64,000 nt of DNA. It comes from an uncultured Akkermansia sp. (GTDB lineage Bacteria > Verrucomicrobiota > Verrucomicrobiia > Verrucomicrobiales > Akkermansiaceae). This document shows positions 1-64,000 of this stretch, one piece after another. The translations under genes and the position numbers were made by a program. The DNA lies in contig CANQBZ010000002.1 in the NCBI GenBank assembly GCA_947589295.1, positions 59,981 through 123,980 of the forward strand, in the 5' to 3' direction. The notes under the pieces are model-generated. The model did not search any database. It was given only the letters and a program-made list of their open reading frames with translations, and had not been told where the DNA came from. Each line of letters begins with the position of its first letter. Position 1 is the first letter of the stretch.

Positions 1-3000
1 TTGCGAGCGCAGAGCATCCCGCTGGGCTGTGCCCAGAATGGGCGCAGCGCTGCCCGCAACCCCGGCGAGCGTCTGGGCCACCTTTTCCGGGTTGGATTGC
101 AGGTTGTTGGCGGCCCACACCATCATCTTGAGCATCTCCGTCTGAGAGGTCATGGGGGCAGTTTGTCTGGCGGCCCAGAGCATATCCGCCCCGGCCAGAG
201 AATTCTGCTTGTTCGCGGCGGCGCCGGAGAAGATGTTGTCGAAGTTGGCCTCCGCACTGAGCACAACCCCTCCCCGGTCTGACAGGTAGGTTGCTTTCAC
301 ATTCTTCCAGTAAATGAGGAAGGACCCTCCCAACTCCAATTCCAACTCCTGGCCGTCCTCTAAACCTTCAATGTCCCAACCTTCACCCCGATCTTTAATT
401 ATCACGCTGTCCAGGTTTTTCTGGTTACTCACTCCGTACGGATCAAACCCCATGGTTCCCACAAAAAGTTTGGCGCCCTCCCCCCATGCGAATTTGTCCG
501 TAACGATGGCGGGGCCTACATTCGTGAAATCACCACCCACTGCTGCCAAGTTGTAGAGCACCTCCAGGGTACCGCTTTTGCTCACGCTGACGCTGTCCGC
601 GTTCAACTGGGTGACAGTCGCATAATCCGCGCCGTAGCCGTTCGCCTGCACCGCCAATGTGCTGCCCTCTCTCACGGAGACCGTCCCGTACCGGGCCTCT
701 TGCACATGATCTGTCTTCTCGGCTCCTCTACCGGCAAGCGCGAGATAGCCTCCATTTTGCACAGTTAGACCGATTCCGTCACCCCCCTCACTGCGCAACA
801 TTTGGCAGGTGACGGAACCCGTCACGACGATACCGCCGCCAGCGCTGGTCTCATCAAACGTGCCGTAGAAATCCGCCATACGAACATTTGAACCAGTGCT
901 GTCGATTGTGAGGGTGGCTTTCAATTTCACCATGCCATCGTTCACCTCTCCTGACGCAAGAGTTTGATCCGCGCTGTAATCGCCGCTGAACAGCCCGCTG
1001 ATTTTATCGCTCTTGCCCAGGACAATTGTTCCGTAGCCCTCCTCATTTTTATCCAGCCACACGGCCACGCCATCCAGCCTGTTGTCATGCATCTCCAACT
1101 TGTTCTTCACAATCAAGATGCCGGAGCCGGATATGGTTCCGTTCCCTCCGGGGGTAGATGCATCCGTTATAGTTAGCGCCCCATTGATAACCAGTTCCGC
1201 CTCACTCTCCCCGTTGCCGAAATCACCGAGCTTGGCAATGGAACTTTCCCAGCCGTTCACGACGATCTTTCCCTCGGACACCTCGACTTCACCCACATCT
1301 TTTATGTTCCCCTGGATGTCCAGCTCGCCCGCAGTCACTGTCACCTCCTTCGCGTCTTTCAAATCTCCTCCGACGTACAGCTTGCCTTCAGCCACCTCCA
1401 CCTTACCCTTGCTTGTGAAGTCACCCCAGATGAGCAGGTCCTGATCCCCTTCCTTGATCACGGTGATGGTATCGTCCTCCACCGTCAGCCCCCTCAAGCC
1501 GGATGCAACGTTTCCTCTCTTTTCTTGGTCGATTCTCACAACGAGGTCGTAGGACAGAGGTTCTCCTTCTTCTGGCGCAGCCCGGTCATCCCTGATGGTG
1601 AGAACACCGCCTTCACCCGCTGCATCGATGCCCGCGCTCAGATCGACCAGTGTCACCTCTTTAACAGAATCAGGAGGTGATAACTGATCGTCGGTGAAGG
1701 ACAACGCCATATCCTTGTCCACAATCACCCGCGCCCATTTCTTCGCGCCAGTGTCGAGAGTCTCTTCCAACTGGTATCTCTTAATGTCCCCCAACGAGCT
1801 GGCCATCCAAATGCCGTCCGCACTGAGAACGAGTCGCAAAATACCACTATCACCGGAAAGGATGTCGTAAAAATCTTTTTGATTCTTTGTTCCCCCCATC
1901 TGGATGCCCTCCGAAAAAGAGAAATGACTCTCGAACCATTCTTGAAGTTCGAGGGCGCTCATTCCTTCCAAGTCCGAGAAGCTGCCGTTGCTGAACCAGA
2001 GATCGACATAGCTGCTGTCTCTTTTGTCTTGCAGTTGCTTGATGACATCATTCGTCAGGTAGAGTTCGACTTTAGCGCCCTCTTCAAAATCCAGCTTGCC
2101 ATCCGCACCATTAAACCGCAGCAAGTAGGCGCCACCGGAAGGGGCAGACCCCTGGCTGGCGGTCGTGATGTTCCCGGTCCCCACCACAAATTTGAAAGCA
2201 TTTGTGCCATCCTCCTGAGTTGTGAACTGAACTGTCGTCTCATTCGCAAGTCCGGTCACGCTGCGTGACACCCACGTCTCGTCCTTATTGTTAGGATTCT
2301 GCGGAGAGGGATCATATTTGCCCGCATATGTCATGTCCACCCCCCCGAGATAATCTCCCCTCAACCCACCTAGGTCGGAACTCCCCGATTTTCCGCTCAT
2401 GAACACCTGTACGGATGCCGTCAGCTCCCCGGCGTTGGCTAGATTACTGCCGTCGTACAAGAAGACTGTTCGTCCTTCTCCTCCTTCTTCTGAGGGCTCC
2501 TGGAGGTTCTTGCCGCCTAGGTCAAACGTGGTGCCGCCCGAGGAACTGGGGCCGGGTGAAAAGGGGTTGCTCCAATCCATCCCCGCATACACATAAATAT
2601 CCCCACTGGAGCCAAAGATGGTCTCGTCTGTAATCCGTACCGTACCGCCACCGGACAAGTCCGCTCCCGAAACATTCTCACCTTTACCCTTCAGCACAAG
2701 GGTCTTACCGGCGGCTACATAGAGTTTGACGGAATTGCCTTCCTTTCCCCAATCGATGACGCCGACGGGGTCATCGGCGCCATCGCCCTTAGCTTGCAGA
2801 GTAAAGGTGCTGGATCCGCCGCTATTCATGCGGATGGCATCATCGGCATCTTCCAAACCGCCAAAGAAAAAATTGGGGGCGATAAGCGTGTAGTTCCCCG
2901 TATTTTTGCTCACCACGATTCCGCCGAGGTACATGTTGAAATCGGCCGTCACGTCCCCGGCCTGGCCTACCGCGGCGTTTCCCACCCGAACCTCCTCAGG

Positions 3001-3999
3001 ATCCGGCTCCAGACCATCAGGATCGCCATCGGGCTTGAATTGATCCGGATTACCCAAGCTCTCCTGAAAGCGCCTCTGCGTGCCCTCAGCCATAAAACAC
3101 AGTTTATTCCAGTCCTCCCCATGCTGCTCTCCGTACAACTGTCCCACGGTGGCTCCGTAATCGTCCCCCACGCCGTACTGGTCGGCTACACATAACTCCG
3201 TCCCATCGTAGTCATCCGAATCGGACCTGTAAAGTTCATACAGTCCCGGTCCTCCCTCTTCCAAGCCATTTGTGTCTGCCAGCAGCTCCCCCTTGCCACC
3301 CACCACATACTCGTTTTCGTGGATGACCTCATAAGAGTATGACACCGTGACCTGCAGCCAACTTGTATCTTCCGTATCCTGTGTAGATGCGTAGAGGTCT
3401 GTCAGCCCCTGCCATGTCTCATCCGGGCCAAGGGAATCTGTGGCAGTACGATAGAACATTGTCCCAGAATCGCCCGAGGCATTCGCCGTGCCGCTCCAGA
3501 AAAAACCGACCTTATCACGAATGTCCCCGTACCTTTCGCTGTTGAGGTAACCATCGGGATTCCACACCAAATCATAACCCTTCGAGGGATACAGCGTATA
3601 GTTGAACCATTTCCAACCAGAACCTTCACCCCAACCGTAACCGTTCACATCGAGTCTTCTCCCCCCCGAGTCGCGCGGGTTGATGCGGACGGAGAAATTA
3701 GTCCGATCATCAACACCGGCCCAGTCGTCAGTCCGCTTGTCTGAGCCGAATCTAAGAGCATCTTCGTGATTCTTGATGACGAAATTAACAACCCACGTCA
3801 TTTCTGCCGACAACCCGTTAGGCAACCCCGGCAACTGCCTCAGGTCAAGGTGCAGCCAACCGTCATCAACTTCATCTTTTTCCCATAAACCCGTGATATT
3901 GACATTTTCTCTGGTGAACGTCTTAGTTTTCGCCCCTTGGGCAATCGGCATGGCAGCCATGAGAGCCATAAGAAGACCTAACGGAAGGTGTAGTTTCAT
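1..3999 (-). CDS. Large autotransporter (AT1), 3' end outside window
   Basis: The frame is open from an ATG at 3999 to the window edge (1333 codons, no stop). The N-terminus, MKLHLPLGLLMALMAAMP, is a signal peptide nearly identical to that of the divergent neighbour at 4483. The rest is a long passenger rich in Gly, Ser, Asp, Thr and Val with repeated beta-strand motifs (for example GTISGSGILIVKN), as in beta-helical autotransporters. Near the edge it enters the helical pre-barrel segment (NKQNSLAGADMLWAARQ) that precedes the barrel in the neighbour, so a C-terminal outer-membrane barrel is expected beyond the window. The gene lies downstream of a palindrome-containing promoter at 4081-4109. 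Its ligand is unknown; surface display or adhesion is inferred from the family. Confidence 0.85.
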   Translation of the reverse strand, partial: MKLHLPLGLLMALMAAMPIAQGAKTKTFTRENVNITGLWEKDEVDDGWLHLDLRQLPGLPNGLSAEMTWVVNFVIKNHEDALRFGSDKRTDDWAGVDDRTNFSVRINPRDSGGRRLDVNGYGWGEGSGWKWFNYTLYPSKGYDLVWNPDGYLNSERYGDIRDKVGFFWSGTANASGDSGTMFYRTATDSLGPDETWQGLTDLYASTQDTEDTSWLQVTVSYSYEVIHENEYVVGGKGELLADTNGLEEGGPGLYELYRSDSDDYDGTELCVADQYGVGDDYGATVGQLYGEQHGEDWNKLCFMAEGTQRRFQESLGNPDQFKPDGDPDGLEPDPEEVRVGNAAVGQAGDVTADFNMYLGGIVVSKNTGNYTLIAPNFFFGGLEDADDAIRMNSGGSSTFTLQAKGDGADDPVGVIDWGKEGNSVKLYVAAGKTLVLKGKGENVSGADLSGGGTVRITDETIFGSSGDIYVYAGMDWSNPFSPGPSSSGGTTFDLGGKNLQEPSEEGGEGRTVFLYDGSNLANAGELTASVQVFMSGKSGSSDLGGLRGDYLGGVDMTYAGKYDPSPQNPNNKDETWVSRSVTGLANETTVQFTTQEDGTNAFKFVVGTGNITTASQGSAPSGGAYLLRFNGADGKLDFEEGAKVELYLTNDVIKQLQDKRDSSYVDLWFSNGSFSDLEGMSALELQEWFESHFSFSEGIQMGGTKNQKDFYDILSGDSGILRLVLSADGIWMASSLGDIKRYQLEETLDTGAKKWARVIVDKDMALSFTDDQLSPPDSVKEVTLVDLSAGIDAAGEGGVLTIRDDRAAPEEGEPLSYDLVVRIDQEKRGNVASGLRGLTVEDDTITVIKEGDQDLLIWGDFTSKGKVEVAEGKLYVGGDLKDAKEVTVTAGELDIQGNIKDVGEVEVSEGKIVVNGWESSIAKLGDFGNGESEAELVINGALTITDASTPGGNGTISGSGILIVKNKLEMHDNRLDGVAVWLDKNEEGYGTIVLGKSDKISGLFSGDYSADQTLASGEVNDGMVKLKATLTIDSTGSNVRMADFYGTFDETSAGGGIVVTGSVTCQMLRSEGGDGIGLTVQNGGYLALAGRGAEKTDHVQEARYGTVSVREGSTLAVQANGYGADYATVTQLNADSVSVSKSGTLEVLYNLAAVGGDFTNVGPAIVTDKFAWGEGAKLFVGTMGFDPYGVSNQKNLDSVIIKDRGEGWDIEGLEDGQELELELGGSFLIYWKNVKATYLSDRGGVVLSAEANFDNIFSGAAANKQNSLAGADMLWAARQTAPMTSQTEMLKMMVWAANNLQSNPEKVAQTLAGVAGSAAPILGTAQRDALRSQ

Positions 4000-4080
4000 A
4001 ACAGAGAATGGGTCGGTGACAATGACAGCACAGCTCAGGCGGCGGCAACACGAGCAGTCGCGCCCTTGGAGACTTTCCGT

Positions 4081-4109
4081 AGTCTATCTCTTTTCAAAAG
4101 CGATATACC
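4081..4109 (-). promoter_or_regulatory. AT1 promoter with palindromic operator
   Basis: Read on the minus strand: a weak -35 GGTATA (4109-4104), a 17-bp spacer, and -10 TAGACT (4086-4081). The spacer is almost entirely the palindrome ATCGCTTTTGAAAAGAGAT (4104-4086). The same arrangement precedes AT2 and AT3. A protein bound here would block RNA polymerase, so a repressor site is inferred. The predicted leader is about 75 nt. Confidence 0.6.
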
Positions 4110-4364
4110 CATGAATTCCATGTAAATGATTCATGATCAATTTTTCAATATTATTTCAAGTTAGAGAAAAATGAAATTTCGCCCTTGTTATCTGCTCTCA
4201 AGAGGTGCACGTTCGGGAGCGTTTCAATTCGTGTTCCTTCTCAGTCTTTTTCAAACGAGATGCGTGGAGTAGTTTTTTTGTATCAGTCTGTTGAGAGAAA
4301 TGAGGGGGAAGGAAGAGAGGGAGAATAAGTGCAAGATTTTTTTTGCAAAATGCGAAAAAAATAG

Positions 4365-4393
4365 TGGACATCTCTTTTGAAATGAGATAGACT
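4365..4393 (+). promoter_or_regulatory. AT2 promoter with palindromic operator
   Basis: -35 TGGACA (4365-4370), a 17-bp spacer, and -10 TAGACT (4388-4393). The spacer carries the palindrome ATCTCTTTTGAAATGAGAT (4370-4388), matching the AT1 and AT3 sites. The predicted leader to the ATG at 4483 is about 83 nt. Confidence 0.65.
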
Positions 4394-4482
4394 GCAAGAA
4401 GTCTGCGAAAAGACCGGTTTGCGTACGCGCATCCTGCAGTGTCTTGGGCTGTGCCACCATTACCCCTGAATCATTCTGCGTT

Positions 4483-7400
4483 ATGAAACTACACCTTCCG
4501 TTAGGGCTTCTTGCGGCTCTCATGGCTGCCATGCCGATTGCCCAAGGGGCGAAAACTAAGACGTTCCACAGAGAAAATGTCAATATCACGGGTTTATGGG
4601 AAAAAGATGAAACTCGGGACGGTTGGCTGCACCTTGACCTGACGCAGTTGCCGGGATTGCCCAACGGGTTGTCGAGAAATGTGGCGTGGGTTGTTAACTT
4701 TGTCATCAAGAATCACGGAGACAATTTTACATTCGGCTCAGTAAAGTCGCTTGTTTTTGACCAAACGACCCAGATCTATGATCGGGATAATTTCTCTGTC
4801 AGCGTCAATCCGAACGCCGTGTTGGGAGAACTCGAAGTGGGCGGTTACGGTTGGAGTAACGGTTCTAGTCACTCCTGGGACGGCTATACGCTGTATCCCT
4901 CGAAGGGCTATGATTTGGTGTGGAATCCCGATGGTACGCTCAACAGCAAAAGGTACGGGGACGTCCGTGACAAGGTCGGTTTTTTCTGGAGCGGCACCGC
5001 CAATGCCTCGGGCGATTCTGGGTCAATGTTCTATCAGACTGCCACACGTTCCCTTGGCCCGAGTGATTCATGGCAGGGGCTGACGGACCTCTACGCATCT
5101 ACACAGGATACGGAAGATACAAGTTGGCTGCAGGTCACGGTGTCGTACGCCTACGTGGTCACCCAGGTCAACGAGTATGTAGTGGGCGGCGCAGGCAAGT
5201 TGAAGAGCGGGAACAACGGGGGGCAGAAAGCCGGCGGACCGGGACTGTACGAGGTTTTCAGCTCGGATAAAGACGATCCGGATAATGGGGAACTTGTCGT
5301 GGCCGACCAATACGGCGTTGTTGGGGATGAGAAGAACAAGACGGTGGGGGATTTGTACGGATCGGAGCATGGGACCACATGGAACAAGCTGCGCTTCATG
5401 GCCGCCGGTACACAGCGCCGCTTTGACGGTCCTGATCTTCCGGAACCTCCCCCGGCTGATGCCAGCAACAAAAAGTGGGAGCAGTACCGGGAAGATCGCG
5501 AAAAAGCTATAGCGGATTACAATGCCACCATGGAAGGCAGTTCGACCGTGGGAGCCGCCGGAGTTGTGGAGGCGGATTTCGCCATGTACCTCGGCGGAAT
5601 CGTGGTGGGCAAAAATACGGGGAATTACACCCTTGTCGCCCCCAGTTTCACCTTTGGCGACCTGGAAGAAGAGGACGACTATGCCATCCGCGTGGACGGA
5701 GGCACGCGCAGCTTTACCCTGCGGGCCGGGGACAACGGCGACGGTGTCATCGATTGGGGAGAAGAAACATCCCACCTCAACCTCAGCGTGGCTGCCGGCG
5801 GAACCCTCCTGCTGGAGGGTGCGGGGGGAGAAGGGAGAGAGTTGGAGGAGGTGCGCCTGCACGGCGGCGGCACGGTAAAGATTACAGATAAGACCATCTT
5901 TGGCTCCAGTGGGGACATTTATGTGGAGAGGGAATGGAATGTCTTGCCCCCCGACCCCGATACCCCGAACAACATCTCGGGTGGCAGCACGTTGGATCTG
6001 AACCACAATAACCTTTCGGGCGCCGCAGATCGAACGATATACCTGAAAGACAGCGCTTGCTTGGCCAACGCCGAGGAGTTGACGGCCAGTGTGGAAGTGA
6101 GCGCGGGACGTTCTCACCTGGGCGGGTTGGATGGGCAGCGTCTCAAGAAAGTCGTGTTGACACAGACGCTCCACGAAGACGATGAGGATGGCTATCAATC
6201 GGGCTGGGTGCATGGGATCGGGGAGGGGAGTACCGTCACGTTCACTGGCTCGGGGGATCAATTTGCTTTTGTGGTGGGGACTGAGAACATCACGTCCGCC
6301 AGCCAGGGGGCTGCCCCATCGCCGGGCGGCACCTACCTGCTGCAATTTAACGGTTCGGGGGGAAGCTTGTCTTTTGGTTCGGAAGACGCCAATGCCCAAG
6401 TGAAGTTCTACTTGACAAATGACCTGATTGCGACGCTGAAGGATGAGGATTACGTGGGAGGCTACGTTGACCTCTGGTTCAGCAACGGAAGTTTCTCGGA
6501 CTTGGACGAAGCCACACTCGGCGACGCAGCCAAACTGCAAGCCTGGTTCGAGAGCCACTTCAAGTTTGGTGACGGCGTCCTGGCCGAGATTGATCGCGAG
6601 GGGCTTCTTTGCGACATCGTCTCCGGCAATATGAGCGAGAAGAACGGCGGTATACTGCGTTTACTCATCAACACAGATGGCATTTGGCTGGGCAGCTTGT
6701 ACGGCGATGTGCGGGCGGATCAGCTGGAAGAGACACTCGATTCTGGCGAGAAGAAATGGAAGCGGGTGATTGTGGACAAGAATATGACGCTCTCCTTCAC
6801 TGATGATGGCAAGACCGCAGAGGGTGAGACGACTACCGGTGTGACGCTGACCAATCTGAGCTCCGGTATCGGTACCGTGGACGGCGGGGTGCTCACCATC
6901 GACGACCGGCGCGCCGATCCGGGGGAGCAGGACCTCACCGTAACGCTCCAACAAGAGGAAGACGAAGAGGACCCGGACATGGTGTACAATTTGGGTGGGT
7001 TGGATGTGAAAAACAACACTATTACCGTGGTCAAGGACAGAGCTGCGGATTTGCGCATCTTGGGGAACTTAACAAGCGCAGGTGAAGTCAAGGTGTCCGA
7101 GGGAAAGCTTGTCGTGAACGGCTGGGAAAGCTCCATTGCCAAGCTCGGTGATTTCGGCGACAAGGAGAGTGAGGCGGAACTGGTTATCAACGGGGCGTTG
7201 GCCGTAACAAGCGCATCTGACCCCAGAGGGAACGGAACCATATCCGGCTCCGGCATCCTGATTGTGAAGGACAGTTTGGACGTGAGGGAGAACAAGCTGA
7301 ATGGCGTGGCCGTGTGGTTGGATAAGAAGAGTGAGTCAAGTGAGGACTACGGCAGCATTACTTTGGGTAGCAACTTTAAGGGCGATAGCGACCTAATCAG

Positions 7401-9306
7401 CGGACTGTTCAGCGGCGATTACAGTGCGGACCAGGCTCTTGCGTCGGGAGAGACGGGAGGCCACGTGAAGTTGGATGGAAACCTCACGATCGACAGCACA
7501 GATTCAAATGTCCGCATGGCGAACTTCTACGGCACGTTTGATGAGAGCAGCAAAGGCGTCATAGCCGTGACGGGTCCTGCGACCCGCCAGGTGTTGCGTA
7601 GTACGGGGGATGATGGGGTCGATCTGGCCGTAGAGGGCGGCGCCTGTCTCGCGCTCACTGGCCTTGGTGACTCTCTGGAGAAATATGTGCAAAAAGTCAA
7701 CTACGGCATGGTCTCCGTGAGCGAGGGCAGCACATTGGCGGTGCAGGCGAGCGACTACGGCGCGGATTGTGCGGCTGTCACCCAGTTGAACGCGGACAGA
7801 GTCAGAGTGAGCGAAAGCGGTACCCTGGAGGTGCTCTACAACTTGGCGGCAGTCAACGATGATTTAGCGAAAGCGGGCGCCGCCGTTGCCACAGAAAACT
7901 TCGCATGGGAAGAGGGCGCTAAACTCTTTGTGGGAACCGTGGGGAGCAATCCCTACGCGGTGAATAACCCCCAGGACGTGAAGGACTACGTGATCATTGA
8001 AGATCAGTACATTGAAGGTTTAGAGCTCAACCAGGAGCTGGAATTGGAGCTGGGAGGGTCCTTCCTCATTTACTGGAAGAACGTGGAAGCAACCTACCGG
8101 CCGGGCACGGGGATTGTTCTCAATGCGGAGGCCAACTTCGACAACATCTTCTCCGGCGCCGCCGCGAACAAGCAGAATTCTCTGGCCGGGGCGGATATGC
8201 TCTGGGCCGCCAGACAAACTGCCCCCATGACCTCTCAGACGGAGATGCTCAAGATGATGGTGTGGGCCGCCAACAACCTGCAATCCAACCCGGAAAAGGT
8301 GGCCCAGACGCTCGCCGGGGTTGCGGGCAGCGCTGCGCCCATTCTGGGCACAGCCCAGCGGGATGCTCTGCGCTCGCAAATGCTGCGCATGCGCGACCGG
8401 GCCGGCATGATGGGGCTGGATGAGAGCTACGCCTACGAATCCCTGCCTTACACGCATTTCTGGGTGGAGGCCACGGGGGACTTCATCAATGTGCAAGATG
8501 GGGATGATTACGAGCCCGGCTACACGTACAACGCCTGGGGAGGAACCCTTGGGCTGGAGATGGATGTGACCGAGAATGCGAGTGTGGCCGCCGGCATCAC
8601 CGCCCTGTACGGCAATTTGGATGGAGGCTGCGCCGACACGGCCGACGGCAACCTAGACAGCTATTACTTGAGCCTCATGGGCCGATTCACCCGGCGGCGC
8701 TGGGGCCACACCCTGGTGGGCGTGCTCGGGCTCAACCAGGCCAAACTCACCCGCACGGTGAACTACGGAGACGGTTTCTACCGGGCTCATGGGAGCACGA
8801 GCGGCTGGGTGGCCGGTTTGCTCTACGAGGCGACCTATGACATTCCCTTGGACATGGAGCAGACCAGGATTGTGCAGCCGCTGTTTGCAGCGTCCGTCAT
8901 GAAGACGAACATGAGAGGCTACGAGGAGAGCGGGCTGGAGGGCCAGGGGGTGGGCCTGAATGTCGGCGAGCAAGATTGGACGACGACCACCTTGGCCATA
9001 GGCGCGAGGTATATCACCAGCGTGGGCGAGGAGGCGTTCAACCGGACGGCGCAACTGGAGCTGCGTGCGAATATCGCGCAGGACTTCGGGGATTCGCAGG
9101 GAGAGGTGAGCACGTCGCTGCAAGCGCTTCCATCGCTGACGCGCTCGGTGAAGGGGGCTGAGGTGGGCAAGACTGCGCTCCAGCTAGGGGCGTCGCTGCG
9201 CGTTCCCATCTCGGATCAGACGCTCATCTACTTCAATGCGGGCGCAGATATCCGCGATGCGATGACGGCGTGGAACCTCGGCGTGGGCGCTCGATACGAC
9301 TTCTAG
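4483..9306 (+). CDS. Large autotransporter (AT2), complete
   Basis: 1607 aa. The start is the ATG at 4483, not the upstream in-frame TTG at 4444, because it matches the AT1 start and opens a signal peptide (MKLHLPLGLLAALMAAMP, cleavage near AQG-AK). Residues of about 30-1180 form a repetitive Gly/Ser/Asp-rich passenger of beta-helix type. A helical segment (about 1215-1320) leads to a C-terminal beta-barrel (about 1325-1607, with many alternating aromatic strands) that ends in ARYDF, the terminal aromatic residue typical of outer-membrane barrels. By family rules the barrel inserts in the outer membrane and exports the passenger. It is paralogous to AT1 over its whole visible length, and 8124-8379 is identical to 256-1 in inverted orientation. 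The ligand is unknown. Confidence 0.9.
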   Translation: MKLHLPLGLLAALMAAMPIAQGAKTKTFHRENVNITGLWEKDETRDGWLHLDLTQLPGLPNGLSRNVAWVVNFVIKNHGDNFTFGSVKSLVFDQTTQIYDRDNFSVSVNPNAVLGELEVGGYGWSNGSSHSWDGYTLYPSKGYDLVWNPDGTLNSKRYGDVRDKVGFFWSGTANASGDSGSMFYQTATRSLGPSDSWQGLTDLYASTQDTEDTSWLQVTVSYAYVVTQVNEYVVGGAGKLKSGNNGGQKAGGPGLYEVFSSDKDDPDNGELVVADQYGVVGDEKNKTVGDLYGSEHGTTWNKLRFMAAGTQRRFDGPDLPEPPPADASNKKWEQYREDREKAIADYNATMEGSSTVGAAGVVEADFAMYLGGIVVGKNTGNYTLVAPSFTFGDLEEEDDYAIRVDGGTRSFTLRAGDNGDGVIDWGEETSHLNLSVAAGGTLLLEGAGGEGRELEEVRLHGGGTVKITDKTIFGSSGDIYVEREWNVLPPDPDTPNNISGGSTLDLNHNNLSGAADRTIYLKDSACLANAEELTASVEVSAGRSHLGGLDGQRLKKVVLTQTLHEDDEDGYQSGWVHGIGEGSTVTFTGSGDQFAFVVGTENITSASQGAAPSPGGTYLLQFNGSGGSLSFGSEDANAQVKFYLTNDLIATLKDEDYVGGYVDLWFSNGSFSDLDEATLGDAAKLQAWFESHFKFGDGVLAEIDREGLLCDIVSGNMSEKNGGILRLLINTDGIWLGSLYGDVRADQLEETLDSGEKKWKRVIVDKNMTLSFTDDGKTAEGETTTGVTLTNLSSGIGTVDGGVLTIDDRRADPGEQDLTVTLQQEEDEEDPDMVYNLGGLDVKNNTITVVKDRAADLRILGNLTSAGEVKVSEGKLVVNGWESSIAKLGDFGDKESEAELVINGALAVTSASDPRGNGTISGSGILIVKDSLDVRENKLNGVAVWLDKKSESSEDYGSITLGSNFKGDSDLISGLFSGDYSADQALASGETGGHVKLDGNLTIDSTDSNVRMANFYGTFDESSKGVIAVTGPATRQVLRSTGDDGVDLAVEGGACLALTGLGDSLEKYVQKVNYGMVSVSEGSTLAVQASDYGADCAAVTQLNADRVRVSESGTLEVLYNLAAVNDDLAKAGAAVATENFAWEEGAKLFVGTVGSNPYAVNNPQDVKDYVIIEDQYIEGLELNQELELELGGSFLIYWKNVEATYRPGTGIVLNAEANFDNIFSGAAANKQNSLAGADMLWAARQTAPMTSQTEMLKMMVWAANNLQSNPEKVAQTLAGVAGSAAPILGTAQRDALRSQMLRMRDRAGMMGLDESYAYESLPYTHFWVEATGDFINVQDGDDYEPGYTYNAWGGTLGLEMDVTENASVAAGITALYGNLDGGCADTADGNLDSYYLSLMGRFTRRRWGHTLVGVLGLNQAKLTRTVNYGDGFYRAHGSTSGWVAGLLYEATYDIPLDMEQTRIVQPLFAASVMKTNMRGYEESGLEGQGVGLNVGEQDWTTTTLAIGARYITSVGEEAFNRTAQLELRANIAQDFGDSQGEVSTSLQALPSLTRSVKGAEVGKTALQLGASLRVPISDQTLIYFNAGADIRDAMTAWNLGVGARYDF

Positions 9307-9311
9307 GAGAA

Positions 9312-9356
9312 ACGGGAGGGAGCGAGAGACAAGCCCCCGCGAGGTGAGCCTCCCGC
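9312..9356. terminator. Possible weak terminator between convergent AT2 and glyA
   Basis: CGGGAGG and CCTCCCG form a 7-bp inverted repeat with a loop of about 26 nt between the convergent stop codons. There is no T-run, so the call is tentative. Confidence 0.25.
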
Positions 9357-9400
9357 GCAGATGTGCCTCAGCCTCCGCAATCGCGCGGCGCCTCTCAACA

Positions 9401-11089
9401 TCAACCCGGCAAGGGGAAGTTGCGATTAAATTGGCTCACCTCATCGCGCAGAGCATCGTAAGCGCCGGGAGTGGGCTGTTTTTTCTGCTCAATGAGGAGG
9501 GCGAGGCAACGGTCGATGAAGGAAGCGACCTGGCAGACATCCTGCTCTTTCATGCCACGGGTGGTGACGGCAGGAGTGCCGATGCGAATGCCGGAGGGGG
9601 TTGAAGTGCTGCCTTTATCGAAAGGAATCGCGTTTTTGTTGACGGTGATGCCGACTTGATCGAGAGCGACCTGAGCCTCGGCGCCATTGAGGCCTTTCAC
9701 ACTGAGGTCAACGAGGAAGCAATGATTATCTGTGCCGCCGGCAACGATACGGTAACCGAGCTCGGCGAGCCGGTCGGCCATAGCCTTCGCATTTTTCACA
9801 ATCTGGGCGGCATAGGTGCGGAATTCAGGTCTGAGCGCCTCGCCCAAGCAAGCGGCTTTGGCAGCGATGACGTGCATGAGAGGCCCGCCCTGCAAGCCGG
9901 GGAAAGTGGCGCTGTTGAGTTTTTTAGCCCATTTTTCCTTGCACATGACCAGCCCGCCGCGCGGCCCGCGCAAGCTCTTGTGTGTGGTGGTGGACACAAA
10001 GTCGGCGTACGGCACGGGGGAGGGATGCACGCCCGCGGCCACAAGACCGGCAATGTGCGCCATGTCCACAAACATGATGGCGCCCACCTCGTCGCAAATT
10101 TGGCGGATGCGGGCAAAGTCGATAGTGCGCGAGTAAGCGGAGGCTCCGGCGAGGATGAGCGCGGGCTTCACCTCGCGCGCTTTGGCGGCCAGAGCATCGT
10201 AGTCGATGCACTCGGTATCAGGATTGACGCCGTAGTGTTCCACTTTGTAAAGTTTGCCGGAGAAGTTGGCAAAGAAGCCGTGGGAGAGGTGTCCGCCGTG
10301 GGCCAAGTCCATGCTCAGGATGGTGTCGCCGGGCTGCAAGCAAGCCAGGTACACGCTCATGTTGGCCTGAGAGCCGGAGTGCGCCTGCACATTCACATGC
10401 TCACAGCCAAAGAGAGCTTTCGCGCGGTCAATGGCAAGCTGCTCCACTTTGTCCACCACCTCGCAGCCGCCGTACCAGCGTTTGCCGGGGTAGCCCTCGG
10501 CGTACTTGTTGGTGAGCACGGAACCCTGCGCCTCCATGACGGAGGGGGAAGCAAAGTTTTCGGAAGCAATCAGCTCAATGTTGTTGTTTTGTCGGCGGCG
10601 TTCCTCCTCGATGTAGCCGGCGAGCTCCGGGTCAGTCACGGCCAAGGGAGAACCACTTGCTTTCAGCAACCGTTGGACATGTCGGCCCCCCTCAAACTCG
10701 GCAATGAGCCATGCGTGCAGGATGTCATCCAAATCATCCGGCGTGATGAAAGCCGAGGCCAGGCACATGACATTGGCGTCGTTGTGCTGACGGGAGAGCG
10801 CGGCAATCTGCGGCGTGCGTACGAGAGTGGCCCGCACACCGCGCCAGCGGTTGGCCGCAATGCTCATTCCCAATCCGGAAAAGCAGATAAGGATGCCGCG
10901 ATCCGCCCGACCATCCACCACGCGCCGACACACCTCATTCGCATAGTCGGAGTAGTCGCAAGATTCCTTGCTCATCGTCCCCACATCCTCGACCGTATAC
11001 CCCCACTCTCTGAGCATTTCGACCGCTGCTTGCTTCAAATCCACCCCTTTGTGATCCGCCCCAATGGCTATGCTCTGTTTGGTATCCAT
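9401..11089 (-). CDS. glyA: RpiB-type sugar-phosphate isomerase fused to serine hydroxymethyltransferase
   Basis: 562 aa with two enzymes in one chain. Residues 1-145 are RpiB/LacAB-like: GADHKG (Asp-His of the active site), the Cys of GILIC followed by [12 protein letters not shown], and the HNDANVMCL motif. Residues of about 150-562 are a full GlyA: ELIASENF, the AHSGSQAN region, [12 protein letters not shown], and the PLP lysine in [13 protein letters not shown] (about K371). RpiB interconverts ribose 5-phosphate and ribulose 5-phosphate; GlyA converts serine and tetrahydrofolate to glycine and methylene-tetrahydrofolate. Both are cytosolic. The usual RpiB loop GTGIG is FSGLG here. The start sits 9 bp from a consensus -10, so the mRNA should be nearly leaderless. 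Confidence 0.95.
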
Positions 11090-11098
11090 ACGCCCAAC

Positions 11099-11126
11099 AT
11101 TATAGGGAGCAGGCGGAAAATGTCAA
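11099..11126 (-). promoter_or_regulatory. rpiB-glyA promoter
   Basis: Perfect consensus on the minus strand: TTGACA (11126-11121), a 16-bp spacer, TATAAT (11104-11099). The ATG at 11089 begins 9 nt beyond the -10, so transcription should start at or just before it. Confidence 0.8.
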
Positions 11127-11146
11127 CAAAAGACATCGGGGAATCA

Positions 11147-11175
11147 GGGCAAACGCACGAGAAAATGCGTTTGCC
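11147..11175. repeat. REP-like palindrome, copy 1
   Basis: Two perfect 10-bp arms, GGCAAACGCA and TGCGTTTGCC, around CGAGAAAA. Related copies lie at 11810-11838 (inverted) and 60154-60181. The left arm with its flank, CAGGGCAAACGCA, equals the ISAs1-family terminal repeat at 44749, so a link to that element is possible. Confidence 0.6.
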
Positions 11176-11556
11176 ATTTACGATCCGGGGAGTCTGCAGC
11201 CGGGAATCGTGCTTATCGATGAGGTGGAGACGCATCTGCACCTCGAATTGCAGCGGCTTGTGATGCCCATTCTCACCTCTCTTTTCCCGAAAATACAGTT
11301 TATTGTCACCACGCATTCTCCTTTCGTTCTTTCGTCGATTGGCAATGCTGTGGCATTTGATTTGGAGAAGCACGAAGCGCTGATCGAGGGATATTTTGGA
11401 GTTCAGGACACACCGGCCGCCATCACGGGTAGACTCCGCCGTGTCCGTGAACTTATCCGGACGGGAAACAACCTCGCCGCCAAGCTTAGCTTGCTTCGTG
11501 ACTGTCCCGCCCTCCTGGAGGATTTTCGGCAGGAGACAATTTGGAATCGCTCCTAG
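11176..11556 (+). pseudogene. C-terminal remnant of an AAA/ABC-like ATPase
   Basis: The frame reads [20 protein letters not shown], then HLELQ, then [15 protein letters not shown]. This is the Walker B (VLIDEVE) and switch-histidine (TTHSP) end of the AAA_21/OLD-like ATPase family, about 127 codons, ending at TAG 11554-11556. The Walker A half is absent and no start codon with an upstream signal is visible: homology begins right at the REP-like repeat. Such ATPases often belong to defence or phage-exclusion loci, but nothing else of one remains here. It is best read as a truncated relic. Confidence 0.7.
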
Positions 11557-11809
11557 GTGGCCGGGATTGCAGCGCCAAGCAGACGGAGTCTGCCTATTGA
11601 CGATTTGCGACACGCCTGACAGACCTATGAGGAGAGCTCGCGTCAGCGCGGTTAGTAACAGCGTACGGGTAGCGCAAAGGCTCTGCCTCGGAAGAGTTTG
11701 ACCTGATCGGGGAATGACGAACTGGAATGATGCGGGCTTGAGCGTGAGCTCGCGCAGCAAACGAGGGAGCGGAGCCGTCCTCCAGGCCTTGCCGACGAGC
11801 ATTCGCAGT
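11557..11809. other. Non-coding stretch downstream of ATPase relic
   Basis: I see no gene here. The long leftward frame across 11068-11865 is antisense to the relic and shows no family likeness. The stretch ends at the second REP-like repeat, just before the zinc-transporter promoter. Confidence 0.5.
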
Positions 11810-11838
11810 GGCAGACGCATTTTCTCATGCACTTGTCC
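11810..11838. repeat. REP-like palindrome, copy 2 (inverted)
   Basis: Read on the minus strand it aligns with copy 1 around the shared core GAGAAAATGCG and ends in TGCCA. Together the two copies bracket the ATPase relic as imperfect inverted repeats about 660 bp apart. Confidence 0.55.
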
Positions 11839-11858
11839 CGTGGAGATAGGCGAAAACA

Positions 11859-11887
11859 TTGACAAAATCGGGAGGTACGGTTATGCT
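11859..11887 (+). promoter_or_regulatory. Promoter of the metal-uptake operon
   Basis: TTGACA (11859-11864), a 17-bp spacer, TATGCT (11882-11887). Exactly 6 nt separate the -10 from the ATG at 11894, which places the A of ATG at about +1: a leaderless start. I see no Zur box I can defend. Confidence 0.7.
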
Positions 11888-11893
11888 CAGGCC

Positions 11894-12760
11894 ATGCGTT
11901 TTATCATGCTCATAGCGCTGTTTGCCGCCCAGATTGCGTGGGGGGGAGCTGTGCGCGTGGCAAGCCTGCACCCGCTGCTCAGTGAAATGGCCCGGCGCGT
12001 GGGCGGAGAGGATGTGGAGGTTGTGGACTTGTTCCCACCGCATGGTGAACTGCACCGTTTTGAACCCGGCGCGCAGGAGCTGGCGGCGGCGGTGCGGAGT
12101 CGGCTGATCCTGGCCTGCGGCAAGGGAGTGGAGCCGTACTTGGGAGCGCTGCGCGAGGTTTTTTCCGCGGCCAACCCGCCGGTGCGCGTGCTGGAGCTGG
12201 GAGACGCGGCGCCGGAGGTGATGACCCCTGAGGGCAGCCTTGATCCGCACTGGTGGAATGCACCGGAGAACATGAAACGGGCCGCTTTTGGGCTGGCCCT
12301 GGCCCTGTCGGAAGAATTGCCGGAGCAACAAGAAGCGATCCGCGCACGACTGACAGCCTATGCGCAGGCTATGGACGAACTTACTCGCGAGGCACGACTG
12401 GCGCTGGCTCATGTGCCGGAGGAGCGCCGCACGCTTGTGACCGAGCATGCCGCCATGTGCCATTTTTGTGCGGCGTTTCGTTTGCATCCCATCGCGGTGC
12501 AAGGAGCGGCAGCAGAGGGCGAAGGGGATATGGCGAGCGTAGCGCAGTTGACCCGCGAGCTGAGGCGGCGGGGGGTGCGGCGAGTGTACGCCGAGCTGCG
12601 CGAGGCTCCGCGTTTTTTGCAGAATATAGCGGCGGCTGCCGGCGCCGAAGTGGGGGAACTCTCCATGGATGGAGTAGCGCCCGGCCAGCCGACGTACGAA
12701 ACCCTGTTTCGCAACAACCTGCGCGCCGTGTGCGAAGGATTTTTGTGTGAAAAGAAATGA
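11894..12760 (+). CDS. znuA: Metal ABC transporter substrate-binding protein (zinc/manganese type)
   Basis: 288 aa. The start at 11894 is fixed by the adjoining promoter and opens a signal peptide (MRFIMLIALFAAQIAWGG). It is a cluster A-I (ZnuA/TroA) binding protein: SLHPLLSEMARRVGG at the N-terminus, HGELHRFEP (first metal His), DPHWWNAPEN (family signature DPHxW), TEHAAMCHFCAAFRL (the usual SHDAFxYF position) and YAELREAP. It captures a divalent metal in the periplasm for the ATPase and permease encoded downstream. A His-rich loop is missing. Metal choice, Zn or Mn, cannot be told from sequence alone. It overlaps the next gene by ATGA. Confidence 0.85.
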   Translation: MRFIMLIALFAAQIAWGGAVRVASLHPLLSEMARRVGGEDVEVVDLFPPHGELHRFEPGAQELAAAVRSRLILACGKGVEPYLGALREVFSAANPPVRVLELGDAAPEVMTPEGSLDPHWWNAPENMKRAAFGLALALSEELPEQQEAIRARLTAYAQAMDELTREARLALAHVPEERRTLVTEHAAMCHFCAAFRLHPIAVQGAAAEGEGDMASVAQLTRELRRRGVRRVYAELREAPRFLQNIAAAAGAEVGELSMDGVAPGQPTYETLFRNNLRAVCEGFLCEKK

Positions 12761-13206
12761 CGATGAACCACCCCATTGCTGTGATAGGCTACACCCTGCT
12801 GGGAGTGATGGCGGCGGGGGCGCCGCTGATCTACTTCGCAAAGGGGCCAACGCCCGAAGCGGAACAAAAGCCGACAGACGTTCCGAGGGAAATCACTGCG
12901 CCCACCCCCGTGCTGGTGCGTTACGCGGACCAACCCGTGGAAATCTGCATACGCCGCACGGGCAAAGAGCTGCTGCGGCTCAAACCTGATCGCAGTGGGA
13001 CGTGGTACGGCACGCTTTCGTTGCCCGTGATCTCGCCGGGGAGAACGCTGGAGCTCGAGGTGCAGACACGGTGGCCCGGCGCGCCCACCACCAACCAGGC
13101 CGTTACCCTGGAAATCATGCCCGCAGGACTGCGCACAAGCGCCGACACGCAGTGGAGCCACAGCGGCGAGAGCGAGTTGCACACCACTTTCATCTTCCGA
13201 TGGTAA
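12757..13206 (+). CDS. Membrane-anchored protein of unknown function inside the metal-uptake operon
   Basis: 149 aa. I do not recognise the family. Residues 6-28 (AVIGYTLLGVMAAGAPLIYF) are one membrane segment or an uncleaved signal anchor, followed by a Pro-rich linker and a beta-rich domain of about 100 residues that probably faces the periplasm. It starts inside the stop of znuA (ATGA) and overlaps the ATPase gene by 7 bp, so it is co-translated with the transporter. An accessory role in metal uptake is inferred only from that position. Confidence 0.7.
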   Translation: MTMNHPIAVIGYTLLGVMAAGAPLIYFAKGPTPEAEQKPTDVPREITAPTPVLVRYADQPVEICIRRTGKELLRLKPDRSGTWYGTLSLPVISPGRTLELEVQTRWPGAPTTNQAVTLEIMPAGLRTSADTQWSHSGESELHTTFIFRW

Positions 13207-13964
13207 GCCCAGAAGACCACATTTGCTGGGGAGCGGCCAACCCCAACCACCACCCGCACGAGCTGCAGGTGCGCGAGCTGAGCGCCGCCTACCCCCGGGC
13301 CGCCCAACCGACGCTCGACAGACTGCACTTCAGCATCCACTGCGGGCACACGCTGGCAGTGATGGGGCCCAACGGAGCGGGCAAATCCACGCTGCTCAAT
13401 GTGCTGGCGGGATTGATGGGCACGATGAACGGCGAAGTGCTTTGGGATGGCAGAGCGCTGCACCACACGCGGCGCGAGGTGGCCTGGCTCCCGCAGCGCA
13501 GCCAGGTGGACCTTTCCTTCCCCATCACCGTGCGCGAGCTGGTGGAGATGGGTCGCTACCCCGCGCTCGGTCCCTGGCGGGCAGCGGGTGAGCACGATGC
13601 GCTCATGGTCGATAAGGCCATGCACACGCTGCACATCGCCGATTTGCAGCGCCGACAGATACGCGAACTTTCCGGCGGGCAGCTGCAACGCGTTTTCCTG
13701 GCGCGAGCGCTGGCGCAAGAGGCGCATATCCTGCTGCTGGACGAGCCCTTCACCGGGCTGGATGCTCCGGGCGCGGGCGCACTGGGCGAGCTGCTGGGCG
13801 AGCTTGCACACGAAGGGCGATTGGTCATCGCGAGTTACCACGATGTGGACCATGCCGCGAGCTACTTCGACTACGCACTTCTGCTACGCAAGGGGAAGCA
13901 GATGGGCTTCGGCCCCTGCGCGCAGACGCTCACTCGGGAAAATCTTCAGTGCACGTACTCATGA
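13200..13964 (+). CDS. znuC: Metal ABC transporter ATP-binding protein
   Basis: 254 aa from the ATG at 13200, which overlaps the preceding stop; longer upstream frames have no likeness to the family. Walker A GPNGAGKST, Q-loop AWLPQRSQ, signature LSGGQLQR, Walker B ILLLDEPF, D-loop GLDAPG and switch His (YHDVDHA) are all present. It powers import of the divalent metal captured by the binding protein through the permease encoded next. The operon order is binding protein, unknown anchor, ATPase, permease, all overlapping. Confidence 0.9.
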   Translation: MVSPEDHICWGAANPNHHPHELQVRELSAAYPRAAQPTLDRLHFSIHCGHTLAVMGPNGAGKSTLLNVLAGLMGTMNGEVLWDGRALHHTRREVAWLPQRSQVDLSFPITVRELVEMGRYPALGPWRAAGEHDALMVDKAMHTLHIADLQRRQIRELSGGQLQRVFLARALAQEAHILLLDEPFTGLDAPGAGALGELLGELAHEGRLVIASYHDVDHAASYFDYALLLRKGKQMGFGPCAQTLTRENLQCTYS

Positions 13965-14779
13965 AGGACTTTCTCCAGTATCTGGCCGAACCCATTGCGC
14001 TGCGCACGCTATGGGCCTGTGCCGTGATCGGCTTTGTGGATGGTTATGTGAGCGCGCTGGTGGTGCTGAGGCGCTCGTCCCTGCAAATTGGTGCGGTGAG
14101 CTGCGCGCTGCTGCCCGGCATAGCCGTGGGCATCCTGCTTTTCGGGCTGGGACAATGGAGCGCCCTGGCAGGAGCAGTGGTGGCGGGACTGCTGGTGGGA
14201 CTCAGCTCACTTTTTGTGGCGCGCAGCACAGTGCTGCACCACGATGCCGCGCTCTCGATCATTCACTCCGCCGCCTTTGCGCTCGGTTACGTTATTCTCG
14301 TACGCCTCGGTCTGCAACAGAGGGTGGATGACTGGCTCTTCGGCAACATCATGAGCATGAGCTTTGCCGATCTCTGCATAGCCTACGGCATTGGCGCCAC
14401 GGCCCTGCTTGGACTCACCCTCTTCCAACGACCGCTACTGCTCTGGCTCTTTGACGCGCGCACTGCGACCAGTCTTGGACTGCCGACCCGCGGCATCAGC
14501 TACGCTGTGTACGCTCTCATTGTGATGGCGCTTGTTTCCTCCCTCCAGGCAGTTGGGGCGTTGCTCACGCTGGGACTACTGGTGGCGCCCGGTGGAATTA
14601 TGCGCCTGCTCAGCAACCGAGCTTCCACGATGTTTTGGGGCGGTGGTTGCATAGGAGCCGGGTGCTCCGTGCTGGCCTTCTTCATCTCTTACCCGCTGAA
14701 TCTGCACTTGGGCGCCACTATCATCTTGCTGCTTGGCGTCGTGTTCTGTGTGGCTTGGTTTTTCGGGAAGAGGAAGTAA
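13961..14779 (+). CDS. znuB: Metal ABC transporter permease (ABC-3 family)
   Basis: 272 aa from the ATG at 13961, overlapping the ATPase stop as ATGA; a GTG four codons upstream is less likely. It has seven to nine hydrophobic helices and the family features FVDGYVSALVVLRRSSLQIGA at the start and LLTLGLLVAPGGIMRLL near residue 210. It forms the inner-membrane channel of the Zn/Mn importer. The operon ends here, abutting a convergent gene with no gap. Confidence 0.9.
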   Translation: MKDFLQYLAEPIALRTLWACAVIGFVDGYVSALVVLRRSSLQIGAVSCALLPGIAVGILLFGLGQWSALAGAVVAGLLVGLSSLFVARSTVLHHDAALSIIHSAAFALGYVILVRLGLQQRVDDWLFGNIMSMSFADLCIAYGIGATALLGLTLFQRPLLLWLFDARTATSLGLPTRGISYAVYALIVMALVSSLQAVGALLTLGLLVAPGGIMRLLSNRASTMFWGGGCIGAGCSVLAFFISYPLNLHLGATIILLLGVVFCVAWFFGKRK

Positions 14780-15325
14780 TCAGAGCGGACAGTAGCAAAT
14801 GCGCAAAGGGATGGAGAGAATTCCCGCCGCATGCAAGTCGGCCATCGTGGAGCAAAAGGTGCGCCAAGCGGCTGCATCCGGGGTGGAAATGCAGCCTTCC
14901 GACCCATAACGCTCCGCAAAATGAAGCATCAGAAATGTGCGACCGGCGCCGGGCGGATCCGGCACGCGAAAACCGCGAAGATTGCCGGTTCGTTCGGTGC
15001 CCAGCCTGGTGCTGCCGATATCCGGGAAGCAGGTATCGGGGAAATCGGCAGGATTGTAGGCGCCCCAAGCTGCGTTCGCCGGGAAGAGCCCCGCCCGGGC
15101 AAAGGGACTGTTCGCGCTCATCCAACCGCCCGTTTGCACAGACATTTCGAGCAGCAAACGGTGCAACAAAGCGGAGCGCAAACGCAGCACGCCGAGCCGC
15201 ACGCAACCGGAGGCGCACAGGGAGTTGCGCTGTTCCTCGCGCCGTACGGGGGCAGCTCCCACGGCGTAGAAAACAACCTCTGCATGAGGAGAAGCGTTGT
15301 GGAGCGCGGCAGCCGACATGGGCAT
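14780..15325 (-). CDS. Putative cysteine protein with L,D-transpeptidase/DUF2778-like motif
   Basis: 181 aa, 13 bp downstream of the dynamin-like gene. The C-terminal half contains LMLHFAERYGSEGCIS, a His followed after eight residues by Ser-x-Gly-Cys. This resembles the HxxxxxxxS(E/H)GCI signature of L,D-transpeptidase-like folds (YkuD, DUF2778/Tlde1, DUF5675), in which the Cys is catalytic. The family acts on peptidoglycan peptides. The first 80 residues are Ala/Arg-rich with no clear signal peptide. The resemblance is to one motif only, so the function is tentative; an unrelated hypothetical protein is possible. Confidence 0.5.
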   Translation of the reverse strand: MPMSAAALHNASPHAEVVFYAVGAAPVRREEQRNSLCASGCVRLGVLRLRSALLHRLLLEMSVQTGGWMSANSPFARAGLFPANAAWGAYNPADFPDTCFPDIGSTRLGTERTGNLRGFRVPDPPGAGRTFLMLHFAERYGSEGCISTPDAAAWRTFCSTMADLHAAGILSIPLRICYCPL

Positions 15326-15338
15326 GAGGGATGCGGAT

Positions 15339-17237
15339 TTATTGCAGGGCCTTGAGACGGCGCGCGGTGAGCAGCGTGGGCGCCAGGCTTTTGCGCAGCG
15401 TATTCACCATCTCGATATCCGCCTGAGCGGTGGCAATGCTGCGCCCAATTTGCTCGGATTGCTCAAAACCCTCCAGCTCCGCAAGCAGGCATGTCTCCAG
15501 CGCGGCAATGCGGCTCGATACAAAGCGATCCAGAGCCTCGCCAACCTTCTTTTTCCACGCCTCCAGACGAGCGGCTATGTTTTCGCGACCGACACGACGC
15601 CACTCCGGGACCGTTTTGTTGTAGCTGCAGGAGCGGTTGATCATACCCAGGAACGTGGTTTCTCGCAGCGCTCCCAGAGGGATGGGGCTGCAATCCAGCG
15701 GCACGTGCTCCCATGCGTTGAGCACGGCCTTCACATAATCTTTCTCAATTTCTGCGGCCGAGCGGCGTTTGAGGATATCTGCACATTGAGCAATTTTCTC
15801 CTTTTCCAACTCGGTGAGCTCGCAGATTTTAGCGGGGGAGAGCACATGCGTTTCCTGCTCGGCAGCCAAGTCTCCCAAGTCGTTTTCGGCCTTGGCACGG
15901 ATACGGTTGAGCGGCTGAGCGAGCATATCATGCGTCATCCAATCCGGGGGGAAATAGCCATCCACCGCTAAGTCGAGAATGGCATCCAGGCGAGTGTTGA
16001 GGGTCTGCCGCGCCTGGTCCGCCAAATAACCACAGCGCAGGCGACCTTCGTGCAGATTGCTGCTTTCAATGGATTCGCGCAGGCGAGCAGCGTCCATAAG
16101 GCGATGCACCGATGCTTGGATTTCGTGCACATGAGAGATGTGGGAGCGGCTTTGCGCAGAGAAGTTTTTAAGACGCAGGTCAAGTCCCTCCAGAGTTTTG
16201 AGCAAGTAATCCGCCGAGTTGCGCCGCAGCGTGATCTCCGGGTGACTCAAGTCGGCAAGCACCTCCTCTTCTAACGTATCAAGATTGGAATCGCGGCGCG
16301 AGGGGGTATCGGCCGAATCGGGGGGAAGGCCCTTCTCCTGGCAACGCAAATCAAGCTGCCACCAGGCCAGGCCGGCGTTGACCCACGAGCCCGGAATGAC
16401 TTTGCGAATAAAGTCGCCGAGCTGTTTTTGAGTGGTGACTTGCTGAACTTGCTGCTGTTGCTCCTGATCGGCCGGCGAGAGCCAGAATTGGGCCTCGATG
16501 CGATTCTGCACCACACGAATGGGGCGCTGCGAGCGCTCCATGGCAGCGCGGAGGTAGTCGCGCGTGTCCGGTGTGAGCGCGGCGAACGAACTCTGCACCA
16601 GCAAGAAATAGTCTGCGTTTTCATTCATCCACTCGTGCAGCTCCTCATCGTGCCAGTTGGAGGTGAGGCCATCCATGCCGGGCATGTCGATGATGCCGAT
16701 ACCTGCTTGAAGGAGGCGGGCAGAGGGTTCTACCAGGAAAATGGCAGCGCAGCCGGCGCTGGTGTGACCCTGGGCCCAAGCATCCAAATTTGCCTGGGTG
16801 ATGTTACGGCGATCCACGGAGATTTTTTCATGGAACTCGGGAGGGGCAATATGGCGCAGGTAGTCAATCACCAGCTCAAAGAGGTCCTGCTCGCTCAGAG
16901 AATCCGCCGCCAGCGGGGAAAAGAGTTCCATGCGCTCAGTGCCGTCATCGCTCGCCAGGATAATCATGGGAAGGCGCGTGGTTTCCACCCCCAATTTGGT
17001 AGCGCAGAGATTGCGACGAGTCAGGCAGTTGGTGAGTGTGGATTTGCCGCTCTTCACCGAGCCGATCGTAGCCATGAGCAGCAACTTGGATTCAAAACGC
17101 GCCAGACTGCGCCTCACCTCCTTGCTCCCGCGCGTCAGCACCGCACGCAGCTCGGGACTCGCTTCGCGCACGCCCTCTATCTTGTCGGCATACCCTCGCG
17201 CTTCCTCGCACAGGGCATTGAGTTGCTCATCCATCAT
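15339..17237 (-). CDS. Dynamin-like GTPase
   Basis: 632 aa. G1/P-loop GSVKSGKSTL (about residues 58-67), G3 DMPGMDG (about 187) and a G4-like VVQNRIE (about 238) are visible. A long helical C-terminal part with Glu/Arg/Leu heptads and a short Gly/Ala/Leu-poor tail follows, as in bacterial dynamin-family proteins. These bind membranes and act in membrane remodelling, stress protection or phage resistance; which applies here is not visible. The start ATG is 7 nt from a -10 (17245-17250), so it is nearly leaderless. The transpeptidase-like gene follows at once and is probably co-transcribed. Confidence 0.8.
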   Translation of the reverse strand: MMDEQLNALCEEARGYADKIEGVREASPELRAVLTRGSKEVRRSLARFESKLLLMATIGSVKSGKSTLTNCLTRRNLCATKLGVETTRLPMIILASDDGTERMELFSPLAADSLSEQDLFELVIDYLRHIAPPEFHEKISVDRRNITQANLDAWAQGHTSAGCAAIFLVEPSARLLQAGIGIIDMPGMDGLTSNWHDEELHEWMNENADYFLLVQSSFAALTPDTRDYLRAAMERSQRPIRVVQNRIEAQFWLSPADQEQQQQVQQVTTQKQLGDFIRKVIPGSWVNAGLAWWQLDLRCQEKGLPPDSADTPSRRDSNLDTLEEEVLADLSHPEITLRRNSADYLLKTLEGLDLRLKNFSAQSRSHISHVHEIQASVHRLMDAARLRESIESSNLHEGRLRCGYLADQARQTLNTRLDAILDLAVDGYFPPDWMTHDMLAQPLNRIRAKAENDLGDLAAEQETHVLSPAKICELTELEKEKIAQCADILKRRSAAEIEKDYVKAVLNAWEHVPLDCSPIPLGALRETTFLGMINRSCSYNKTVPEWRRVGRENIAARLEAWKKKVGEALDRFVSSRIAALETCLLAELEGFEQSEQIGRSIATAQADIEMVNTLRKSLAPTLLTARRLKALQ

Positions 17238-17244
17238 GCCTGCA

Positions 17245-17273
17245 AGGATAGAGCATCAGCACCGGTATGTCAA
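17245..17273 (-). promoter_or_regulatory. Promoter of the dynamin-like gene
   Basis: TTGACA (17273-17268), a 17-bp spacer, TATCCT (17250-17245), and 7 nt to the ATG at 17237. Confidence 0.65.
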
Positions 17274-17387
17274 GAGAATGTGCGAGATAGAGGAGTGCGA
17301 TGGAGCGAAGTTGGAAATGCGACTCGCACCCGGGCGCGCCAAGGCGTCAGCCGGACGGGGCGGCCATTGCCCACGACAAACGTCTGT

Positions 17388-18446
17388 TCACGGAGCATCG
17401 AGTTCTCGCCTGTGGGGAGGGAGAATGCCCAGTTGCAAGGCATTGGTGACATAAGCACACGAACGGGCATAAGCGGGCTCTGCGAATGCGTACGAACCGC
17501 CTGCGCCGGCATGACCAAACCCACCCCTACCGAATAAAACAACAGGTTCGCACATGGCGCCGCAGCTGAAGGCTGTGTGGCAGAGAAGTGTGAGGTCCTG
17601 CCCGGAAATCACCGGGTGAGACATCCACCCGAGCACCTGAGGGGAGAAGGGCGAGTCGGGAAGCTGCCCGAGCAATGCCTGGTAAAACAGCGCCAGCCCG
17701 CGCGCCGAAGCGATGCCGCCGCGCGCAGGGCAGGCGCAGGAGAGGCCGAAAGGGGTGTTCATGTGACGCGGGGAGGGCAGACCGGTCACGCAGTTGAAAG
17801 CACGATAAACCGACGAGGAAGGATCGAAGTATGCGCGGTAAAAGGGGGTATCCGGCAGGCGTCCATGGACACGCGGGGGCTGTAGAACGGCCACGCGTTC
17901 GGCGAGATGCAGAGGGAGGCCGATGTAGAAGTCAAGCCCGAGCGGGCGACGCACGCGCTTTTCCCAAAAGTCGGCGATGCGCATGCCGGTGAGGGCACGC
18001 ATGAAGATATCGAGCATGGGGCCGAGGGTGTGCGGATGGTAGCCATGCTGCGGCGGCGCCCACAGCGGCAAGCTGCGCTCCACTACCGCGCGGCAGGCTT
18101 CTAAATCATCAATAGGGGCAGATTCGCCCCAGGCAGCGAGACCGACTTGATGCGAAAGCAGGTGCTCGACAGTGCAATGCGGCGCGGGGAAATGCGGCCA
18201 AAGTTCGCCGAGCTGGAGAGCCGGGCTGCTCCCCTGCTCTTCCAGCGCTTGTAAGAAGCACGCAGCAGCTGCCGCTTTGGTGGCAGAGAAGACAGGTACG
18301 AGAGTCGAATCAGTCCACGGCACGCCGGGGGCCTGCTCCCCGCGCACGCTGGAGCGTACTATTTGCCCGGCGCAACAGATGCACACTGCCTCGCCCGCAC
18401 CGCGGCGCGGCGCACCGGGAGACGAAGGCTGGACAGGCGCATTCAT
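17388..18446 (-). CDS. Serine hydrolase of the beta-lactamase/class C family
   Basis: 352 aa. The SxxK nucleophile motif is SATK (about residue 54), a Tyr motif occurs in YHPHTLG (about 136, where class C enzymes have YxN), and the third box is HAGAGG (usual KTG or HxG). The Tyr motif lacks Asn, which is more like the esterase and DD-peptidase-like members than true AmpC. No signal peptide is visible, so it is probably cytosolic. It overlaps the trmO stop by ATGA and is probably the last gene of the skp-lpxD-nudix-trmO run. The substrate is unknown. Confidence 0.75.
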   Translation of the reverse strand: MNAPVQPSSPGAPRRGAGEAVCICCAGQIVRSSVRGEQAPGVPWTDSTLVPVFSATKAAAAACFLQALEEQGSSPALQLGELWPHFPAPHCTVEHLLSHQVGLAAWGESAPIDDLEACRAVVERSLPLWAPPQHGYHPHTLGPMLDIFMRALTGMRIADFWEKRVRRPLGLDFYIGLPLHLAERVAVLQPPRVHGRLPDTPFYRAYFDPSSSVYRAFNCVTGLPSPRHMNTPFGLSCACPARGGIASARGLALFYQALLGQLPDSPFSPQVLGWMSHPVISGQDLTLLCHTAFSCGAMCEPVVLFGRGGFGHAGAGGSYAFAEPAYARSCAYVTNALQLGILPPHRRELDAP

Positions 18447-19123
18447 GGCAAACGGCGGATGGCTGATACGCGCAGCACGCCCTGCGATACGGTGAAGTCG
18501 AGTTCACAGGGGGTGAAAACCATGTGGTACACCCGGTCGGGATCATCTTGGTAGGCGGGACGCGGGTCCTGGGCCAGAGATTCACAAAGAGCCTCCCGGT
18601 AGCCCGGTGGAAGGTCCTGCGGCAAACGCTCGGGCAACTCAACAGCGAGCAGAGCGCGAGGAACGCTGTCCACAAAACCGGAGCTCGCGCCGGGAATGCT
18701 GTCAGCATATGGCAGGTAGGGCTTGATATCGTAAATGGGGGTGCCATTCACCAAATCCGCCCCGGCGATACGCAGCAGGGGCCCTGGCTCCACTGCCAAA
18801 AGCCGCACGGCGGACAGCCCGATGGGATTTGGGCGAAAAGGCGAACGCGAGGCAAAGACGCCCATGCGCGTATTTCCCCCAAGCCTCGGCGGGCGCACAG
18901 TGGGATGCACATGCCCCGCTTCCACTTCGTGAAATCCCCAAATGAGCCAAATGTGCGAAAAACTCTCCAAACCGCGTACGTGCTCGTGGGTGATCTGGGG
19001 AGTGAAGACGATGCTCGCCTGTGCATGCGGGGCGAGACCGCTCTGGCGCGGCACGCCGAATTTTTCTGCATACGGCGAACGAATGTGAGCGATGGGCTGC
19101 ATGTTTTGGAGGGGAAGTGTCAC
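18443..19123 (-). CDS. trmO: tRNA (t6A37) N6-methyltransferase TrmO/TsaA family
   Basis: 226 aa (or 219 from the internal ATG at 19102, MQPIAHIRSPY). The family core is clear: IAHIRSPYAEKFGVPRQSGL, FSHIWLIWGFH, the signature SPFRPNPIGLSAVRLL and DIKPYLPYAD. TrmO uses S-adenosylmethionine to methylate N6 of threonylcarbamoyladenosine at tRNA position 37. The Sua5 enzyme that starts t6A synthesis lies at 31446-32504 in this window. Co-directional with the Nudix gene upstream (22-bp gap). Confidence 0.85.
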   Translation of the reverse strand: MTLPLQNMQPIAHIRSPYAEKFGVPRQSGLAPHAQASIVFTPQITHEHVRGLESFSHIWLIWGFHEVEAGHVHPTVRPPRLGGNTRMGVFASRSPFRPNPIGLSAVRLLAVEPGPLLRIAGADLVNGTPIYDIKPYLPYADSIPGASSGFVDSVPRALLAVELPERLPQDLPPGYREALCESLAQDPRPAYQDDPDRVYHMVFTPCELDFTVSQGVLRVSAIRRLP

Positions 19124-19145
19124 CCGTCGCCGGGTCAGGTATGCT

Positions 19146-19622
19146 CTACGACTTTTCTACCCCAAAAAAGTCGCGCAGCACCTGGCGGTACACCTCGCGC
19201 TTGAAGTCCGGAAGCCAATTGAGGTCGAATTCCTCCGGCTGCACCCATCGGAAGGAGCAAAATTCTTTGTAATCCAGCCAGGGCTCGGCGTTATCATCGC
19301 GCATGAGACACAGGAAATAGTGTTGCTCCTGGCCGGCGTAGGGGATGCCGCGCTTGCGCAACACCCGTTCGCGCTCGGTCGGCGGGTAGTCGTAGCGGTA
19401 AGGGCCGTGCTCTGCCACGATGTCATACTCATTTGGGCGGAATCCCGTTTCCTCCATTCCCTCGCGGCAAGCGGCATCCCTAGGCGATTCTCCTTTCTTG
19501 ACTCCCCCCTGTGGGAACTGCCACGCACCCGATGGCTTTACCCGTTCGCACACCAGAACCTGCCCATTGCTGCGGCGGTAGATGATGGCGGCATTCGGGC
19601 GATACAATTCAGCGGAGAACAT
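19146..19622 (-). CDS. Nudix hydrolase, RppH/Ap4A hydrolase-like
   Basis: 158 aa. The Nudix box is complete: GGVKKGESPRDAACREGMEE followed by TG (about residues 38-59), after WQFPQGG, which is typical of RppH and bacterial Ap4A hydrolases. RppH removes pyrophosphate from the 5' end of mRNA; relatives cleave dinucleoside polyphosphates. Length and the C-terminal WLPDFKREVYRQV fit RppH. The start is 15 bp from the lpxD stop, so the two are probably one operon. Confidence 0.85.
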   Translation of the reverse strand: MFSAELYRPNAAIIYRRSNGQVLVCERVKPSGAWQFPQGGVKKGESPRDAACREGMEETGFRPNEYDIVAEHGPYRYDYPPTERERVLRKRGIPYAGQEQHYFLCLMRDDNAEPWLDYKEFCSFRWVQPEEFDLNWLPDFKREVYRQVLRDFFGVEKS

Positions 19623-19637
19623 GGACGGGATTTCAGC

Positions 19638-20711
19638 TCAGAAAAACTTGCGCTTACTCAGGCGGGAGCGCAGCTCCTCCGCCTCACGCTTGAGCGCCTG
19701 CATGGCCTTGAGCGCCTCCGGCAATTTGCGAAGCGCAGCGGCCTGTTTCATGGCCTCTTTGAAAGGGGCGCTGGGCGAACCCCAGTAAGGCTGCCCGCCC
19801 TGCAGGTCGGCCATCACCCCCGTGCGGGCGGCGAGAATTGCCTGGTCGCCAATGTGCAGATGCCCGGCAATGCCGCACTGAGCAGCTACAGTCACATAAT
19901 TGCCCAGATGGGAACTGCCCGCAATACCGCTTTGTGAGACGATGACAGTATGCTTGCCGATAGTGACATTGTGACCGATTTGGACGAGATTGTCAATTTT
20001 TGAACCCTCGCCGACGACTGTGCGGCCGAACCGCGCGCGATCAATGGTGGTGTTGGCGCCGATATCCACATGGTCCTCAATGACAACAATGCCCACCTGA
20101 TCCACCGTTTCATAGCGACCAGTCTCTTTGTTGAGGAGGAAACCAAAGCCATCTGACCCGATGACGGCCCCCGGCTGCACCACCACATCATTGCCCAAGA
20201 TGCAGCGCTCGCGCACAACGACCCGAGCGTACAAACGGCAACGATCGCCGATACGCACATGCTTGCCTATCACGCATCCCGGGCCAATATCCGTCCCCGC
20301 ACCAACACTCGCCCCGGCCTCAATGACAGCCCCGGCCTGCACGCGCACCTGGGAGGCATCCACCTGCGCCGTGGGGTCAACAATGGCGCTGGGATGTATG
20401 CCCGGCTTAAAATCGTTGCCCACCTTCAGGAAAACATCCACCAGAGCGTTGAATGCCAGCGATGGATTCTCGACTTCGACAAGCGCAACGCCCTGAGGCT
20501 TATCGGGCACTCCCGGCGGCACCAAAACGAGCGACGCATTCGTGGCCACGTAATCCTTGTAATACTTCTCGTTGCCAAGGAAGGAAGCCTCTCCCGGGCC
20601 GGCATCAGCCAAGGGCGCAACCCCGGCGATAGTCGGCACCTCATCCACACGGGAAGGCTGCACCAAGACGCCCCCGGTGAGTTGCAAGATATCCGCTGCG
20701 GAGAGAGTCAT
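19638..20711 (-). CDS. lpxD: UDP-3-O-acylglucosamine N-acyltransferase
   Basis: 357 aa, normal length. An N-terminal uridine-binding domain (residues 1-105) is followed by a left-handed beta-helix of hexapeptide repeats (about 105-290) with the catalytic-region motif LVQIGHNVTIGKHTVIVSQ and a helical C-terminus. LpxD adds the N-linked hydroxyacyl chain to UDP-3-O-acylglucosamine, the third step of lipid A synthesis, in the cytosol. Placement behind skp is the classic order in Gram-negative bacteria. It shows that this organism makes lipid A. Confidence 0.95.
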   Translation of the reverse strand: MTLSAADILQLTGGVLVQPSRVDEVPTIAGVAPLADAGPGEASFLGNEKYYKDYVATNASLVLVPPGVPDKPQGVALVEVENPSLAFNALVDVFLKVGNDFKPGIHPSAIVDPTAQVDASQVRVQAGAVIEAGASVGAGTDIGPGCVIGKHVRIGDRCRLYARVVVRERCILGNDVVVQPGAVIGSDGFGFLLNKETGRYETVDQVGIVVIEDHVDIGANTTIDRARFGRTVVGEGSKIDNLVQIGHNVTIGKHTVIVSQSGIAGSSHLGNYVTVAAQCGIAGHLHIGDQAILAARTGVMADLQGGQPYWGSPSAPFKEAMKQAAALRKLPEALKAMQALKREAEELRSRLSKRKFF

Positions 20712-20790
20712 GCGCGGGACTTGTTATGCACCACAAGAGGGACGACGAAAAACCAAACTCACAGGATTTCCCGCCGCCCCCACTTAAAAA

Positions 20791-21486
20791 TCACTCTTTG
20801 GCGGCAGGGGCCTCGGGCTGCGGGGCAACATCCTCGCCAGCAGAGGGGGCAGCAGCGCCCTGCTGCACAGCGCTGCGGAACTTCTGCAACTCGGCCTGAG
20901 CATCAAACCCTGCCGGAGCGTCCGCATTCAACCGCTTAATGACCTTTTCGGAGATGTCCATACTCGGCTTCACGTACGGGAAGACGCGACCGCCCGGGGC
21001 CTGGCTGATGGCCGAGGAGTCAATCACGATGTCGACCCCCTCCTCTGCTGCCACTGCCTGCACAACCTCATGCATCTCCCGAGACAGCAACGTACTCATA
21101 CGCAAGCGCATATCGCTGATTGCGAGCTGGCGGCGCTTTACAAAAGTTTCGTACTCTTGGCGCTCAGCATCGTACTCGTTTTTCACCGAGGAAAACTGCT
21201 CGCGCAGCTTCTTGACAGCGGCCTCCGAAAGCGTGGGATCCACCTGCTTTTGAATACCCATCAGCTGCTGCTCGAGCGCTTTCACCTTCTCTTGGCGCGT
21301 GGTAATCTCTTCGCGGATAGCGTCCACCTGCTTGCGCAGGTCGTTTTCTGCATCCACACGCTTGTAAAACATGACGTGCAGCTCACTCATATTCACAGAG
21401 GCCACTTTCACCTCCGCCGCGGCTGTCGCCACCAGAGAGCTGATAACAACTGCAAATACCGACAATGTAGTAGCGAACTTCTTCAT
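20791..21486 (-). CDS. OmpH/Skp-family periplasmic chaperone
   Basis: 231 aa. Signal peptide (MKKFATTLSVFAVVISSLVATAAA), then KVASVNMSELHVMFYKRV and a long charged coiled-coil (about residues 40-125), then VDIVIDSSAI, as in OmpH/Skp. An extra Ala/Pro/Glu tail of about 50 residues (GAAAPSAGEDVAPQPEAPAA) extends beyond the usual length. Skp holds unfolded outer-membrane proteins in the periplasm on the way to the BAM complex, which would include the large autotransporters here. A promoter-like TTGACC/TAAAAT lies about 28 nt upstream of the start. No SD is visible. Confidence 0.85.
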   Translation of the reverse strand: MKKFATTLSVFAVVISSLVATAAAEVKVASVNMSELHVMFYKRVDAENDLRKQVDAIREEITTRQEKVKALEQQLMGIQKQVDPTLSEAAVKKLREQFSSVKNEYDAERQEYETFVKRRQLAISDMRLRMSTLLSREMHEVVQAVAAEEGVDIVIDSSAISQAPGGRVFPYVKPSMDISEKVIKRLNADAPAGFDAQAELQKFRSAVQQGAAAPSAGEDVAPQPEAPAAKE

Positions 21487-21612
21487 AATGGTGCGAAAGA
21501 TCGTTGAACGGCTTTATTTTACACTAAAAGCACCTGATCGGTCAAGCCCGGCCTGCGAAAGTTGTCCAAAAATACGTCATACGAACGCAGGCGGCGTTCC
21601 GTCAACTGCACT

Positions 21613-22272
21613 CTATGACTCCGCCACTTGCCCGTCGCGAATCATGAGCACGCGATCGCCACGGGTCGCAATTTGGGCATCGTGAGTCACGATGACGAGC
21701 GTCTTGCCACGCTCATCCGCCAAAGAAAAGAGCAAGTCAAGGATTTGAGCGCCGTTACGCGAGTCGAGGTTGCCGGTGGGCTCATCGGCAAAGATGATGG
21801 CGGGGTCGTGCGCCAAGGCGCGCACGATGGCTACGCGCTGTTGCTCACCGCCGGAGAGCTCAGACGGGAGGTGGTGGAGGCGATCCGCCAGTCCCACGCG
21901 CTGCAAGAGGGCGATGACGCGCTCTGTAGCTTCCTGCCCTGCCACAGCCGTGGCCAATGAAGCATTCTCGAGAGCGGTGAGCTCGGGCATGAGCATGTAA
22001 TTCTGAAAGATGAAGCCCATCGTTTTATTACGGAACAAGGCACGCTGACGCAAGGAGAGCGCATAGATGTCCTGCCCGTCTACAAGCACACGTCCCTGCT
22101 GAGGCTGCTCCAAGCCTGCGAGCGTGTACATGAGCGTCGTTTTGCCCGCGCCGCTCGGCCCACATAGAAACACCTTTTCATTTGGGTTGATGCGCAAGTT
22201 GAGTCCATGCAACACCTCCACCCTTTTGGAGCCGATGGCGTAGCTGCGGTGCAAATCGATGGCCTGTATCAT
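21613..22272 (-). CDS. ABC transporter ATP-binding protein, LolD/MacB type
   Basis: 219 aa from the ATG at 22272, which overlaps the panC stop (ATGA); the longer upstream frame is antisense noise. Walker [11 protein letters not shown]-loop FIFQNYML, signature LSGGEQQR, Walker [13 protein letters not shown] and switch His [10 protein letters not shown] are present. The phrase [10 protein letters not shown] marks the LolD/FtsE/MacB group. LolD drives release of lipoproteins from the inner membrane to LolA. No LolC/E permease is in the window, so the exact partner is unknown. Confidence 0.85.
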
Positions 22273-23129
22273 GAACGAGGGGGGATTTGGATGTTGTCGA
22301 TGAGGCGTACTTCTCCAAAGAAAACGGCAGCGGCTATGAGGGCCGCCTGCTCCCACGTAGCGTCTGACTGCAGGGTCTGCAAGGTTTGCGGGTGCACCAG
22401 CCTCACATAGTCTACCTTCACGCCCGGCAAAGCGTCCAACTGCCGCACCACTTGGGAACACACAGCGCCAACTGTCGCTCCACTGCAATAAGCATCCACA
22501 GCCTGCCGGAGTGCGGCGTGGAGCTGCGGGGCTTGGGCGCGCTGGTCGGGCGTGAGTCGCACATTGCGACTTGAGACGGCGAGACCATTCGGTTCACGAA
22601 CGATCGGGGCGGCGTGGAGAGCGATGGGGAAGTCCAGGTCGCGCACGAGTCGGCGCAGCACGGCAAGTTGCTGGTAGTCTTTCTCGCCGAAGATGGCGTC
22701 TGTGGGCTGCACCAAGTTAAAAAGTTTGGCTACAACGAGACAGACGCCATCAAAATGTCCGGGACGGCTCGCCCCGCACAACACACCGGAGAGCGCGGAC
22801 TCATGGACGCTGATGCTGCATCCCTCCCCGTACATCTGTTGAGCATCCGGCATAAAAAGGATATCGACCCCGGCATTCTCGCACAACTCGGCATCCTGCT
22901 CCGGAGTTCGCGGATAGCTCTCTAAGTCCGCAGCCTGATCAAACTGAGTAGGATTCAGAAAAACCGACGCCACCACGCACCCGGTATCACCCGCCAGCTC
23001 GCGCGCCTCGCGCAGCAGAGAGGCATGCCCGGCATGCAGCGCCCCCATAGTGGGGACCAGCACCCGAGGACTTGCCGCATTTTTAGCCAAAGCCGCGCGT
23101 AACTCCCTCTTTGATGTCACTATCCGCAT
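22269..23129 (-). CDS. panC: Pantothenate synthetase
   Basis: 286 aa. The start is the ATG at 23129 (MRIVTSKRELRAAL), six nt from a promoter -10; the longer frame upstream runs through the promoter. Motifs: VPTMGALHAGHASLLREA (the HxGH nucleotidyl-transfer motif), SVFLNPTQFD, FGEKDYQQLAVLRRL and the KMSK-like RNVRL region. It joins pantoate and beta-alanine with ATP, giving pantothenate for CoA. Read leftward with the LolD-like gene. Confidence 0.95.
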   Translation of the reverse strand: MRIVTSKRELRAALAKNAASPRVLVPTMGALHAGHASLLREARELAGDTGCVVASVFLNPTQFDQAADLESYPRTPEQDAELCENAGVDILFMPDAQQMYGEGCSISVHESALSGVLCGASRPGHFDGVCLVVAKLFNLVQPTDAIFGEKDYQQLAVLRRLVRDLDFPIALHAAPIVREPNGLAVSSRNVRLTPDQRAQAPQLHAALRQAVDAYCSGATVGAVCSQVVRQLDALPGVKVDYVRLVHPQTLQTLQSDATWEQAALIAAAVFFGEVRLIDNIQIPPRS

Positions 23130-23135
23130 GCCGCC

Positions 23136-23164
23136 AGCATAGCTGCCGCGAGCCGAAATGTCAA
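23136..23164 (-). promoter_or_regulatory. panC promoter
   Basis: TTGACA (23164-23159), a 17-bp spacer, TATGCT (23141-23136), then exactly 6 nt to the ATG. This is the same leaderless layout as the metal-uptake operon. Confidence 0.75.
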
Positions 23165-23268
23165 TGAGAATATGGGGTATCTGCGGGCGCAAAGGAAATG
23201 AATCTGCTTGCCAAGTGCGCGTTTCTCTGCTAAAAAGGTCGCACGCCCCGTTTGCGCGGGGTGCGTTT

Positions 23269-24303
23269 ATGCTCCCCATGAGCTTTCCCTTTTTCAGTAA
23301 ATTGCGTCACCATAAAGAGCATCTGCGCCTTATCAAAAACGAGATGCAGCGCGTGCGCGCCAAAATTGCCTCACAGGCAACTGACTTTCAGCCGCACGTG
23401 CGCGAGTACATGACTCATCTGTGCATGGGCCGGGGCAAAATGATTCGCCCCGGACTGGTGCTTCTCACGGCTGCTGCTACGGGCGGCATCAAAGAGGAGC
23501 ATATCTCCTTTGCAGCCCTGCTTGAGATGCTTCACATGGCCTCATTGGTGCACGATGACGTGCTGGACAAGGCGGATACACGCCGCGATCGGCCGACACC
23601 TAACGCCCTGTGGGGAAATGAGTTGGCTGTGCTGCTGGGCGATACACTTCTGGCGCAAGCCATGGTGCTGGGGACGCGCATCGGCGATTTGCGCTTCAAC
23701 CAACGCATGGCCTTGGCTACGCGTGACCTTTGCGAGGGAGAAGTCGAACAATCCACCCGCTTGTGGGATGTGGCCATGACGCGGGCAGAATACTACGAGA
23801 TTATCCGTAAAAAAACGGCCACCCTCTTCGCCATGGCGATGAGCGGGGCCGCCATGCTGCAGGGAATGCAGGAGGAGATGGTGGAACACCTCAACCGCAT
23901 GGGAACGCTACTGGGTATTTCATACCAAATATACGATGATTGTCTGGACCTGCTGGGGGTGGATGCGCAAGCGGGCAAGACGCTGGGCACGGACGCGCAG
24001 AAGGGGAAGCTCACTTTGCCGATTTTTTTCCTGATGGAGTCCGACAACGAAGATATCGCCGCCGAGGTACACGACGCCGTGAAGAACCGCAGCGGCTTCA
24101 ACTTGCAGCGCCTTCGCCAAACCGAGAGTTTTCACACGGCTTTGCGGCTTTCTGCGAATGAGGCGCTTGAGCTCAATGAAGAAGCGCGGGAGGTGTTGTG
24201 GCGCCTGCCGGAATCCCCCGCACGGGAAGCCCTGGCAGAAACCACCTATCGCCTGGATGAAATGCTGCAGGAATGCTGCAACGGAATCTTTATACACTCA
24301 TGA
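23269..24303 (+). CDS. Polyprenyl diphosphate synthase (octaprenyl/heptaprenyl type)
   Basis: 344 aa from the ATG at 23269; an ATG at 23278 is equally possible. The first Asp-rich motif is LVHDDVLDKADTRRD (about residue 96) and the second is YDDCLDLLG (about 223); GRGKMIRPGLVLLTA is the chain-length region. It adds isopentenyl units to make the long isoprenoid tail of menaquinone or ubiquinone. A possible -35/-10 (TTGCCA, TAAAAA at about 23200-23236) precedes an upstream hairpin (about 23239-23266). It overlaps cysE by ATGA. Confidence 0.85.
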   Translation: MLPMSFPFFSKLRHHKEHLRLIKNEMQRVRAKIASQATDFQPHVREYMTHLCMGRGKMIRPGLVLLTAAATGGIKEEHISFAALLEMLHMASLVHDDVLDKADTRRDRPTPNALWGNELAVLLGDTLLAQAMVLGTRIGDLRFNQRMALATRDLCEGEVEQSTRLWDVAMTRAEYYEIIRKKTATLFAMAMSGAAMLQGMQEEMVEHLNRMGTLLGISYQIYDDCLDLLGVDAQAGKTLGTDAQKGKLTLPIFFLMESDNEDIAAEVHDAVKNRSGFNLQRLRQTESFHTALRLSANEALELNEEAREVLWRLPESPAREALAETTYRLDEMLQECCNGIFIHS

Positions 24304-25136
24304 CTACGACGGAAAGGTGCGCCCTGCGCCCGGAGATGATGCTCCCCAAGCTGCCCGAATCGGCAGAGGAACTTTGGGAGAAGGTGCTGGCTAATGCCTG
24401 GGAGGAAGCAGGCAAGGAACCGCGACTCGCCAAGATGCTCGAGGAGATCGTGCTTTCGCGCTCAGGGTTGCAGAATGCCATTGCTGTGCGGTTGGCGCAA
24501 CGGCTTGCATGCCCGTACTTCACGCGCGAGGAGTGGGAAGCTCTTTTCACTGCCGAGCTCGAGGAGCGCCCGCAACTGACCACTGCCATGGTGGCAGATC
24601 TGCACGCCGTAGTACACCGCGACCCGGCAAGCCACTCTCCGCTCAACCCGCTGCTCTTTTTCAAGGGATTTCATGCTTTGTGCGCCTACCGTTTTGCGCA
24701 TACACTCTGGGAACAAGGTCGACAGCTTCCTGCGCTCATGCTGCAGAGTGTCTCCAGCGAAGTTTTCGGAATCGATATTCACCCGGCGGCGCAGGTTGGC
24801 TGCGGAATCATGCTTGATCACGGTACCGGCATTGTCATCGGTGAAACCGCGATTGTGGAAAATAATGTATCCATGCTACACGAGGTGACTCTGGGCGGCA
24901 CAGGTAAGGAATTCTGCGATCGTCATCCCGTGGTGCGCACTGGCGTGATGATAGGCGCTGGAGCGAAGGTGCTGGGACGAGTTGAAATCGGCGAAGGAGC
25001 CAAGATTGCCGCATCCTCCGTGGTGCTGGACGATGTGAGCGCGCATACGACTGTGGCCGGCGTGCCTGCCGTGGTGGTAGGCTCTGCCGGGGAGGAAGAC
25101 GAACCTGCTTTTTGCATGCAGCAGGGTATCCGCTAA
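24300..25136 (+). CDS. cysE: Serine O-acetyltransferase
   Basis: 278 aa from the ATG overlapping the upstream stop. An N-terminal helical SATase domain (to about residue 135; HRDPASHSPLNPLLFFKGFHAL) is followed by a left-handed helix with GIDIHPAAQVGCGIMLDHGT, GIVIGETAIVENNVSMLHEV and TLGGTGKEFCDRHPVV. His in LDHGTG is catalytic in the family. It acetylates serine from acetyl-CoA, the first step of cysteine synthesis. A C-terminal extension (EEDEPAFCMQQGIR) stands where feedback-inhibition residues usually sit. Confidence 0.92.
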   Translation: MTTTERCALRPEMMLPKLPESAEELWEKVLANAWEEAGKEPRLAKMLEEIVLSRSGLQNAIAVRLAQRLACPYFTREEWEALFTAELEERPQLTTAMVADLHAVVHRDPASHSPLNPLLFFKGFHALCAYRFAHTLWEQGRQLPALMLQSVSSEVFGIDIHPAAQVGCGIMLDHGTGIVIGETAIVENNVSMLHEVTLGGTGKEFCDRHPVVRTGVMIGAGAKVLGRVEIGEGAKIAASSVVLDDVSAHTTVAGVPAVVVGSAGEEDEPAFCMQQGIR

Positions 25137-25151
25137 CCTGCATTTGCGCGC

Positions 25152-26732
25152 ATGCTTCGGGAGCTTCAGCTGCGTCTGCCTCTGCCACAGGCCGACTCGC
25201 CGGAAGCACGGCTGAGCGCGGCTGCCCGTAACCTGCGTGTTCCCAAGCGCCGCATCCGCGGACTTCGTCTGATTAAAGAGAGTATTGATGCGCGCCAACG
25301 TACCATCTACAAACAGATGAGCTGCCTCGTAGCGGTGGATGAGCCCTTGCCCGCGCCACCGTCCTTGCCCGCACCCCCAACAGCGCCTGCACAACAGGCC
25401 CCGCGTGTCATCATCGTGGGCTGCGGGCCGGCCGGACTCTTTGCAGCGCTGCGTTGTCTGGAGCTTGGGGCGAGGCCAGTGCTGCTTGAGCGGGGAAAGG
25501 ATGTGAGCGCACGCCGGTTCGATTTGAGACCCATCAACTGCGAAGGGCACGTGCCTGAAAATTCCAACTACTGTTTTGGCGAGGGAGGAGCCGGCGCATT
25601 CTCCGATGGCAAACTGTACACCCGAGCAACCAAGCGCGGGAATGTGGCGGAGGTGTACCGCTATTTTGTGGCGCACGGGGCCAATCCGGCTATCCTGACA
25701 GAGGCCCATCCGCACATAGGCTCGGATAAATTGCCGCGCATCATTCAATCCATGCGCGCAACCATCATAGCGGCAGGCGGGGAAGTGCATTTTTGCACAC
25801 GCGTAAGCGGACTTCTGCGCAGCGCAGACGGAACGCGTCTGCTGGGCGTGCGCAGCGCAGATGGGCGAGAATGGCTGGCCGATGCCGTCATTCTGGCTAC
25901 CGGGCACAGCGCGAGGGATGTTTACCGCATGCTCGCGCAAGAAGGTCTGCTGCTGGAGCGCAAAACCTTTGCTGCAGGTGTACGGATTGAGCATCCGCAA
26001 GAGCTCCTGGATGCGGCGCTTTACCATTTGCCGCTTGGGAGCTCCCGGCCAATCAACCTTCCGGCCGCACGCTACGCGCTATCCACCACGATCCGCGAGC
26101 GAGGGGTACACTCCTTCTGCATGTGCCCGGGCGGTTTTATTGTGCCGGCTGCCACAGAAAATGACGAGGTGGTGGTTAATGGAATGTCTCTTTCACGGCG
26201 CAATTCACCGCTTGCCAATTCCGGTTTTGTCGTCACCGTGACCCCGCAAGATACGGACAACTTTGCACGCGAGCACGGAGCGCTCTCCGGCATTGCCTGG
26301 CAAAAGCAGTTGGAGCAAGCCACGGCGCGGGCAGGCGGTGGACGTTTGCGTGCGCCGGCCCAACGTGTGCCGGATTTTTTGGCTCGACGAGAATCTGCCA
26401 CCTTACGTGCGTGCAACTATCGACCAGGGGTAAAGCCCTTCAACCTGTGGGAACTGCTGCCAACTGACCTCTGCACCCGCATGGCGGAAGCCCTTCGCCT
26501 TTTCGAGCGCAAGATCCCCGGCTTCACCAGTGAGGAGGCCCTACTGATCGGCACCGAAACTCGAACGAGCTCTCCCGTCCACATCCCGCGAGATGCTGCC
26601 ACCTTACAGCACCCACAGCTTATCGGGCTCTTCCCCTGTGCCGAGGGCGCCGGGTTCGCCGGGGGCATCGTATCTGCCGCATTGGATGGGCGGCTGTGCG
26701 CAGAAGCGGCGGTTGCCCACTTGAACCGCTAA
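25152..26732 (+). CDS. FAD-dependent dehydrogenase (COG2509-like)
   Basis: 526 aa. An N-terminal extension (about residues 1-85) with RNLRVPKRRIRGLRLIKESI, typical of this uncharacterised family, precedes the FAD Rossmann motif VIIVGCGPAGLFAALRCLE (about 90-110), then GEGGAGAFSDGKLYTR and VILATGHSARD. A final FAD-contacting segment FPCAEGAGFAGGIVSAALDG lies near the C-terminus. It is a soluble flavoprotein; the substrate is not established for the family. It starts 15 bp after cysE and converges on the next gene, overlapping by 4 bp. Confidence 0.85.
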   Translation: MLRELQLRLPLPQADSPEARLSAAARNLRVPKRRIRGLRLIKESIDARQRTIYKQMSCLVAVDEPLPAPPSLPAPPTAPAQQAPRVIIVGCGPAGLFAALRCLELGARPVLLERGKDVSARRFDLRPINCEGHVPENSNYCFGEGGAGAFSDGKLYTRATKRGNVAEVYRYFVAHGANPAILTEAHPHIGSDKLPRIIQSMRATIIAAGGEVHFCTRVSGLLRSADGTRLLGVRSADGREWLADAVILATGHSARDVYRMLAQEGLLLERKTFAAGVRIEHPQELLDAALYHLPLGSSRPINLPAARYALSTTIRERGVHSFCMCPGGFIVPAATENDEVVVNGMSLSRRNSPLANSGFVVTVTPQDTDNFAREHGALSGIAWQKQLEQATARAGGGRLRAPAQRVPDFLARRESATLRACNYRPGVKPFNLWELLPTDLCTRMAEALRLFERKIPGFTSEEALLIGTETRTSSPVHIPRDAATLQHPQLIGLFPCAEGAGFAGGIVSAALDGRLCAEAAVAHLNR

Positions 26733-27433
26733 ACCGGCTTCATTGTAGCCGCAACCATCAATGTGGCGAGCCGCGAAAACTCTGCCATGTAAAGCGCCGG
26801 TTGCAGGAGAGAATCATGCCGAGCCTCTGAGAGACGACGTAGCACACCCGCTAGCAGGGGAGCTTTCTCGCTCTGCATGTCCAAGAGAGGCAGAAGCTCA
26901 CGAGCAGCGCTGTTCAAGTATTGGCGCGAGGCAACCGAGCTGCGCGTACCAGCCAATGCCGGGTTCGCCAACTGAAAATGGTGATCATGATAGTACAAGT
27001 CTTCCAGGTGAAAGTGAGCAGATGCCACATGCTCAGCATCCAGACGCAAGCATAGGTGGCAGAGCAGAATCATGAGCTCATCCATATCCTGGGCAGAAAG
27101 AAATTGACCATCGCTCTGCACCATATCCAGTGGCTCACCCTCCGGACTCTCTTTGGCCACCACCCACGTGCCCTCAGCTTCCATGACCTCCAACACGCGT
27201 ATAAGATGCTCCCCCTGAAACTCGGACTGCACCCTGGCCGTGTCCAAAAACAGCTGAACCTTGCGCGGAACGCTTGCTGCGCCTTTGCGCAACACCTCAA
27301 CCATGACCTCTCGCCGCAGCTCACGCTGCGCACCGCGGTACAGTATTGTGTCGCGCGTCTCACGCAGCACAGAGGTGAGCATGTACTGCTCTCCCACGAG
27401 CATCGGCAAATCCCATAAATCCGTCTTATCCAT
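26729..27433 (-). CDS. Protein-kinase-like protein lacking catalytic residues (putative pseudokinase)
   Basis: 234 aa from the ATG at 27433 (MDKTDLWDLP); the longer frame overlaps the upstream gene. I read a degenerate Ser/Thr kinase layout: YMLTSVLRETRDTILYRGAQ like the Gly-rich N-lobe, RREVMVEVLRK where kinases have VAVKVL (Lys replaced by Glu), GEHLIRVLEVMEAEGTWVVA like strands 4-5, PEGEPLDMV like the hinge, and SAHFHLEDLYYHDHHFQLAN where HxDxKPxN should be. HRD and DFG are absent. The similarity is my own pattern reading. It sits 4 bp after the secreted GH29-remnant gene, apparently in one operon. Confidence 0.55.
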   Translation of the reverse strand: MDKTDLWDLPMLVGEQYMLTSVLRETRDTILYRGAQRELRREVMVEVLRKGAASVPRKVQLFLDTARVQSEFQGEHLIRVLEVMEAEGTWVVAKESPEGEPLDMVQSDGQFLSAQDMDELMILLCHLCLRLDAEHVASAHFHLEDLYYHDHHFQLANPALAGTRSSVASRQYLNSAARELLPLLDMQSEKAPLLAGVLRRLSEARHDSLLQPALYMAEFSRLATLMVAATMKPV

Positions 27434-27437
27434 GCGG

Positions 27438-28325
27438 TTATTGCGCGTTGATGAGTTTGATGACCGGCATGCCCTCCACCGCCTGATCCCACACCGCTGT
27501 CGGAATGGTAAACTGCATGAAGGCGCGCGGTTCGTCCTCACCCGGTTCTTCAACGCGTTTCACACGCACTTGCTGCTCCGGTTGTCCCAGCACCACCGGC
27601 ACAACCGTATCGATGAGATGAGCCGGAATTTTGAGCAACACATCCTCATTCGGGTGCATGACGGGCGGGAGCAGGTATGTATTTTCGTTGGGACCGACCG
27701 TGGCAGTCCATCCCTCCGGCAGTTCCAAATCAACGGTCTGCACCCGACACACCGACTCTCCATTCACGCTCATCCACCCGCCCAGACGCCGCAACACCTG
27801 CAGGCTCTTCTCTTGTGCCTTTCCCTGTGCATCCACTGGCAAATCGAGAGCCACGGCTCGCTTTCCACGCGCTATGGCAGACTGCAACTGCATGACCGCC
27901 TGTTGGGCAGTCGGCAACTCTCCGGAGGCGCCAAGATCAATGTGTTCAACATCTGCGCTATCACCTGCAACCACCATCTGAGCCTTCATCGCCTCCTTTT
28001 GCAAATCCTCAGCCACAGATTGGTCTTCCACCGCACCAAGGATGCGTACAGCACTGCAACCAGTTTCCTTGGCCAAGAGGACAATGCTATTGACGAACTC
28101 GGGACTGATGGTGCTCTTGTTGCCCTGTGCATCGTTGGCAATGCACGCCACCAAACGCAACCCATCGCATTCGTTGGCGATCTGTTCAATTTCAGCAGAA
28201 TCAGCAGCAGTCAGCCCACCGACTACACCACTGCCGCCCGCCCCACAGTTTTTTCCTTGTGAATTCACATCTGCTGCCATGACGACAGGAACAAGCATTG
28301 CAAGAATGGAGAGCGGCATCCTCAT
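27438..28325 (-). CDS. Secreted protein with a fucosidase (GH29)-like segment but no catalytic barrel
   Basis: 295 aa. Signal peptide MRMPLSILAMLVPVVMAADV. Residues of about 20-130 are not recognised. Residues of about 145-200 (RGKRAVALDLPVDAQGKAQE, then LQVLRRLGGWMSVNGESV) resemble the stretch that closes the TIM barrel in GH29 alpha-L-fucosidases (GGNLLLNVGPxxDG...LxxIGxWLxVNGEAIY), and what follows looks like their C-terminal beta-domain. The barrel with nucleophile and acid/base is missing, so enzyme activity is not expected. A carbohydrate-binding or relic role is inference. Confidence 0.55.
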   Translation of the reverse strand: MRMPLSILAMLVPVVMAADVNSQGKNCGAGGSGVVGGLTAADSAEIEQIANECDGLRLVACIANDAQGNKSTISPEFVNSIVLLAKETGCSAVRILGAVEDQSVAEDLQKEAMKAQMVVAGDSADVEHIDLGASGELPTAQQAVMQLQSAIARGKRAVALDLPVDAQGKAQEKSLQVLRRLGGWMSVNGESVCRVQTVDLELPEGWTATVGPNENTYLLPPVMHPNEDVLLKIPAHLIDTVVPVVLGQPEQQVRVKRVEEPGEDEPRAFMQFTIPTAVWDQAVEGMPVIKLINAQ

Positions 28326-28334
28326 CTTATCAAA

Positions 28335-28363
28335 ATGCTAGCAAAGCGAATCCACGCTGTCAA
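28335..28363 (-). promoter_or_regulatory. Promoter of the GH29-remnant/pseudokinase operon
   Basis: TTGACA (28363-28358), a 17-bp spacer, TAGCAT (28340-28335), and 9 nt to the ATG at 28325. Confidence 0.6.
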
Positions 28364-28381
28364 TCTGAAAAAATTGACTAT

Positions 28382-29749
28382 TCAACGCAGAAAAAAACGC
28401 AGCACGCGCTCCCTCCACACAGTGATAGGCGCGTAGCGAAATGGCAAATCGAGGAAAGTAGATCGGCGCAGGACTCCTTTAGCGTGAGAGAAAGTATTGA
28501 AGCCGGTGATGCCGTGATAGGCACCCATACCGCTCTGTCCAACTCCTCCGAACGGGAGATTGGGCACAGCCAAGTGCATGATGGTGTCGTTGACGCAAAC
28601 ACCGCCGGAGGAGATGGAAGTGAGCAGGCGCCGCTCTGTGCGGCGGTCCGAAGTGAAAATGTAGCACGCCAGCGGCTTGGGATGCGCCTGCACAAATTGC
28701 TCCGCCTCGCCCAGTGAATCAAAAGGAATCATCGGCAAAATCGGGCCGAAAATTTCTTCCTGCATGCAGGGAGCGGATGCGGGGTCCAACTCATCCAACA
28801 GTGTTGGCTCGATGCGCAGGACCTCGGCCTTAACCTCACCTCCAAAGCAAATGCGTGCGCCCTGCAGCAAGCTCGCCAAACGCTGAAAATGGCGCTCATT
28901 CACAATATGCGGATAGTTGGGATTATCTACGGGGCGTCCGCCAAGCATCATGCGGATGGCTGCGGCATATTCATCCACAAACTGCTCCTTGATACTGCGA
29001 TGAATGAGCAGGTAGTCCGGCGCCACACAGGTTTGCCCCGCATTGAGGGTTTTACCAAATGCGATACGCCGCGCCGCCAGGGGAATGTTGGCGGTAGAAT
29101 CCACGATACATGGGCTTTTTCCGCCCAATTCCAGGGTGACAGGCACAAGATTCGCGGCGGCAGCCTGCATCACCCGCTTGCCTACGCTGGGGCTGCCGGT
29201 GAAAAAAATCGTATCAAAAGGAAGTGAGAGCAACTCTGATGCAGCATCCGTACCGCCACCAACCACAGTCACATACTCCGTCGGAAAAATGGAGGAAAGC
29301 AGTTCAACAAGCGCGCGGGCAGTGTGGGGAGCGTTTCTGGAAAAACGCAGGACGCAGCAGTTGCCGGCCGCCAAGGCGAAAATGAGCGGATCTATGCTCA
29401 ATAGCACAGGGTAATTCCACGGGCTAATGATAAGTGCCACGCCGTACGGCTCCGGCATCACAGACGCAGCCGCCGGAAACTGCGCCAGAGGGACGCTCAC
29501 TCGCTTGGGGGCGGCCCACTTGTGCAAGTGCCGCAGAGCCTCACGCACAGAGGAAAGGCACAAGCCAATCTCGCACATGTAAGACTCTGCAGGTGATTTG
29601 CCTAAGTCGGCGTGCAGGGCGTCGGCCAGTCGATTTTCGTTTTTTCGCAAGGCCGCTTGCAAACGCAAAAGCGCGTCCCGGCGAAAGGAAAGCGCTCGCG
29701 TTGCTCCGCTCCTAAAAAATTGTCGTTGTTTTTCGAGTATAGTCTGCAT
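28382..29749 (-). CDS. Aldehyde dehydrogenase (class 3/coniferyl aldehyde type)
   Basis: 455 aa. Catalytic Cys in NAGQTCVAPDY (about residue 243), catalytic Glu in LELGGKSPC (about 209), and NAD(P) motif FTGSPSVGKRVMQAA. Short length and the hydrophobic C-terminus (APITVWRERVLRFFLR) fit class 3 aldehyde dehydrogenases that oxidise fatty or aromatic aldehydes. The cofactor-site Lys of the usual KPSE is Arg (LRFSRNAP), which may weaken NADP use. It lies 21 bp downstream of an alcohol dehydrogenase gene, so the two may oxidise an alcohol to an acid in sequence. Confidence 0.9.
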   Translation of the reverse strand: MQTILEKQRQFFRSGATRALSFRRDALLRLQAALRKNENRLADALHADLGKSPAESYMCEIGLCLSSVREALRHLHKWAAPKRVSVPLAQFPAAASVMPEPYGVALIISPWNYPVLLSIDPLIFALAAGNCCVLRFSRNAPHTARALVELLSSIFPTEYVTVVGGGTDAASELLSLPFDTIFFTGSPSVGKRVMQAAAANLVPVTLELGGKSPCIVDSTANIPLAARRIAFGKTLNAGQTCVAPDYLLIHRSIKEQFVDEYAAAIRMMLGGRPVDNPNYPHIVNERHFQRLASLLQGARICFGGEVKAEVLRIEPTLLDELDPASAPCMQEEIFGPILPMIPFDSLGEAEQFVQAHPKPLACYIFTSDRRTERRLLTSISSGGVCVNDTIMHLAVPNLPFGGVGQSGMGAYHGITGFNTFSHAKGVLRRSTFLDLPFRYAPITVWRERVLRFFLR

Positions 29750-29770
29750 AGCTTGTAGGCAGGTATGATT

Positions 29771-30955
29771 TCAGAGTGCGCCGTGCAGCAAGTCGGCCAC
29801 CTGCTGAGCCAACATGGGACGCGGGTTCACAATAAGCGCGCCATCATTCAGCGCGGTCTCGGCAATGCGCGGAATCTGCTGCTCGTTCACTCCGACTTCC
29901 GAAAGACGCAGAGGAATGCCGGCTTTTGCATGGAGCAGCGCGAGCAAATCTTCCACCGCCTGAACCATGGCTTTTCCTCGCTCTGCAGGAGGCGTAGCTG
30001 CCGCCGGTTCCCAGCCAACCATCTCTGGCAGCAGCTGTGCGTAACCCTCGGCAGCGGCAGGCAAATTATAGCGCAACACGTGCGGCAGCAAAATGCCCAT
30101 GGCCTCCGCATGCGCCACATGGCATACTCCCCCCAACGCGTGGCCGATAGCATGCACCGCCCCCACCATGGAGTTAGAAAAGGCGATACCTGCCATTGTA
30201 GCTGCCATCGCCATGCACAATCGCGCATCGGCATTTGACCCATGCTGCACCGCCTCAATCACGTTTGCGCAAATGAGCCGGATTGCCGCACTGCAATACG
30301 CGGAGCTCAGTGGATTGCTCTGCAAGCAGGTTGCCGCCTCGATGGCATGGCAGAGAGCATCAATGCCGGTAGAAGCCGTAGCGCGCGCCGGCAAGCGCAG
30401 AGTCATGCGAGCATCGAGGACGGCGACGTCAGGCTCTACGAATGGGGAGAGAAATTCCATTTTCACCCCCTGTTGCTCGTTGCGAATGACAGCCACCCCG
30501 GTGCACTCCGAACCTGTGCCGGCAGTCGTAGGCACCACGATGAAGGGGATATGCCGACCACAGTGCAGATTTTCGATGCCTCCGATGGAAAGAATATCGT
30601 CTGACTCTTGAGAGAGGACCAAGCGAGCGCCCTTGGCGGAATCAATAACTGAGCCGCCGCCCACGGCCACAATGCTGTCGCACCCGGACTCACGGTAGAC
30701 CATGGCTATACGATTGACCGCGCCCAGCGAGGAATCCACCGGTATATCTGTGTAAACCGCTGCCGGAGCACAACCTTCTGCCACCATGATATCCTGCACC
30801 GCTGACACGATCCCCAAGCGCAGCAGCAGCGCATCTGTGAGCAACAGCGGATGTTCAGCCTTTAGGTGGCGCAGCTCATCAGGTATGCGATCCAAGGCGT
30901 TCTGGCCGCACAGCAACTTGACTGCGTTTTGGAATTCAAAATAAGCAGGTGTCAT
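29771..30955 (-). CDS. Iron-type alcohol dehydrogenase
   Basis: 394 aa. NAD-binding GGGSVIDSAKG (about residue 98), PTTAGTGSE (about 142), and the metal site GIDALCHAIEA plus GAVHAIGHALGGVCHVAHAEA (Asp and three His) mark the group III (Fe-dependent) alcohol dehydrogenases. It interconverts an alcohol and an aldehyde with NAD; the substrate is not readable. The start codon shares one base with the stop of the SCP2-like gene, and the aldehyde dehydrogenase follows, so Sua5, SCP2-like, ADH and ALDH form one leftward run. Confidence 0.9.
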   Translation of the reverse strand: MTPAYFEFQNAVKLLCGQNALDRIPDELRHLKAEHPLLLTDALLLRLGIVSAVQDIMVAEGCAPAAVYTDIPVDSSLGAVNRIAMVYRESGCDSIVAVGGGSVIDSAKGARLVLSQESDDILSIGGIENLHCGRHIPFIVVPTTAGTGSECTGVAVIRNEQQGVKMEFLSPFVEPDVAVLDARMTLRLPARATASTGIDALCHAIEAATCLQSNPLSSAYCSAAIRLICANVIEAVQHGSNADARLCMAMAATMAGIAFSNSMVGAVHAIGHALGGVCHVAHAEAMGILLPHVLRYNLPAAAEGYAQLLPEMVGWEPAAATPPAERGKAMVQAVEDLLALLHAKAGIPLRLSEVGVNEQQIPRIAETALNDGALIVNPRPMLAQQVADLLHGAL

Positions 30956-31449
30956 CAGTAGGCAGATTTGAGAAATCCATAAAAGATGCGAGCATAAATA
31001 CGCAGCGGGCTCACCGCAGGCCCAGGCTGCTCCGGCAAGATGCAGCGCGTGACGATGGACGGGAAAAGGTGGACTTCCGCCCGATTAACGAGGCGCGCCA
31101 GACGCATCACATCAGCGATATCACCAGACAGTGTAAAGGCGTGCTGTGCGTACGCATGCGCCAGGCCGATCTGGCCGGTGAAGAGGCGGAAGGCTATGGC
31201 AAGCGCTTTGAAACGCAGGGTGTTTTTCACCGGGTGCGACGTGTCCGAAATGCGCGACAATCTCTCCCCATCCCATCGCACAAGAAGTGAAGGTCCACAA
31301 TACCCGGCATAAATGGCATACGATATGCCGACAGGCAAGCGGCGCAACTCCTCCGCAACTGCAGGGTCCAGTTCCTGCAACTCCACGAGAGCTGCATGCA
31401 CCAAACGCAGTGCGGCAGCTATGAGCACAGCTTGCAATCGACGCTTCAT
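30955..31449 (-). CDS. SCP2-like (sterol-carrier fold) protein
   Basis: 164 aa. The middle (DTSHPVKNTLRFKALAIAFR, LFTGQIGLAHAYAQHAFTLS, GDIADVMRLARLVNRAEVHL) resembles the SCP2 lipid-binding domain, with its typical G-D-I run and a final LFP. The N-terminus (RRLQAVLIAAALRLVHAAL) is an amphipathic or membrane-associated helix. Such proteins bind lipids or fatty acyl groups. It overlaps sua5 by ATGA and the alcohol dehydrogenase by one base. The family call rests on weak motifs. Confidence 0.55.
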   Translation of the reverse strand: MKRRLQAVLIAAALRLVHAALVELQELDPAVAEELRRLPVGISYAIYAGYCGPSLLVRWDGERLSRISDTSHPVKNTLRFKALAIAFRLFTGQIGLAHAYAQHAFTLSGDIADVMRLARLVNRAEVHLFPSIVTRCILPEQPGPAVSPLRIYARIFYGFLKSAY

Positions 31450-32504
31450 TTTGCCCGGGTTGGGGGAGGACTGCCTGTCGGACGGTCAGCAGAGGCGCGG
31501 CGCAGACGATCCATCATAGCGCACCCGAGACCGACCTCTGGCAAGGCCTCTGCTACAATGCAGTCCACATCTTCCCGCGCATCCATCGCACGCATCACGG
31601 CGAAGAGACGCACGGCGGCCTCTGCGAGCCTTGAACTGCCGGGGGAAAGCGCCATCACTTGCGTCCACCCGCCCCGCATAGCTAGCGGGGAGTCGCCCTG
31701 GTAGGTGATAAGGCCGTAGCGGACGCCCGGTTGAGGAGAGAAGTCCGCACTCGGAGAGGAGAGGATGACGGGTTTTGCAGGCGCATAGTGAGAACTTAGT
31801 TGTCCGGGCGCCGAGGGAGACGCACCGGAACGAGCTGGTTTGAGTATACGACAGACCCCGCGCAGTTTTTCGCGGGTAATTGGTCCCTCGCGCAGCAAAC
31901 GTACGGCTGGTTTGGATTTTTCATCCAAACAAGGTTGCAGAATAGTGCTCTCCAACCCTTCGGAGCAAGCGCCGGCATCCACCACAAGCGGAATTCGCCC
32001 TCCGAGTTCCTCCAGCACGGCGGCGGCAGATGTGGGAGAGATACGACCAAAACGATTTGCACTAGGGGCAGCAATCGGGTGTCCCAGCGCACGCGCCACG
32101 CCGCGCATCACCTCGTGCTGAGGCACTCGGCATGCCACGGTGGGCAGTCCGCTCGTCACGATGTCCGGAACACAGACCTTGCGCGGCAGCACCAATGTCA
32201 TTGGACCAGGCCAAAAAAGCTCGGCCAGTTTGTTCACCAACCCGCGCAGTTGCACAGGCACATCCGCTATACTGTGAATGGCTGACGACTCCGGCAGGTG
32301 GCAGATGAGCGGATCGAAGTGAGGCCTCTCCTTCGCCTCAAAAACACGCGCCACAGCCGACTCACAAAACGCATCCGCCGCCAGTCCATATACCGTCTCC
32401 GTGGGCAAGGCTGCGATCTGACCACTTGCCAGCAATTCCGCGACCTCCCGGTACACCGGGCGAGGATTGGTGGTCATATCTATGCGAATTACACGCGTCT
32501 GCAT
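31446..32504 (-). CDS. sua5: Threonylcarbamoyl-AMP synthase (Sua5, two-domain)
   Basis: 352 aa from the ATG at 32504 (MQTRVIRIDM), 9 nt from a consensus promoter; longer upstream frames run through that promoter. The YrdC domain (residues 15-205) shows LPTETVYGLAADAF, KERPHFDPLICHL, WPGPMTLVLP and HPIAAPSANRFGRISPTSAA. A linker with SAPGQLSSHYAPAKPV leads to the Sua5 C-terminal domain (about 230-340). It makes threonylcarbamoyl-AMP from Thr, bicarbonate and ATP for t6A in tRNA. TrmO in this window methylates the product nucleoside. Confidence 0.92.
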   Translation of the reverse strand: MQTRVIRIDMTTNPRPVYREVAELLASGQIAALPTETVYGLAADAFCESAVARVFEAKERPHFDPLICHLPESSAIHSIADVPVQLRGLVNKLAELFWPGPMTLVLPRKVCVPDIVTSGLPTVACRVPQHEVMRGVARALGHPIAAPSANRFGRISPTSAAAVLEELGGRIPLVVDAGACSEGLESTILQPCLDEKSKPAVRLLREGPITREKLRGVCRILKPARSGASPSAPGQLSSHYAPAKPVILSSPSADFSPQPGVRYGLITYQGDSPLAMRGGWTQVMALSPGSSRLAEAAVRLFAVMRAMDAREDVDCIVAEALPEVGLGCAMMDRLRRASADRPTGSPPPTRAK

Positions 32505-32513
32505 CTGCGCGGA

Positions 32514-32542
32514 ATCATACACGCGAGCCGAGCACATGTCAA
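32514..32542 (-). promoter_or_regulatory. sua5 promoter
   Basis: TTGACA (32542-32537), a 17-bp spacer, TATGAT (32519-32514), 9 nt to the ATG. It is back to back with the rplI promoter; the two -35 boxes are 20 bp apart. Confidence 0.7.
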
Positions 32543-32562
32543 GAAGTGTGCAAAATACGGAC

Positions 32563-32591
32563 TTGACAATAGGGCGTAAATGGTGTATTGG
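32563..32591 (+). promoter_or_regulatory. rplI promoter
   Basis: TTGACA (32563-32568), a 17-bp spacer, TATTGG (32586-32591). Unlike most promoters here it leaves a leader of about 20 nt before the ATG. Confidence 0.6.
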
Positions 32592-32619
32592 GAGCCCACC
32601 AAACCCGAAAGATTGAGTT

Positions 32620-33105
32620 ATGGCACACACGAAAGTAATCCTCGCAACGAAGATAGAAGGTCTGGGCTGTGAAGCCGACCTTGTGACGGTGAGAGCCGGA
32701 TACGCGCGCAATTACCTGATCCCGCAGGGACTTGCCTTTGAGGCAACCCAAGCCAACAAGCGCTTTATTAACATGCTCAAAACGAAGCGAGCAGAGCGTG
32801 AAGCGGCTGAGCTTGCCAACTTCAAGGATGTGGCTGCGAAGATTGCCGGCATCAAGCTTGAGCTCAAATTGGAGGCCGGTGAAAAAGGCAAGGTATTCGG
32901 GGCCATCACCAACCAACAGATTGCAGAAGCTTTGGCCGAGAAGGGAGTTGAGATTGATCGCCGTACGCTGGAACTCGAAAAACCGCTGCGCAAAGGCGGA
33001 GATTATGAGATACCTGCAAAGCTGCACCCCGAGGTGACCGCCATCGTACGCGTGCATGTTGAGGTGGTGGGTGAGGCCCCTGCCGATCAAGCTGCGGAAG
33101 CATAA
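32620..33105 (+). CDS. rplI: Ribosomal protein bL9
   Basis: 161 aa. The N-terminal domain VILATKIEGLGCEADLVTVR with GYARNYLIPQGLAFEAT is the L9 signature; a long connecting helix and a C-terminal domain (GKVFGAITNQQIAEAL) follow. Part of the large ribosomal subunit. It is transcribed alone, with its own promoter and a strong terminator, not next to rpsF/rpsR as in many bacteria. The C-terminus has a short Ala-rich tail (PADQAAEA). Confidence 0.97.
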   Translation: MAHTKVILATKIEGLGCEADLVTVRAGYARNYLIPQGLAFEATQANKRFINMLKTKRAEREAAELANFKDVAAKIAGIKLELKLEAGEKGKVFGAITNQQIAEALAEKGVEIDRRTLELEKPLRKGGDYEIPAKLHPEVTAIVRVHVEVVGEAPADQAAEA

Positions 33106-33148
33106 ACGGACGCTGCCAAATAAAGAAGATCTTCCCCTTTTGACCACG

Positions 33149-33181
33149 GCGCGCATGCCTTTCGGCATGCGCGCCTTTTTT
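33149..33181 (+). terminator. Rho-independent terminator of rplI
   Basis: GGCGCGCATGCC, loop TTTC-like, GGCATGCGCGCC, then six T. A 12-bp GC-rich stem with a T-run is a textbook intrinsic terminator. Confidence 0.93.
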
Positions 33182-33193
33182 GTGGGGATCTCG

Positions 33194-33673
33194 TCAGCTT
33201 TCTTCAGGCGGCAGGATAAAACTCAGGCGGTCTACTCCGTGTTCCATGACCTCGTTCCAAATCGCCTGTTCAAGAGCATGTGTACGCATCTGCCTCTCGT
33301 CGTCAGACAGTTCATCATATTTATCCACACCAAGTGAACGCAGAAGCGATTGATCAGCGAGCCGCGTCACAAGTTCATCCCAAAAAAAGGTCTCACGAAG
33401 CTCATCCATGACCGATGAGAAAAAACACGTGTCAGCGTATTTCTCATTAAAAAAGGGAAATCGCAAATCCGGGTGCATCGTCATGAGCTTGGCAAGCTTC
33501 GGCACTTCATTTGCTTTCTCAAAGATTCGACGTCCCAGCAACTCCCACGCATTGGCATGCACGTCTTCTACCTCATTTTTTACCATGCTCAGCCCCATCA
33601 GGCAGAAACCTGCCATTTCAGCCAGCACCTGCATCTCATGCTCCGAAAACTCCATTCTCTTATTCTTCTTCAT
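33194..33673 (-). CDS. Conserved hypothetical protein
   Basis: 159 aa from the ATG at 33673 (MKKNKRMEFSEHEMQ), just after the SufT-like gene (8-bp gap). I do not recognise the family. It is acidic, almost wholly helical by composition and has no signal peptide or membrane segment. Motifs of note are MAGFCLMGLSMVKNEVEDVH and LDERQ-like charged helices near the end. Co-transcription with sufT suggests a link to Fe-S assembly, but that is position only. Confidence 0.65.
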   Translation of the reverse strand: MKKNKRMEFSEHEMQVLAEMAGFCLMGLSMVKNEVEDVHANAWELLGRRIFEKANEVPKLAKLMTMHPDLRFPFFNEKYADTCFFSSVMDELRETFFWDELVTRLADQSLLRSLGVDKYDELSDDERQMRTHALEQAIWNEVMEHGVDRLSFILPPEES

Positions 33674-33681
33674 GGGCGTGT

Positions 33682-34221
33682 TCACAGCATACCAAGTTGC
33701 ATTCGGGCCTCCTCCGTCATCATATCTTGGTTCCATGGAGGGTCCCACACAAACTCAATGTTCACCTCGCTCACTCCCTCAAGAGAAGCTATGCCAGCCT
33801 CCGCCTCGGCCATCAAATGCGGCCCCATCCCACAGCCAGGAGCAGTCAACGTCATGCGCACATTCACACAACAGTTTCCGTCTTTCTGTTCAATGAGCTC
33901 TACACTATAGACGAGCCCCAAGTTCACGATATCGACCGGGATTTCCGGATCATAAATAGAAGCGAGTACATCCCAGACCCTTTGCTCCAGAGTGCGGGGT
34001 TCCTGCTCCTCCTGAGAAACCTGTTGAGGTTTACAAACTCCGGCATGCTCTGCCTCAGCGCGCGTAATACGCACCATTCCTATGTCCGTGGCAGCCGTTA
34101 TTGAATTGCCAAGCATCTGCGTAATGTAAATACGCGAACCTGGCGGTAACACGACAGCATTGCCGACCGGTATTTGCACCGCTGCCAACTCGGCCTCAGT
34201 CACGATCTCTTCATTCAGCAT
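33682..34221 (-). CDS. sufT: SufT-like Fe-S cluster assembly protein (MIP18/DUF59 family)
   Basis: 179 aa from the ATG at 34221 (MLNEEIV), which has GAGGAG upstream; ATG 34233 is the alternative. An N-terminal domain of about 85 residues (VVLPPGSRIYITQMLGNSIT) precedes the DUF59 domain: LASIYDPEIPVDIVNLGLVY, then MTLTAPGCGMG (the conserved Cys region) and VWDPPWNQDMMTEEAR. This two-part architecture is that of SufT, which helps mature Fe-S proteins. The ferredoxin and IlvD encoded elsewhere in the window are Fe-S clients in principle. Confidence 0.85.
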   Translation of the reverse strand: MLNEEIVTEAELAAVQIPVGNAVVLPPGSRIYITQMLGNSITAATDIGMVRITRAEAEHAGVCKPQQVSQEEQEPRTLEQRVWDVLASIYDPEIPVDIVNLGLVYSVELIEQKDGNCCVNVRMTLTAPGCGMGPHLMAEAEAGIASLEGVSEVNIEFVWDPPWNQDMMTEEARMQLGML

Positions 34222-34323
34222 CCCGCTCCTCATTATCCCCAATTTTAAGCCATACGCAAGGATTATCTCGCAAACGTACATACTAAAAAATTGCCCACTT
34301 CAGCCCTAATTCAGAATTGACAC

Positions 34324-34352
34324 TTGCGCCGCCGCTCTTTCGCGCGTAAAAT
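34324..34352 (+). promoter_or_regulatory. aroB promoter
   Basis: TTGCGC (34324-34329), a 17-bp spacer, TAAAAT (34347-34352), then 6 nt to the ATG: a leaderless layout. A TTGACA eight bp further upstream is too far from the -10 to pair with it. Confidence 0.55.
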
Positions 34353-34358
34353 GTCTGC

Positions 34359-35486
34359 ATGCCGACAGTCAGCTTAGCCCTCGGGACTCATTCGTACGAT
34401 GTGCACGTGAGCAACGGTGCACTTGATTCCGCCGGATTTTTTTCTACACGCGCCCGCTTGGGTGGCAGAGCAGCTCTCATTACCGATACAAATGTTTACC
34501 CGCAATACGGTGAACGAGTGAAGCGCAGTCTTGAAGATGCAGACTACGCTGTGAGTGTACACGTGGTAGATGCAGGCGAGAAAAGCAAGAGTCTGAATGT
34601 TATGAACCAAGTTGTTGAAGAGATGGTGAGCGCGGGACACGATCGAACCAGCTTTGTGGTGGCACTGGGTGGTGGTGTGGTAGGGGATCTGGCTGGATTT
34701 ATTGCCTCCGTTTACTACCGCGGCATCCCGTACGTGCAAATCCCCACCTCGGTCATGGCCCAAGTGGATAGCTCTGTGGGTGGAAAGACGGCCCTGAATT
34801 TGCCCAGCGGCAAAAATCTCATCGGCTCATTCCACCAACCGCGCTTTGTCGTGGCGGATCCTACGGCGCTGCTCAGTCTTCCAGAGCGCGTGCTTCGCGA
34901 AGGCATGGCAGAGATGGTGAAACATGCTGCCATTCGGCGTCCGAAAATGCTCGTCATTCTCCGTCAGTTGGCAGACGAGCTTCCCATCGGTTTTTCGCTC
35001 TCCAACATTGAGCGCTTGCCATCTCTCATTGCAGAAAATATAGAGATCAAGGCACGCATTGTAGAGAAAGATGAGCGCGAGACAACAGGTACACGCGCTT
35101 TCCTTAATTTTGGCCACACGCTGGGCCACGGTATAGAAGCAAGCGTATCCTATGGTGATTTGCTGCACGGAGAGGTGGTAAGTCTGGGGATACGCGCGGC
35201 TCTCTACCTGTCACGCAAGCTCATTGGCTTGCCGGTTCATGATGAAGCTGAGGTTTTACAAACGCTGTCGTCCCTGAAGCTCCCGCTGCAACTCCCACGC
35301 AAAGTGGATCCGGGAACTGTGCTTGCACACGCCATGACGGATAAGAAGTTCCGCGGTGGCAAGATACGCTTTGTGCTGCTCAAGCGCTTGGGTGAACCGG
35401 TGCTTTCGGATGCTGTGACAATTGATGACTTAAAGGAGGCTTTATCCGTACTAGGGACAGCTCCCCGCATACGCAAATTGCACTAA
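34359..35486 (+). CDS. aroB: 3-dehydroquinate synthase
   Basis: 375 aa, usual length. NAD-binding VALGGGVVGDLAGFIAS, PTSVMAQVDSSVGGKTALN, the metal-ligand Glu in GMAEMVKHA, and His ligands in NFGHTLGHGIEA and LLHGEVVSLG. It converts DAHP to 3-dehydroquinate, the second step of the shikimate pathway to aromatic amino acids, with NAD and Zn or Co. The start lies right at its promoter. The next gene follows at 40 bp. Confidence 0.96.
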   Translation: MPTVSLALGTHSYDVHVSNGALDSAGFFSTRARLGGRAALITDTNVYPQYGERVKRSLEDADYAVSVHVVDAGEKSKSLNVMNQVVEEMVSAGHDRTSFVVALGGGVVGDLAGFIASVYYRGIPYVQIPTSVMAQVDSSVGGKTALNLPSGKNLIGSFHQPRFVVADPTALLSLPERVLREGMAEMVKHAAIRRPKMLVILRQLADELPIGFSLSNIERLPSLIAENIEIKARIVEKDERETTGTRAFLNFGHTLGHGIEASVSYGDLLHGEVVSLGIRAALYLSRKLIGLPVHDEAEVLQTLSSLKLPLQLPRKVDPGTVLAHAMTDKKFRGGKIRFVLLKRLGEPVLSDAVTIDDLKEALSVLGTAPRIRKLH

Positions 35487-35526
35487 GCCCTCTCCGCATT
35501 TTTCTACTCTACTTACCTGAAATACC

Positions 35527-36636
35527 ATGACAGACCCACGAACAACTCAACTGGCCCGATCTCTAGTTAATTATTCATGCCGGGTGCAAAGGGGCGAGCA
35601 TGTGCTGCTTGACCTCATTGATGCCCCGGATGAAATTGGCATTGAGCTCATCCGCGCGGTACGAGATTCTGGCGGTGTGCCCCATGTACGCCTGCGCCAT
35701 AGCCGCATCACGGCGGAGATGTTCGCGGGCGCAACTGATGTGCAGTACAGCAGCATTGCGGCCTTTGAGCTTGAGGAAATGAAAACCATGCAGGCCTACA
35801 TTGCCATCCGCGGATGCCAGAATTCCTACGAAAACTCAGCTGTTCCCGCTGAGGCCATGAAACTTACCCAAAAACATCTGAGTCCCGTGCATGAACACCG
35901 CGTATGCCACACGAAATGGTGCGTGCTACGCTGGCCTACGCCATCCATGGCGCAGGGCGCATCCATGAGCACTGAGCAGTTTGAGGACTTCTATTTCCGT
36001 TGCTGTCTGGCAGACTATGGGAAACTAAAGGAGGCGATGGATATCTTGGCCGAACGCATGATGCGCTCCGATCAGGTACACATTGTGGGCCCCGGCACCG
36101 ATCTTACGTTCTCCATCAAAGGCATGCCTGCCATTCCCTGTGCCGGGGAGATGAATATACCGGACGGCGAAGTGTTCACTGCCCCCATCCGCAATTCTGT
36201 GAACGGCGCCGTGCACTACACCGCACCCACCATCTACCAAGGTATTGCCTTTGACGGCGTCAGGCTCACTTTCCGCGACGGCAAAATCGTGGAGGCCCAC
36301 TGCAATAGCAACGAGGATGCTCTCAACCGCATACTTGACTCTGACGAGGGCGCGCGTTACATCGGCGAGTTCTCCTTCGGCGTGAATCCCGAGATTCTGC
36401 AACCCATGCGGGACATCCTTTTCGATGAAAAAATTGCGGGTTCTTTCCACTTCACTCCCGGAAATGCTTACGAAAATTGTGACAATGGCAATCGCTCGCA
36501 AGTGCATTGGGACCTTGTCTGCATCCAACGCGCTGATTATGGTGGCGGCTCTATTTTCCTGGATGGCGAGTTGGTGCGCAAGGACGGCTTCTTTACCGAC
36601 CCCGCTTTGAGTATTCTCAACCCCGCACAACACTGA
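35527..36636 (+). CDS. M29-family aminopeptidase
   Basis: 369 aa. Family M29 (thermophilic aminopeptidase T/AmpS): RGEHVLLDL near the start, GEMNIPDGEVFTAP (metal Glu), GEFSFGVNPE, EKIAGSFHFTPGNAYENC and SQVHWDLV (metal His and Asp) near the end. A two-metal cytosolic exopeptidase that removes N-terminal residues. Length is slightly below the usual 400-410 aa, but all the metal ligands I know of are present. It lies 40 bp after aroB. Confidence 0.9.
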   Translation: MTDPRTTQLARSLVNYSCRVQRGEHVLLDLIDAPDEIGIELIRAVRDSGGVPHVRLRHSRITAEMFAGATDVQYSSIAAFELEEMKTMQAYIAIRGCQNSYENSAVPAEAMKLTQKHLSPVHEHRVCHTKWCVLRWPTPSMAQGASMSTEQFEDFYFRCCLADYGKLKEAMDILAERMMRSDQVHIVGPGTDLTFSIKGMPAIPCAGEMNIPDGEVFTAPIRNSVNGAVHYTAPTIYQGIAFDGVRLTFRDGKIVEAHCNSNEDALNRILDSDEGARYIGEFSFGVNPEILQPMRDILFDEKIAGSFHFTPGNAYENCDNGNRSQVHWDLVCIQRADYGGGSIFLDGELVRKDGFFTDPALSILNPAQH

Positions 36637-36872
36637 AGGCACAACTGCTGTGTCTCATAGTTCGACCCGCTGCGAAAAAACCATGGGTCCAGTCATCGGG
36701 GTTCGGATTGGTTGACCGCCCCCGTGCAGAGAGAATTTTCATTCACTACACCTGCATTGTAATCCAAACAAACTTTTTTCAAAAATCATTCATTTTTCCG
36801 CTCATTGAGCTTGACATGACGGAGGAAATTGTTTAACTTTGCCTAAAGGTTAAGCGAACTTTAGCACTTTTC
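36637..36872. promoter_or_regulatory. Intergenic region with promoter for the coiled-coil gene
   Basis: 236 bp. TTGACA (36811-36816), a 17-bp spacer, TAACTT (36834-36839) precede the next gene by about 33 nt. The string GAGCTTGACATGACG around this -35 recurs around the -35 at 49691-49705. No other feature is seen. Confidence 0.5.
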
Positions 36873-37508
36873 ATGGACGAGCGGAGAGCAGGAACGGTCT
36901 ACAAACAAATGGAACTCAATCCGCAAGCAGCGGATGGTGAGATGCATTCTCCGGACCAAGTGCGGCTACGCGTAGAACAGGCACGCAAACAAGCGGAGTA
37001 TTTTGAACAGCAGAGAATCAGCCTAGAGACTCAGCGGCGTGAGCTCGAGCTGAGCAACGAGCAGAAAGCTCTTTTTAGCGCCAACTTGAACGAGGTGGGC
37101 ATGAAGCTGCATAATGCTGTGCGGCGACTGGAACAGGAACTTGAGTCCATGGATAAGGAGCAGCGCGAGATAGAAGCAGTGAATGAGTGTTTCAAGCGCC
37201 ACTTACAGATTCTCTCAGCGCTCAAACCACAAAATTGGAGCACAGAAGGTTTTCAGGACAGATTGCGCGAGGCCCTGCCAAAGCTGGACCGCGCCGAGAA
37301 TGATTTTGACGAGGCTTACAACATGGGGCGCAGGTTCCGGCACACAGACACGTTCCGCTACAAGCCCGGCGAGTACGAGCAGAATGATCTGAACTGGAGA
37401 ACGGTGCGCGACCAGTTGGCTAAGGGACTTGCATTTCACCTTCCGCTATTCATCCTGCTGCTAATCACATGGCTTATCTACCTGTGGGTAGGGCATGTCG
37501 GCAGCTGA
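36873..37508 (+). CDS. Coiled-coil protein with C-terminal membrane anchor
   Basis: 211 aa. No family recognised. Residues of about 27-115 are a charged coiled coil (RLRVEQARKQAEYFEQQRIS, then ELELSNEQKALFSANLNEVG). Residues of about 185-205 (FHLPLFILLLITWLIYLWVG) form one transmembrane helix near the C-terminus, so the coiled coil should face the cytosol (tail-anchored). The next gene is also a small C-anchored protein; the two may work together at the inner membrane. Confidence 0.7.
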   Translation: MDERRAGTVYKQMELNPQAADGEMHSPDQVRLRVEQARKQAEYFEQQRISLETQRRELELSNEQKALFSANLNEVGMKLHNAVRRLEQELESMDKEQREIEAVNECFKRHLQILSALKPQNWSTEGFQDRLREALPKLDRAENDFDEAYNMGRRFRHTDTFRYKPGEYEQNDLNWRTVRDQLAKGLAFHLPLFILLLITWLIYLWVGHVGS

Positions 37509-37543
37509 TTCACTTTCACCACAATTTAGCTACATCACCACGT

Positions 37544-37852
37544 ATGACCCGACAAAAAGAATACGAACTCCAGGCAGCGGACGCACGCCGCAGGTGGGAA
37601 GAAGCGCGCCTCATGCGCCAACGTGCTGCTGGCTACTACAACACCACCAACCGACCTAACACCATGGGGCCACAGGAGGATGTCGTGGAATCGCGCCGCA
37701 GCAAGCGTAATTCGGTGGTGATGGCTGCTGGCCGGGCTGCGTCCACGCGCACACTCCTGCTCGAGAACCTCCTTCTTCTCATCGTGCTTGCGGCGAGTAT
37801 CTTCGGTCTGTACATGCTGAGCATTTACCTGCTCAACCAAACCACCTACTGA
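37544..37852 (+). CDS. Small protein with C-terminal membrane helix
   Basis: 102 aa from the ATG at 37544 (MTRQKEYELQ); a longer start at 37469 would overlap the preceding gene. A charged N-terminal helix (KEYELQAADARRRWEEARLM) is followed by a basic linker and a hydrophobic segment at about residues 72-94 (LLLENLLLLIVLAASIFGLY). Family unknown. It is 35 bp after the coiled-coil gene and 9 bp before gatC. Confidence 0.65.
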   Translation: MTRQKEYELQAADARRRWEEARLMRQRAAGYYNTTNRPNTMGPQEDVVESRRSKRNSVVMAAGRAASTRTLLLENLLLLIVLAASIFGLYMLSIYLLNQTTY

Positions 37853-37861
37853 TGCAAGCCC

Positions 37862-38158
37862 ATGGAAACGCCCCGGATTGATGTTGCCTACATCGCCGAG
37901 TTGGCCAAGCTGGAGCTCAGCGATGAGGAATGCTCTCGCTTCACGCACGACTTGGAGCAAGTACTCTCGTATGTGGCGCAGCTGGAACAATGGGACACGC
38001 GAGATGTGCCGCCCATGTACCACCCGCTGGAGATGTACGACGCCCTACGCGACGACATTCCCGGGCAGAGCCTGAGCAATAAGGCTGCACTTGCTAATGC
38101 CCCGCAGGAGGTGGACGGTCAATTCCGCGTGCCGAAAGTGGTGGAGTCTGCCCATTGA
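37862..38158 (+). CDS. gatC: Glutamyl-tRNA(Gln) amidotransferase subunit C
   Basis: 98 aa. IDVAYIAELAKLELSDEECS, DLEQVLSYVAQLEQWDT, a Pro-rich middle (PPMYHP) and the C-terminal FRVPKVVE are the GatC signature. GatC holds GatA and GatB together; the complex turns Glu-tRNA(Gln) into Gln-tRNA(Gln), which implies the organism uses the indirect route. gatA follows at 21 bp; gatB is not in the window. Confidence 0.93.
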   Translation: METPRIDVAYIAELAKLELSDEECSRFTHDLEQVLSYVAQLEQWDTRDVPPMYHPLEMYDALRDDIPGQSLSNKAALANAPQEVDGQFRVPKVVESAH

Positions 38159-38179
38159 TTCAGTACTAAGCCCTGCGTG

Positions 38180-39598
38180 ATGCCCATGTTCGCTAAAACT
38201 TCTCTCTCTGTCCTCCGTCGGAAGCTCATTGATCGACAAATCTCCCCCACAGAGCTTGTTCAGGAATGCGCGCGCCGCATGCAGGAACTTAACCCTGCGC
38301 TGAACGCTTTTATCTCTTGGGACACAGAGCGTGCACTGCAAGCAGCTGCACAGGCAGATATGAGTTTACCACTCGGCGGATTGCCTATCGCTATCAAAGA
38401 TAACATATGCTGTCTCGGTGAGCCCGTGCGCTGTGCCTCGCGGATGTTGGACAACTTTGTGACTCCCTACGATGCCACCTCTGTGTCGAACTTGCGCGCG
38501 GCTGGAGCCATTCCCTTTGGGCGCACCAATATGGATGAGTTTGCCATGGGTTCTGCTGGCAAAAACTCGGCATATGGAGTCACCCGCAATCCGGCAGACG
38601 AGGAACGCGTACCCGGCGGATCTTCCAGTGGGTCTGCGGCAGCCGTAGCTGCCGGTATGATCCCCGCAGCGCTGGGGTCAGATACTGGAGGGTCCGTGCG
38701 CCAGCCTGCCTCTCACTGCGGGGTCGTCGGCCTCAAGCCTACTTACGGACGCATCTCGCGCTACGGGCTGGTCGCCTTTGCCTCCTCGCTGGATCAAATA
38801 GGGACCCTCACCTCCTGCGTGGACGATGCAGCTCTCCTGCTGCAATCCCTGTGTGGGCATGATGCGATGGATTCTACTTCATCCTTAAAACCTGTACCAA
38901 ATTTTTCCGCCGATCTCCATGGAGGCGTTCGAGGCATGCGCATTGGCCTGCCAAAAGAATACGTAAGTTCCGGCAATGCTTCGGAAGTACAGAATGCGCT
39001 GAATGCTGCCATGGCTGCGCTGGAAGCACAGGGCGCAGAAATCTGCGAGATATCCCTGCCGCATGCGGAGGCCGCCGTGGCTTCCTACTACATCATTGCT
39101 TGCGCCGAGGCCTCCTCGAACCTTGCCCGCTACGATGGCGTGCGCTATGGATACCGCGCTTCCGAAGTTTCGAATGCCCCGGGTGATTTATACGCCCGCT
39201 CACGCACTGAGGGTTTCGGGGAAGAAGTGAAGCGTCGCATCATTTTGGGTACTTACGTGCTTTCCGGCGGATATTACGATGCCTACTATGCACGAGCCCA
39301 AAGGGTGCGAGCTCTCGTAGCACGCGACTTTACCCAGGCCTTCGAGAGCGGAGTGCAGCTGATCCTGGGTCCGGTGGCTCCTGCCCCTGCGCCCAAACTG
39401 CATGCCACTGACATGACGCCTCTGCAAATTTACTTGGAGGATATCTACACCGTACCGGCCAATCTTGCCGGATTACCTGCCATCTCTGTGCCTACGCCGC
39501 AAAGCGGACTCCCCGTGGGTGTCCAGCTACTTGCTCCGCACTTTGAGGAAGCTCGTCTTCTTCGAGCCGCCGCCACTCTGGAACAGTCGTGGAAATGA
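38180..39598 (+). CDS. gatA: Glutamyl-tRNA(Gln) amidotransferase subunit A
   Basis: About 472 aa (starts at GTG 38177, ATG 38180 and ATG 38186 are all possible). Amidase-signature triad: Lys in LPIAIKDNICC, cis-Ser and nucleophile in PGGSSSGSAAAVAAG and SDTGGSVRQPA. ISRYGLVAFASSLDQIG and the C-terminal NLAGLPAISVP are typical of GatA. It hydrolyses Gln and supplies ammonia to GatB. The stop overlaps the thiD start (ATGA). Confidence 0.95.
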   Translation: MPMFAKTSLSVLRRKLIDRQISPTELVQECARRMQELNPALNAFISWDTERALQAAAQADMSLPLGGLPIAIKDNICCLGEPVRCASRMLDNFVTPYDATSVSNLRAAGAIPFGRTNMDEFAMGSAGKNSAYGVTRNPADEERVPGGSSSGSAAAVAAGMIPAALGSDTGGSVRQPASHCGVVGLKPTYGRISRYGLVAFASSLDQIGTLTSCVDDAALLLQSLCGHDAMDSTSSLKPVPNFSADLHGGVRGMRIGLPKEYVSSGNASEVQNALNAAMAALEAQGAEICEISLPHAEAAVASYYIIACAEASSNLARYDGVRYGYRASEVSNAPGDLYARSRTEGFGEEVKRRIILGTYVLSGGYYDAYYARAQRVRALVARDFTQAFESGVQLILGPVAPAPAPKLHATDMTPLQIYLEDIYTVPANLAGLPAISVPTPQSGLPVGVQLLAPHFEEARLLRAAATLEQSWK

Positions 39599-40428
39599 CC
39601 CCCGTTTTTCTCTCTATCGCCGGCTCCGATTCCTCGGCTGGGGCAGGTCTTCAAGCTGATCTCAAAACCGGCTTTGCCCTCGGTTGCTATCCTCTCACGG
39701 CTGTTACTTGTGTGGTGAGTGAAGTACCGGGGCACGTGGCGGACATCGCTCCCCTTCCTCCGAACATTGTCGCAAGTCAAATTCGCGAGTGCCTGTGCAC
39801 TTTTCCCGTGGCAGCTGTCAAAACCGGTATGCTCTATAGCACCGAAATTCTCCAAGCCGCCGTCAACGAACTTCCGCACGACATCCCCATCGTGGTGGAT
39901 CCCGTCATGATCGCCACGGCAGGGGACCCCCTCATGCAGGCCTCTACCTTGCAAGCATACGAGTCGAGCCTCTTTCCTCGCGCCACTCTCATCACCCCCA
40001 ACCTCGATGAACTTGCCGTCCTCTGCCGACGCGACGAAGTCCCGGACAGCGTCGATGAGCTAGCTTCCGCTGCCGTTGAACTCTCCCGTACTTACGACTG
40101 CGCCATTCTTGCCAAAGGTGGTCATCTTCCCGGCGCCACTTGCACCGATTTACTCGTTCTCCCGGATGGTTCTGTGACCCGCTTCTCTCACGCCCGCACC
40201 ACCGGCATCTCCACCCATGGCACAGGCTGCACCCTCTCCTCGGCCATCACCGCTTTCCTTGCCAGAGGAGCAGTTCTCACTAAGGCCGTTGAATCTGCAC
40301 TCGCCTACACCTCACAAGCCATCGCTTCCTCCCACAACTGGCCCCCTTCTCTCTCTGCTCTGGATCATGACGTTTGCTGTAATCGGCTTATTCCGAATGC
40401 TTCAAACAGCAGGAGACAATTGACGTGA
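39595..40428 (+). CDS. thiD: Hydroxymethylpyrimidine (phosphate) kinase
   Basis: 277 aa from the ATG at 39595 overlapping the gatA stop. LSIAGSDSSAGAGLQADLKT is the ThiD signature; VVDPVMIATAGDPL and the anion hole STHGTGCTLSSAITAFLA confirm the ribokinase-like fold. It phosphorylates HMP and HMP-P in thiamine synthesis. Placement in a gatCA operon is unusual but the overlap is clear. No TPP riboswitch is visible in the window. Confidence 0.93.
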   Translation: MTPVFLSIAGSDSSAGAGLQADLKTGFALGCYPLTAVTCVVSEVPGHVADIAPLPPNIVASQIRECLCTFPVAAVKTGMLYSTEILQAAVNELPHDIPIVVDPVMIATAGDPLMQASTLQAYESSLFPRATLITPNLDELAVLCRRDEVPDSVDELASAAVELSRTYDCAILAKGGHLPGATCTDLLVLPDGSVTRFSHARTTGISTHGTGCTLSSAITAFLARGAVLTKAVESALAYTSQAIASSHNWPPSLSALDHDVCCNRLIPNASNSRRQLT

Positions 40429-40599
40429 GAACAACGGTCATTGCCTCCGCGGACTTTCGGTGTTCTGAACTGTGGTTCAAAACATCTCCGGAGATGAACC
40501 TTCCCATGCTAAGACAGTCGGCGGCGCATGTTTTTCCTGCTCCATAAAATGCAGCCCCAGCTTGCTCTGAAACTCGCCAAGAGTCTTTCTTCATTTAGC
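40429..40599. other. Intergenic spacer without visible gene
   Basis: The stretch between thiD and the next promoter shows no coding frame, hairpin with T-run or repeat that I can support. Confidence 0.5.
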
Positions 40600-40628
40600 T
40601 TGCCAAACGGCATTATCAGTGGTATTGT
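40600..40628 (+). promoter_or_regulatory. Promoter of metallo-beta-lactamase fold gene
   Basis: TTGCCA (40600-40605), a 17-bp spacer, TATTGT (40623-40628), then exactly 6 nt to the ATG at 40635: leaderless layout. Confidence 0.6.
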
Positions 40629-40634
40629 ACGCCC

Positions 40635-41267
40635 ATGGTGTCAGAGCTGATGCGATACAGCGGTGGTGCTCTGGAGTGCAATGGCTACCTAGTGGTGGGT
40701 GCTCATGGAGAATGCGTTGCTGTGGATGCGCCCGATGGTTTTACCGATTGGGCGCTCGCTCAACTTTCGGGAGGAAAGCGCATCACCCACCTGCTGCTCA
40801 CACACCAGCACTTCGACCATATTCAGGACGCTGCTTCTCTACAGCGTGCAACCGGTTGCCTCGTGCACGCTGGAGCGGCGTACGATCCCGCTCTCACTCT
40901 CGCACAAAATGCTCTGGCCTGGGGCATACCAGAGCCGGAGTCCTTTACCGTGGATGATGTGGTGCCCGCGCAGGACGTCACACTGACTCTCGCTGACATG
41001 CAGTGGAAAGCTCTCCATGTGCCGGGGCACGCACCAGATAGCCTTGCTTGGCATGCCACTGAACGAAGTGAGGTATTCACGGGTGATGCGCTTTTTGCCG
41101 GCTCCGTAGGACGCACTGATTTCCCAGGTGGCAATGCACGAACACTTGTGGAAAACATCAGGTGCAAAATCCTGACACTCGACCCGCATACCGCTGTACA
41201 CCCGGGACACGGACCCGGCACCAATGTGGGTGAGGAGCTGCTCAACAACCCCTTCGCTCACCTCTAA
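40635..41267 (+). CDS. Metallo-beta-lactamase fold hydrolase (glyoxalase II-like)
   Basis: 210 aa. Zinc motif LLLTHQHFDHIQDA (HxHxDH, about residue 57), then His in VPGHAPDS (about 133), Asp in VFTGDALFAGSVGRTD (about 153) and His in VHPGHGPGTN (about 194). These are all seven usual ligands of the glyoxalase II/YcbL group: thioester or similar hydrolases in the cytosol. The substrate cannot be read. The DEAD helicase gene follows at 23 bp. Confidence 0.9.
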   Translation: MVSELMRYSGGALECNGYLVVGAHGECVAVDAPDGFTDWALAQLSGGKRITHLLLTHQHFDHIQDAASLQRATGCLVHAGAAYDPALTLAQNALAWGIPEPESFTVDDVVPAQDVTLTLADMQWKALHVPGHAPDSLAWHATERSEVFTGDALFAGSVGRTDFPGGNARTLVENIRCKILTLDPHTAVHPGHGPGTNVGEELLNNPFAHL

Positions 41268-41290
41268 AATTTGACCAGAACTACATTATC

Positions 41291-42487
41291 ATGACATTTG
41301 AAGAACTAGGACTTTCTGCCAACGTGCTACAAGCCGTGAGGGACTGCGGTTACGCTGCTCCTACGCCCATCCAAGAGCAGGCTATCCCTCATGTGCTCGC
41401 CGGACGCGATGTCATCGGTGCCTCTCAAACCGGCACGGGAAAAACTGCTGCCTTTGCCCTGCCTATCCTCACCCGTCTGCAACACACTGGCCATCCACAA
41501 GCCCTCGTACTGGAACCAACCCGTGAGCTGGCCGATCAGCTTGCCGAAGCTTTCCGCACCTACGCAGCCCACACCGATATCACTGTGGGACTGCTGTACG
41601 GCGGCGTGGGCTATGGTCAACAGGCAACTGCCCTCAAAAAAGGTGTAGATGTCGTTGTGGCAACTCCCGGCCGCCTCGTGGACCACTTCTACCGTGGCAA
41701 CATGAAGTTTAAGGAAGTGAAAACTTTGGTGCTCGATGAAGTTGACCGCATGACAGATATGGGTTTTCTCCCCATTGTGCGCAAAATTGTGAACTTATGC
41801 CCATGGGAGGGGCGCCAAACACTCTTCTTTTCTGCTACCATGCCCCAGGTGCTGCAAGGCTTTGCCAAGTGGTGTCTGACCGACCCGTACGAAGTGGCAA
41901 TTGCACGGAGAGAGGTCGCAGCTACAATTTCCCACGCTTTCTACCCAGTGGGCTTGGACCAACGAGATGAACTGCTGCTCGCCCTCGTCAAACAAACTAA
42001 CTTCAGCAATATGATGATCTTCACTCGAACCCGCAAGGAAGCCGATATGGTGGCCCATATGCTCTCCCAAGCCGGGTGGGGGCACGATGTCACTGCTATG
42101 CACTCTGACATCCCACAAAAGGAACGCATGGCTGCTCTGCGCGGCTTTAAGGAGGATAAATACCGCATTCTTGTGGCTACTGATGTAGCAGCCCGAGGTA
42201 TTGACATCAACGATGTGTCACACGTTATCAACTACCGCGTACCGGAAAATCCGGAAGACTACGTGCACCGCATCGGTCGTACAGGCCGTGCCGAAGCACA
42301 GGGAGATGCTTTCACTTTGCTGACGGCTGATGAGATTGACTTCGCCAAATCGATTGAGATTTTCTTGAAGCAAAAGGTGGAGCGTCGCAAACTGGAGGGT
42401 TTCCCCTACGTTTACACAGCCCTCTTGGACGAGGGAGCCACACCGCCGCGCAGGCCGCGCCCGGCTACAGGCGGACGCCGTCGCTGA
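41291..42487 (+). CDS. DEAD-box family RNA helicase
   Basis: 398 aa. Q motif (FEELGLSANVLQAV ... TPIQEQAIP), motif I ASQTGTGKTAAFALP, Ia PTRELADQ, motif II VLDEVDRMTDMGF (DEVD instead of DEAD), motif III SATMP, motif V ATDVAARGIDI and motif VI HRIGRTGRAE. A RhlE/CsdA-like RNA helicase with a short basic tail (PPRRPRPATGGRRR) that would bind RNA. The Ala-to-Val change in motif II is the odd point. It likely acts in ribosome assembly or cold adaptation, by family. Confidence 0.93.
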   Translation: MTFEELGLSANVLQAVRDCGYAAPTPIQEQAIPHVLAGRDVIGASQTGTGKTAAFALPILTRLQHTGHPQALVLEPTRELADQLAEAFRTYAAHTDITVGLLYGGVGYGQQATALKKGVDVVVATPGRLVDHFYRGNMKFKEVKTLVLDEVDRMTDMGFLPIVRKIVNLCPWEGRQTLFFSATMPQVLQGFAKWCLTDPYEVAIARREVAATISHAFYPVGLDQRDELLLALVKQTNFSNMMIFTRTRKEADMVAHMLSQAGWGHDVTAMHSDIPQKERMAALRGFKEDKYRILVATDVAARGIDINDVSHVINYRVPENPEDYVHRIGRTGRAEAQGDAFTLLTADEIDFAKSIEIFLKQKVERRKLEGFPYVYTALLDEGATPPRRPRPATGGRRR

Positions 42488-42499
42488 TATGCCCCATCC

Positions 42500-43006
42500 A
42501 TGCGCGTGCTTTCTATAGACCCCGCTATTCGCAACACAGGCTATGCTGTGATTGAGGGCGACCATCGCTCTGCATGCGCGTTGGAATACGGTACGTTATC
42601 ACTTAAAAATACACTAACGCAGAGCGCCTGCCTGCTGGCGATCCACCGACACGTGCTCTCGCTCATTGATCAATGGCAGCCGGATGAACTGGCCATTGAA
42701 GGCATCATCTATGTGCAATCGCACCGCACAGCCATCACCATGGGGTCTGCACGCGCCTCCACCGTCATAGCTGCAGCCAGCCGTAACTTGCCCATCATGG
42801 AATACCCTCCCAGCTGCGTCAAATTGGCTGTAGTGGGACGCGGCAGCGCCCAAAAAAGTCAAGTATCCTTCATGATGCGCGCCCTGCTCGGCCTGAATGA
42901 AACCCCTGCGCCCGATGCGGCGGATGCACTTGCTATCGGGTATGCTCATCTGGCCGCAACAGATCCTCTACGCGCCCATCTCTTTGCCAAGCGCCGCTAC
43001 ATCTGA
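42500..43006 (+). CDS. ruvC: Holliday junction resolvase RuvC
   Basis: 168 aa. VLSIDPAIRNTGYAVIE gives the first catalytic Asp (residue 7), ELAIEGIIYVQSHRTAITMG the second acidic residue (usual EEVF region), and PDAADALAIGYAH the last Asp pair. It cuts Holliday junctions in complex with RuvAB. It starts 12 bp after the helicase stop and overlaps convergent tilS by 10 bp. The usual VREYAPxxVKxAVTG is here YPPSCVKLAVVG, a mild divergence. Confidence 0.9.
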   Translation: MRVLSIDPAIRNTGYAVIEGDHRSACALEYGTLSLKNTLTQSACLLAIHRHVLSLIDQWQPDELAIEGIIYVQSHRTAITMGSARASTVIAAASRNLPIMEYPPSCVKLAVVGRGSAQKSQVSFMMRALLGLNETPAPDAADALAIGYAHLAATDPLRAHLFAKRRYI

Positions 43007-43935
43007 CCCGTCTGTTCAATACTGAGACGCCGGTGAGCACGCCGCGCGCGAAAACCGCCCGGCAGATTGCAACAGCTTCTGATGGCCCCAGCCGAGAGAA
43101 TAGAGCAAACTTCATTCACACACGCCTCCGTGATGCCCGGTACGCCGCAGCACCGCATATAATGCAGCACTGCTGCCTTGCATAACTCTATCGGCTTGTC
43201 AGCCAAAAAAGGCAGATAAAGTCGTCCTTGAGGATCGGTGAGCGGCAACGCCTCGAGCGCAGCTGTCAAAGCAGCTCCTACCTCTCCCTGCAACCTTGCT
43301 CCGCGCAACAGGGCCGGTACAACATCTCTCCCCAGAGCCTCGTTGAGCGCGGGCAGAACACGCAACCGCAACCGGTTACGAGCTGCAGCTTCAGGGTCGG
43401 CATTGGTGGCGTCCTCCCGCCAATTTTGACCAATTTGCAAAAGCCATGCCGTGATATCTGCGCGTCGTATTCCAAGCATAGGACGCAACCATGCGATCTC
43501 GCCTTCCTGGCGCCTCAGCTGCATGCCGCGCATACCTGCCGCGCCGCGCGCCATATTAAAGAGCACAGTTTCCGCCTGATCATCTGCGTGGTGGGCGAGC
43601 GCCACCGCACGACAACCTAAACGGTGCGCGCACTCCGTTAAAATCCGGCGTCGCTCGCGGCGCGCCGCAGTTTCCATTGATTCCTTGTTGAGTTCAACGA
43701 GCTCCGGCACATTTACGCGATACTCCTCATACGGCACACCCAGCCCTGCGCACAGCTCCCGACAAAACAAGGCATCCTCATCCGCCTCGCTCCCGCGTAT
43801 CCCATGGTGCACATGGCAGGCAGACACGGACGCACCGTGCAACACCAACAACCTGAGCAGCGCCACTGAATCTCGCCCTCCACTCAGGCCGAGCACCACC
43901 GGCTCCTGCGGGGTCTCAAATGGCGCTGGCTGCAT
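42997..43935 (-). CDS. tilS: tRNA(Ile)-lysidine synthase
   Basis: 312 aa. PP-loop LGLSGGRDSVALLRLL (about residues 14-29), then CHVHHGIRGSEADEDALFCR and VALAHHADDQAETVLFNMARG, the two other TilS signatures. It attaches lysine to C34 of tRNA(Ile2) so that AUA is read as Ile. At 312 aa it is the short form, with only a partial C-terminal domain. It converges on ruvC and lies 13 bp from the pseudopilin stop upstream. Confidence 0.93.
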   Translation of the reverse strand: MQPAPFETPQEPVVLGLSGGRDSVALLRLLVLHGASVSACHVHHGIRGSEADEDALFCRELCAGLGVPYEEYRVNVPELVELNKESMETAARRERRRILTECAHRLGCRAVALAHHADDQAETVLFNMARGAAGMRGMQLRRQEGEIAWLRPMLGIRRADITAWLLQIGQNWREDATNADPEAAARNRLRLRVLPALNEALGRDVVPALLRGARLQGEVGAALTAALEALPLTDPQGRLYLPFLADKPIELCKAAVLHYMRCCGVPGITEACVNEVCSILSAGAIRSCCNLPGGFRARRAHRRLSIEQTGQM

Positions 43936-43948
43936 GACTTCCCACTAT

Positions 43949-44695
43949 CTATTTACGTTCTTTCCTCTTTCTAGTAGGAATAAGCTTTTCTGGATTTATC
44001 CTGCGAAAGAGTTTGGCAGCGTTCACTTGCTCTTCGTCGTCAATCTCGAATTGCTGCACCACCCCGCTTGCGTACGCCACCATGATGGTATTGCTATGGC
44101 GATGGAGCACTGGAAACACCATACGTTTGAAATCACTCAGGCTTGTCACGCTGAGCCCCTTTTCCGGATTTCCATCACTCAACCAAGGAAGCATATCCAA
44201 GTGTTTTTTCCCAAGTGTGCGAATCTGTGAATTGGGATTTTCCTCGTCTTCTGACCCGTCTGTCCATGATACGTATGACACACTACGCTCGGTCGCCTCC
44301 ATAAGAGTCCCGTCTTTCACCGTGCTGCGATGGTCTCCCGGACAGTGGAAGATAGTTGCAACCTTCATCTTGTGCTGACGATCAATGGGAAGAACAGTGG
44401 AATCCAGCTCCTGCGCGAGCGAAAGCCACCACCCATCTGACTCTTTCATCTCCGGAGTATCTTCATCGTCTGCCATCCCGCTGGTTGGCAGCAGATTGCG
44501 CGTAGCCATATCTTGACCGTATTTGATTCCCAACTTGGCAAGCTGGTCTATATTAGCGCGACATTTAACAATATCCCCTGAGTTCATGTAACCAAATAAG
44601 AGCGGGAAAGATATTCCCAGCAGCACCCCCAATATAGCGATCACAACAATTAACTCTATGAGCGTAAAACCGCCCTGTTTTCTCATTGCTCTCAT
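43949..44695 (-). CDS. Type II/IV pseudopilin-like protein with methylated N-terminus
   Basis: 248 aa from the ATG at 44695 (MRAMRKQGG), seven nt from a -10. GGFTLIELIVVIAILGVLLG is a type III signal: prepilin peptidase cuts after Gly and the new Phe is methylated. The mature part is a globular domain with no family I recognise, but with a DDE-type acidic stretch (ADDEDTPEMKESDGWW) and a C-terminal basic tail RKRKERK. Verrucomicrobia carry many such solo pseudopilins. No secretion or pilus genes are near. Confidence 0.8.
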   Translation of the reverse strand: MRAMRKQGGFTLIELIVVIAILGVLLGISFPLLFGYMNSGDIVKCRANIDQLAKLGIKYGQDMATRNLLPTSGMADDEDTPEMKESDGWWLSLAQELDSTVLPIDRQHKMKVATIFHCPGDHRSTVKDGTLMEATERSVSYVSWTDGSEDEENPNSQIRTLGKKHLDMLPWLSDGNPEKGLSVTSLSDFKRMVFPVLHRHSNTIMVAYASGVVQQFEIDDEEQVNAAKLFRRINPEKLIPTRKRKERK

Positions 44696-44702
44696 ACCCC
44701 CT

Positions 44703-44730
44703 AATCTACCACAAGCCTCTGCCATGTCAA
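44703..44730 (-). promoter_or_regulatory. Pseudopilin gene promoter
   Basis: TTGACA (44730-44725), a 16-bp spacer, TAGATT (44708-44703), 7 nt to the ATG. It lies only 18 bp from the end of the insertion element at 44748. Confidence 0.55.
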
Positions 44731-44747
44731 GCTTTCGTATATCGCCC

Positions 44748-46063
44748 ACAGGGCAAACGCATTAAAAAATTGGATTCATTTTAAGGAAGGAGACAAGTGG
44801 TTCATTTATGCTCTAATTCGTTGCCAAACAATATATCATCGAGTACATCCGTATCCCACGTTGCCCTCAGTCTCAGCCTCTGGAGTGGCACTTTCACCCC
44901 CTCATGACGGGCCTTGTACTGTTTGATCAGTACAAGCGCGAATCTCAAAACTCGCGAAAAGTTCTCTGCACTGTTCCCCTTCCTCTTGCGTCCTCCATCC
45001 TCGTTGAACACCACGTCCAACACCCAATGCAGACTGTTTTCTATACCCCAGTGACTCCTTATGCTCCCTGCAATCTATTGTGCGCTCGCATGCCGATTGC
45101 TCACGATGTAGAAGCGTTGTTCTCGCGTCGTCTTTCCGCTCTTTTTCTCACAGCTCTCTCTGCTCACTCTCACCACCGCCGCTAATCCCTCTCAGTTCCA
45201 TGCTCCGCTAATGTGGCTTAACTCATGGTATAGTTCATACGTACGCGTCTCCACTCGTCCGTGCTCTCCACTCGTCTCCGTGTAGATCGAGTCGGGCTTC
45301 TCCAACTTCGTTGTGTCTTCTATATCCTCCAGAAGCCTCCCCTGGTTCTTTTTCACGGCAAGCACGTAGTACGCTCCTTTCTCTATTATCCTCCTGGCTA
45401 TATCCTTCTGACATCCCATCGCATCTATCGATACCGTGTTCCCCTTCAACTCAAGCGAGTCTATCAACTTGGGAATCGCCGTCACTTCATTGCTCTTCTC
45501 TTCAACTCGAGTTTGTCCCAGCACCAGCCCGCTTTCACTCTCGTACGCACTCACCACGTACACATTGTACTCTTTCCCATACTTGCCCGCCCCACAGATC
45601 GTTTTGCCATCTATGCTGATGTTTCTTCCTGCTGCCTGCTCTCCTGTTTCTTTCTCTCTCCTCTGCCTGAATTCTTCCACCAATTCCCGAAACATACCTT
45701 CAGATCCCTCTCTACTCAACATACGAAATACCCTCGCAAAAGTGTCGGCCGATGGTACCCCTCCGGGCATTTCCGAATACTTGCTGAAGTACTCTGTGTG
45801 ATGGCTTGCGAACTCTTGTATTTCTTCCCATGTTGACATACCGGCCACAACCGCCGCTATCACCATAAAAACGATGTCCGTCAACTTATGTATCTTTGCG
45901 TTGTCGGTTCTTGGATCTTCCATCAGGCTGATTTTTGCAATGAGATGATGCCCCTTGTGTCCTATCATATTTTGTATTTAATATCAACAATTTAAATAAG
46001 TTATTGATACTAAATTCTATGCATCTAATTCTGCCCCCCAGATTTCAAATGCGTTTGCCCTGT
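44748..46063 (-). mobile_element. Decayed ISAs1-family insertion sequence
   Basis: 1316 bp bounded by perfect 16-bp inverted repeats ACAGGGCAAACGCATT at 44748-44763 and its complement at 46048-46063. Inside is one ISAs1-type transposase reading leftward, broken by a frameshift and an in-frame stop. I see no flanking direct repeat of 8-10 bp, so the insertion is old or was rearranged. The element separates the pseudopilin/tilS block from ribH. Confidence 0.85.
44802..45968 (-). pseudogene. ISAs1-family transposase (frameshifted, with internal stop)
   Basis: The first 258 aa (45968-45192) show the N-terminal ISAs1 domain (MEDPRTDNAKIHKLTDIVFM), SIDGKTICGAG with the first Asp of the DDE triad, and SIDAMGCQKDIAR with the second. 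The frame ends after ELSHISGAWN. A one-base shift near 45200 continues as ELRGISAVVRVSRESCEKKS, meets an in-frame TAG after NRHASAQ, and resumes as IRSHWGIENSLHWVLDVVF to 44802 (HWxxEN supplies the last catalytic Glu). Two lesions mean no working transposase from this copy. Confidence 0.85.
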
Positions 46064-46080
46064 CCTGGGGGCGGTGGTTC

Positions 46081-46109
46081 TTGACAAGACTCAGGAGATG
46101 AGCTATGCT
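46081..46109 (+). promoter_or_regulatory. Promoter upstream of ribH
   Basis: TTGACA (46081-46086), a 17-bp spacer, TATGCT (46104-46109), 17 bp outside the insertion element. The leader to the ribH ATG is about 40 nt. Confidence 0.6.
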
Positions 46110-46156
46110 ACCCCGCGGCTGCAAAAGCGCCCTACTGTATACACCCCAAAGCTGCT

Positions 46157-46633
46157 ATGTCCAGAGAAAGCATCATGAATCCGCCGATGGAGGGACGCGA
46201 CATGCGCGTTACCATTGTGGCATCGGAATACAACAAACGCTACACGGACGCTCTGTTGGGGAGTTGCAGGGAGGAGCTGGCGAGGTTGGCTCCGAACGCG
46301 CGAGTGGACGTGCGACGCGTTCCGGGCGCATTTGAGGTGCCGGTCATGGTGAACCGGGCTCTGGCGATGGCGGAGCATTGCAGGCCGCATGTGGTGATCG
46401 CCCTCGGGGTGATCCTGCGCGGGAGTACGGCTCATGCTGACCTGATAGGCGAGGCGATCACCCGGGAGTTGCTCCATGCCGCGTGCAAGAGCCTGGTGCC
46501 CGTCATTCACGAGGTGTTGCTGCTGCAGGATGAGCAGCAGGCGGAAGAGCGTTGCCTGGGAAATTCGCTCAACCGGGGGCGCGAGGCCGCGCGTGCAGCC
46601 GTAGCCATGTTCCAAGCCACCCAGATGAATTAA
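46157..46633 (+). CDS. ribH: 6,7-dimethyl-8-ribityllumazine synthase
   Basis: 158 aa; the ATG at 46202 (MRVTIVASEYN) is a possible later start. RVTIVASEYNKRYTDALLGS, VRRVPGAFEVPVMV and ALGVILRGSTAHADLIGEAI carry the substrate loops and the catalytic His (TAHAD, usual TPHFD). The C-terminal part (RCLGNSLNRGREAARAAVAM) matches GNKGxEAAxAAIEM. It makes the riboflavin precursor lumazine. nusB follows at 16 bp, the usual ribH-nusB pairing. The segment HEVLLLQDEQQAEER replaces the common FGVLTTDTxEQAxER. Confidence 0.92.
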   Translation: MSRESIMNPPMEGRDMRVTIVASEYNKRYTDALLGSCREELARLAPNARVDVRRVPGAFEVPVMVNRALAMAEHCRPHVVIALGVILRGSTAHADLIGEAITRELLHAACKSLVPVIHEVLLLQDEQQAEERCLGNSLNRGREAARAAVAMFQATQMN

Positions 46634-46649
46634 GCCCCGTTTCACGAAC

Positions 46650-47564
46650 ATGCTCAACCAACGAGGAATCCGCAAATCGGCATTGCTGCTGCTCTATGCG
46701 ATGGAAGCGCAGAGAGTCACTCCCGAATCGCAAGAGACCTTTCCCTTTGACGCCTATTGGACGCTCGTCTCCGAAAATGACAACAAGCGGTACGCAAGAG
46801 CGCTGGCGAAAGCTGTGCTGCACGAGATTCGCGCGTACGATGAACTGCTCACATTGCTGCAAGCCCGCACAACGGCTTTCTGCGCTGCCGCCGCCACTCT
46901 GACCAAACCGCAGACGTTACCGGCACGGGCGCAGGAGCTGCTCAACCTGCTGCAAACCCTGCCCGAGCCGATCCTCTATTTACGTCGGCAAACAGAAAAG
47001 GCGGTTGACGAACAAAGAGACGAGGAGCTTCGGCAACAGAGTGAGAAAGTGATTCACACCTGCGAAAAAATCCATGCGCTTGCGGAAGATATCTTGCCCA
47101 CCCTGGAGAGCGAAACTCGGGGGGCAACCGAGGCATACGCCGCCGCGCTGCGTCGAGTGCAGAAAGCATGCGCCGGTTGTGCACAACTTGCCCACCCGGA
47201 TCGCATCAAGCCTCGCCATGAACACGCCGACCTCGTGCACTACACAGAAACCTTGAACCAACGTCGACCGCTTACCGAACAACTTGCAAAGACCATCTAC
47301 GCCCGCCGCCAAGAATGGGAAAAACTTCTGCACGACTTGCTGCGCAATTATGTGCCCGACAGGCTCAACGTGCTGGACCGCTGCATTCTCTACATCGCTT
47401 TTTACGACCTTGTGGAGCGCGATCTCGACCCAGGCATCGTCATTTCTGAGGCCTGCCTTCTCGCGGATGAATATTCCGGCGGCAAGAGCGCTCCTTTCAT
47501 CCACGGCATCATAGCCACGGCCATCATGCAACTGAAGCCGAAGTCCTACCAATCCAAGCCCTAG
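46650..47564 (+). CDS. nusB: NusB-type antitermination factor with large internal insertion
   Basis: 304 aa, about twice the usual 130-150. The N-terminal NusB helix is clear (NQRGIRKSALLLLYAMEAQR), and so is the C-terminal half (LLRNYVPDRLNVLDRCILYI, then AFYDL, then VISEACLLADEYSGGKSAPFIHGI). Between them (about residues 90-225) is a helical, charged stretch (RQTEKAVDEQRDEELRQQSE, then CEKIHALAEDILPTLES) not found in ordinary NusB. NusB with NusE/S10 binds boxA RNA in rRNA antitermination. The reading frame is intact, so the insert is probably real. ftsY follows at 15 bp. Confidence 0.85.
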   Translation: MLNQRGIRKSALLLLYAMEAQRVTPESQETFPFDAYWTLVSENDNKRYARALAKAVLHEIRAYDELLTLLQARTTAFCAAAATLTKPQTLPARAQELLNLLQTLPEPILYLRRQTEKAVDEQRDEELRQQSEKVIHTCEKIHALAEDILPTLESETRGATEAYAAALRRVQKACAGCAQLAHPDRIKPRHEHADLVHYTETLNQRRPLTEQLAKTIYARRQEWEKLLHDLLRNYVPDRLNVLDRCILYIAFYDLVERDLDPGIVISEACLLADEYSGGKSAPFIHGIIATAIMQLKPKSYQSKP

Positions 47565-47579
47565 TGTCGTCCCACTGCC

Positions 47580-48428
47580 ATGGCCAACTTCTTCAACAAA
47601 CTTGTCGATAAACTACTCGGCGAACCCGTCATCGATTGGGATGCGCTGGAGGCCGATCTCATCTCGGCCGACATCGGCGCTGCACGCGTCGTGCGTATGC
47701 TCGGCGAGCTGCAGGCACGGGATGAGCACGATGCCTGCGAAATTGTCGACTACATCAAACAGCAACTGCGCTCCGCCTTCCCCGCCACCGCGCCTTCCCT
47801 CCCGGTTCCGCAAGATGGCCACCCCTGCATCATCTTGCTCATCGGAGTGAACGGCGCCGGCAAAACGACCACCTGCGCCAAGTTGGCTCACCTGCTGCAA
47901 AAACGCGGGGAGAGCGTGCTCGTGGCAGCGGCGGACACCTTCCGAGCGGCTGCCGTCGAGCAATTGGAGCGTTGGACCACGCGTCTCGGCATTTCCCTCT
48001 ACAAAGGGCAGCCCAACCAGGATCCCGCCTCCGTTTGCTACGAGGCGCATACCCGCGCCTTGGCTGAGAACGTGCATTACCTCATCTGCGACACGGCGGG
48101 ACGCCTGCACACGCGCCACAACCTCATGGAAGAGTTGGCTAAAATCCACCGCTCCCTCGCCAAACAGGATCCTGCCGCCTCACAAACCTGCTATCTCGTG
48201 GTGGATGCCACGACGGGCGGCAACGCTCTCCTGCAAGCACGCGAGTTCCACAAGGCAGCTGCCGTTACCGGTCTCATCATCACCAAACTGGACGGCTCGG
48301 GCAAGGGGGGCGTGGCCGTCGCCGTGCAGGATGAACTGGGAATTTCTCCGGTGTTTGTGGGCACCGGAGAGAGGGAGGACGATTTGCGTCCCTTTGATGC
48401 GCGGAGCTATGTGGACACCCTACTCTGA
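47580..48428 (+). CDS. ftsY: Signal recognition particle receptor FtsY
   Basis: 282 aa. An NG-domain core only: GTPase G1 GVNGAGKTTTCAKLA (about residue 91), VAAADTFRAAAVEQLE, DTAGRLHTRHNLMEEL, TKLDGSGKGGVAVAVQ, and the closing GTGEREDDLRPFDARSYVDTLL. The acidic A domain common at the N-terminus is missing and the protein starts straight at the N domain (ANFFNKLVDKLL). It docks the SRP-ribosome complex to the membrane. rlmN starts 23 bp later. Confidence 0.96.
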   Translation: MANFFNKLVDKLLGEPVIDWDALEADLISADIGAARVVRMLGELQARDEHDACEIVDYIKQQLRSAFPATAPSLPVPQDGHPCIILLIGVNGAGKTTTCAKLAHLLQKRGESVLVAAADTFRAAAVEQLERWTTRLGISLYKGQPNQDPASVCYEAHTRALAENVHYLICDTAGRLHTRHNLMEELAKIHRSLAKQDPAASQTCYLVVDATTGGNALLQAREFHKAAAVTGLIITKLDGSGKGGVAVAVQDELGISPVFVGTGEREDDLRPFDARSYVDTLL

Positions 48429-48451
48429 GACCGCCGCGATTATTTGCCGCC

Positions 48452-49534
48452 ATGCCAACCGTTCTGCCCATTCTCAGCGGATACACGCGCGCCGAGCTGG
48501 CGACCGCCCTGGCCGAGCTGGGAGAATGTCGCTCATTCCGTGCAACTCAAGTCATGGAATGGATTTGGGAAAAACGGGCGACGAGCTTTGAGCAGATGAG
48601 CAACCTGCCACCCGCCCTGCGCGCTGAACTCGCCAAACGCTACACCTTGCGCCCGCTGACCATCGTCCGGCGCTCACAATCCGGCGCGGGCAGCACGCGC
48701 AAACTGCTCTGCCAAATGCAGGACGGCGAGTTAGTAGAGATGGTGCTCATCCCCGCCGCTGAAGGTAGTGCAGGCGCGCGCAGCAGTCGGCTCACACTTT
48801 GCGTATCTTCTCAGGTAGGCTGCGCTTTTGGTTGTAAATTCTGCGCCAGCGGGCTGCACGGCTTCAAGCGCAACCTTTCCACCGGCGAAATCATCGGACA
48901 AATCTTTGCCGCAGAGCATGAAAGCGGGTAGCGCGTGGATAACCTCGTTTTCATGGGCATGGGCGAACCTCTTGCCAACACCGATCACTTGCTGCCGGCC
49001 CTGCGCCTCATCACCGATCGGCAAGCTCTGGGTCTCAGCCCGCGCCACATCACCATTTCCACCTCGGGCAATGTGCCGGGGCTGAACAAATTGATCGCAA
49101 GCGGCATCCCGGTGAGACTGGCCGTCTCCCTGCACGGGGCAACGGATGACGTGCGCTCGCGGATCATGCCGGTCAACCGGCGTTGGCCGCTCGCCGAACT
49201 CATCCCCGCCTTGGAGACTTGGCAAGCCAACTCCAAGCACATGCTCACGTTCGAATACATCCTGATCTCCGGCGTCAACGATGCACCGCAGCATGCGCAG
49301 GCTCTCAGCGAGCTCGCAAAAAAATTGCATGCCAAGGTCAATCTCATCCCCTACAACCCCGTGCAGGGGCTGGAGTGGCGGCGACCGACAGAAACTGCCT
49401 GCCGTGCGTTCCGGCGTACACTCCTCACCCTGCATATTCCCACCACGATGCGCTACGAAAAAGGCGCAGACATCAACGCCGCATGCGGGCAGCTCCGTCT
49501 GCAACACAGCGAGGAGACTCATCCGCCGGGTTAA
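48452..49534 (+). pseudogene. rlmN: 23S rRNA/tRNA adenine-C2 methyltransferase RlmN, interrupted by one in-frame TAG
   Basis: Two pieces in the same frame form one complete RlmN. 48452-48931 (159 aa) has the N-terminal domain (FRATQVMEWIWEKRATSFEQ) and the radical-SAM motif CAFGCKFCASG (CxxxCxxC). A TAG at 48929-48931 follows EHESG. The frame goes on with RVDNLVFMGMGEPLANTDHL to 49534, including SLHGATDDVRS and the C-terminal catalytic Cys in INAACGQL. Apart from that codon the sequence is intact and typical. RlmN methylates A2503 of 23S rRNA and A37 of tRNAs. Alternatives to a null allele are sequencing error, TAG read-through or recoding; restart at ATG 48956 would give a fragment without the Fe-S Cys. 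Confidence 0.85.
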
Positions 49535-49694
49535 CGCCCTGCTTGACTTTCCGAACCCTCGGGGGCTTTTTACGATTTGGGAAGTGAGTGGCGCTGCGCG
49601 CGAGAGGCGGAGCAAAAGCGTTATCTTTACGCGCGAATGTTCTGTCGCATTTCACTTTGCGATCTGCAATTTTTGTCGGTTTTCAAAAATGAGC

Positions 49695-49722
49695 TTGACA
49701 TGACGTAGCAATCTCTTATACT
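49695..49722 (+). promoter_or_regulatory. Promoter of small secreted protein gene
   Basis: TTGACA (49695-49700), a 16-bp spacer, TATACT (49717-49722), leader about 11-17 nt. Confidence 0.7.
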
Positions 49723-49739
49723 GCGGATAACCCGTCATC

Positions 49740-50075
49740 ATGAAAAAGATCCTCATCCCCGCTCTTATGATTGCAGCCACGGCACCCACCTTGGTTGCTG
49801 CGCCGGATATGACGCCCAATGATGTATCAAAGGACACGCTCAAGGGTATGGCAACTGACCGGCAAAAAGCTAGTATGGAAGCCCACGATAAAGCAACAGC
49901 TAAGGCTGAAGAGGAACGTGAGAAGGCCATCAAGGAGGCCAAGGAAGTGACGGAACGAAATGATGCAGGGCTGAAGAAGACCATTCAGAAGCGGCATCTC
50001 AACAGCATGCTGCCTCCCTGTGATCGCGAGCCGGAGGCTCCTAGGGAGCCGGGTGATTACCACATCCGCTACTGA
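49740..50075 (+). CDS. Small secreted coiled-coil protein
   Basis: 111 aa. Signal peptide MKKILIPALMIAATAPTLVA with likely cleavage at VAA. Residues of about 40-85 are Ala/Glu/Lys-rich (ATAKAEEEREKAIKEAKEVT), a probable single coiled coil. The tail is Pro/Glu-rich and ends PGDYHIRY. No family recognised; it has no Cys for a lipoprotein anchor. It is a single-gene unit with its own promoter and terminator. Confidence 0.75.
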   Translation: MKKILIPALMIAATAPTLVAAPDMTPNDVSKDTLKGMATDRQKASMEAHDKATAKAEEEREKAIKEAKEVTERNDAGLKKTIQKRHLNSMLPPCDREPEAPREPGDYHIRY

Positions 50076-50098
50076 CCTTCGCATCCATCGGAATTGAC

Positions 50099-50129
50099 AT
50101 GCGCGCCCCAACCGGACGCGCATTTTTTT
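50099..50129 (+). terminator. Rho-independent terminator of small secreted protein gene
   Basis: ATGCGCG and CGCGCAT (50099-50105 and 50117-50123) form a 7-bp stem with an 11-nt loop, followed by seven T. Confidence 0.8.
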
Positions 50130-50151
50130 GCGAGGCAATTCGCAGAACAAA

Positions 50152-50844
50152 TCACATCGGGCGGCAAACGAGTTCGACCGTGCCGTGCGGGCAGCGCGAT
50201 TCATCGCCCACAAACCGCCAGCGCAAACGATGCTCCCCCGCTGCCAACTTCATCAACGCCATAAGTTGCAGATTCCCGGCCTTCCCTGAACAACGCGGAC
50301 AACACATTCCACGCAGCCCCTCGACCACCAAACGACCGCGTCCACAGTCATGCAACTCGATCAGCAGCGCATAGACGCCCGCTTTGGCAGCACATAAAAC
50401 CACCTGAGAAGCATACCCATCCCGCTCTTCCCGCCAAGGCATGGGCAACGCCCCGCAGGGCGTGGGAGAAGAGGAAGGAAGAAGAGAACGTTCCGCTGGA
50501 CGCGTGGAACGAGATAAACGCAGACGTTTGGCTGCGGCAAGCAGCGTGCTGAACGTCACCCCGATGAACACAGCCACCCCAACGAGCAGCCAGACTTTCA
50601 CCGCCTCGTACGCCCACTCCTCATGTCCGGACACCATAGCCGTCAACACGCCCACACAAAATACCAGCATGACCCACAAACCAAAGCGCACCCCCAACAC
50701 CATGCTCGGAAACAGAGTAAAAAGCGCTGCGTAGCGGGCAAAAAGACCCAAATGGAGCGGCGTGTTGCTCAGGAATTCCGCCATCGTGAGCCGCGCGTAC
50801 ATGCGCTCCAGAGTCGCCTGGTCGGTTCGGGCATCCAATCTCAT
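50152..50844 (-). CDS. Membrane protein with C-terminal Cys-rich domain, unknown function
   Basis: 230 aa. Two hydrophobic segments at about residues 39-70 (ALFTLFPSMVLGVRFGLWVM, then LVFCVGVLTAMV) and about 83-105 (VKVWLLVGVAVFIGVTFSTL), then a basic linker. The C-terminal half has GMCCPRCSGKAG and a later CPHG, four or more Cys that could bind zinc. I do not recognise the family. It overlaps the mutarotase stop by ATGA and so is co-translated with it. The DNA has no further gene on this side until the convergent terminator. Confidence 0.6.
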   Translation of the reverse strand: MRLDARTDQATLERMYARLTMAEFLSNTPLHLGLFARYAALFTLFPSMVLGVRFGLWVMLVFCVGVLTAMVSGHEEWAYEAVKVWLLVGVAVFIGVTFSTLLAAAKRLRLSRSTRPAERSLLPSSSPTPCGALPMPWREERDGYASQVVLCAAKAGVYALLIELHDCGRGRLVVEGLRGMCCPRCSGKAGNLQLMALMKLAAGEHRLRWRFVGDESRCPHGTVELVCRPM

Positions 50845-51680
50845 AGCTCATGAACGCTCACGACCATGCGCAGCTCATGGTTCTCCCCGGCGTGCAAAAC
50901 CAGTTGTTCAGCAGGCGTCACAGCTGCTTCCACCGCCAAAAAGGAATGACTCGACCCCGGCTCTACATCGGCCATACCCGCCGCGCCCTCTTCCCCGGGA
51001 TTCCACACCACACAGGAAGCCGAACCGCGACGGTTTATCCGCAGGCAACGTCCCCACGCCTCGTCTCGAATGCCTATCTCGCGTTCAGCAGGCACGGGGC
51101 AGTAAATGCGGTCGATATGCCCGACAGGCGTCAACGGAGTCTCGCTATGCGGCGCCGCATCGGCAGCGTATTCCGTGAATGGGATGCCTTCCAGCCCGGT
51201 GACGCTCACGCGCTCATAATCACTCACCGCAAAATAGGAATGCAAAGCCGCGGAGAATGCCATGTCCGTCGGAGTTGACAGCGTGCGCAAAACTATCTCG
51301 AGCGCATCGCGGCGCATGTGCAGCTCATACTCGGCCGCCGGTTGTCCGGGCAAATGCAGCGCATACGCCAGACGCACCTCTCCCTGCGCCGATTCCTCGC
51401 CATGCACAAATTGCCACATGCTAATGCGAGCGAGACCGTGCGAGGGGTTGCTTTTGGGTTCAACCGGGCACTTGCCAAACCACGGCCAGCAAATGGGAAT
51501 GCCCCCGCGCAAAGCCTTGCCCTCGGCATACACGGCCGTTCCGCTCATGTAAAACACCGGCTTGCCGCCACGCGGCGTCCATCCCAACACATGCGCCCCG
51601 TACTGCGACACCTCCAACATGCCCAACGGCGTCTCCGCCCGCTGCACCGGAAAACCATGGCGTGTTTCTGTCGTTATCAC
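50841..51680 (-). CDS. D-hexose-6-phosphate mutarotase (YeaD-like aldose 1-epimerase)
   Basis: 279 aa from the GTG at 51680 (ITTETRHGFPVQRAETPLGM), which lies exactly 6 nt from the promoter -10; a longer ATG frame would start inside the promoter. Family features: GGIPICWPWFG, NPSHGLARISMWQ (active His), ALHSYFAVSDYERV and VVWNPGEE. It equilibrates alpha and beta anomers of glucose 6-phosphate or similar sugars. It is followed by the membrane-protein gene in one transcript. Confidence 0.88.
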   Translation of the reverse strand: MITTETRHGFPVQRAETPLGMLEVSQYGAHVLGWTPRGGKPVFYMSGTAVYAEGKALRGGIPICWPWFGKCPVEPKSNPSHGLARISMWQFVHGEESAQGEVRLAYALHLPGQPAAEYELHMRRDALEIVLRTLSTPTDMAFSAALHSYFAVSDYERVSVTGLEGIPFTEYAADAAPHSETPLTPVGHIDRIYCPVPAEREIGIRDEAWGRCLRINRRGSASCVVWNPGEEGAAGMADVEPGSSHSFLAVEAAVTPAEQLVLHAGENHELRMVVSVHEL

Positions 51681-51686
51681 GCCGTC

Positions 51687-51716
51687 ATGATACCGCATCG
51701 CCCGACAAATTGTCAA
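51687..51716 (-). promoter_or_regulatory. Mutarotase promoter
   Basis: TTGACA (51716-51711), an 18-bp spacer, TATCAT (51692-51687), 6 nt to the GTG start. It shows that GTG is used as a leaderless start. Confidence 0.65.
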
Positions 51717-51860
51717 GTTTACCCTCGGGGCAAATCATGATGATGGCTCTAAAGCACCCCTGCATGCGTTCATAATTCGAATAAATCTACGCAAAGCAAA
51801 CATTATCAATAAATAAAAATTGCACATAGCAATCGCATGTCCCCATGCGGTTGCTCCGGG

Positions 51861-52397
51861 TCATTTGCTGCGCACATTGACAGAGCGCACGCAATTTTCG
51901 CCCATCGCTTCGTTGAGCGTGCGAATAAGCCCCTGACGTTGGCGGCGCAGCTCGAAGCGCACGGTGGGATGCGGCGCGCGGATGGTGGCGCATCCATCGC
52001 GCAAGGATACCAGCGTGGACTGCGATGCCACAAAGTCTCCCATGGCCCGCTTCCACACTCCCGCCAAAAACTCCGGTGCAAACTCTGCCTCCTGCAAATC
52101 CAGCCGACTCACCACCTCCGTAAGAACGGATGTGATGTCGCGCATGTTCGCGCCGGTGGACAGCGGAGCAACATCCCCGTACATATCCGCCTCAACCTGG
52201 CGTTTCATGCCGTCGCGACGTGTGGCGTGGCGCACCGGGCGCAGCGTGTCGTCCGGGTAGCGCACCATGTTGTAGCGCGGGGACCTGGCGGGTGGGGGAG
52301 GCGGGGTCTGCGGCTCAGTCGACGCGGCGCGGCGCCTGCGGCCGGTGGATGAAACACGGCGGCGGCGCGGCGCGGGGGACTGGTTTTCGCGGGGCAT
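51861..52397 (-). CDS. dciA: DciA-like protein (DUF721), replication helicase loader candidate
   Basis: 178 aa from the ATG at 52397 (MPRENQSPAPRRRR). The first 60 residues are disordered, Arg/Pro-rich (RRRRVSSTGRRRRAASTE, then PPPPPARSP). Residues of about 85-175 match DUF721: LTEVVSRLDLQEAEFAPEFL, then AGVWKRAMGDFVASQSTLVS, then ATIRAPHPTVRFELRRQRQG. DciA proteins load the replicative helicase in bacteria without DnaC. The family call is fair; DUF721 proteins vary. Confidence 0.75.
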   Translation of the reverse strand: MPRENQSPAPRRRRVSSTGRRRRAASTEPQTPPPPPARSPRYNMVRYPDDTLRPVRHATRRDGMKRQVEADMYGDVAPLSTGANMRDITSVLTEVVSRLDLQEAEFAPEFLAGVWKRAMGDFVASQSTLVSLRDGCATIRAPHPTVRFELRRQRQGLIRTLNEAMGENCVRSVNVRSK

Positions 52398-52460
52398 GAG
52401 GATAACGAGAGACCCCGGGCGGCAAGAGCCCCCCGAGGTCATGCCACTTGATAAGTTAGA

Positions 52461-52694
52461 TTACTCGCCATCATCGCCGATCGCCTGGACGGGGCATCCC
52501 TCCAAAGCCTCGGTGCAGGTGGCCGTTTCGTCATCGGTGCCGGGTTGCTTTTTCACGTATGAAACACCTTCGTCATCATCGCGTGCAAAAAAGTCCGGCG
52601 CAGATTCACGGCACAGGTCGCAATCGATGCAGCTGCTGTCGACATAGAACTTGCCGGGTACGTTTTTCTCATTTTTTTCGTTTGGATCAGCCAT
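52461..52694 (-). CDS. Single-cluster [4Fe-4S] ferredoxin
   Basis: 77 aa, acidic. CIDCDLC (CxxCxxC) near residue 22 and the final Cys in ALEGCPVQAI form one 4Fe-4S site; an extra Cys precedes in TATC. It is a soluble electron carrier. It diverges from lnt and reads toward dciA (63-bp gap). The acidic tail (GDDGE) is common in such ferredoxins. Confidence 0.9.
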   Translation of the reverse strand: MADPNEKNEKNVPGKFYVDSSCIDCDLCRESAPDFFARDDDEGVSYVKKQPGTDDETATCTEALEGCPVQAIGDDGE

Positions 52695-52769
52695 AATGTG
52701 CAGGGCTCATCTCGGCCCGCAGATATTGTTTCCGATTTTTTTGCCAAATGCAACCCTTTTTTGTTGCAA

Positions 52770-52798
52770 GATAGGTTTTTTCACGGCAGAATGTGGAC
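52770..52798 (+). promoter_or_regulatory. Possible lnt promoter
   Basis: TTGCAA, a 17-bp spacer and CAGAAT end about 6 nt before the ATG at 52799. The -10 is weak; I give it because the spacing repeats the leaderless pattern elsewhere in the window. Confidence 0.4.
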
Positions 52799-54715
52799 AT
52801 GAACGCGCGGCGGCAGGAGCAGGTAGACCCTCCAACATCTTCAGTTTCCATGATCCCCGCTACCACATGCCGGACTTGGTGGATCGATGCGCTCATTGCC
52901 CTGACAGGTGGAGTTGTCATGGCTTTTGCCTTCCCGCCGTACGACTGGGGCAACCTGGTGTGGGTAGCGCTGCTGCCCTTGCTCAGCGTGCTTTGGCGGG
53001 GGAAAATCGGGTGGAAGCGCGGTTTTGCCATGGGGTGGCTGTACGGCATGGGCTGGTATGGGGTAAGTTTTTGGTGGATTCACGAGGTGGGATACGTCTT
53101 TGGCATTCCCCAAGCCCTATTCATGGCCGTGGCGTATGTACCGCTCATGGCGGTGTATGCCTGCCTGCCGGGACTGTGGGCGAGCTTGGCCGGCACGCTT
53201 TTGCGCCCGCGCTTGGCTCCCGCTCCCATCGACAATGCCGCCCCCCAACCCGAACGCAAAAAAAAGTGGGCCGACTGGGCGGGGGCGGATCTGCGTTCCA
53301 CCCTCCGCTGCTCCATCGGATTGGGCGCCCTCTGGGTGTGCATCGAGTGGCTTCGCGCGCACGGCACTCTAGGCTTCAGCTGGAACAGCCTCGGCTCCGC
53401 CCTGTACGGCGGTCTCTCTTTCGTCCAATGGGCGGAGTTTGTCGGCAGCTCGGCTCTCTCCTTCATCCCCGTGGCCACCTCGGTCATCATCTGGTGCGCC
53501 GTGCGACGCACGGTGATGCACTTCAAGGGCGCCGGGGTCGGCTGTCGTCCCTGGGACTTTTACGGAGCGGTGATCATGCTCTTCATGCTATTCAGCGGCG
53601 GGCTGTGGATGGCGCGACAATACGCTCCCAACACGATGCTGCGGCGACCGGAAGTTCTGCCCCTACCCGTGCTTGCCGTGCAGATCAACAAGGACCAAAC
53701 GGAGCACATCACCGAACCACGCTCCCCCGGTCAATACCGCCTCTACTTGGATTCCACCGTGCAGGCCATCGATGAGATCGCACGCGACACCATGCGCCGG
53801 GCCCAGCAGAACGAAGACATCGGCCTTACCCTGCAACTGCCCGTGTGGGTGGTCTGGCCGGAAAGCGCCCTGCCCTTCCCCTTCCTGCGGCGGGAAGACA
53901 CCTTGCAGCGTCTGCCCGACCGCATGAACGACCAATACTTGCTCACGGGCGACGCCCTTCCATTGGCACGCCAGCGCGTGCGGGAGCTGGGCGGGCAGGA
54001 TTTCGTCCTCTTCACGGGGGTGGATGAGGTCCTGCTGCAAATTGAAGGCGATGAGGTGCGCTACAGAGGCCTGCTCAATTCGCTGGCTTGCATACCAAGC
54101 GGCTTCGAGAGCATCCGCACAGCATCCAAACAGCACCTCATGCCTTTCGGCGAGTACATCCCCCTGGCGCAGGACGTCCAATGGATCGGCGAAGCCTACT
54201 CACGCATCACCGGCACCCAGGTGGGCGAGGGAATTCGCCCCGGTCGCGGCACGCAACCCATCCCCACGCCCCTGCCCGGTACGCAACAGACAATCGGGGT
54301 CATCCCGGCGGTGTGCTACGAGGACACCGTGGGCGACCTGCTGCGTCTCTTTGCGCGTCCCGGAGCTCAGGTCATCGTCAATGTCACCAATGACGGCTGG
54401 TTTCGGGAGTCCGCCTGCGGGGTGCAGCAAGCGCGCGCTGCCGCCCTGCGCTGCATCGAACTGCGCCGTTCCATGGTGCGCGCCGCCAACATGGGAGTGT
54501 GCTGCTCGATCGCGCCGAACGGTGGGGTCATCCACGCGTTGCTGAAAGGCGATGGCGCCCCGCACCTGCCGGGCTCCAGCTACGCGGTTCTTCCGGTGGA
54601 TACGCGGGCCGGTCTCACCCTTTACGCACGTTTCGGCGACTGGGCCGTCGGGCTCTGTGCGCTGCTGGTCCTGCTAGCCGCGCTGCTTCCCCGGCTGAGA
54701 CGGCACGAGGCGTAA
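52799..54715 (+). CDS. lnt: Apolipoprotein N-acyltransferase
   Basis: 638 aa from the ATG at 52799, longer than the usual 500-530. About six to eight membrane helices fill the N-terminal half (LIALTGGVVMAFAFPPYDWG is the typical start). The nitrilase-like domain has Glu in WPESALPFPFLR (about residue 353), Lys in ASKQHLMPFGEYIP (about 443) and Cys in VIPAVCYEDTVGD (about 505), the E-K-C triad. The last helix (VGLCALLVLLAALLPRL) is at the end. It adds the third acyl chain to lipoproteins in the inner membrane. The extra length lies in a loop before the nitrilase part. Confidence 0.92.
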   Translation: MNARRQEQVDPPTSSVSMIPATTCRTWWIDALIALTGGVVMAFAFPPYDWGNLVWVALLPLLSVLWRGKIGWKRGFAMGWLYGMGWYGVSFWWIHEVGYVFGIPQALFMAVAYVPLMAVYACLPGLWASLAGTLLRPRLAPAPIDNAAPQPERKKKWADWAGADLRSTLRCSIGLGALWVCIEWLRAHGTLGFSWNSLGSALYGGLSFVQWAEFVGSSALSFIPVATSVIIWCAVRRTVMHFKGAGVGCRPWDFYGAVIMLFMLFSGGLWMARQYAPNTMLRRPEVLPLPVLAVQINKDQTEHITEPRSPGQYRLYLDSTVQAIDEIARDTMRRAQQNEDIGLTLQLPVWVVWPESALPFPFLRREDTLQRLPDRMNDQYLLTGDALPLARQRVRELGGQDFVLFTGVDEVLLQIEGDEVRYRGLLNSLACIPSGFESIRTASKQHLMPFGEYIPLAQDVQWIGEAYSRITGTQVGEGIRPGRGTQPIPTPLPGTQQTIGVIPAVCYEDTVGDLLRLFARPGAQVIVNVTNDGWFRESACGVQQARAAALRCIELRRSMVRAANMGVCCSIAPNGGVIHALLKGDGAPHLPGSSYAVLPVDTRAGLTLYARFGDWAVGLCALLVLLAALLPRLRRHEA

Positions 54716-54719
54716 CGGG

Positions 54720-54744
54720 TTGTTTACATACTCATTGTAAACAA
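54720..54744. promoter_or_regulatory. Perfect palindrome between lnt and ilvD (operator-like)
   Basis: TTGTTTACA, seven-base centre TACTCAT, TGTAAACAA: nine perfect base pairs. It starts 5 bp after the lnt stop and lies 66 bp upstream of ilvD. AT-rich arms with no T-run fit a protein-binding site better than a terminator, though a weak hairpin in lnt mRNA is possible. Confidence 0.55.
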
Positions 54745-54809
54745 CTTACATTTATTTTCCGAAAATTTTACTAGCAAAGCAGGCGGGTACGTGGTAGAAT
54801 AACCGCGCT

Positions 54810-56480
54810 ATGTTGTCGGACAGAACGAAAGCGGGAATCGAGAGGGCGCCGCATCGCAGTTTGATGCGCGCCACGGGAATGACGGATGAGGACATCAAGA
54901 AGCCCTTTATCGCTATTTGCAACTCCTTTAACGAAGTGATACCGGGACACGTGCACCTCAACAAGGTGGCGGAACTCATCAAGGACGAAGTACGCAAGGC
55001 CGGGGGCACCCCCATTGAGTTCAACCTCATCGGCGTGTGCGACGGGATCGCCATGGCGCACCAGGGGATGAAGTTTTCCCTCGCCAGCCGCGAACTGATC
55101 GCCGACAGCGTTGAAACCATGCTGAGCGCCCACGCATTCGACGCCTGCATCTGCATCCCGAACTGCGACAAAATTGTGCCGGGCATGCTGATGGGCGCCA
55201 TCCGCTGCAACATCCCCACGATCTTCTGCTCCGGCGGGCCCATGGCCGTCGGCAAGGGGCGCAACGGCGAAGACCTGGACCTCAACAGTGTGTTTGAAGC
55301 CGTGGCGGCCTGCACGGCGGGCAAGATTTCCGAGGATGAGCTGCACGATGTGGAGTGCCACGCCTGCCCGGGCGCCGGATCCTGCTCGGGCATGTTCACG
55401 GCGAACTCCATGAACTGCCTGTGCGAGGTCATCGGCATGGCTCTGCCGGGCAACGGCACCATCGGCGCTACGAGCGAGGAGCGCAAGGAACTTTGGCGCG
55501 CCGCCGCCCGCCGGGCGGTCGAAATGGCCCGACAAGGCGGTCCACTGCCCCGCGATCTCGTCACCATGGAGAGCATCGACAACGCATTCACCTGCGACAT
55601 GGCCATGGGCGGCTCCAGCAACACTGTGCTGCACACCCTCGCCTTCGCCCACGAAGCGGGTTTGAACTATGACCTGCGCCGCATTGATGAAATTTCCAAA
55701 CGCACGCCCAACATCTGCAAAGTGGCGCCCAGCTCCCGCTACCACATGCACGACGTGCTGCGCGCGGGCGGCATCATGACCATTCTGGCGGAAATCAACA
55801 AGATCCCCGGCGCGCTGCACACACAAGCGCTCACGGTGTCGGGCAAGACGATCGGGCAGCAGATCGAGGGACTTTCCACGCAGGACCCGGCCGTCATCCG
55901 TCCGGTGGAGAACGCCTATTCCAAGGACGGCGGACTGGCCGTGCTCTTCGGCAATTTAGCGGAGCAAGGCGCCATCGTAAAGAAGGCCGGCGTGTTGCCG
56001 GAAATGCTTGTGCACCGGGGTCCGGCGGTTATTTTCGAGAGCCAGGAGGAAGCTTGCGCCGGCATTTTGGCCGACAAAGTGAAGCCCGGCGATGTCGTCG
56101 TCATCCGCAATGAGGGTCCCAAGGGCGGACCCGGCATGCAGGAGATGCTCGCTCCCACCAGCTACATCATGGGCAAAGGCCTCGGCAACTCCGTCGCCCT
56201 CATCACCGACGGACGCTTCTCTGGCGCCACGCACGGCGCCTGCATCGGCCACGTCTCCCCGGAAGCGGCGGAGGGCGGTCTCATCGGCCTGCTGAAAGAC
56301 GGCGATATCATCTCGCTCGACATCCCCTCGCGCACGCTCAACGCCGAGCTCAGCGAGCAAGAGATTGCCGAGCGTCGCAAGAACTGGAAACCGACCATGC
56401 AGGACATTCCCAGTCGCTGGCTGAAACGCTACCGCAAACTCGCCATGAATGCCAGCAAGGGCGCTGTGCTGGAAGACTGA
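54810..56480 (+). CDS. ilvD: Dihydroxy-acid dehydratase
   Basis: 556 aa, usual length. Fe-S cluster Cys in [30 protein letters not shown] and MNCL (about residues 118-206), the signature [11 protein letters not shown] read here as [20 protein letters not shown], and catalytic [14 protein letters not shown]. It dehydrates dihydroxy acids in valine, leucine and isoleucine synthesis. A weak -10 TAGAAT sits 9 nt from the ATG. The MFS gene follows at 13 bp. Confidence 0.96.
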
Positions 56481-56493
56481 AATTGAAAGAGCC

Positions 56494-57984
56494 ATGAGTG
56501 AGACGACAGAAAAGGCCACGGAAAGTCGCAACCCGCTGGTGCGGTATTTTTCCGAGTTCGGCGTGCTGAAGGAATGCGGCGTCAATTTTTGGTTGACGAA
56601 CTTTATCCAATTTTTCGATGGGTTGTCGTACTTCACCCTCATCATTGTCTTTGCTCTTTTTCTGAAAGACTACTGCGGCTTTCGGGATGCGGACGCGCCG
56701 TTTTGGGTGGGCATGTACACGCTCTTCCTCTCCCTGTTCGTGTTCGCCGTCGGCACCATCTGCGATATCATCGGTCTGAAGCGCACGTATCTGGTTGGCT
56801 TCAGCATGCTCATCCTCGGTCGTCTCATCCTGGGGCTCGGCTCGGACTTCGGCATGAGCCTGCTCGACCTCTCGCAGGATCATTCGCGCTACATCGTCAT
56901 CGGCGGCATTGCCATCATGAGTTTCGGCTCGGCCTTCATGAGCCCGTGCATCTCCACCTCCATCCGCCGCTTCACCACCCTGCGCGCACGCCCCACCGGG
57001 TTCAACTTCTACTACCTCTTCATGAACATTGGAGCGCTCCTGGCGGGCGTGGCCATTGTGGACCCGATCCGCAGGTGGTTTCCCGGACCTGACGGGCTGC
57101 AGATGGTGGTCAACTTCGGCACCTGCTGCGAGGTCATCGCCTTCATCTTCACGCGCTTCGTCAACGAAAACTTTTACGCCGTCCCGGAGGAAAAGATCGC
57201 CACGTCCAAGGCGTCCTCGCGCCGTCCTTTGCAGCTCATCGGCGAAGTCATCCGCGAGCGTCCCTTCCAGAAACTGCTCATCTTCCTGGTGCTCACGCTG
57301 GGGGTGCGCCTCGTGTTCACCTTGCAATTCATGATCATGCCGCAGTACTACACGCGCACCATCGGCGACGACTTCCAGCTCGGCTTCATGAACTCGCTCA
57401 ACCCCTTCATCATCATCACCGGTCTCATTGTCATCATCCCGGTGCTCAAGTACTTCTCCACGGTGAAGCTCATGATCTGGGGCATGTCCATCTCGGCGCT
57501 CTCGCTCATCCTCATGGCCATTCCGCCGGAGTGCTACTTCATCTTCCCGGGGATCGACACGGTCAGCCAGGCCTACTTTGTCGCCATCTTTCTGCAAATT
57601 GTCATCTTTGCTTTCGGCGAATTACTCTTTTCCCCGCGCTTCACCGAGTACGTCGCGCGAGTGGCGCCCAAGGACAAAGTGGCCTCCTACATGTCGCTGG
57701 CGGGACTCCCCATGTTCATCGCCAAACCAGTAAACGGCGTGGTGGGCGGCCTGCTCGTTTCCTACATGTGCTACGATGGCATTGCGGCCAAAATCGACAC
57801 TGGTCACATCAGCTTTTGGAACTCCCCGGAGTTCATGTGGACGATCTACCTGGTCATGGCAGTGATTTCCCCGCTGGCGATCATCCTGACCAAAGGAATG
57901 TTTGTCTCCGACCATCCGGAAGATGACGCACCCGATGAAGAGGAAGAGCGCAAAGAACTCGCCACCCGCGGAGTCGAAGCATAA
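56494..57984 (+). CDS. MFS transporter, POT/peptide-like
   Basis: 496 aa from the ATG at 56494 (MSETTEKATES), not the upstream ATG inside ilvD. Twelve or more helices; FWLTNFIQFFDGLSYFTLII is helix 1, GTICDIIGLKRTYLVGFSML carries an MFS-type D/R loop, and FNFYYLFMNIGALLAGVAIV resembles the POT/PTR2 motif (FYxxINxG). Peptide or amino-acid uptake is inferred from that motif. The C-terminus is acidic (PEDDAPDEEEERKELATRG). It lies 13 bp after ilvD. Confidence 0.85.
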   Translation: MSETTEKATESRNPLVRYFSEFGVLKECGVNFWLTNFIQFFDGLSYFTLIIVFALFLKDYCGFRDADAPFWVGMYTLFLSLFVFAVGTICDIIGLKRTYLVGFSMLILGRLILGLGSDFGMSLLDLSQDHSRYIVIGGIAIMSFGSAFMSPCISTSIRRFTTLRARPTGFNFYYLFMNIGALLAGVAIVDPIRRWFPGPDGLQMVVNFGTCCEVIAFIFTRFVNENFYAVPEEKIATSKASSRRPLQLIGEVIRERPFQKLLIFLVLTLGVRLVFTLQFMIMPQYYTRTIGDDFQLGFMNSLNPFIIITGLIVIIPVLKYFSTVKLMIWGMSISALSLILMAIPPECYFIFPGIDTVSQAYFVAIFLQIVIFAFGELLFSPRFTEYVARVAPKDKVASYMSLAGLPMFIAKPVNGVVGGLLVSYMCYDGIAAKIDTGHISFWNSPEFMWTIYLVMAVISPLAIILTKGMFVSDHPEDDAPDEEEERKELATRGVEA

Positions 57985-57999
57985 CCCCCATCCCCCGCT

Positions 58000-58755
58000 A
58001 TGAATACCGAAAATCAAGCTGAAAAACGCTCCATCCACTGGGGCCCCATCGTGCAGGACATGCTCATCCTGATGGCTGTCATGGGCGTGCTCGGCTACCT
58101 GAGCAGCAAGGTTATGGAAATTTTTGAAGCTAAAACGCTGACCGATTCCCTCGTCTCGCTGATCCGAAAAGAAGACGTCAAAAACGGACGTGACCTGCCT
58201 TTTACCCGCGAACTGAAAAACGGCGTCAAAAAATACTCGGACTTTATCAACACCCGCGATAACACCGGACGCACCCCGCTCATGTGGACCGTGTACGTCA
58301 ACTACAATGACCCCGCCGAAGCTCAGAAAAAAGACCTGAAACGCCTCTTCTACCTCAATGCGTTGCTGGAAACGCCGGGCATACGTTGCAACGAGCGCGA
58401 CAACGATGGCTTCAGCGCTCTGCACTGGGCGGCGTGGAGCGGGCTGTCTGCCTGCGCCGAGCGCTTGGTTCAGGCCGGATTCGACATCAACGCCACCGAA
58501 AACTCCGGCTACACGCCGCTCATGCTCGCTGCCATGCGCGGCAATGTGCAAACGGTGCAAAAGCTCCTGCAGCTAGGGGCGGATGCTTCCCGCACGCGAG
58601 CCAACGGCGACACAGCAGCGAGCTTGGCTGCCACCCGCGCCGAGGCTTACCACAAACGCGACTCCTTTGTCTATCGCCTGCTTTACTCCAATCACAGAGA
58701 CACGGACTATTCCCAAGTGCGCAAGTTGCTGCCAACCCCGGGGCAACCGCATTAG
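58000..58755 (+). CDS. Membrane-anchored ankyrin-repeat protein
   Basis: 251 aa. One N-terminal membrane segment at about residues 17-37 (IVQDMLILMAVMGVLGYLSS), then about four ankyrin repeats: NTGRTPLMWTVYVNYND, DGFSALHWAAWSGLSACAER, SGYTPLMLAAMRGNVQTVQK, NGDTAASLAATRAEAYHKRD. Ankyrin repeats bind proteins; the partner is unknown. The gene follows the MFS transporter at 15 bp and may help or regulate it. The repeat face should be in the periplasm or cytosol depending on orientation, which I cannot fix. Confidence 0.8.
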   Translation: MNTENQAEKRSIHWGPIVQDMLILMAVMGVLGYLSSKVMEIFEAKTLTDSLVSLIRKEDVKNGRDLPFTRELKNGVKKYSDFINTRDNTGRTPLMWTVYVNYNDPAEAQKKDLKRLFYLNALLETPGIRCNERDNDGFSALHWAAWSGLSACAERLVQAGFDINATENSGYTPLMLAAMRGNVQTVQKLLQLGADASRTRANGDTAASLAATRAEAYHKRDSFVYRLLYSNHRDTDYSQVRKLLPTPGQPH

Positions 58756-58887
58756 GATACGCGGTTGCTATTTACGATGTGCGCATTGCTCAGGTTTCGC
58801 AGAAATTAAGCGTGCTCAACCGATTGAAAAGTTTTCTCTACTTTCTCACTTCAGCCCAGTGCGATTGCTCTGCGATTCTTCCTTGGA

Positions 58888-60084
58888 TCAAAGCACATCT
58901 CCCCACTCCGGGAGGGGCTGGGGCTGCGAGAGTGCGCAGATATTATTCACCATGCGTTCCCATTCTTTCTGCCCCTGCAAAATTTCAATGCGAATACGCA
59001 GGAAAAAGATGGGAACATCCATCTCCTCCGGTTTCAAAAACCTCACAGCGTCTTTTTCTGTTGTCACGATGAAGTCAATGGCGCGGTCGGCGCAACGCTG
59101 CACAAAAGCATCCATCTCTGACTGGTCAAACCAATGGTGATCCGGGTAACGGCGACGTATCTCAATATGAGCGCCCTGTTGCTCCACGAGCGTTTCAAAA
59201 CTCTCCGGACGAGCAATCCCACTCAAACAGGCCACATATTTACCTTGAAGCGCCGAGAGAGGCATCCTCTCTCCGGTAAATACATTCTGCAGGTAATCCG
59301 GAGTATGATTTGTCACGATGATGTCGGCCACCTTGTTGTAGTGGCGGATCGTGGCAATGAGTTCCTCCTGGGGCTTACCTTCGCTCTTGGTCAGGATAAT
59401 GTAATCAGCCCGTGCCAGTGAGGCGCGAGGCTCACGCATCGTCCCACGCGGAAGCAGAGCGCCCGTGCCGAAGGGGAACCCGCAATCTACCAGCACCACA
59501 TCCAGCTCGTGGCGCAATTTAAGATACTGCATGCCATCGTCCAGTATCAGCGTATTACACCCCAACTGCTCAATGGCAAAAAGACTGGACTTCACACGGT
59601 CTTTGCCCACCAGTACCGCTACGCCTTCCAAATTTCGAGCCAACATGTAGGGTTCATCACCGGCATAGAGCGGAGAGAGGTAGAGGGAAGTCCCGTCACT
59701 GGCTATCTTGGGCGTATTTTTCACGCGTCGCCCCTGCGCATTCGTCCACACCTGCGGCTTGAGAGGATCGGCGCTCTTGTAACCCCGTGTCAGAATCGCG
59801 CATTTGCGTCCGCGAGCCGCTAGGGTTCCCGCAAGCAACTCGACAACCGGGGTCTTGCCGGTACCGCCTGCCGTGATATTCCCCACGCTCACCACCAACG
59901 TGCCCAAGTAGTGCACTGTACGCAACCGCCTCCGAAACAGAAAAAGGCGCACCTTGACAATCACATAAAAAACACAACTCATCACCCGCAGCGCACAGCG
60001 CATGGCCCACGCCCGAAATCCTTGCGCCCGGTTGAATATCACATCCGTTCCCCACTCCTCCAACTCATCCATGCGTGACTTCAT
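58888..60084 (-). CDS. lpxK: Tetraacyldisaccharide 4'-kinase
   Basis: 398 aa from the ATG at 60084 ([14 protein letters not shown]), 9 nt from its promoter -10; longer frames run through the promoter. One membrane helix near the N-terminus ([20 protein letters not shown]), then Walker [19 protein letters not shown], the LpxK motif [28 protein letters not shown], and [13 protein letters not shown]. It phosphorylates the 4' position of the lipid A disaccharide at the inner membrane. With lpxD it completes the lipid A evidence in this window. Confidence 0.93.
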
Positions 60085-60093
60085 ACCACTGCC

Positions 60094-60123
60094 ATGATAC
60101 CTCATATCGCAATAAGTTGTCAA
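60094..60123 (-). promoter_or_regulatory. lpxK promoter
   Basis: TTGACA (60123-60118), an 18-bp spacer, TATCAT (60099-60094), then 9 nt to the ATG at 60084. It supports the chosen start. Confidence 0.7.
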
Positions 60124-60153
60124 GTTGCGTTTGAGCCCTTCAGGGCAGCCCTT

Positions 60154-60181
60154 GGGACACATGCACGAAAACATGCTCCCA
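60154..60181. repeat. REP-like palindrome, copy 3 (diverged)
   Basis: GGGACACATGCACGAAAACA followed by TGCTCCCA aligns with copies 1 and 2 (shared ATGCACGA/GAAAA core and CCCA/GCCA end), with several mismatches. Confidence 0.45.
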
Positions 60182-60440
60182 ACTACCTACAGCTCGCCTG
60201 ACAGCTCCATGAGCAGCGCCCACGTCGGCGATCTGCAAAGACGTATGAATGACGCGCTCACTTTGCCCAAAGGATCAGTTAACAGGGTACGCTTGCGAAT
60301 CAATAGACAATTTCCTTTTGTTTGTTACGATGATGATATATATCTGATGTCCAATATCCAACATCTCATTTTGGCATCTTTATCTCAATTCTATGGCTTC
60401 GTCCAAATGCTGTTGCTCCGCCCCTTCTCTCCTCCTCGTA

Positions 60441-60463
60441 CCTCTTTTTGAAAGAGATGTACA
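60441..60463. promoter_or_regulatory. Extra inverted copy of the autotransporter operator
   Basis: CTCTTTTTGAAAGAGAT plus TGTACAG is the inverted match of the site at 60602-60624 (TGTACATCTCTTTCAAAA). The two copies lie about 140 bp apart, a spacing that could allow looping by a bound repressor. Confidence 0.5.
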
Positions 60464-60601
60464 GCCTAAAATGCGTTAAAATTTTCTTTGTGAAGATTTT
60501 TCGTTTTTCCGTGGGCATAATAACATGCAAAAGGAGTTGAAGTTTTAATAACATTATTTTTTGTAGAAGATTTAATAATAATTTATTACAACTATACGTG
60601 C

Positions 60602-60630
60602 TGTACATCTCTTTCAAAAGGAGATATACT
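60602..60630 (+). promoter_or_regulatory. AT3 promoter with palindromic operator
   Basis: -35 TGTACA (60602-60607), a 17-bp spacer, -10 TATACT (60625-60630). The spacer is the palindrome ATCTCTTTCAAAAGGAGAT (60607-60625), as in AT1 and AT2. The leader to the ATG at 60670 is about 33 nt. Confidence 0.65.
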
Positions 60631-60669
60631 CGCCCTTGCAAATAATTGTTTTTAACCCTATTCACCCCT

Positions 60670-63600
60670 ATGAAACTTCATCTTCCTCTCCCCCTCCGTT
60701 CCGCCCTCCTCGCTGTTTGCGCTGCCATGGTGCATTCGTATGTTTGTGCTTCAGAGGGCAGTTTCTCCTCAGCAAACGATGAACATACTTATAATGGATT
60801 TGTTAACCATGGAGCATCCGGATTGGATATTGGTGTACTCACGGCTGGCAAGGGAGGCGTATTCTATTCAGATTGGCAAATTGCACCGGTAGTAGTTACG
60901 CTTCTTAACGGGACATACAACTATACGAACAACACTGCAGAAACACAGGAATACGAGAACGTTTATGGGGATATCACGACTTCCGGAGCTTATGGCGGTG
61001 CTCTTTACATAGGAACCTCCTATACTGGTGCTCGGCCGTATGAATACAACACAATTACAAATTCTATTGTCAACTTTGAAGGCAATAAGGCAATCACTGC
61101 GTCTTTAATTGAAGGTAGCTCCGCACAAGGTGGAGCTATCGATTTTGGGGGTAATACCGTGATCGTCAACAATTCCACCTTAAACTTCACAGGAAATGCT
61201 GCCATTTCTACTTCGGCAAAAAACGATGCGTATGGCGGTGCTATTACACTTAGCAACGGCAGTACGTTCTGTGGGGGGTATGATGATACTTTGCCGTCGC
61301 CAATTGGATTTCCAAATGATTCATTGCTTACTTTCACTGAAAATTACGTTGAAAGTGCAAACGCAGCATATGGGGGAGCAATATATGGTTGCACAGTGCA
61401 TAATCAATTTGATGAAAAATATCGTAATAGTCTAAGATTCAATAAAATTACTTTCATAGGCAACCATGCAAAAGGAGCAGCTATGGGAGCTGGAGGCGCT
61501 GTGTCATTAATTGGTCGTGCGTATTCTCGATTTGTTTTTTACGATTGCGATTCGATCGTCATAAAAGACAATTATGCGCAGGCTAATTCCCTAGAAAATG
61601 CGAAAGGTGGAGCATTATACGCATCGCGAGATTCTTATGGATTCGCGTTTGAAGAAAATGACTATGTCGAGATACGCGGCAACTACATCACTGATGGCAA
61701 GGATTACGTACTCAACGCATTTACCATCGAAATTCCCGCCAACAGCTCTGAATACGGGTTGGAAATTAAGACAAAAGAAGGACAAACTTTTGTCTGCTAC
61801 GATGGCGGTGTCATAGAAAAAGGAGTCCTCTACATCAATGGAGATAGAAACTATATCCCCATCCCCGGTGTCGAAAACACAAGGTACCAAGGGACAGTTA
61901 CTTTTTGCGGAAGGTACACGGAGAGTGATCTGCAAAAGCTATATAAGAATGGGACACCCAGTGAAGAAAAAATACAAGAATCAAGAACGCTCCGAGCAAC
62001 CTTTGCCACCGTATGTGACGGCACGCTTGTGTTGGATAAAATGAATCTGGAAACCTACTGGGAAAATCTCTATGCTGCTCCCGGGTCATTGGTGCAGGTG
62101 TATGATCAGGCGAAGCTTGTCATGAAGGATTCAGTCATTCGTGCTTCTCAAACAAAAAACGGCGCCGGGTATGTACCAGATGTGTCGGCATATGCCAACA
62201 TGGTATTGACCAACTGCGAGTTTACTGGTGCGAATGAGATATATGCTATGCAAGTGGTTGTTACCGGAACGTGGATATTTAATATAACCGAAACTAACCT
62301 CAAGACGCCCTTGGTGAAGCTTGGCTTTTTTCCAGATTCAGAATGGAAAGGTGATCAGTGCCTGTTGACGTCCAACAATACGGTTTTCGACATTGAGTTC
62401 GATAAAACAAAGCTGGGCAAAGGAAAGTACAAATTGTTGGAAATCGGGACGGCATACGGGGATTGGATGGGAGAGCTGCCAACAATAAGTGGCATGGCAG
62501 AATCGACAAGTATAGGCAGTGCCGGGGAAGGAGACGTGTATTTGGAAGTGGATGATGATACCTATACACTGATATATGACAAGGCGACTGGATCGGTACA
62601 ACCTGAGCGTCGGTTAAATACGACCTTAACATGGTCAGGCGGAACCGGAGTGTGGGGGAATGAAGTAGGCGGTGGGGAGAATCCGACCTGGACGGCAGAT
62701 GTGGAGGATGTCAACTTCTACACGGGAGATGGCGTTGTATTCAGGAGTGCGGCAGACGTCACCATAGAAGGAACAGTGCGACCCGGGAGCGTGCTGGTGG
62801 AAAACGCGGCGGGGCAGGATGTGACATTTGGCGGAAGCGGCCAGATCACCGATGTGGATATACCGAGCAAACAAGTGGCGCTCACGAAGAGAGGCGAGGG
62901 CAAGCTGACCATCAACACAGCCAATGCCTACACGGGCGGAACGGTGTTGGAGGCAGGCACGCTGGTGACCGGGAATGCCAATGCGCTGGGGGCGGGAGGA
63001 GTGACGCTCAATGGCGGTACGCTGGACATGGGAGGCCAGGCGGTGGGGAACACGGTGACCGTGAAGAAAGCGGCGAACATCATAAACGGCGAAGCGTATA
63101 CCGGCAAGCTGGTGCTGGATGGCGGAACGTTGAGCGGAACCGTGAATCTGGCACAGGATGCGGAATTAAAGAACGGCACGGTGGCGGGTGTATTGAGCGG
63201 CAAAGGAGGCGTAGTGGTGAGTGGCGGGGGCGTGACGTTGAGCGGCGCGAACACCTACACCGGCAAGACAACGGTGCAGAGCGGTACGCTGACGGTGAGC
63301 GGCAGCGTGGCGAGCAAGGAGATCGAGGTGCAGAGCGGTACGCTGACGGTGAGCGGCAGCGTGGCGAGCAAGGAGATCGAGGTGCAGAGCGGCGGAACCT
63401 ACAGCGGTACGCTGGCCGGCCCGGATTTGACCGTTACGCTTGCGGGTGGTACATTGAAGGGAGATGTGACACTGGATGGAGGTATCACACTGAATTCCAC
63501 GGTGGAAGGGTCCACAGTGGACGGCAAGTTAAATCTGGCGCAGGGCGGTAAGCTGGGAGTCACGGAAGGGGCAGGCCTGTCGGTGAAAGAACTGGTGGCG

Positions 63601-64000
63601 GATGGTGGTGAGTTGAGCTTGACCTCGGACAATAGCGGTCATCTCAGCGTGGACACCTTCACCACAACCACCTCGAATAAGACGACACTGAAAGTGGGCG
63701 ATGATCTTCTGGGGCTGGGGGCCGGTACGTACGAACTGCTCACCTATAAAACGCTGGGCAGCGGGAGCAGTGCGGATGCGCTCGAATTGGCGGGACTCAG
63801 TGATCTGCATACGCGCAAGACCTACACACTGACCTTGGGCGCGAACCGCATGACACTAGACGTGGAAGGAGGTCCTGAGAATCTCGTTTGGGATTCAGGA
63901 AAAACGGGTACGTGGAGCAATGGAGACACCAGCGGCGAGTGGAGCAGCGAGGCTGAGGACAAGCATTTCTATGATGGCGACTCGGTGACGTTCGACTCTG
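60670..64000 (+). CDS. Autotransporter AT3 with Pmp-like head and PATR stalk, 3' end outside window
   Basis: Open for 1110 codons to the edge. Signal peptide MKLHLPLPLRSALLAVCAAM resembles AT1/AT2. Residues of about 109-313 carry six GGA(I/L/V) motifs (109, 154, 189, 235, 275, 313) alternating with FxxN (FEGN, FTGN, FTEN, FIGN), the signature of chlamydial polymorphic membrane proteins. From about residue 650 the sequence becomes regular beta-helix: a module starting LTWSGGTGVWG and ending in PATR-like repeats (GEGKLTINTANAYTGGTVLE at about 742; GANTYTGKTTVQSGTLTV at about 860). The module begins again at about residue 1070 (NLVWDSGKTGTWSNG). A barrel is expected beyond the edge. Likely a surface adhesin, by family. 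Confidence 0.85.
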   Translation, partial: MKLHLPLPLRSALLAVCAAMVHSYVCASEGSFSSANDEHTYNGFVNHGASGLDIGVLTAGKGGVFYSDWQIAPVVVTLLNGTYNYTNNTAETQEYENVYGDITTSGAYGGALYIGTSYTGARPYEYNTITNSIVNFEGNKAITASLIEGSSAQGGAIDFGGNTVIVNNSTLNFTGNAAISTSAKNDAYGGAITLSNGSTFCGGYDDTLPSPIGFPNDSLLTFTENYVESANAAYGGAIYGCTVHNQFDEKYRNSLRFNKITFIGNHAKGAAMGAGGAVSLIGRAYSRFVFYDCDSIVIKDNYAQANSLENAKGGALYASRDSYGFAFEENDYVEIRGNYITDGKDYVLNAFTIEIPANSSEYGLEIKTKEGQTFVCYDGGVIEKGVLYINGDRNYIPIPGVENTRYQGTVTFCGRYTESDLQKLYKNGTPSEEKIQESRTLRATFATVCDGTLVLDKMNLETYWENLYAAPGSLVQVYDQAKLVMKDSVIRASQTKNGAGYVPDVSAYANMVLTNCEFTGANEIYAMQVVVTGTWIFNITETNLKTPLVKLGFFPDSEWKGDQCLLTSNNTVFDIEFDKTKLGKGKYKLLEIGTAYGDWMGELPTISGMAESTSIGSAGEGDVYLEVDDDTYTLIYDKATGSVQPERRLNTTLTWSGGTGVWGNEVGGGENPTWTADVEDVNFYTGDGVVFRSAADVTIEGTVRPGSVLVENAAGQDVTFGGSGQITDVDIPSKQVALTKRGEGKLTINTANAYTGGTVLEAGTLVTGNANALGAGGVTLNGGTLDMGGQAVGNTVTVKKAANIINGEAYTGKLVLDGGTLSGTVNLAQDAELKNGTVAGVLSGKGGVVVSGGGVTLSGANTYTGKTTVQSGTLTVSGSVASKEIEVQSGTLTVSGSVASKEIEVQSGGTYSGTLAGPDLTVTLAGGTLKGDVTLDGGITLNSTVEGSTVDGKLNLAQGGKLGVTEGAGLSVKELVADGGELSLTSDNSGHLSVDTFTTTTSNKTTLKVGDDLLGLGAGTYELLTYKTLGSGSSADALELAGLSDLHTRKTYTLTLGANRMTLDVEGGPENLVWDSGKTGTWSNGDTSGEWSSEAEDKHFYDGDSVTFDS
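63274..63381 (+). repeat. Two perfect 54-bp tandem repeats in AT3
   Basis: Units at 63274-63327 and 63328-63381 are identical and encode 18 residues, VQSGTLTVSGSVASKEIE, once each. They lie in the PATR stalk and keep the reading frame, so copy number could change without breaking the protein. Confidence 0.9.

Follow-up and report, generated by a model that had tools for sequence, protein, structure and literature searches.

An in-frame TAG in the only rlmN gene of an Akkermansia species, and the probable repeated loss of RlmN in the genus

In this work, a stretch of 64,000 nucleotides from an uncultured Akkermansia sp. (contig CANQBZ010000002.1; hereafter the window) was found to carry an rlmN gene interrupted by a single in-frame TAG, and different lesions of the same gene were found in other species of the genus. 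RlmN is a dual-specificity methyltransferase that modifies A2503 of 23S rRNA and A37 of tRNA. We consider it probable that the interruption is recent and real and abolishes RlmN function, that at least four such losses arose independently in Akkermansia, and that this loss is recurrently tolerated, perhaps favoured, in the rabbit gut, which is the origin of all three of the cases with a named source.

Results

The features of the region are given below, with positions in the window.

45192 to 45968, minus strand: open reading frame of 258 amino acids that resembles H-repeat/ISAs1-type IS transposases, possibly truncated
46157 to 46633, plus strand: ribH, intact; TIGR00114 above its cut-off
46650 to 47564, plus strand: nusB, intact, with TAG as its stop (a normal terminator nearby); TIGR01951 match, under its cut-off
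47580 to 48428, plus strand: ftsY, intact, directly 5' of rlmN; TIGR00064 above its cut-off
48452 to 48928, plus strand: 5' half of rlmN, 159 codons, with the N-terminal domain, Cys117 and the CxxxCxxC motif (about 48821 to 48844); residues 1-159 match TIGR00048 at 1.3e-38, and PDB 6fz6 and 3rf9 are matched
48929 to 48931, plus strand: in-frame TAG, codon 160 of rlmN; translation and comparison with relatives
48935 to 49534, plus strand: 3' part of rlmN, a frame of 199 amino acids from a GTG one codon past the TAG to the TAA, with GMGEP, the remainder of the barrel and Cys345 (TGC at 49484 to 49486); TIGR00048 at 6.1e-62 and PDB RlmN matches

The nusB gene lies two genes 5' of rlmN in the same gene run. 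Its predicted product has 304 amino acids, of which the NusB model covers residues 197-291 only, and the extra N-terminal part of about 190 residues is also present in relatives.

The rlmN frame (48452 to 49534, plus strand) comprises 361 codons with a terminal TAA, and in its translation the TAG at codon 160 is the sole internal stop. The earlier note had described this gene as intact except for one in-frame TAG, and the translation, the profile matches of both halves to TIGR00048 and the presence of the catalytic residues bear this description out. Read through its single TAG, the frame scores 354.9 bits against TIGR00048, for which the cut-off is 290, and since it aligns colinearly with homologues across about 350-360 codons, at up to 90% identity, its match to RlmN is far beyond chance. 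Cys117, the three cysteines of CxxxCxxC (Cys124, Cys128 and Cys131) and the C-terminal Cys345 are all kept, as seen in the translation and in the alignments with RlmN structures of the PDB, which extend on both sides of the stop. The radical-SAM cysteines are encoded 5' of the TAG, and the second catalytic cysteine, Cys345, is encoded 3' of it together with most of the barrel. The gene thus has the identity and the catalytic residues of the uninterrupted rlmN genes found in other Akkermansia and Akkermansiaceae and, within the genus, their usual place beside ftsY, but its own frame stops at codon 160. It is an RlmN by descent, though probably not one that yields a working enzyme.

Codon 160 is a sense codon in the relatives examined, in agreement with the earlier note, which had also supposed a single change from AAG or CAG. 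The site is variable among relatives (E, Q, T, K, N, V, A), and because the nearest relative, a sister species (G074), has CAA (Gln) at this codon, the stop probably arose from CAG in the last step, other sense codons being possible.

The genome that contains the window (G000) is a draft of 2.24 Mb in 92 contigs, 97.65% complete. A profile search of this genome returned no second rlmN and no cfr at E <= 0.001, which leaves the interrupted gene as the sole copy and removes the backup that, according to the earlier note, would make the break neutral. An interrupted frame, the lack of a second copy and little further decay, all three seen here, are what is expected of a recent loss of function or young pseudogene. 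The suppressor tRNA that had been proposed as a further check was likewise not found, as none of the 41 tRNAs detected in the draft has a CUA anticodon. Since, in addition, release factor RF1 is intact (prfA at G000:C20:104-1153) and nusB terminates at TAG, we rejected reassignment or suppression of TAG, and read-through at a useful rate is also unlikely. The tRNA set includes a tRNA-Leu with the anticodon AAG (G000:C47), which is unusual in bacteria.

Two further ways in which RlmN could still be made were considered. In the first, the TAG would be passed at some rate, as the frame that stays open 3' of the stop would allow; a feedback is even conceivable, since UAG read-through is among the phenotypes of rlmN loss in E. 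coli (works quoted in PMC10117853). Nevertheless, this reading is very improbable, as it has to be set against the tRNA, RF1 and nusB observations, the sense codon at this site in relatives and the occurrence of TGA or frameshifts, rather than TAG, in the same gene of three relatives. In the second, which is more improbable still, re-initiation at the GTG at 48935 would give two polypeptides that together form an active enzyme. The GTG lies just past the stop, but no Shine-Dalgarno sequence was evident by eye 5' of it, and the gene is cut elsewhere in the other broken genomes. We know of no split RlmN.

The genus was surveyed with 76 Akkermansia genomes, one genome per species, of which 73 had an rlmN match and about 70 could be assessed for lesions. 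Besides G000, three genomes carry an interior lesion, each a different one: in the sister species G074 one base is lost near codon 290, where a tract of seven A has become six; in G045, TGG has become TGA at codon 245; and in G046 a G tract near codon 254 is longer by one base. At each of these three sites, close relatives keep an intact frame. Split matches in G011, G017 and G051 were rejected as lesions, as they lie at contig ends, and the stops flagged inside the matches of G006, G024, G027 and G054 are natural frame ends, the alignments being free of stops up to residue 351-355. We do not claim a true absence of rlmN in G003, G010 and G013, where ftsY is cut by the contig end (G003) or has no full match (G010 and G013) and assembly gaps are likely. 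In the wider family, 254 of the 260 genomes searched had an rlmN match, and no interior stop was found outside the genus among the matches listed.

The four lesions differ from one another and lie in separate lineages, as expected of parallel loss. A tree of ftsY calls for at least three origins of the lesions among the four broken genomes and, since the sisters G000 and G074 moreover carry different ones, the losses number at least four. All of them are placed at the tips of the tree. Between G000 and G074, rlmN has a dN/dS ratio of 0.195, which falls among the values of intact pairs (about 0.05-0.28), therefore most of the divergence between the two species passed under constraint and the gene was constrained until recently. 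In a separate comparison, between G045 and G041, dS was 0.037 for rlmN and 0.22-0.45 for the adjacent ftsY, nusB and ribH; as the value is far lower in rlmN than in the genes alongside, recent recombination across rlmN is suggested for this pair.

G074, G045 and G046 are all rabbit ('Lapin') MAGs, and four other Lapin genomes have an intact rlmN. Among those named Akkermansia genomes in which rlmN is complete enough to judge, the gene is broken in 3 of 7 rabbit genomes vs 0 of 28 others (Fisher p = 0.005). This association was spotted in the data before it was tested, and three of the four broken genomes belong to one clade. It covers the three lesions with a named source; G000 is connected with rabbits only through its sister G074.

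The quality of the sequences was judged from other genes. Across the 76 genomes, no interior stop or frameshift was found among the matches listed for ftsY, ffh, MiaB and its paralogue, prfA, prfB, and LepA and its paralogue, eight genes that were read from match tables and that, some being essential, control for error and not fully for relaxed selection. The stops flagged in prfB belong to matches that extend as far as the C terminus. When the four broken genomes are taken together with the four intact Lapin ones, rlmN is broken in 4 of 8, compared with 0 of about 64 control genes (p = 7e-5). RsmG (GidB), intended as the control of a loss-prone methyltransferase, had no match above cut-off in the 76 Akkermansia genomes, and was found in 13 of 14 control genomes. 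Furthermore, when the conserved genes around rlmN (dN/dS under 0.45) were scanned, rlmN alone had a convincing interior lesion among 35 genes in G000, 13 in G074, 37 in G045 and 57 in G046; the other flags were confined to residues 1-60 and look like starts placed too far 5'. A scan without the conservation filter was discarded, being swamped by antisense and over-extended frames.

The clean control genes and the intact conserved genes around rlmN argue against assembly error and against general gene decay. A wrong base at 48929 in a gene that is otherwise intact would be in keeping with a draft in 92 contigs, and, of the other three lesions, two alter a short homopolymer by a single base. However, the 34 other conserved genes of the window show no interior lesion, two of the four lesions are substitutions, and error would not pick rlmN four times; we thus regard this explanation, and likewise a base from a minor strain at this one site, as improbable. 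Of the three options left by the earlier note, namely a recent change, an error or a stop that is read through, a recent and real loss is the one that we favour; error is weakened by the controls, and read-through is unlikely.

Discussion

Our findings are best explained if the TAG is a real and recent nonsense mutation that would inactivate the sole rlmN copy of this Akkermansia species. The protein would be split after its Fe-S motif, and because neither half would contain a complete radical-SAM barrel together with the two catalytic cysteines, it would be expected, from what is known of the family, that m2A2503 is missing from the 23S rRNA and m2A37 from those tRNAs on which RlmN acts. We infer from the sequences that the four lesions are real alleles rather than errors and that enzyme activity is lost in each case.

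Regarding the cause of the loss, we place relaxed constraint and drift slightly ahead of selection. According to the former, which has close to an even chance of being correct, these gut lineages can do without rlmN, and broken alleles are short-lived and bring no benefit; it departs from the explanation given above solely in naming a cause. The recent age of the lesions and their position at the tips of the tree are those expected of neutral or mildly harmful alleles, and rlmN loss causes no obvious growth defect in E. coli, as quoted in PMC10117853. Nevertheless, MiaB and LepA, which are non-essential in E. coli, are free of lesions in the same genomes, and the broken rlmN genes are concentrated in those from rabbits.

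Selection is a possible, though more tentative, cause: the loss of m2A2503 or m2A37 may be favoured in rabbit guts by drugs that act on the peptidyl transferase, by aminoglycosides or by other translation stress. Several drugs that target the ribosome have been used in rabbit rearing (PMC9676498), which makes such selection plausible, and the recurrence of the lesions in rabbit MAGs points in the same direction. In E. faecalis, loss raised the chloramphenicol MIC 16-fold (PMC10336011), in M. tuberculosis a raised linezolid MIC has been linked to it (PMC13158455), and V. cholerae gains fitness without RlmN in sub-MIC tobramycin and gentamicin (PMC10117853). On the other hand, loss of RlmN slightly raises the susceptibility of E. 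coli to some drugs that act on the peptidyl transferase (Toh and Mankin, 2008, quoted in PMC10117853), and the broken genomes hold no cfr, erm or ribosomal-protection tet gene above cut-off. A search of 12 genomes for traces of drug exposure gave no Erm-type second match and no ribosomal-protection tet gene above cut-off. We regard as somewhat doubtful the proposal that rabbit-gut Akkermansia discards RlmN repeatedly and adaptively, which would amount to the parallel loss, in a commensal, of a modification conserved in ribosomes and tRNA, driven by a common pressure, for instance farm drugs.

The loss of RlmN has been described in other bacteria. In M. tuberculosis lineage 4.10, which includes H37Rv, a frameshift truncates the sole copy of an otherwise conserved gene, with a presumed loss of A2503 methylation (PMC13158455), as in the window; that case is one event in one lineage, with a raised linezolid MIC, while in Akkermansia there are at least four events in several species, known from genomes alone. 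RlmN has also been lost or altered in natural populations of S. aureus, by an rlmN mutation in a linezolid-exposed clinical case (PMC2883592) and by inactivation of the gene (LaMarre, 2011, cited in PMC13158455); the former is an in-frame codon insertion under known linezolid exposure, in contrast to a nonsense allele in a commensal. Low-level linezolid resistance accompanies RlmN loss in both S. aureus and M. tuberculosis (PMC13158455). The statement of the earlier note that RlmN loss alters drug sensitivity elsewhere holds as to the existence of effects, but their direction differs between species, resistance rising in E. faecalis, M. tuberculosis and S. aureus and susceptibility in E. coli. 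The kind of event is thus known, whereas its recurrence within one genus and the link with rabbits appear to be new, within the bounds of a limited search of the literature.

The observation of a single stop codon is in this way extended to a case of repeated rlmN loss in a genus. For annotation, some caution is advisable, as such genomes may show rlmN dropped or as two proteins. The modification is widely kept in the family, for a reason that is not settled, and knock-outs that arose naturally and independently in a genus that can be cultured, alongside sister species with an intact gene, provide a comparison set for its role in a gut commensal. The same set may serve to establish whether RlmN loss marks drug exposure.
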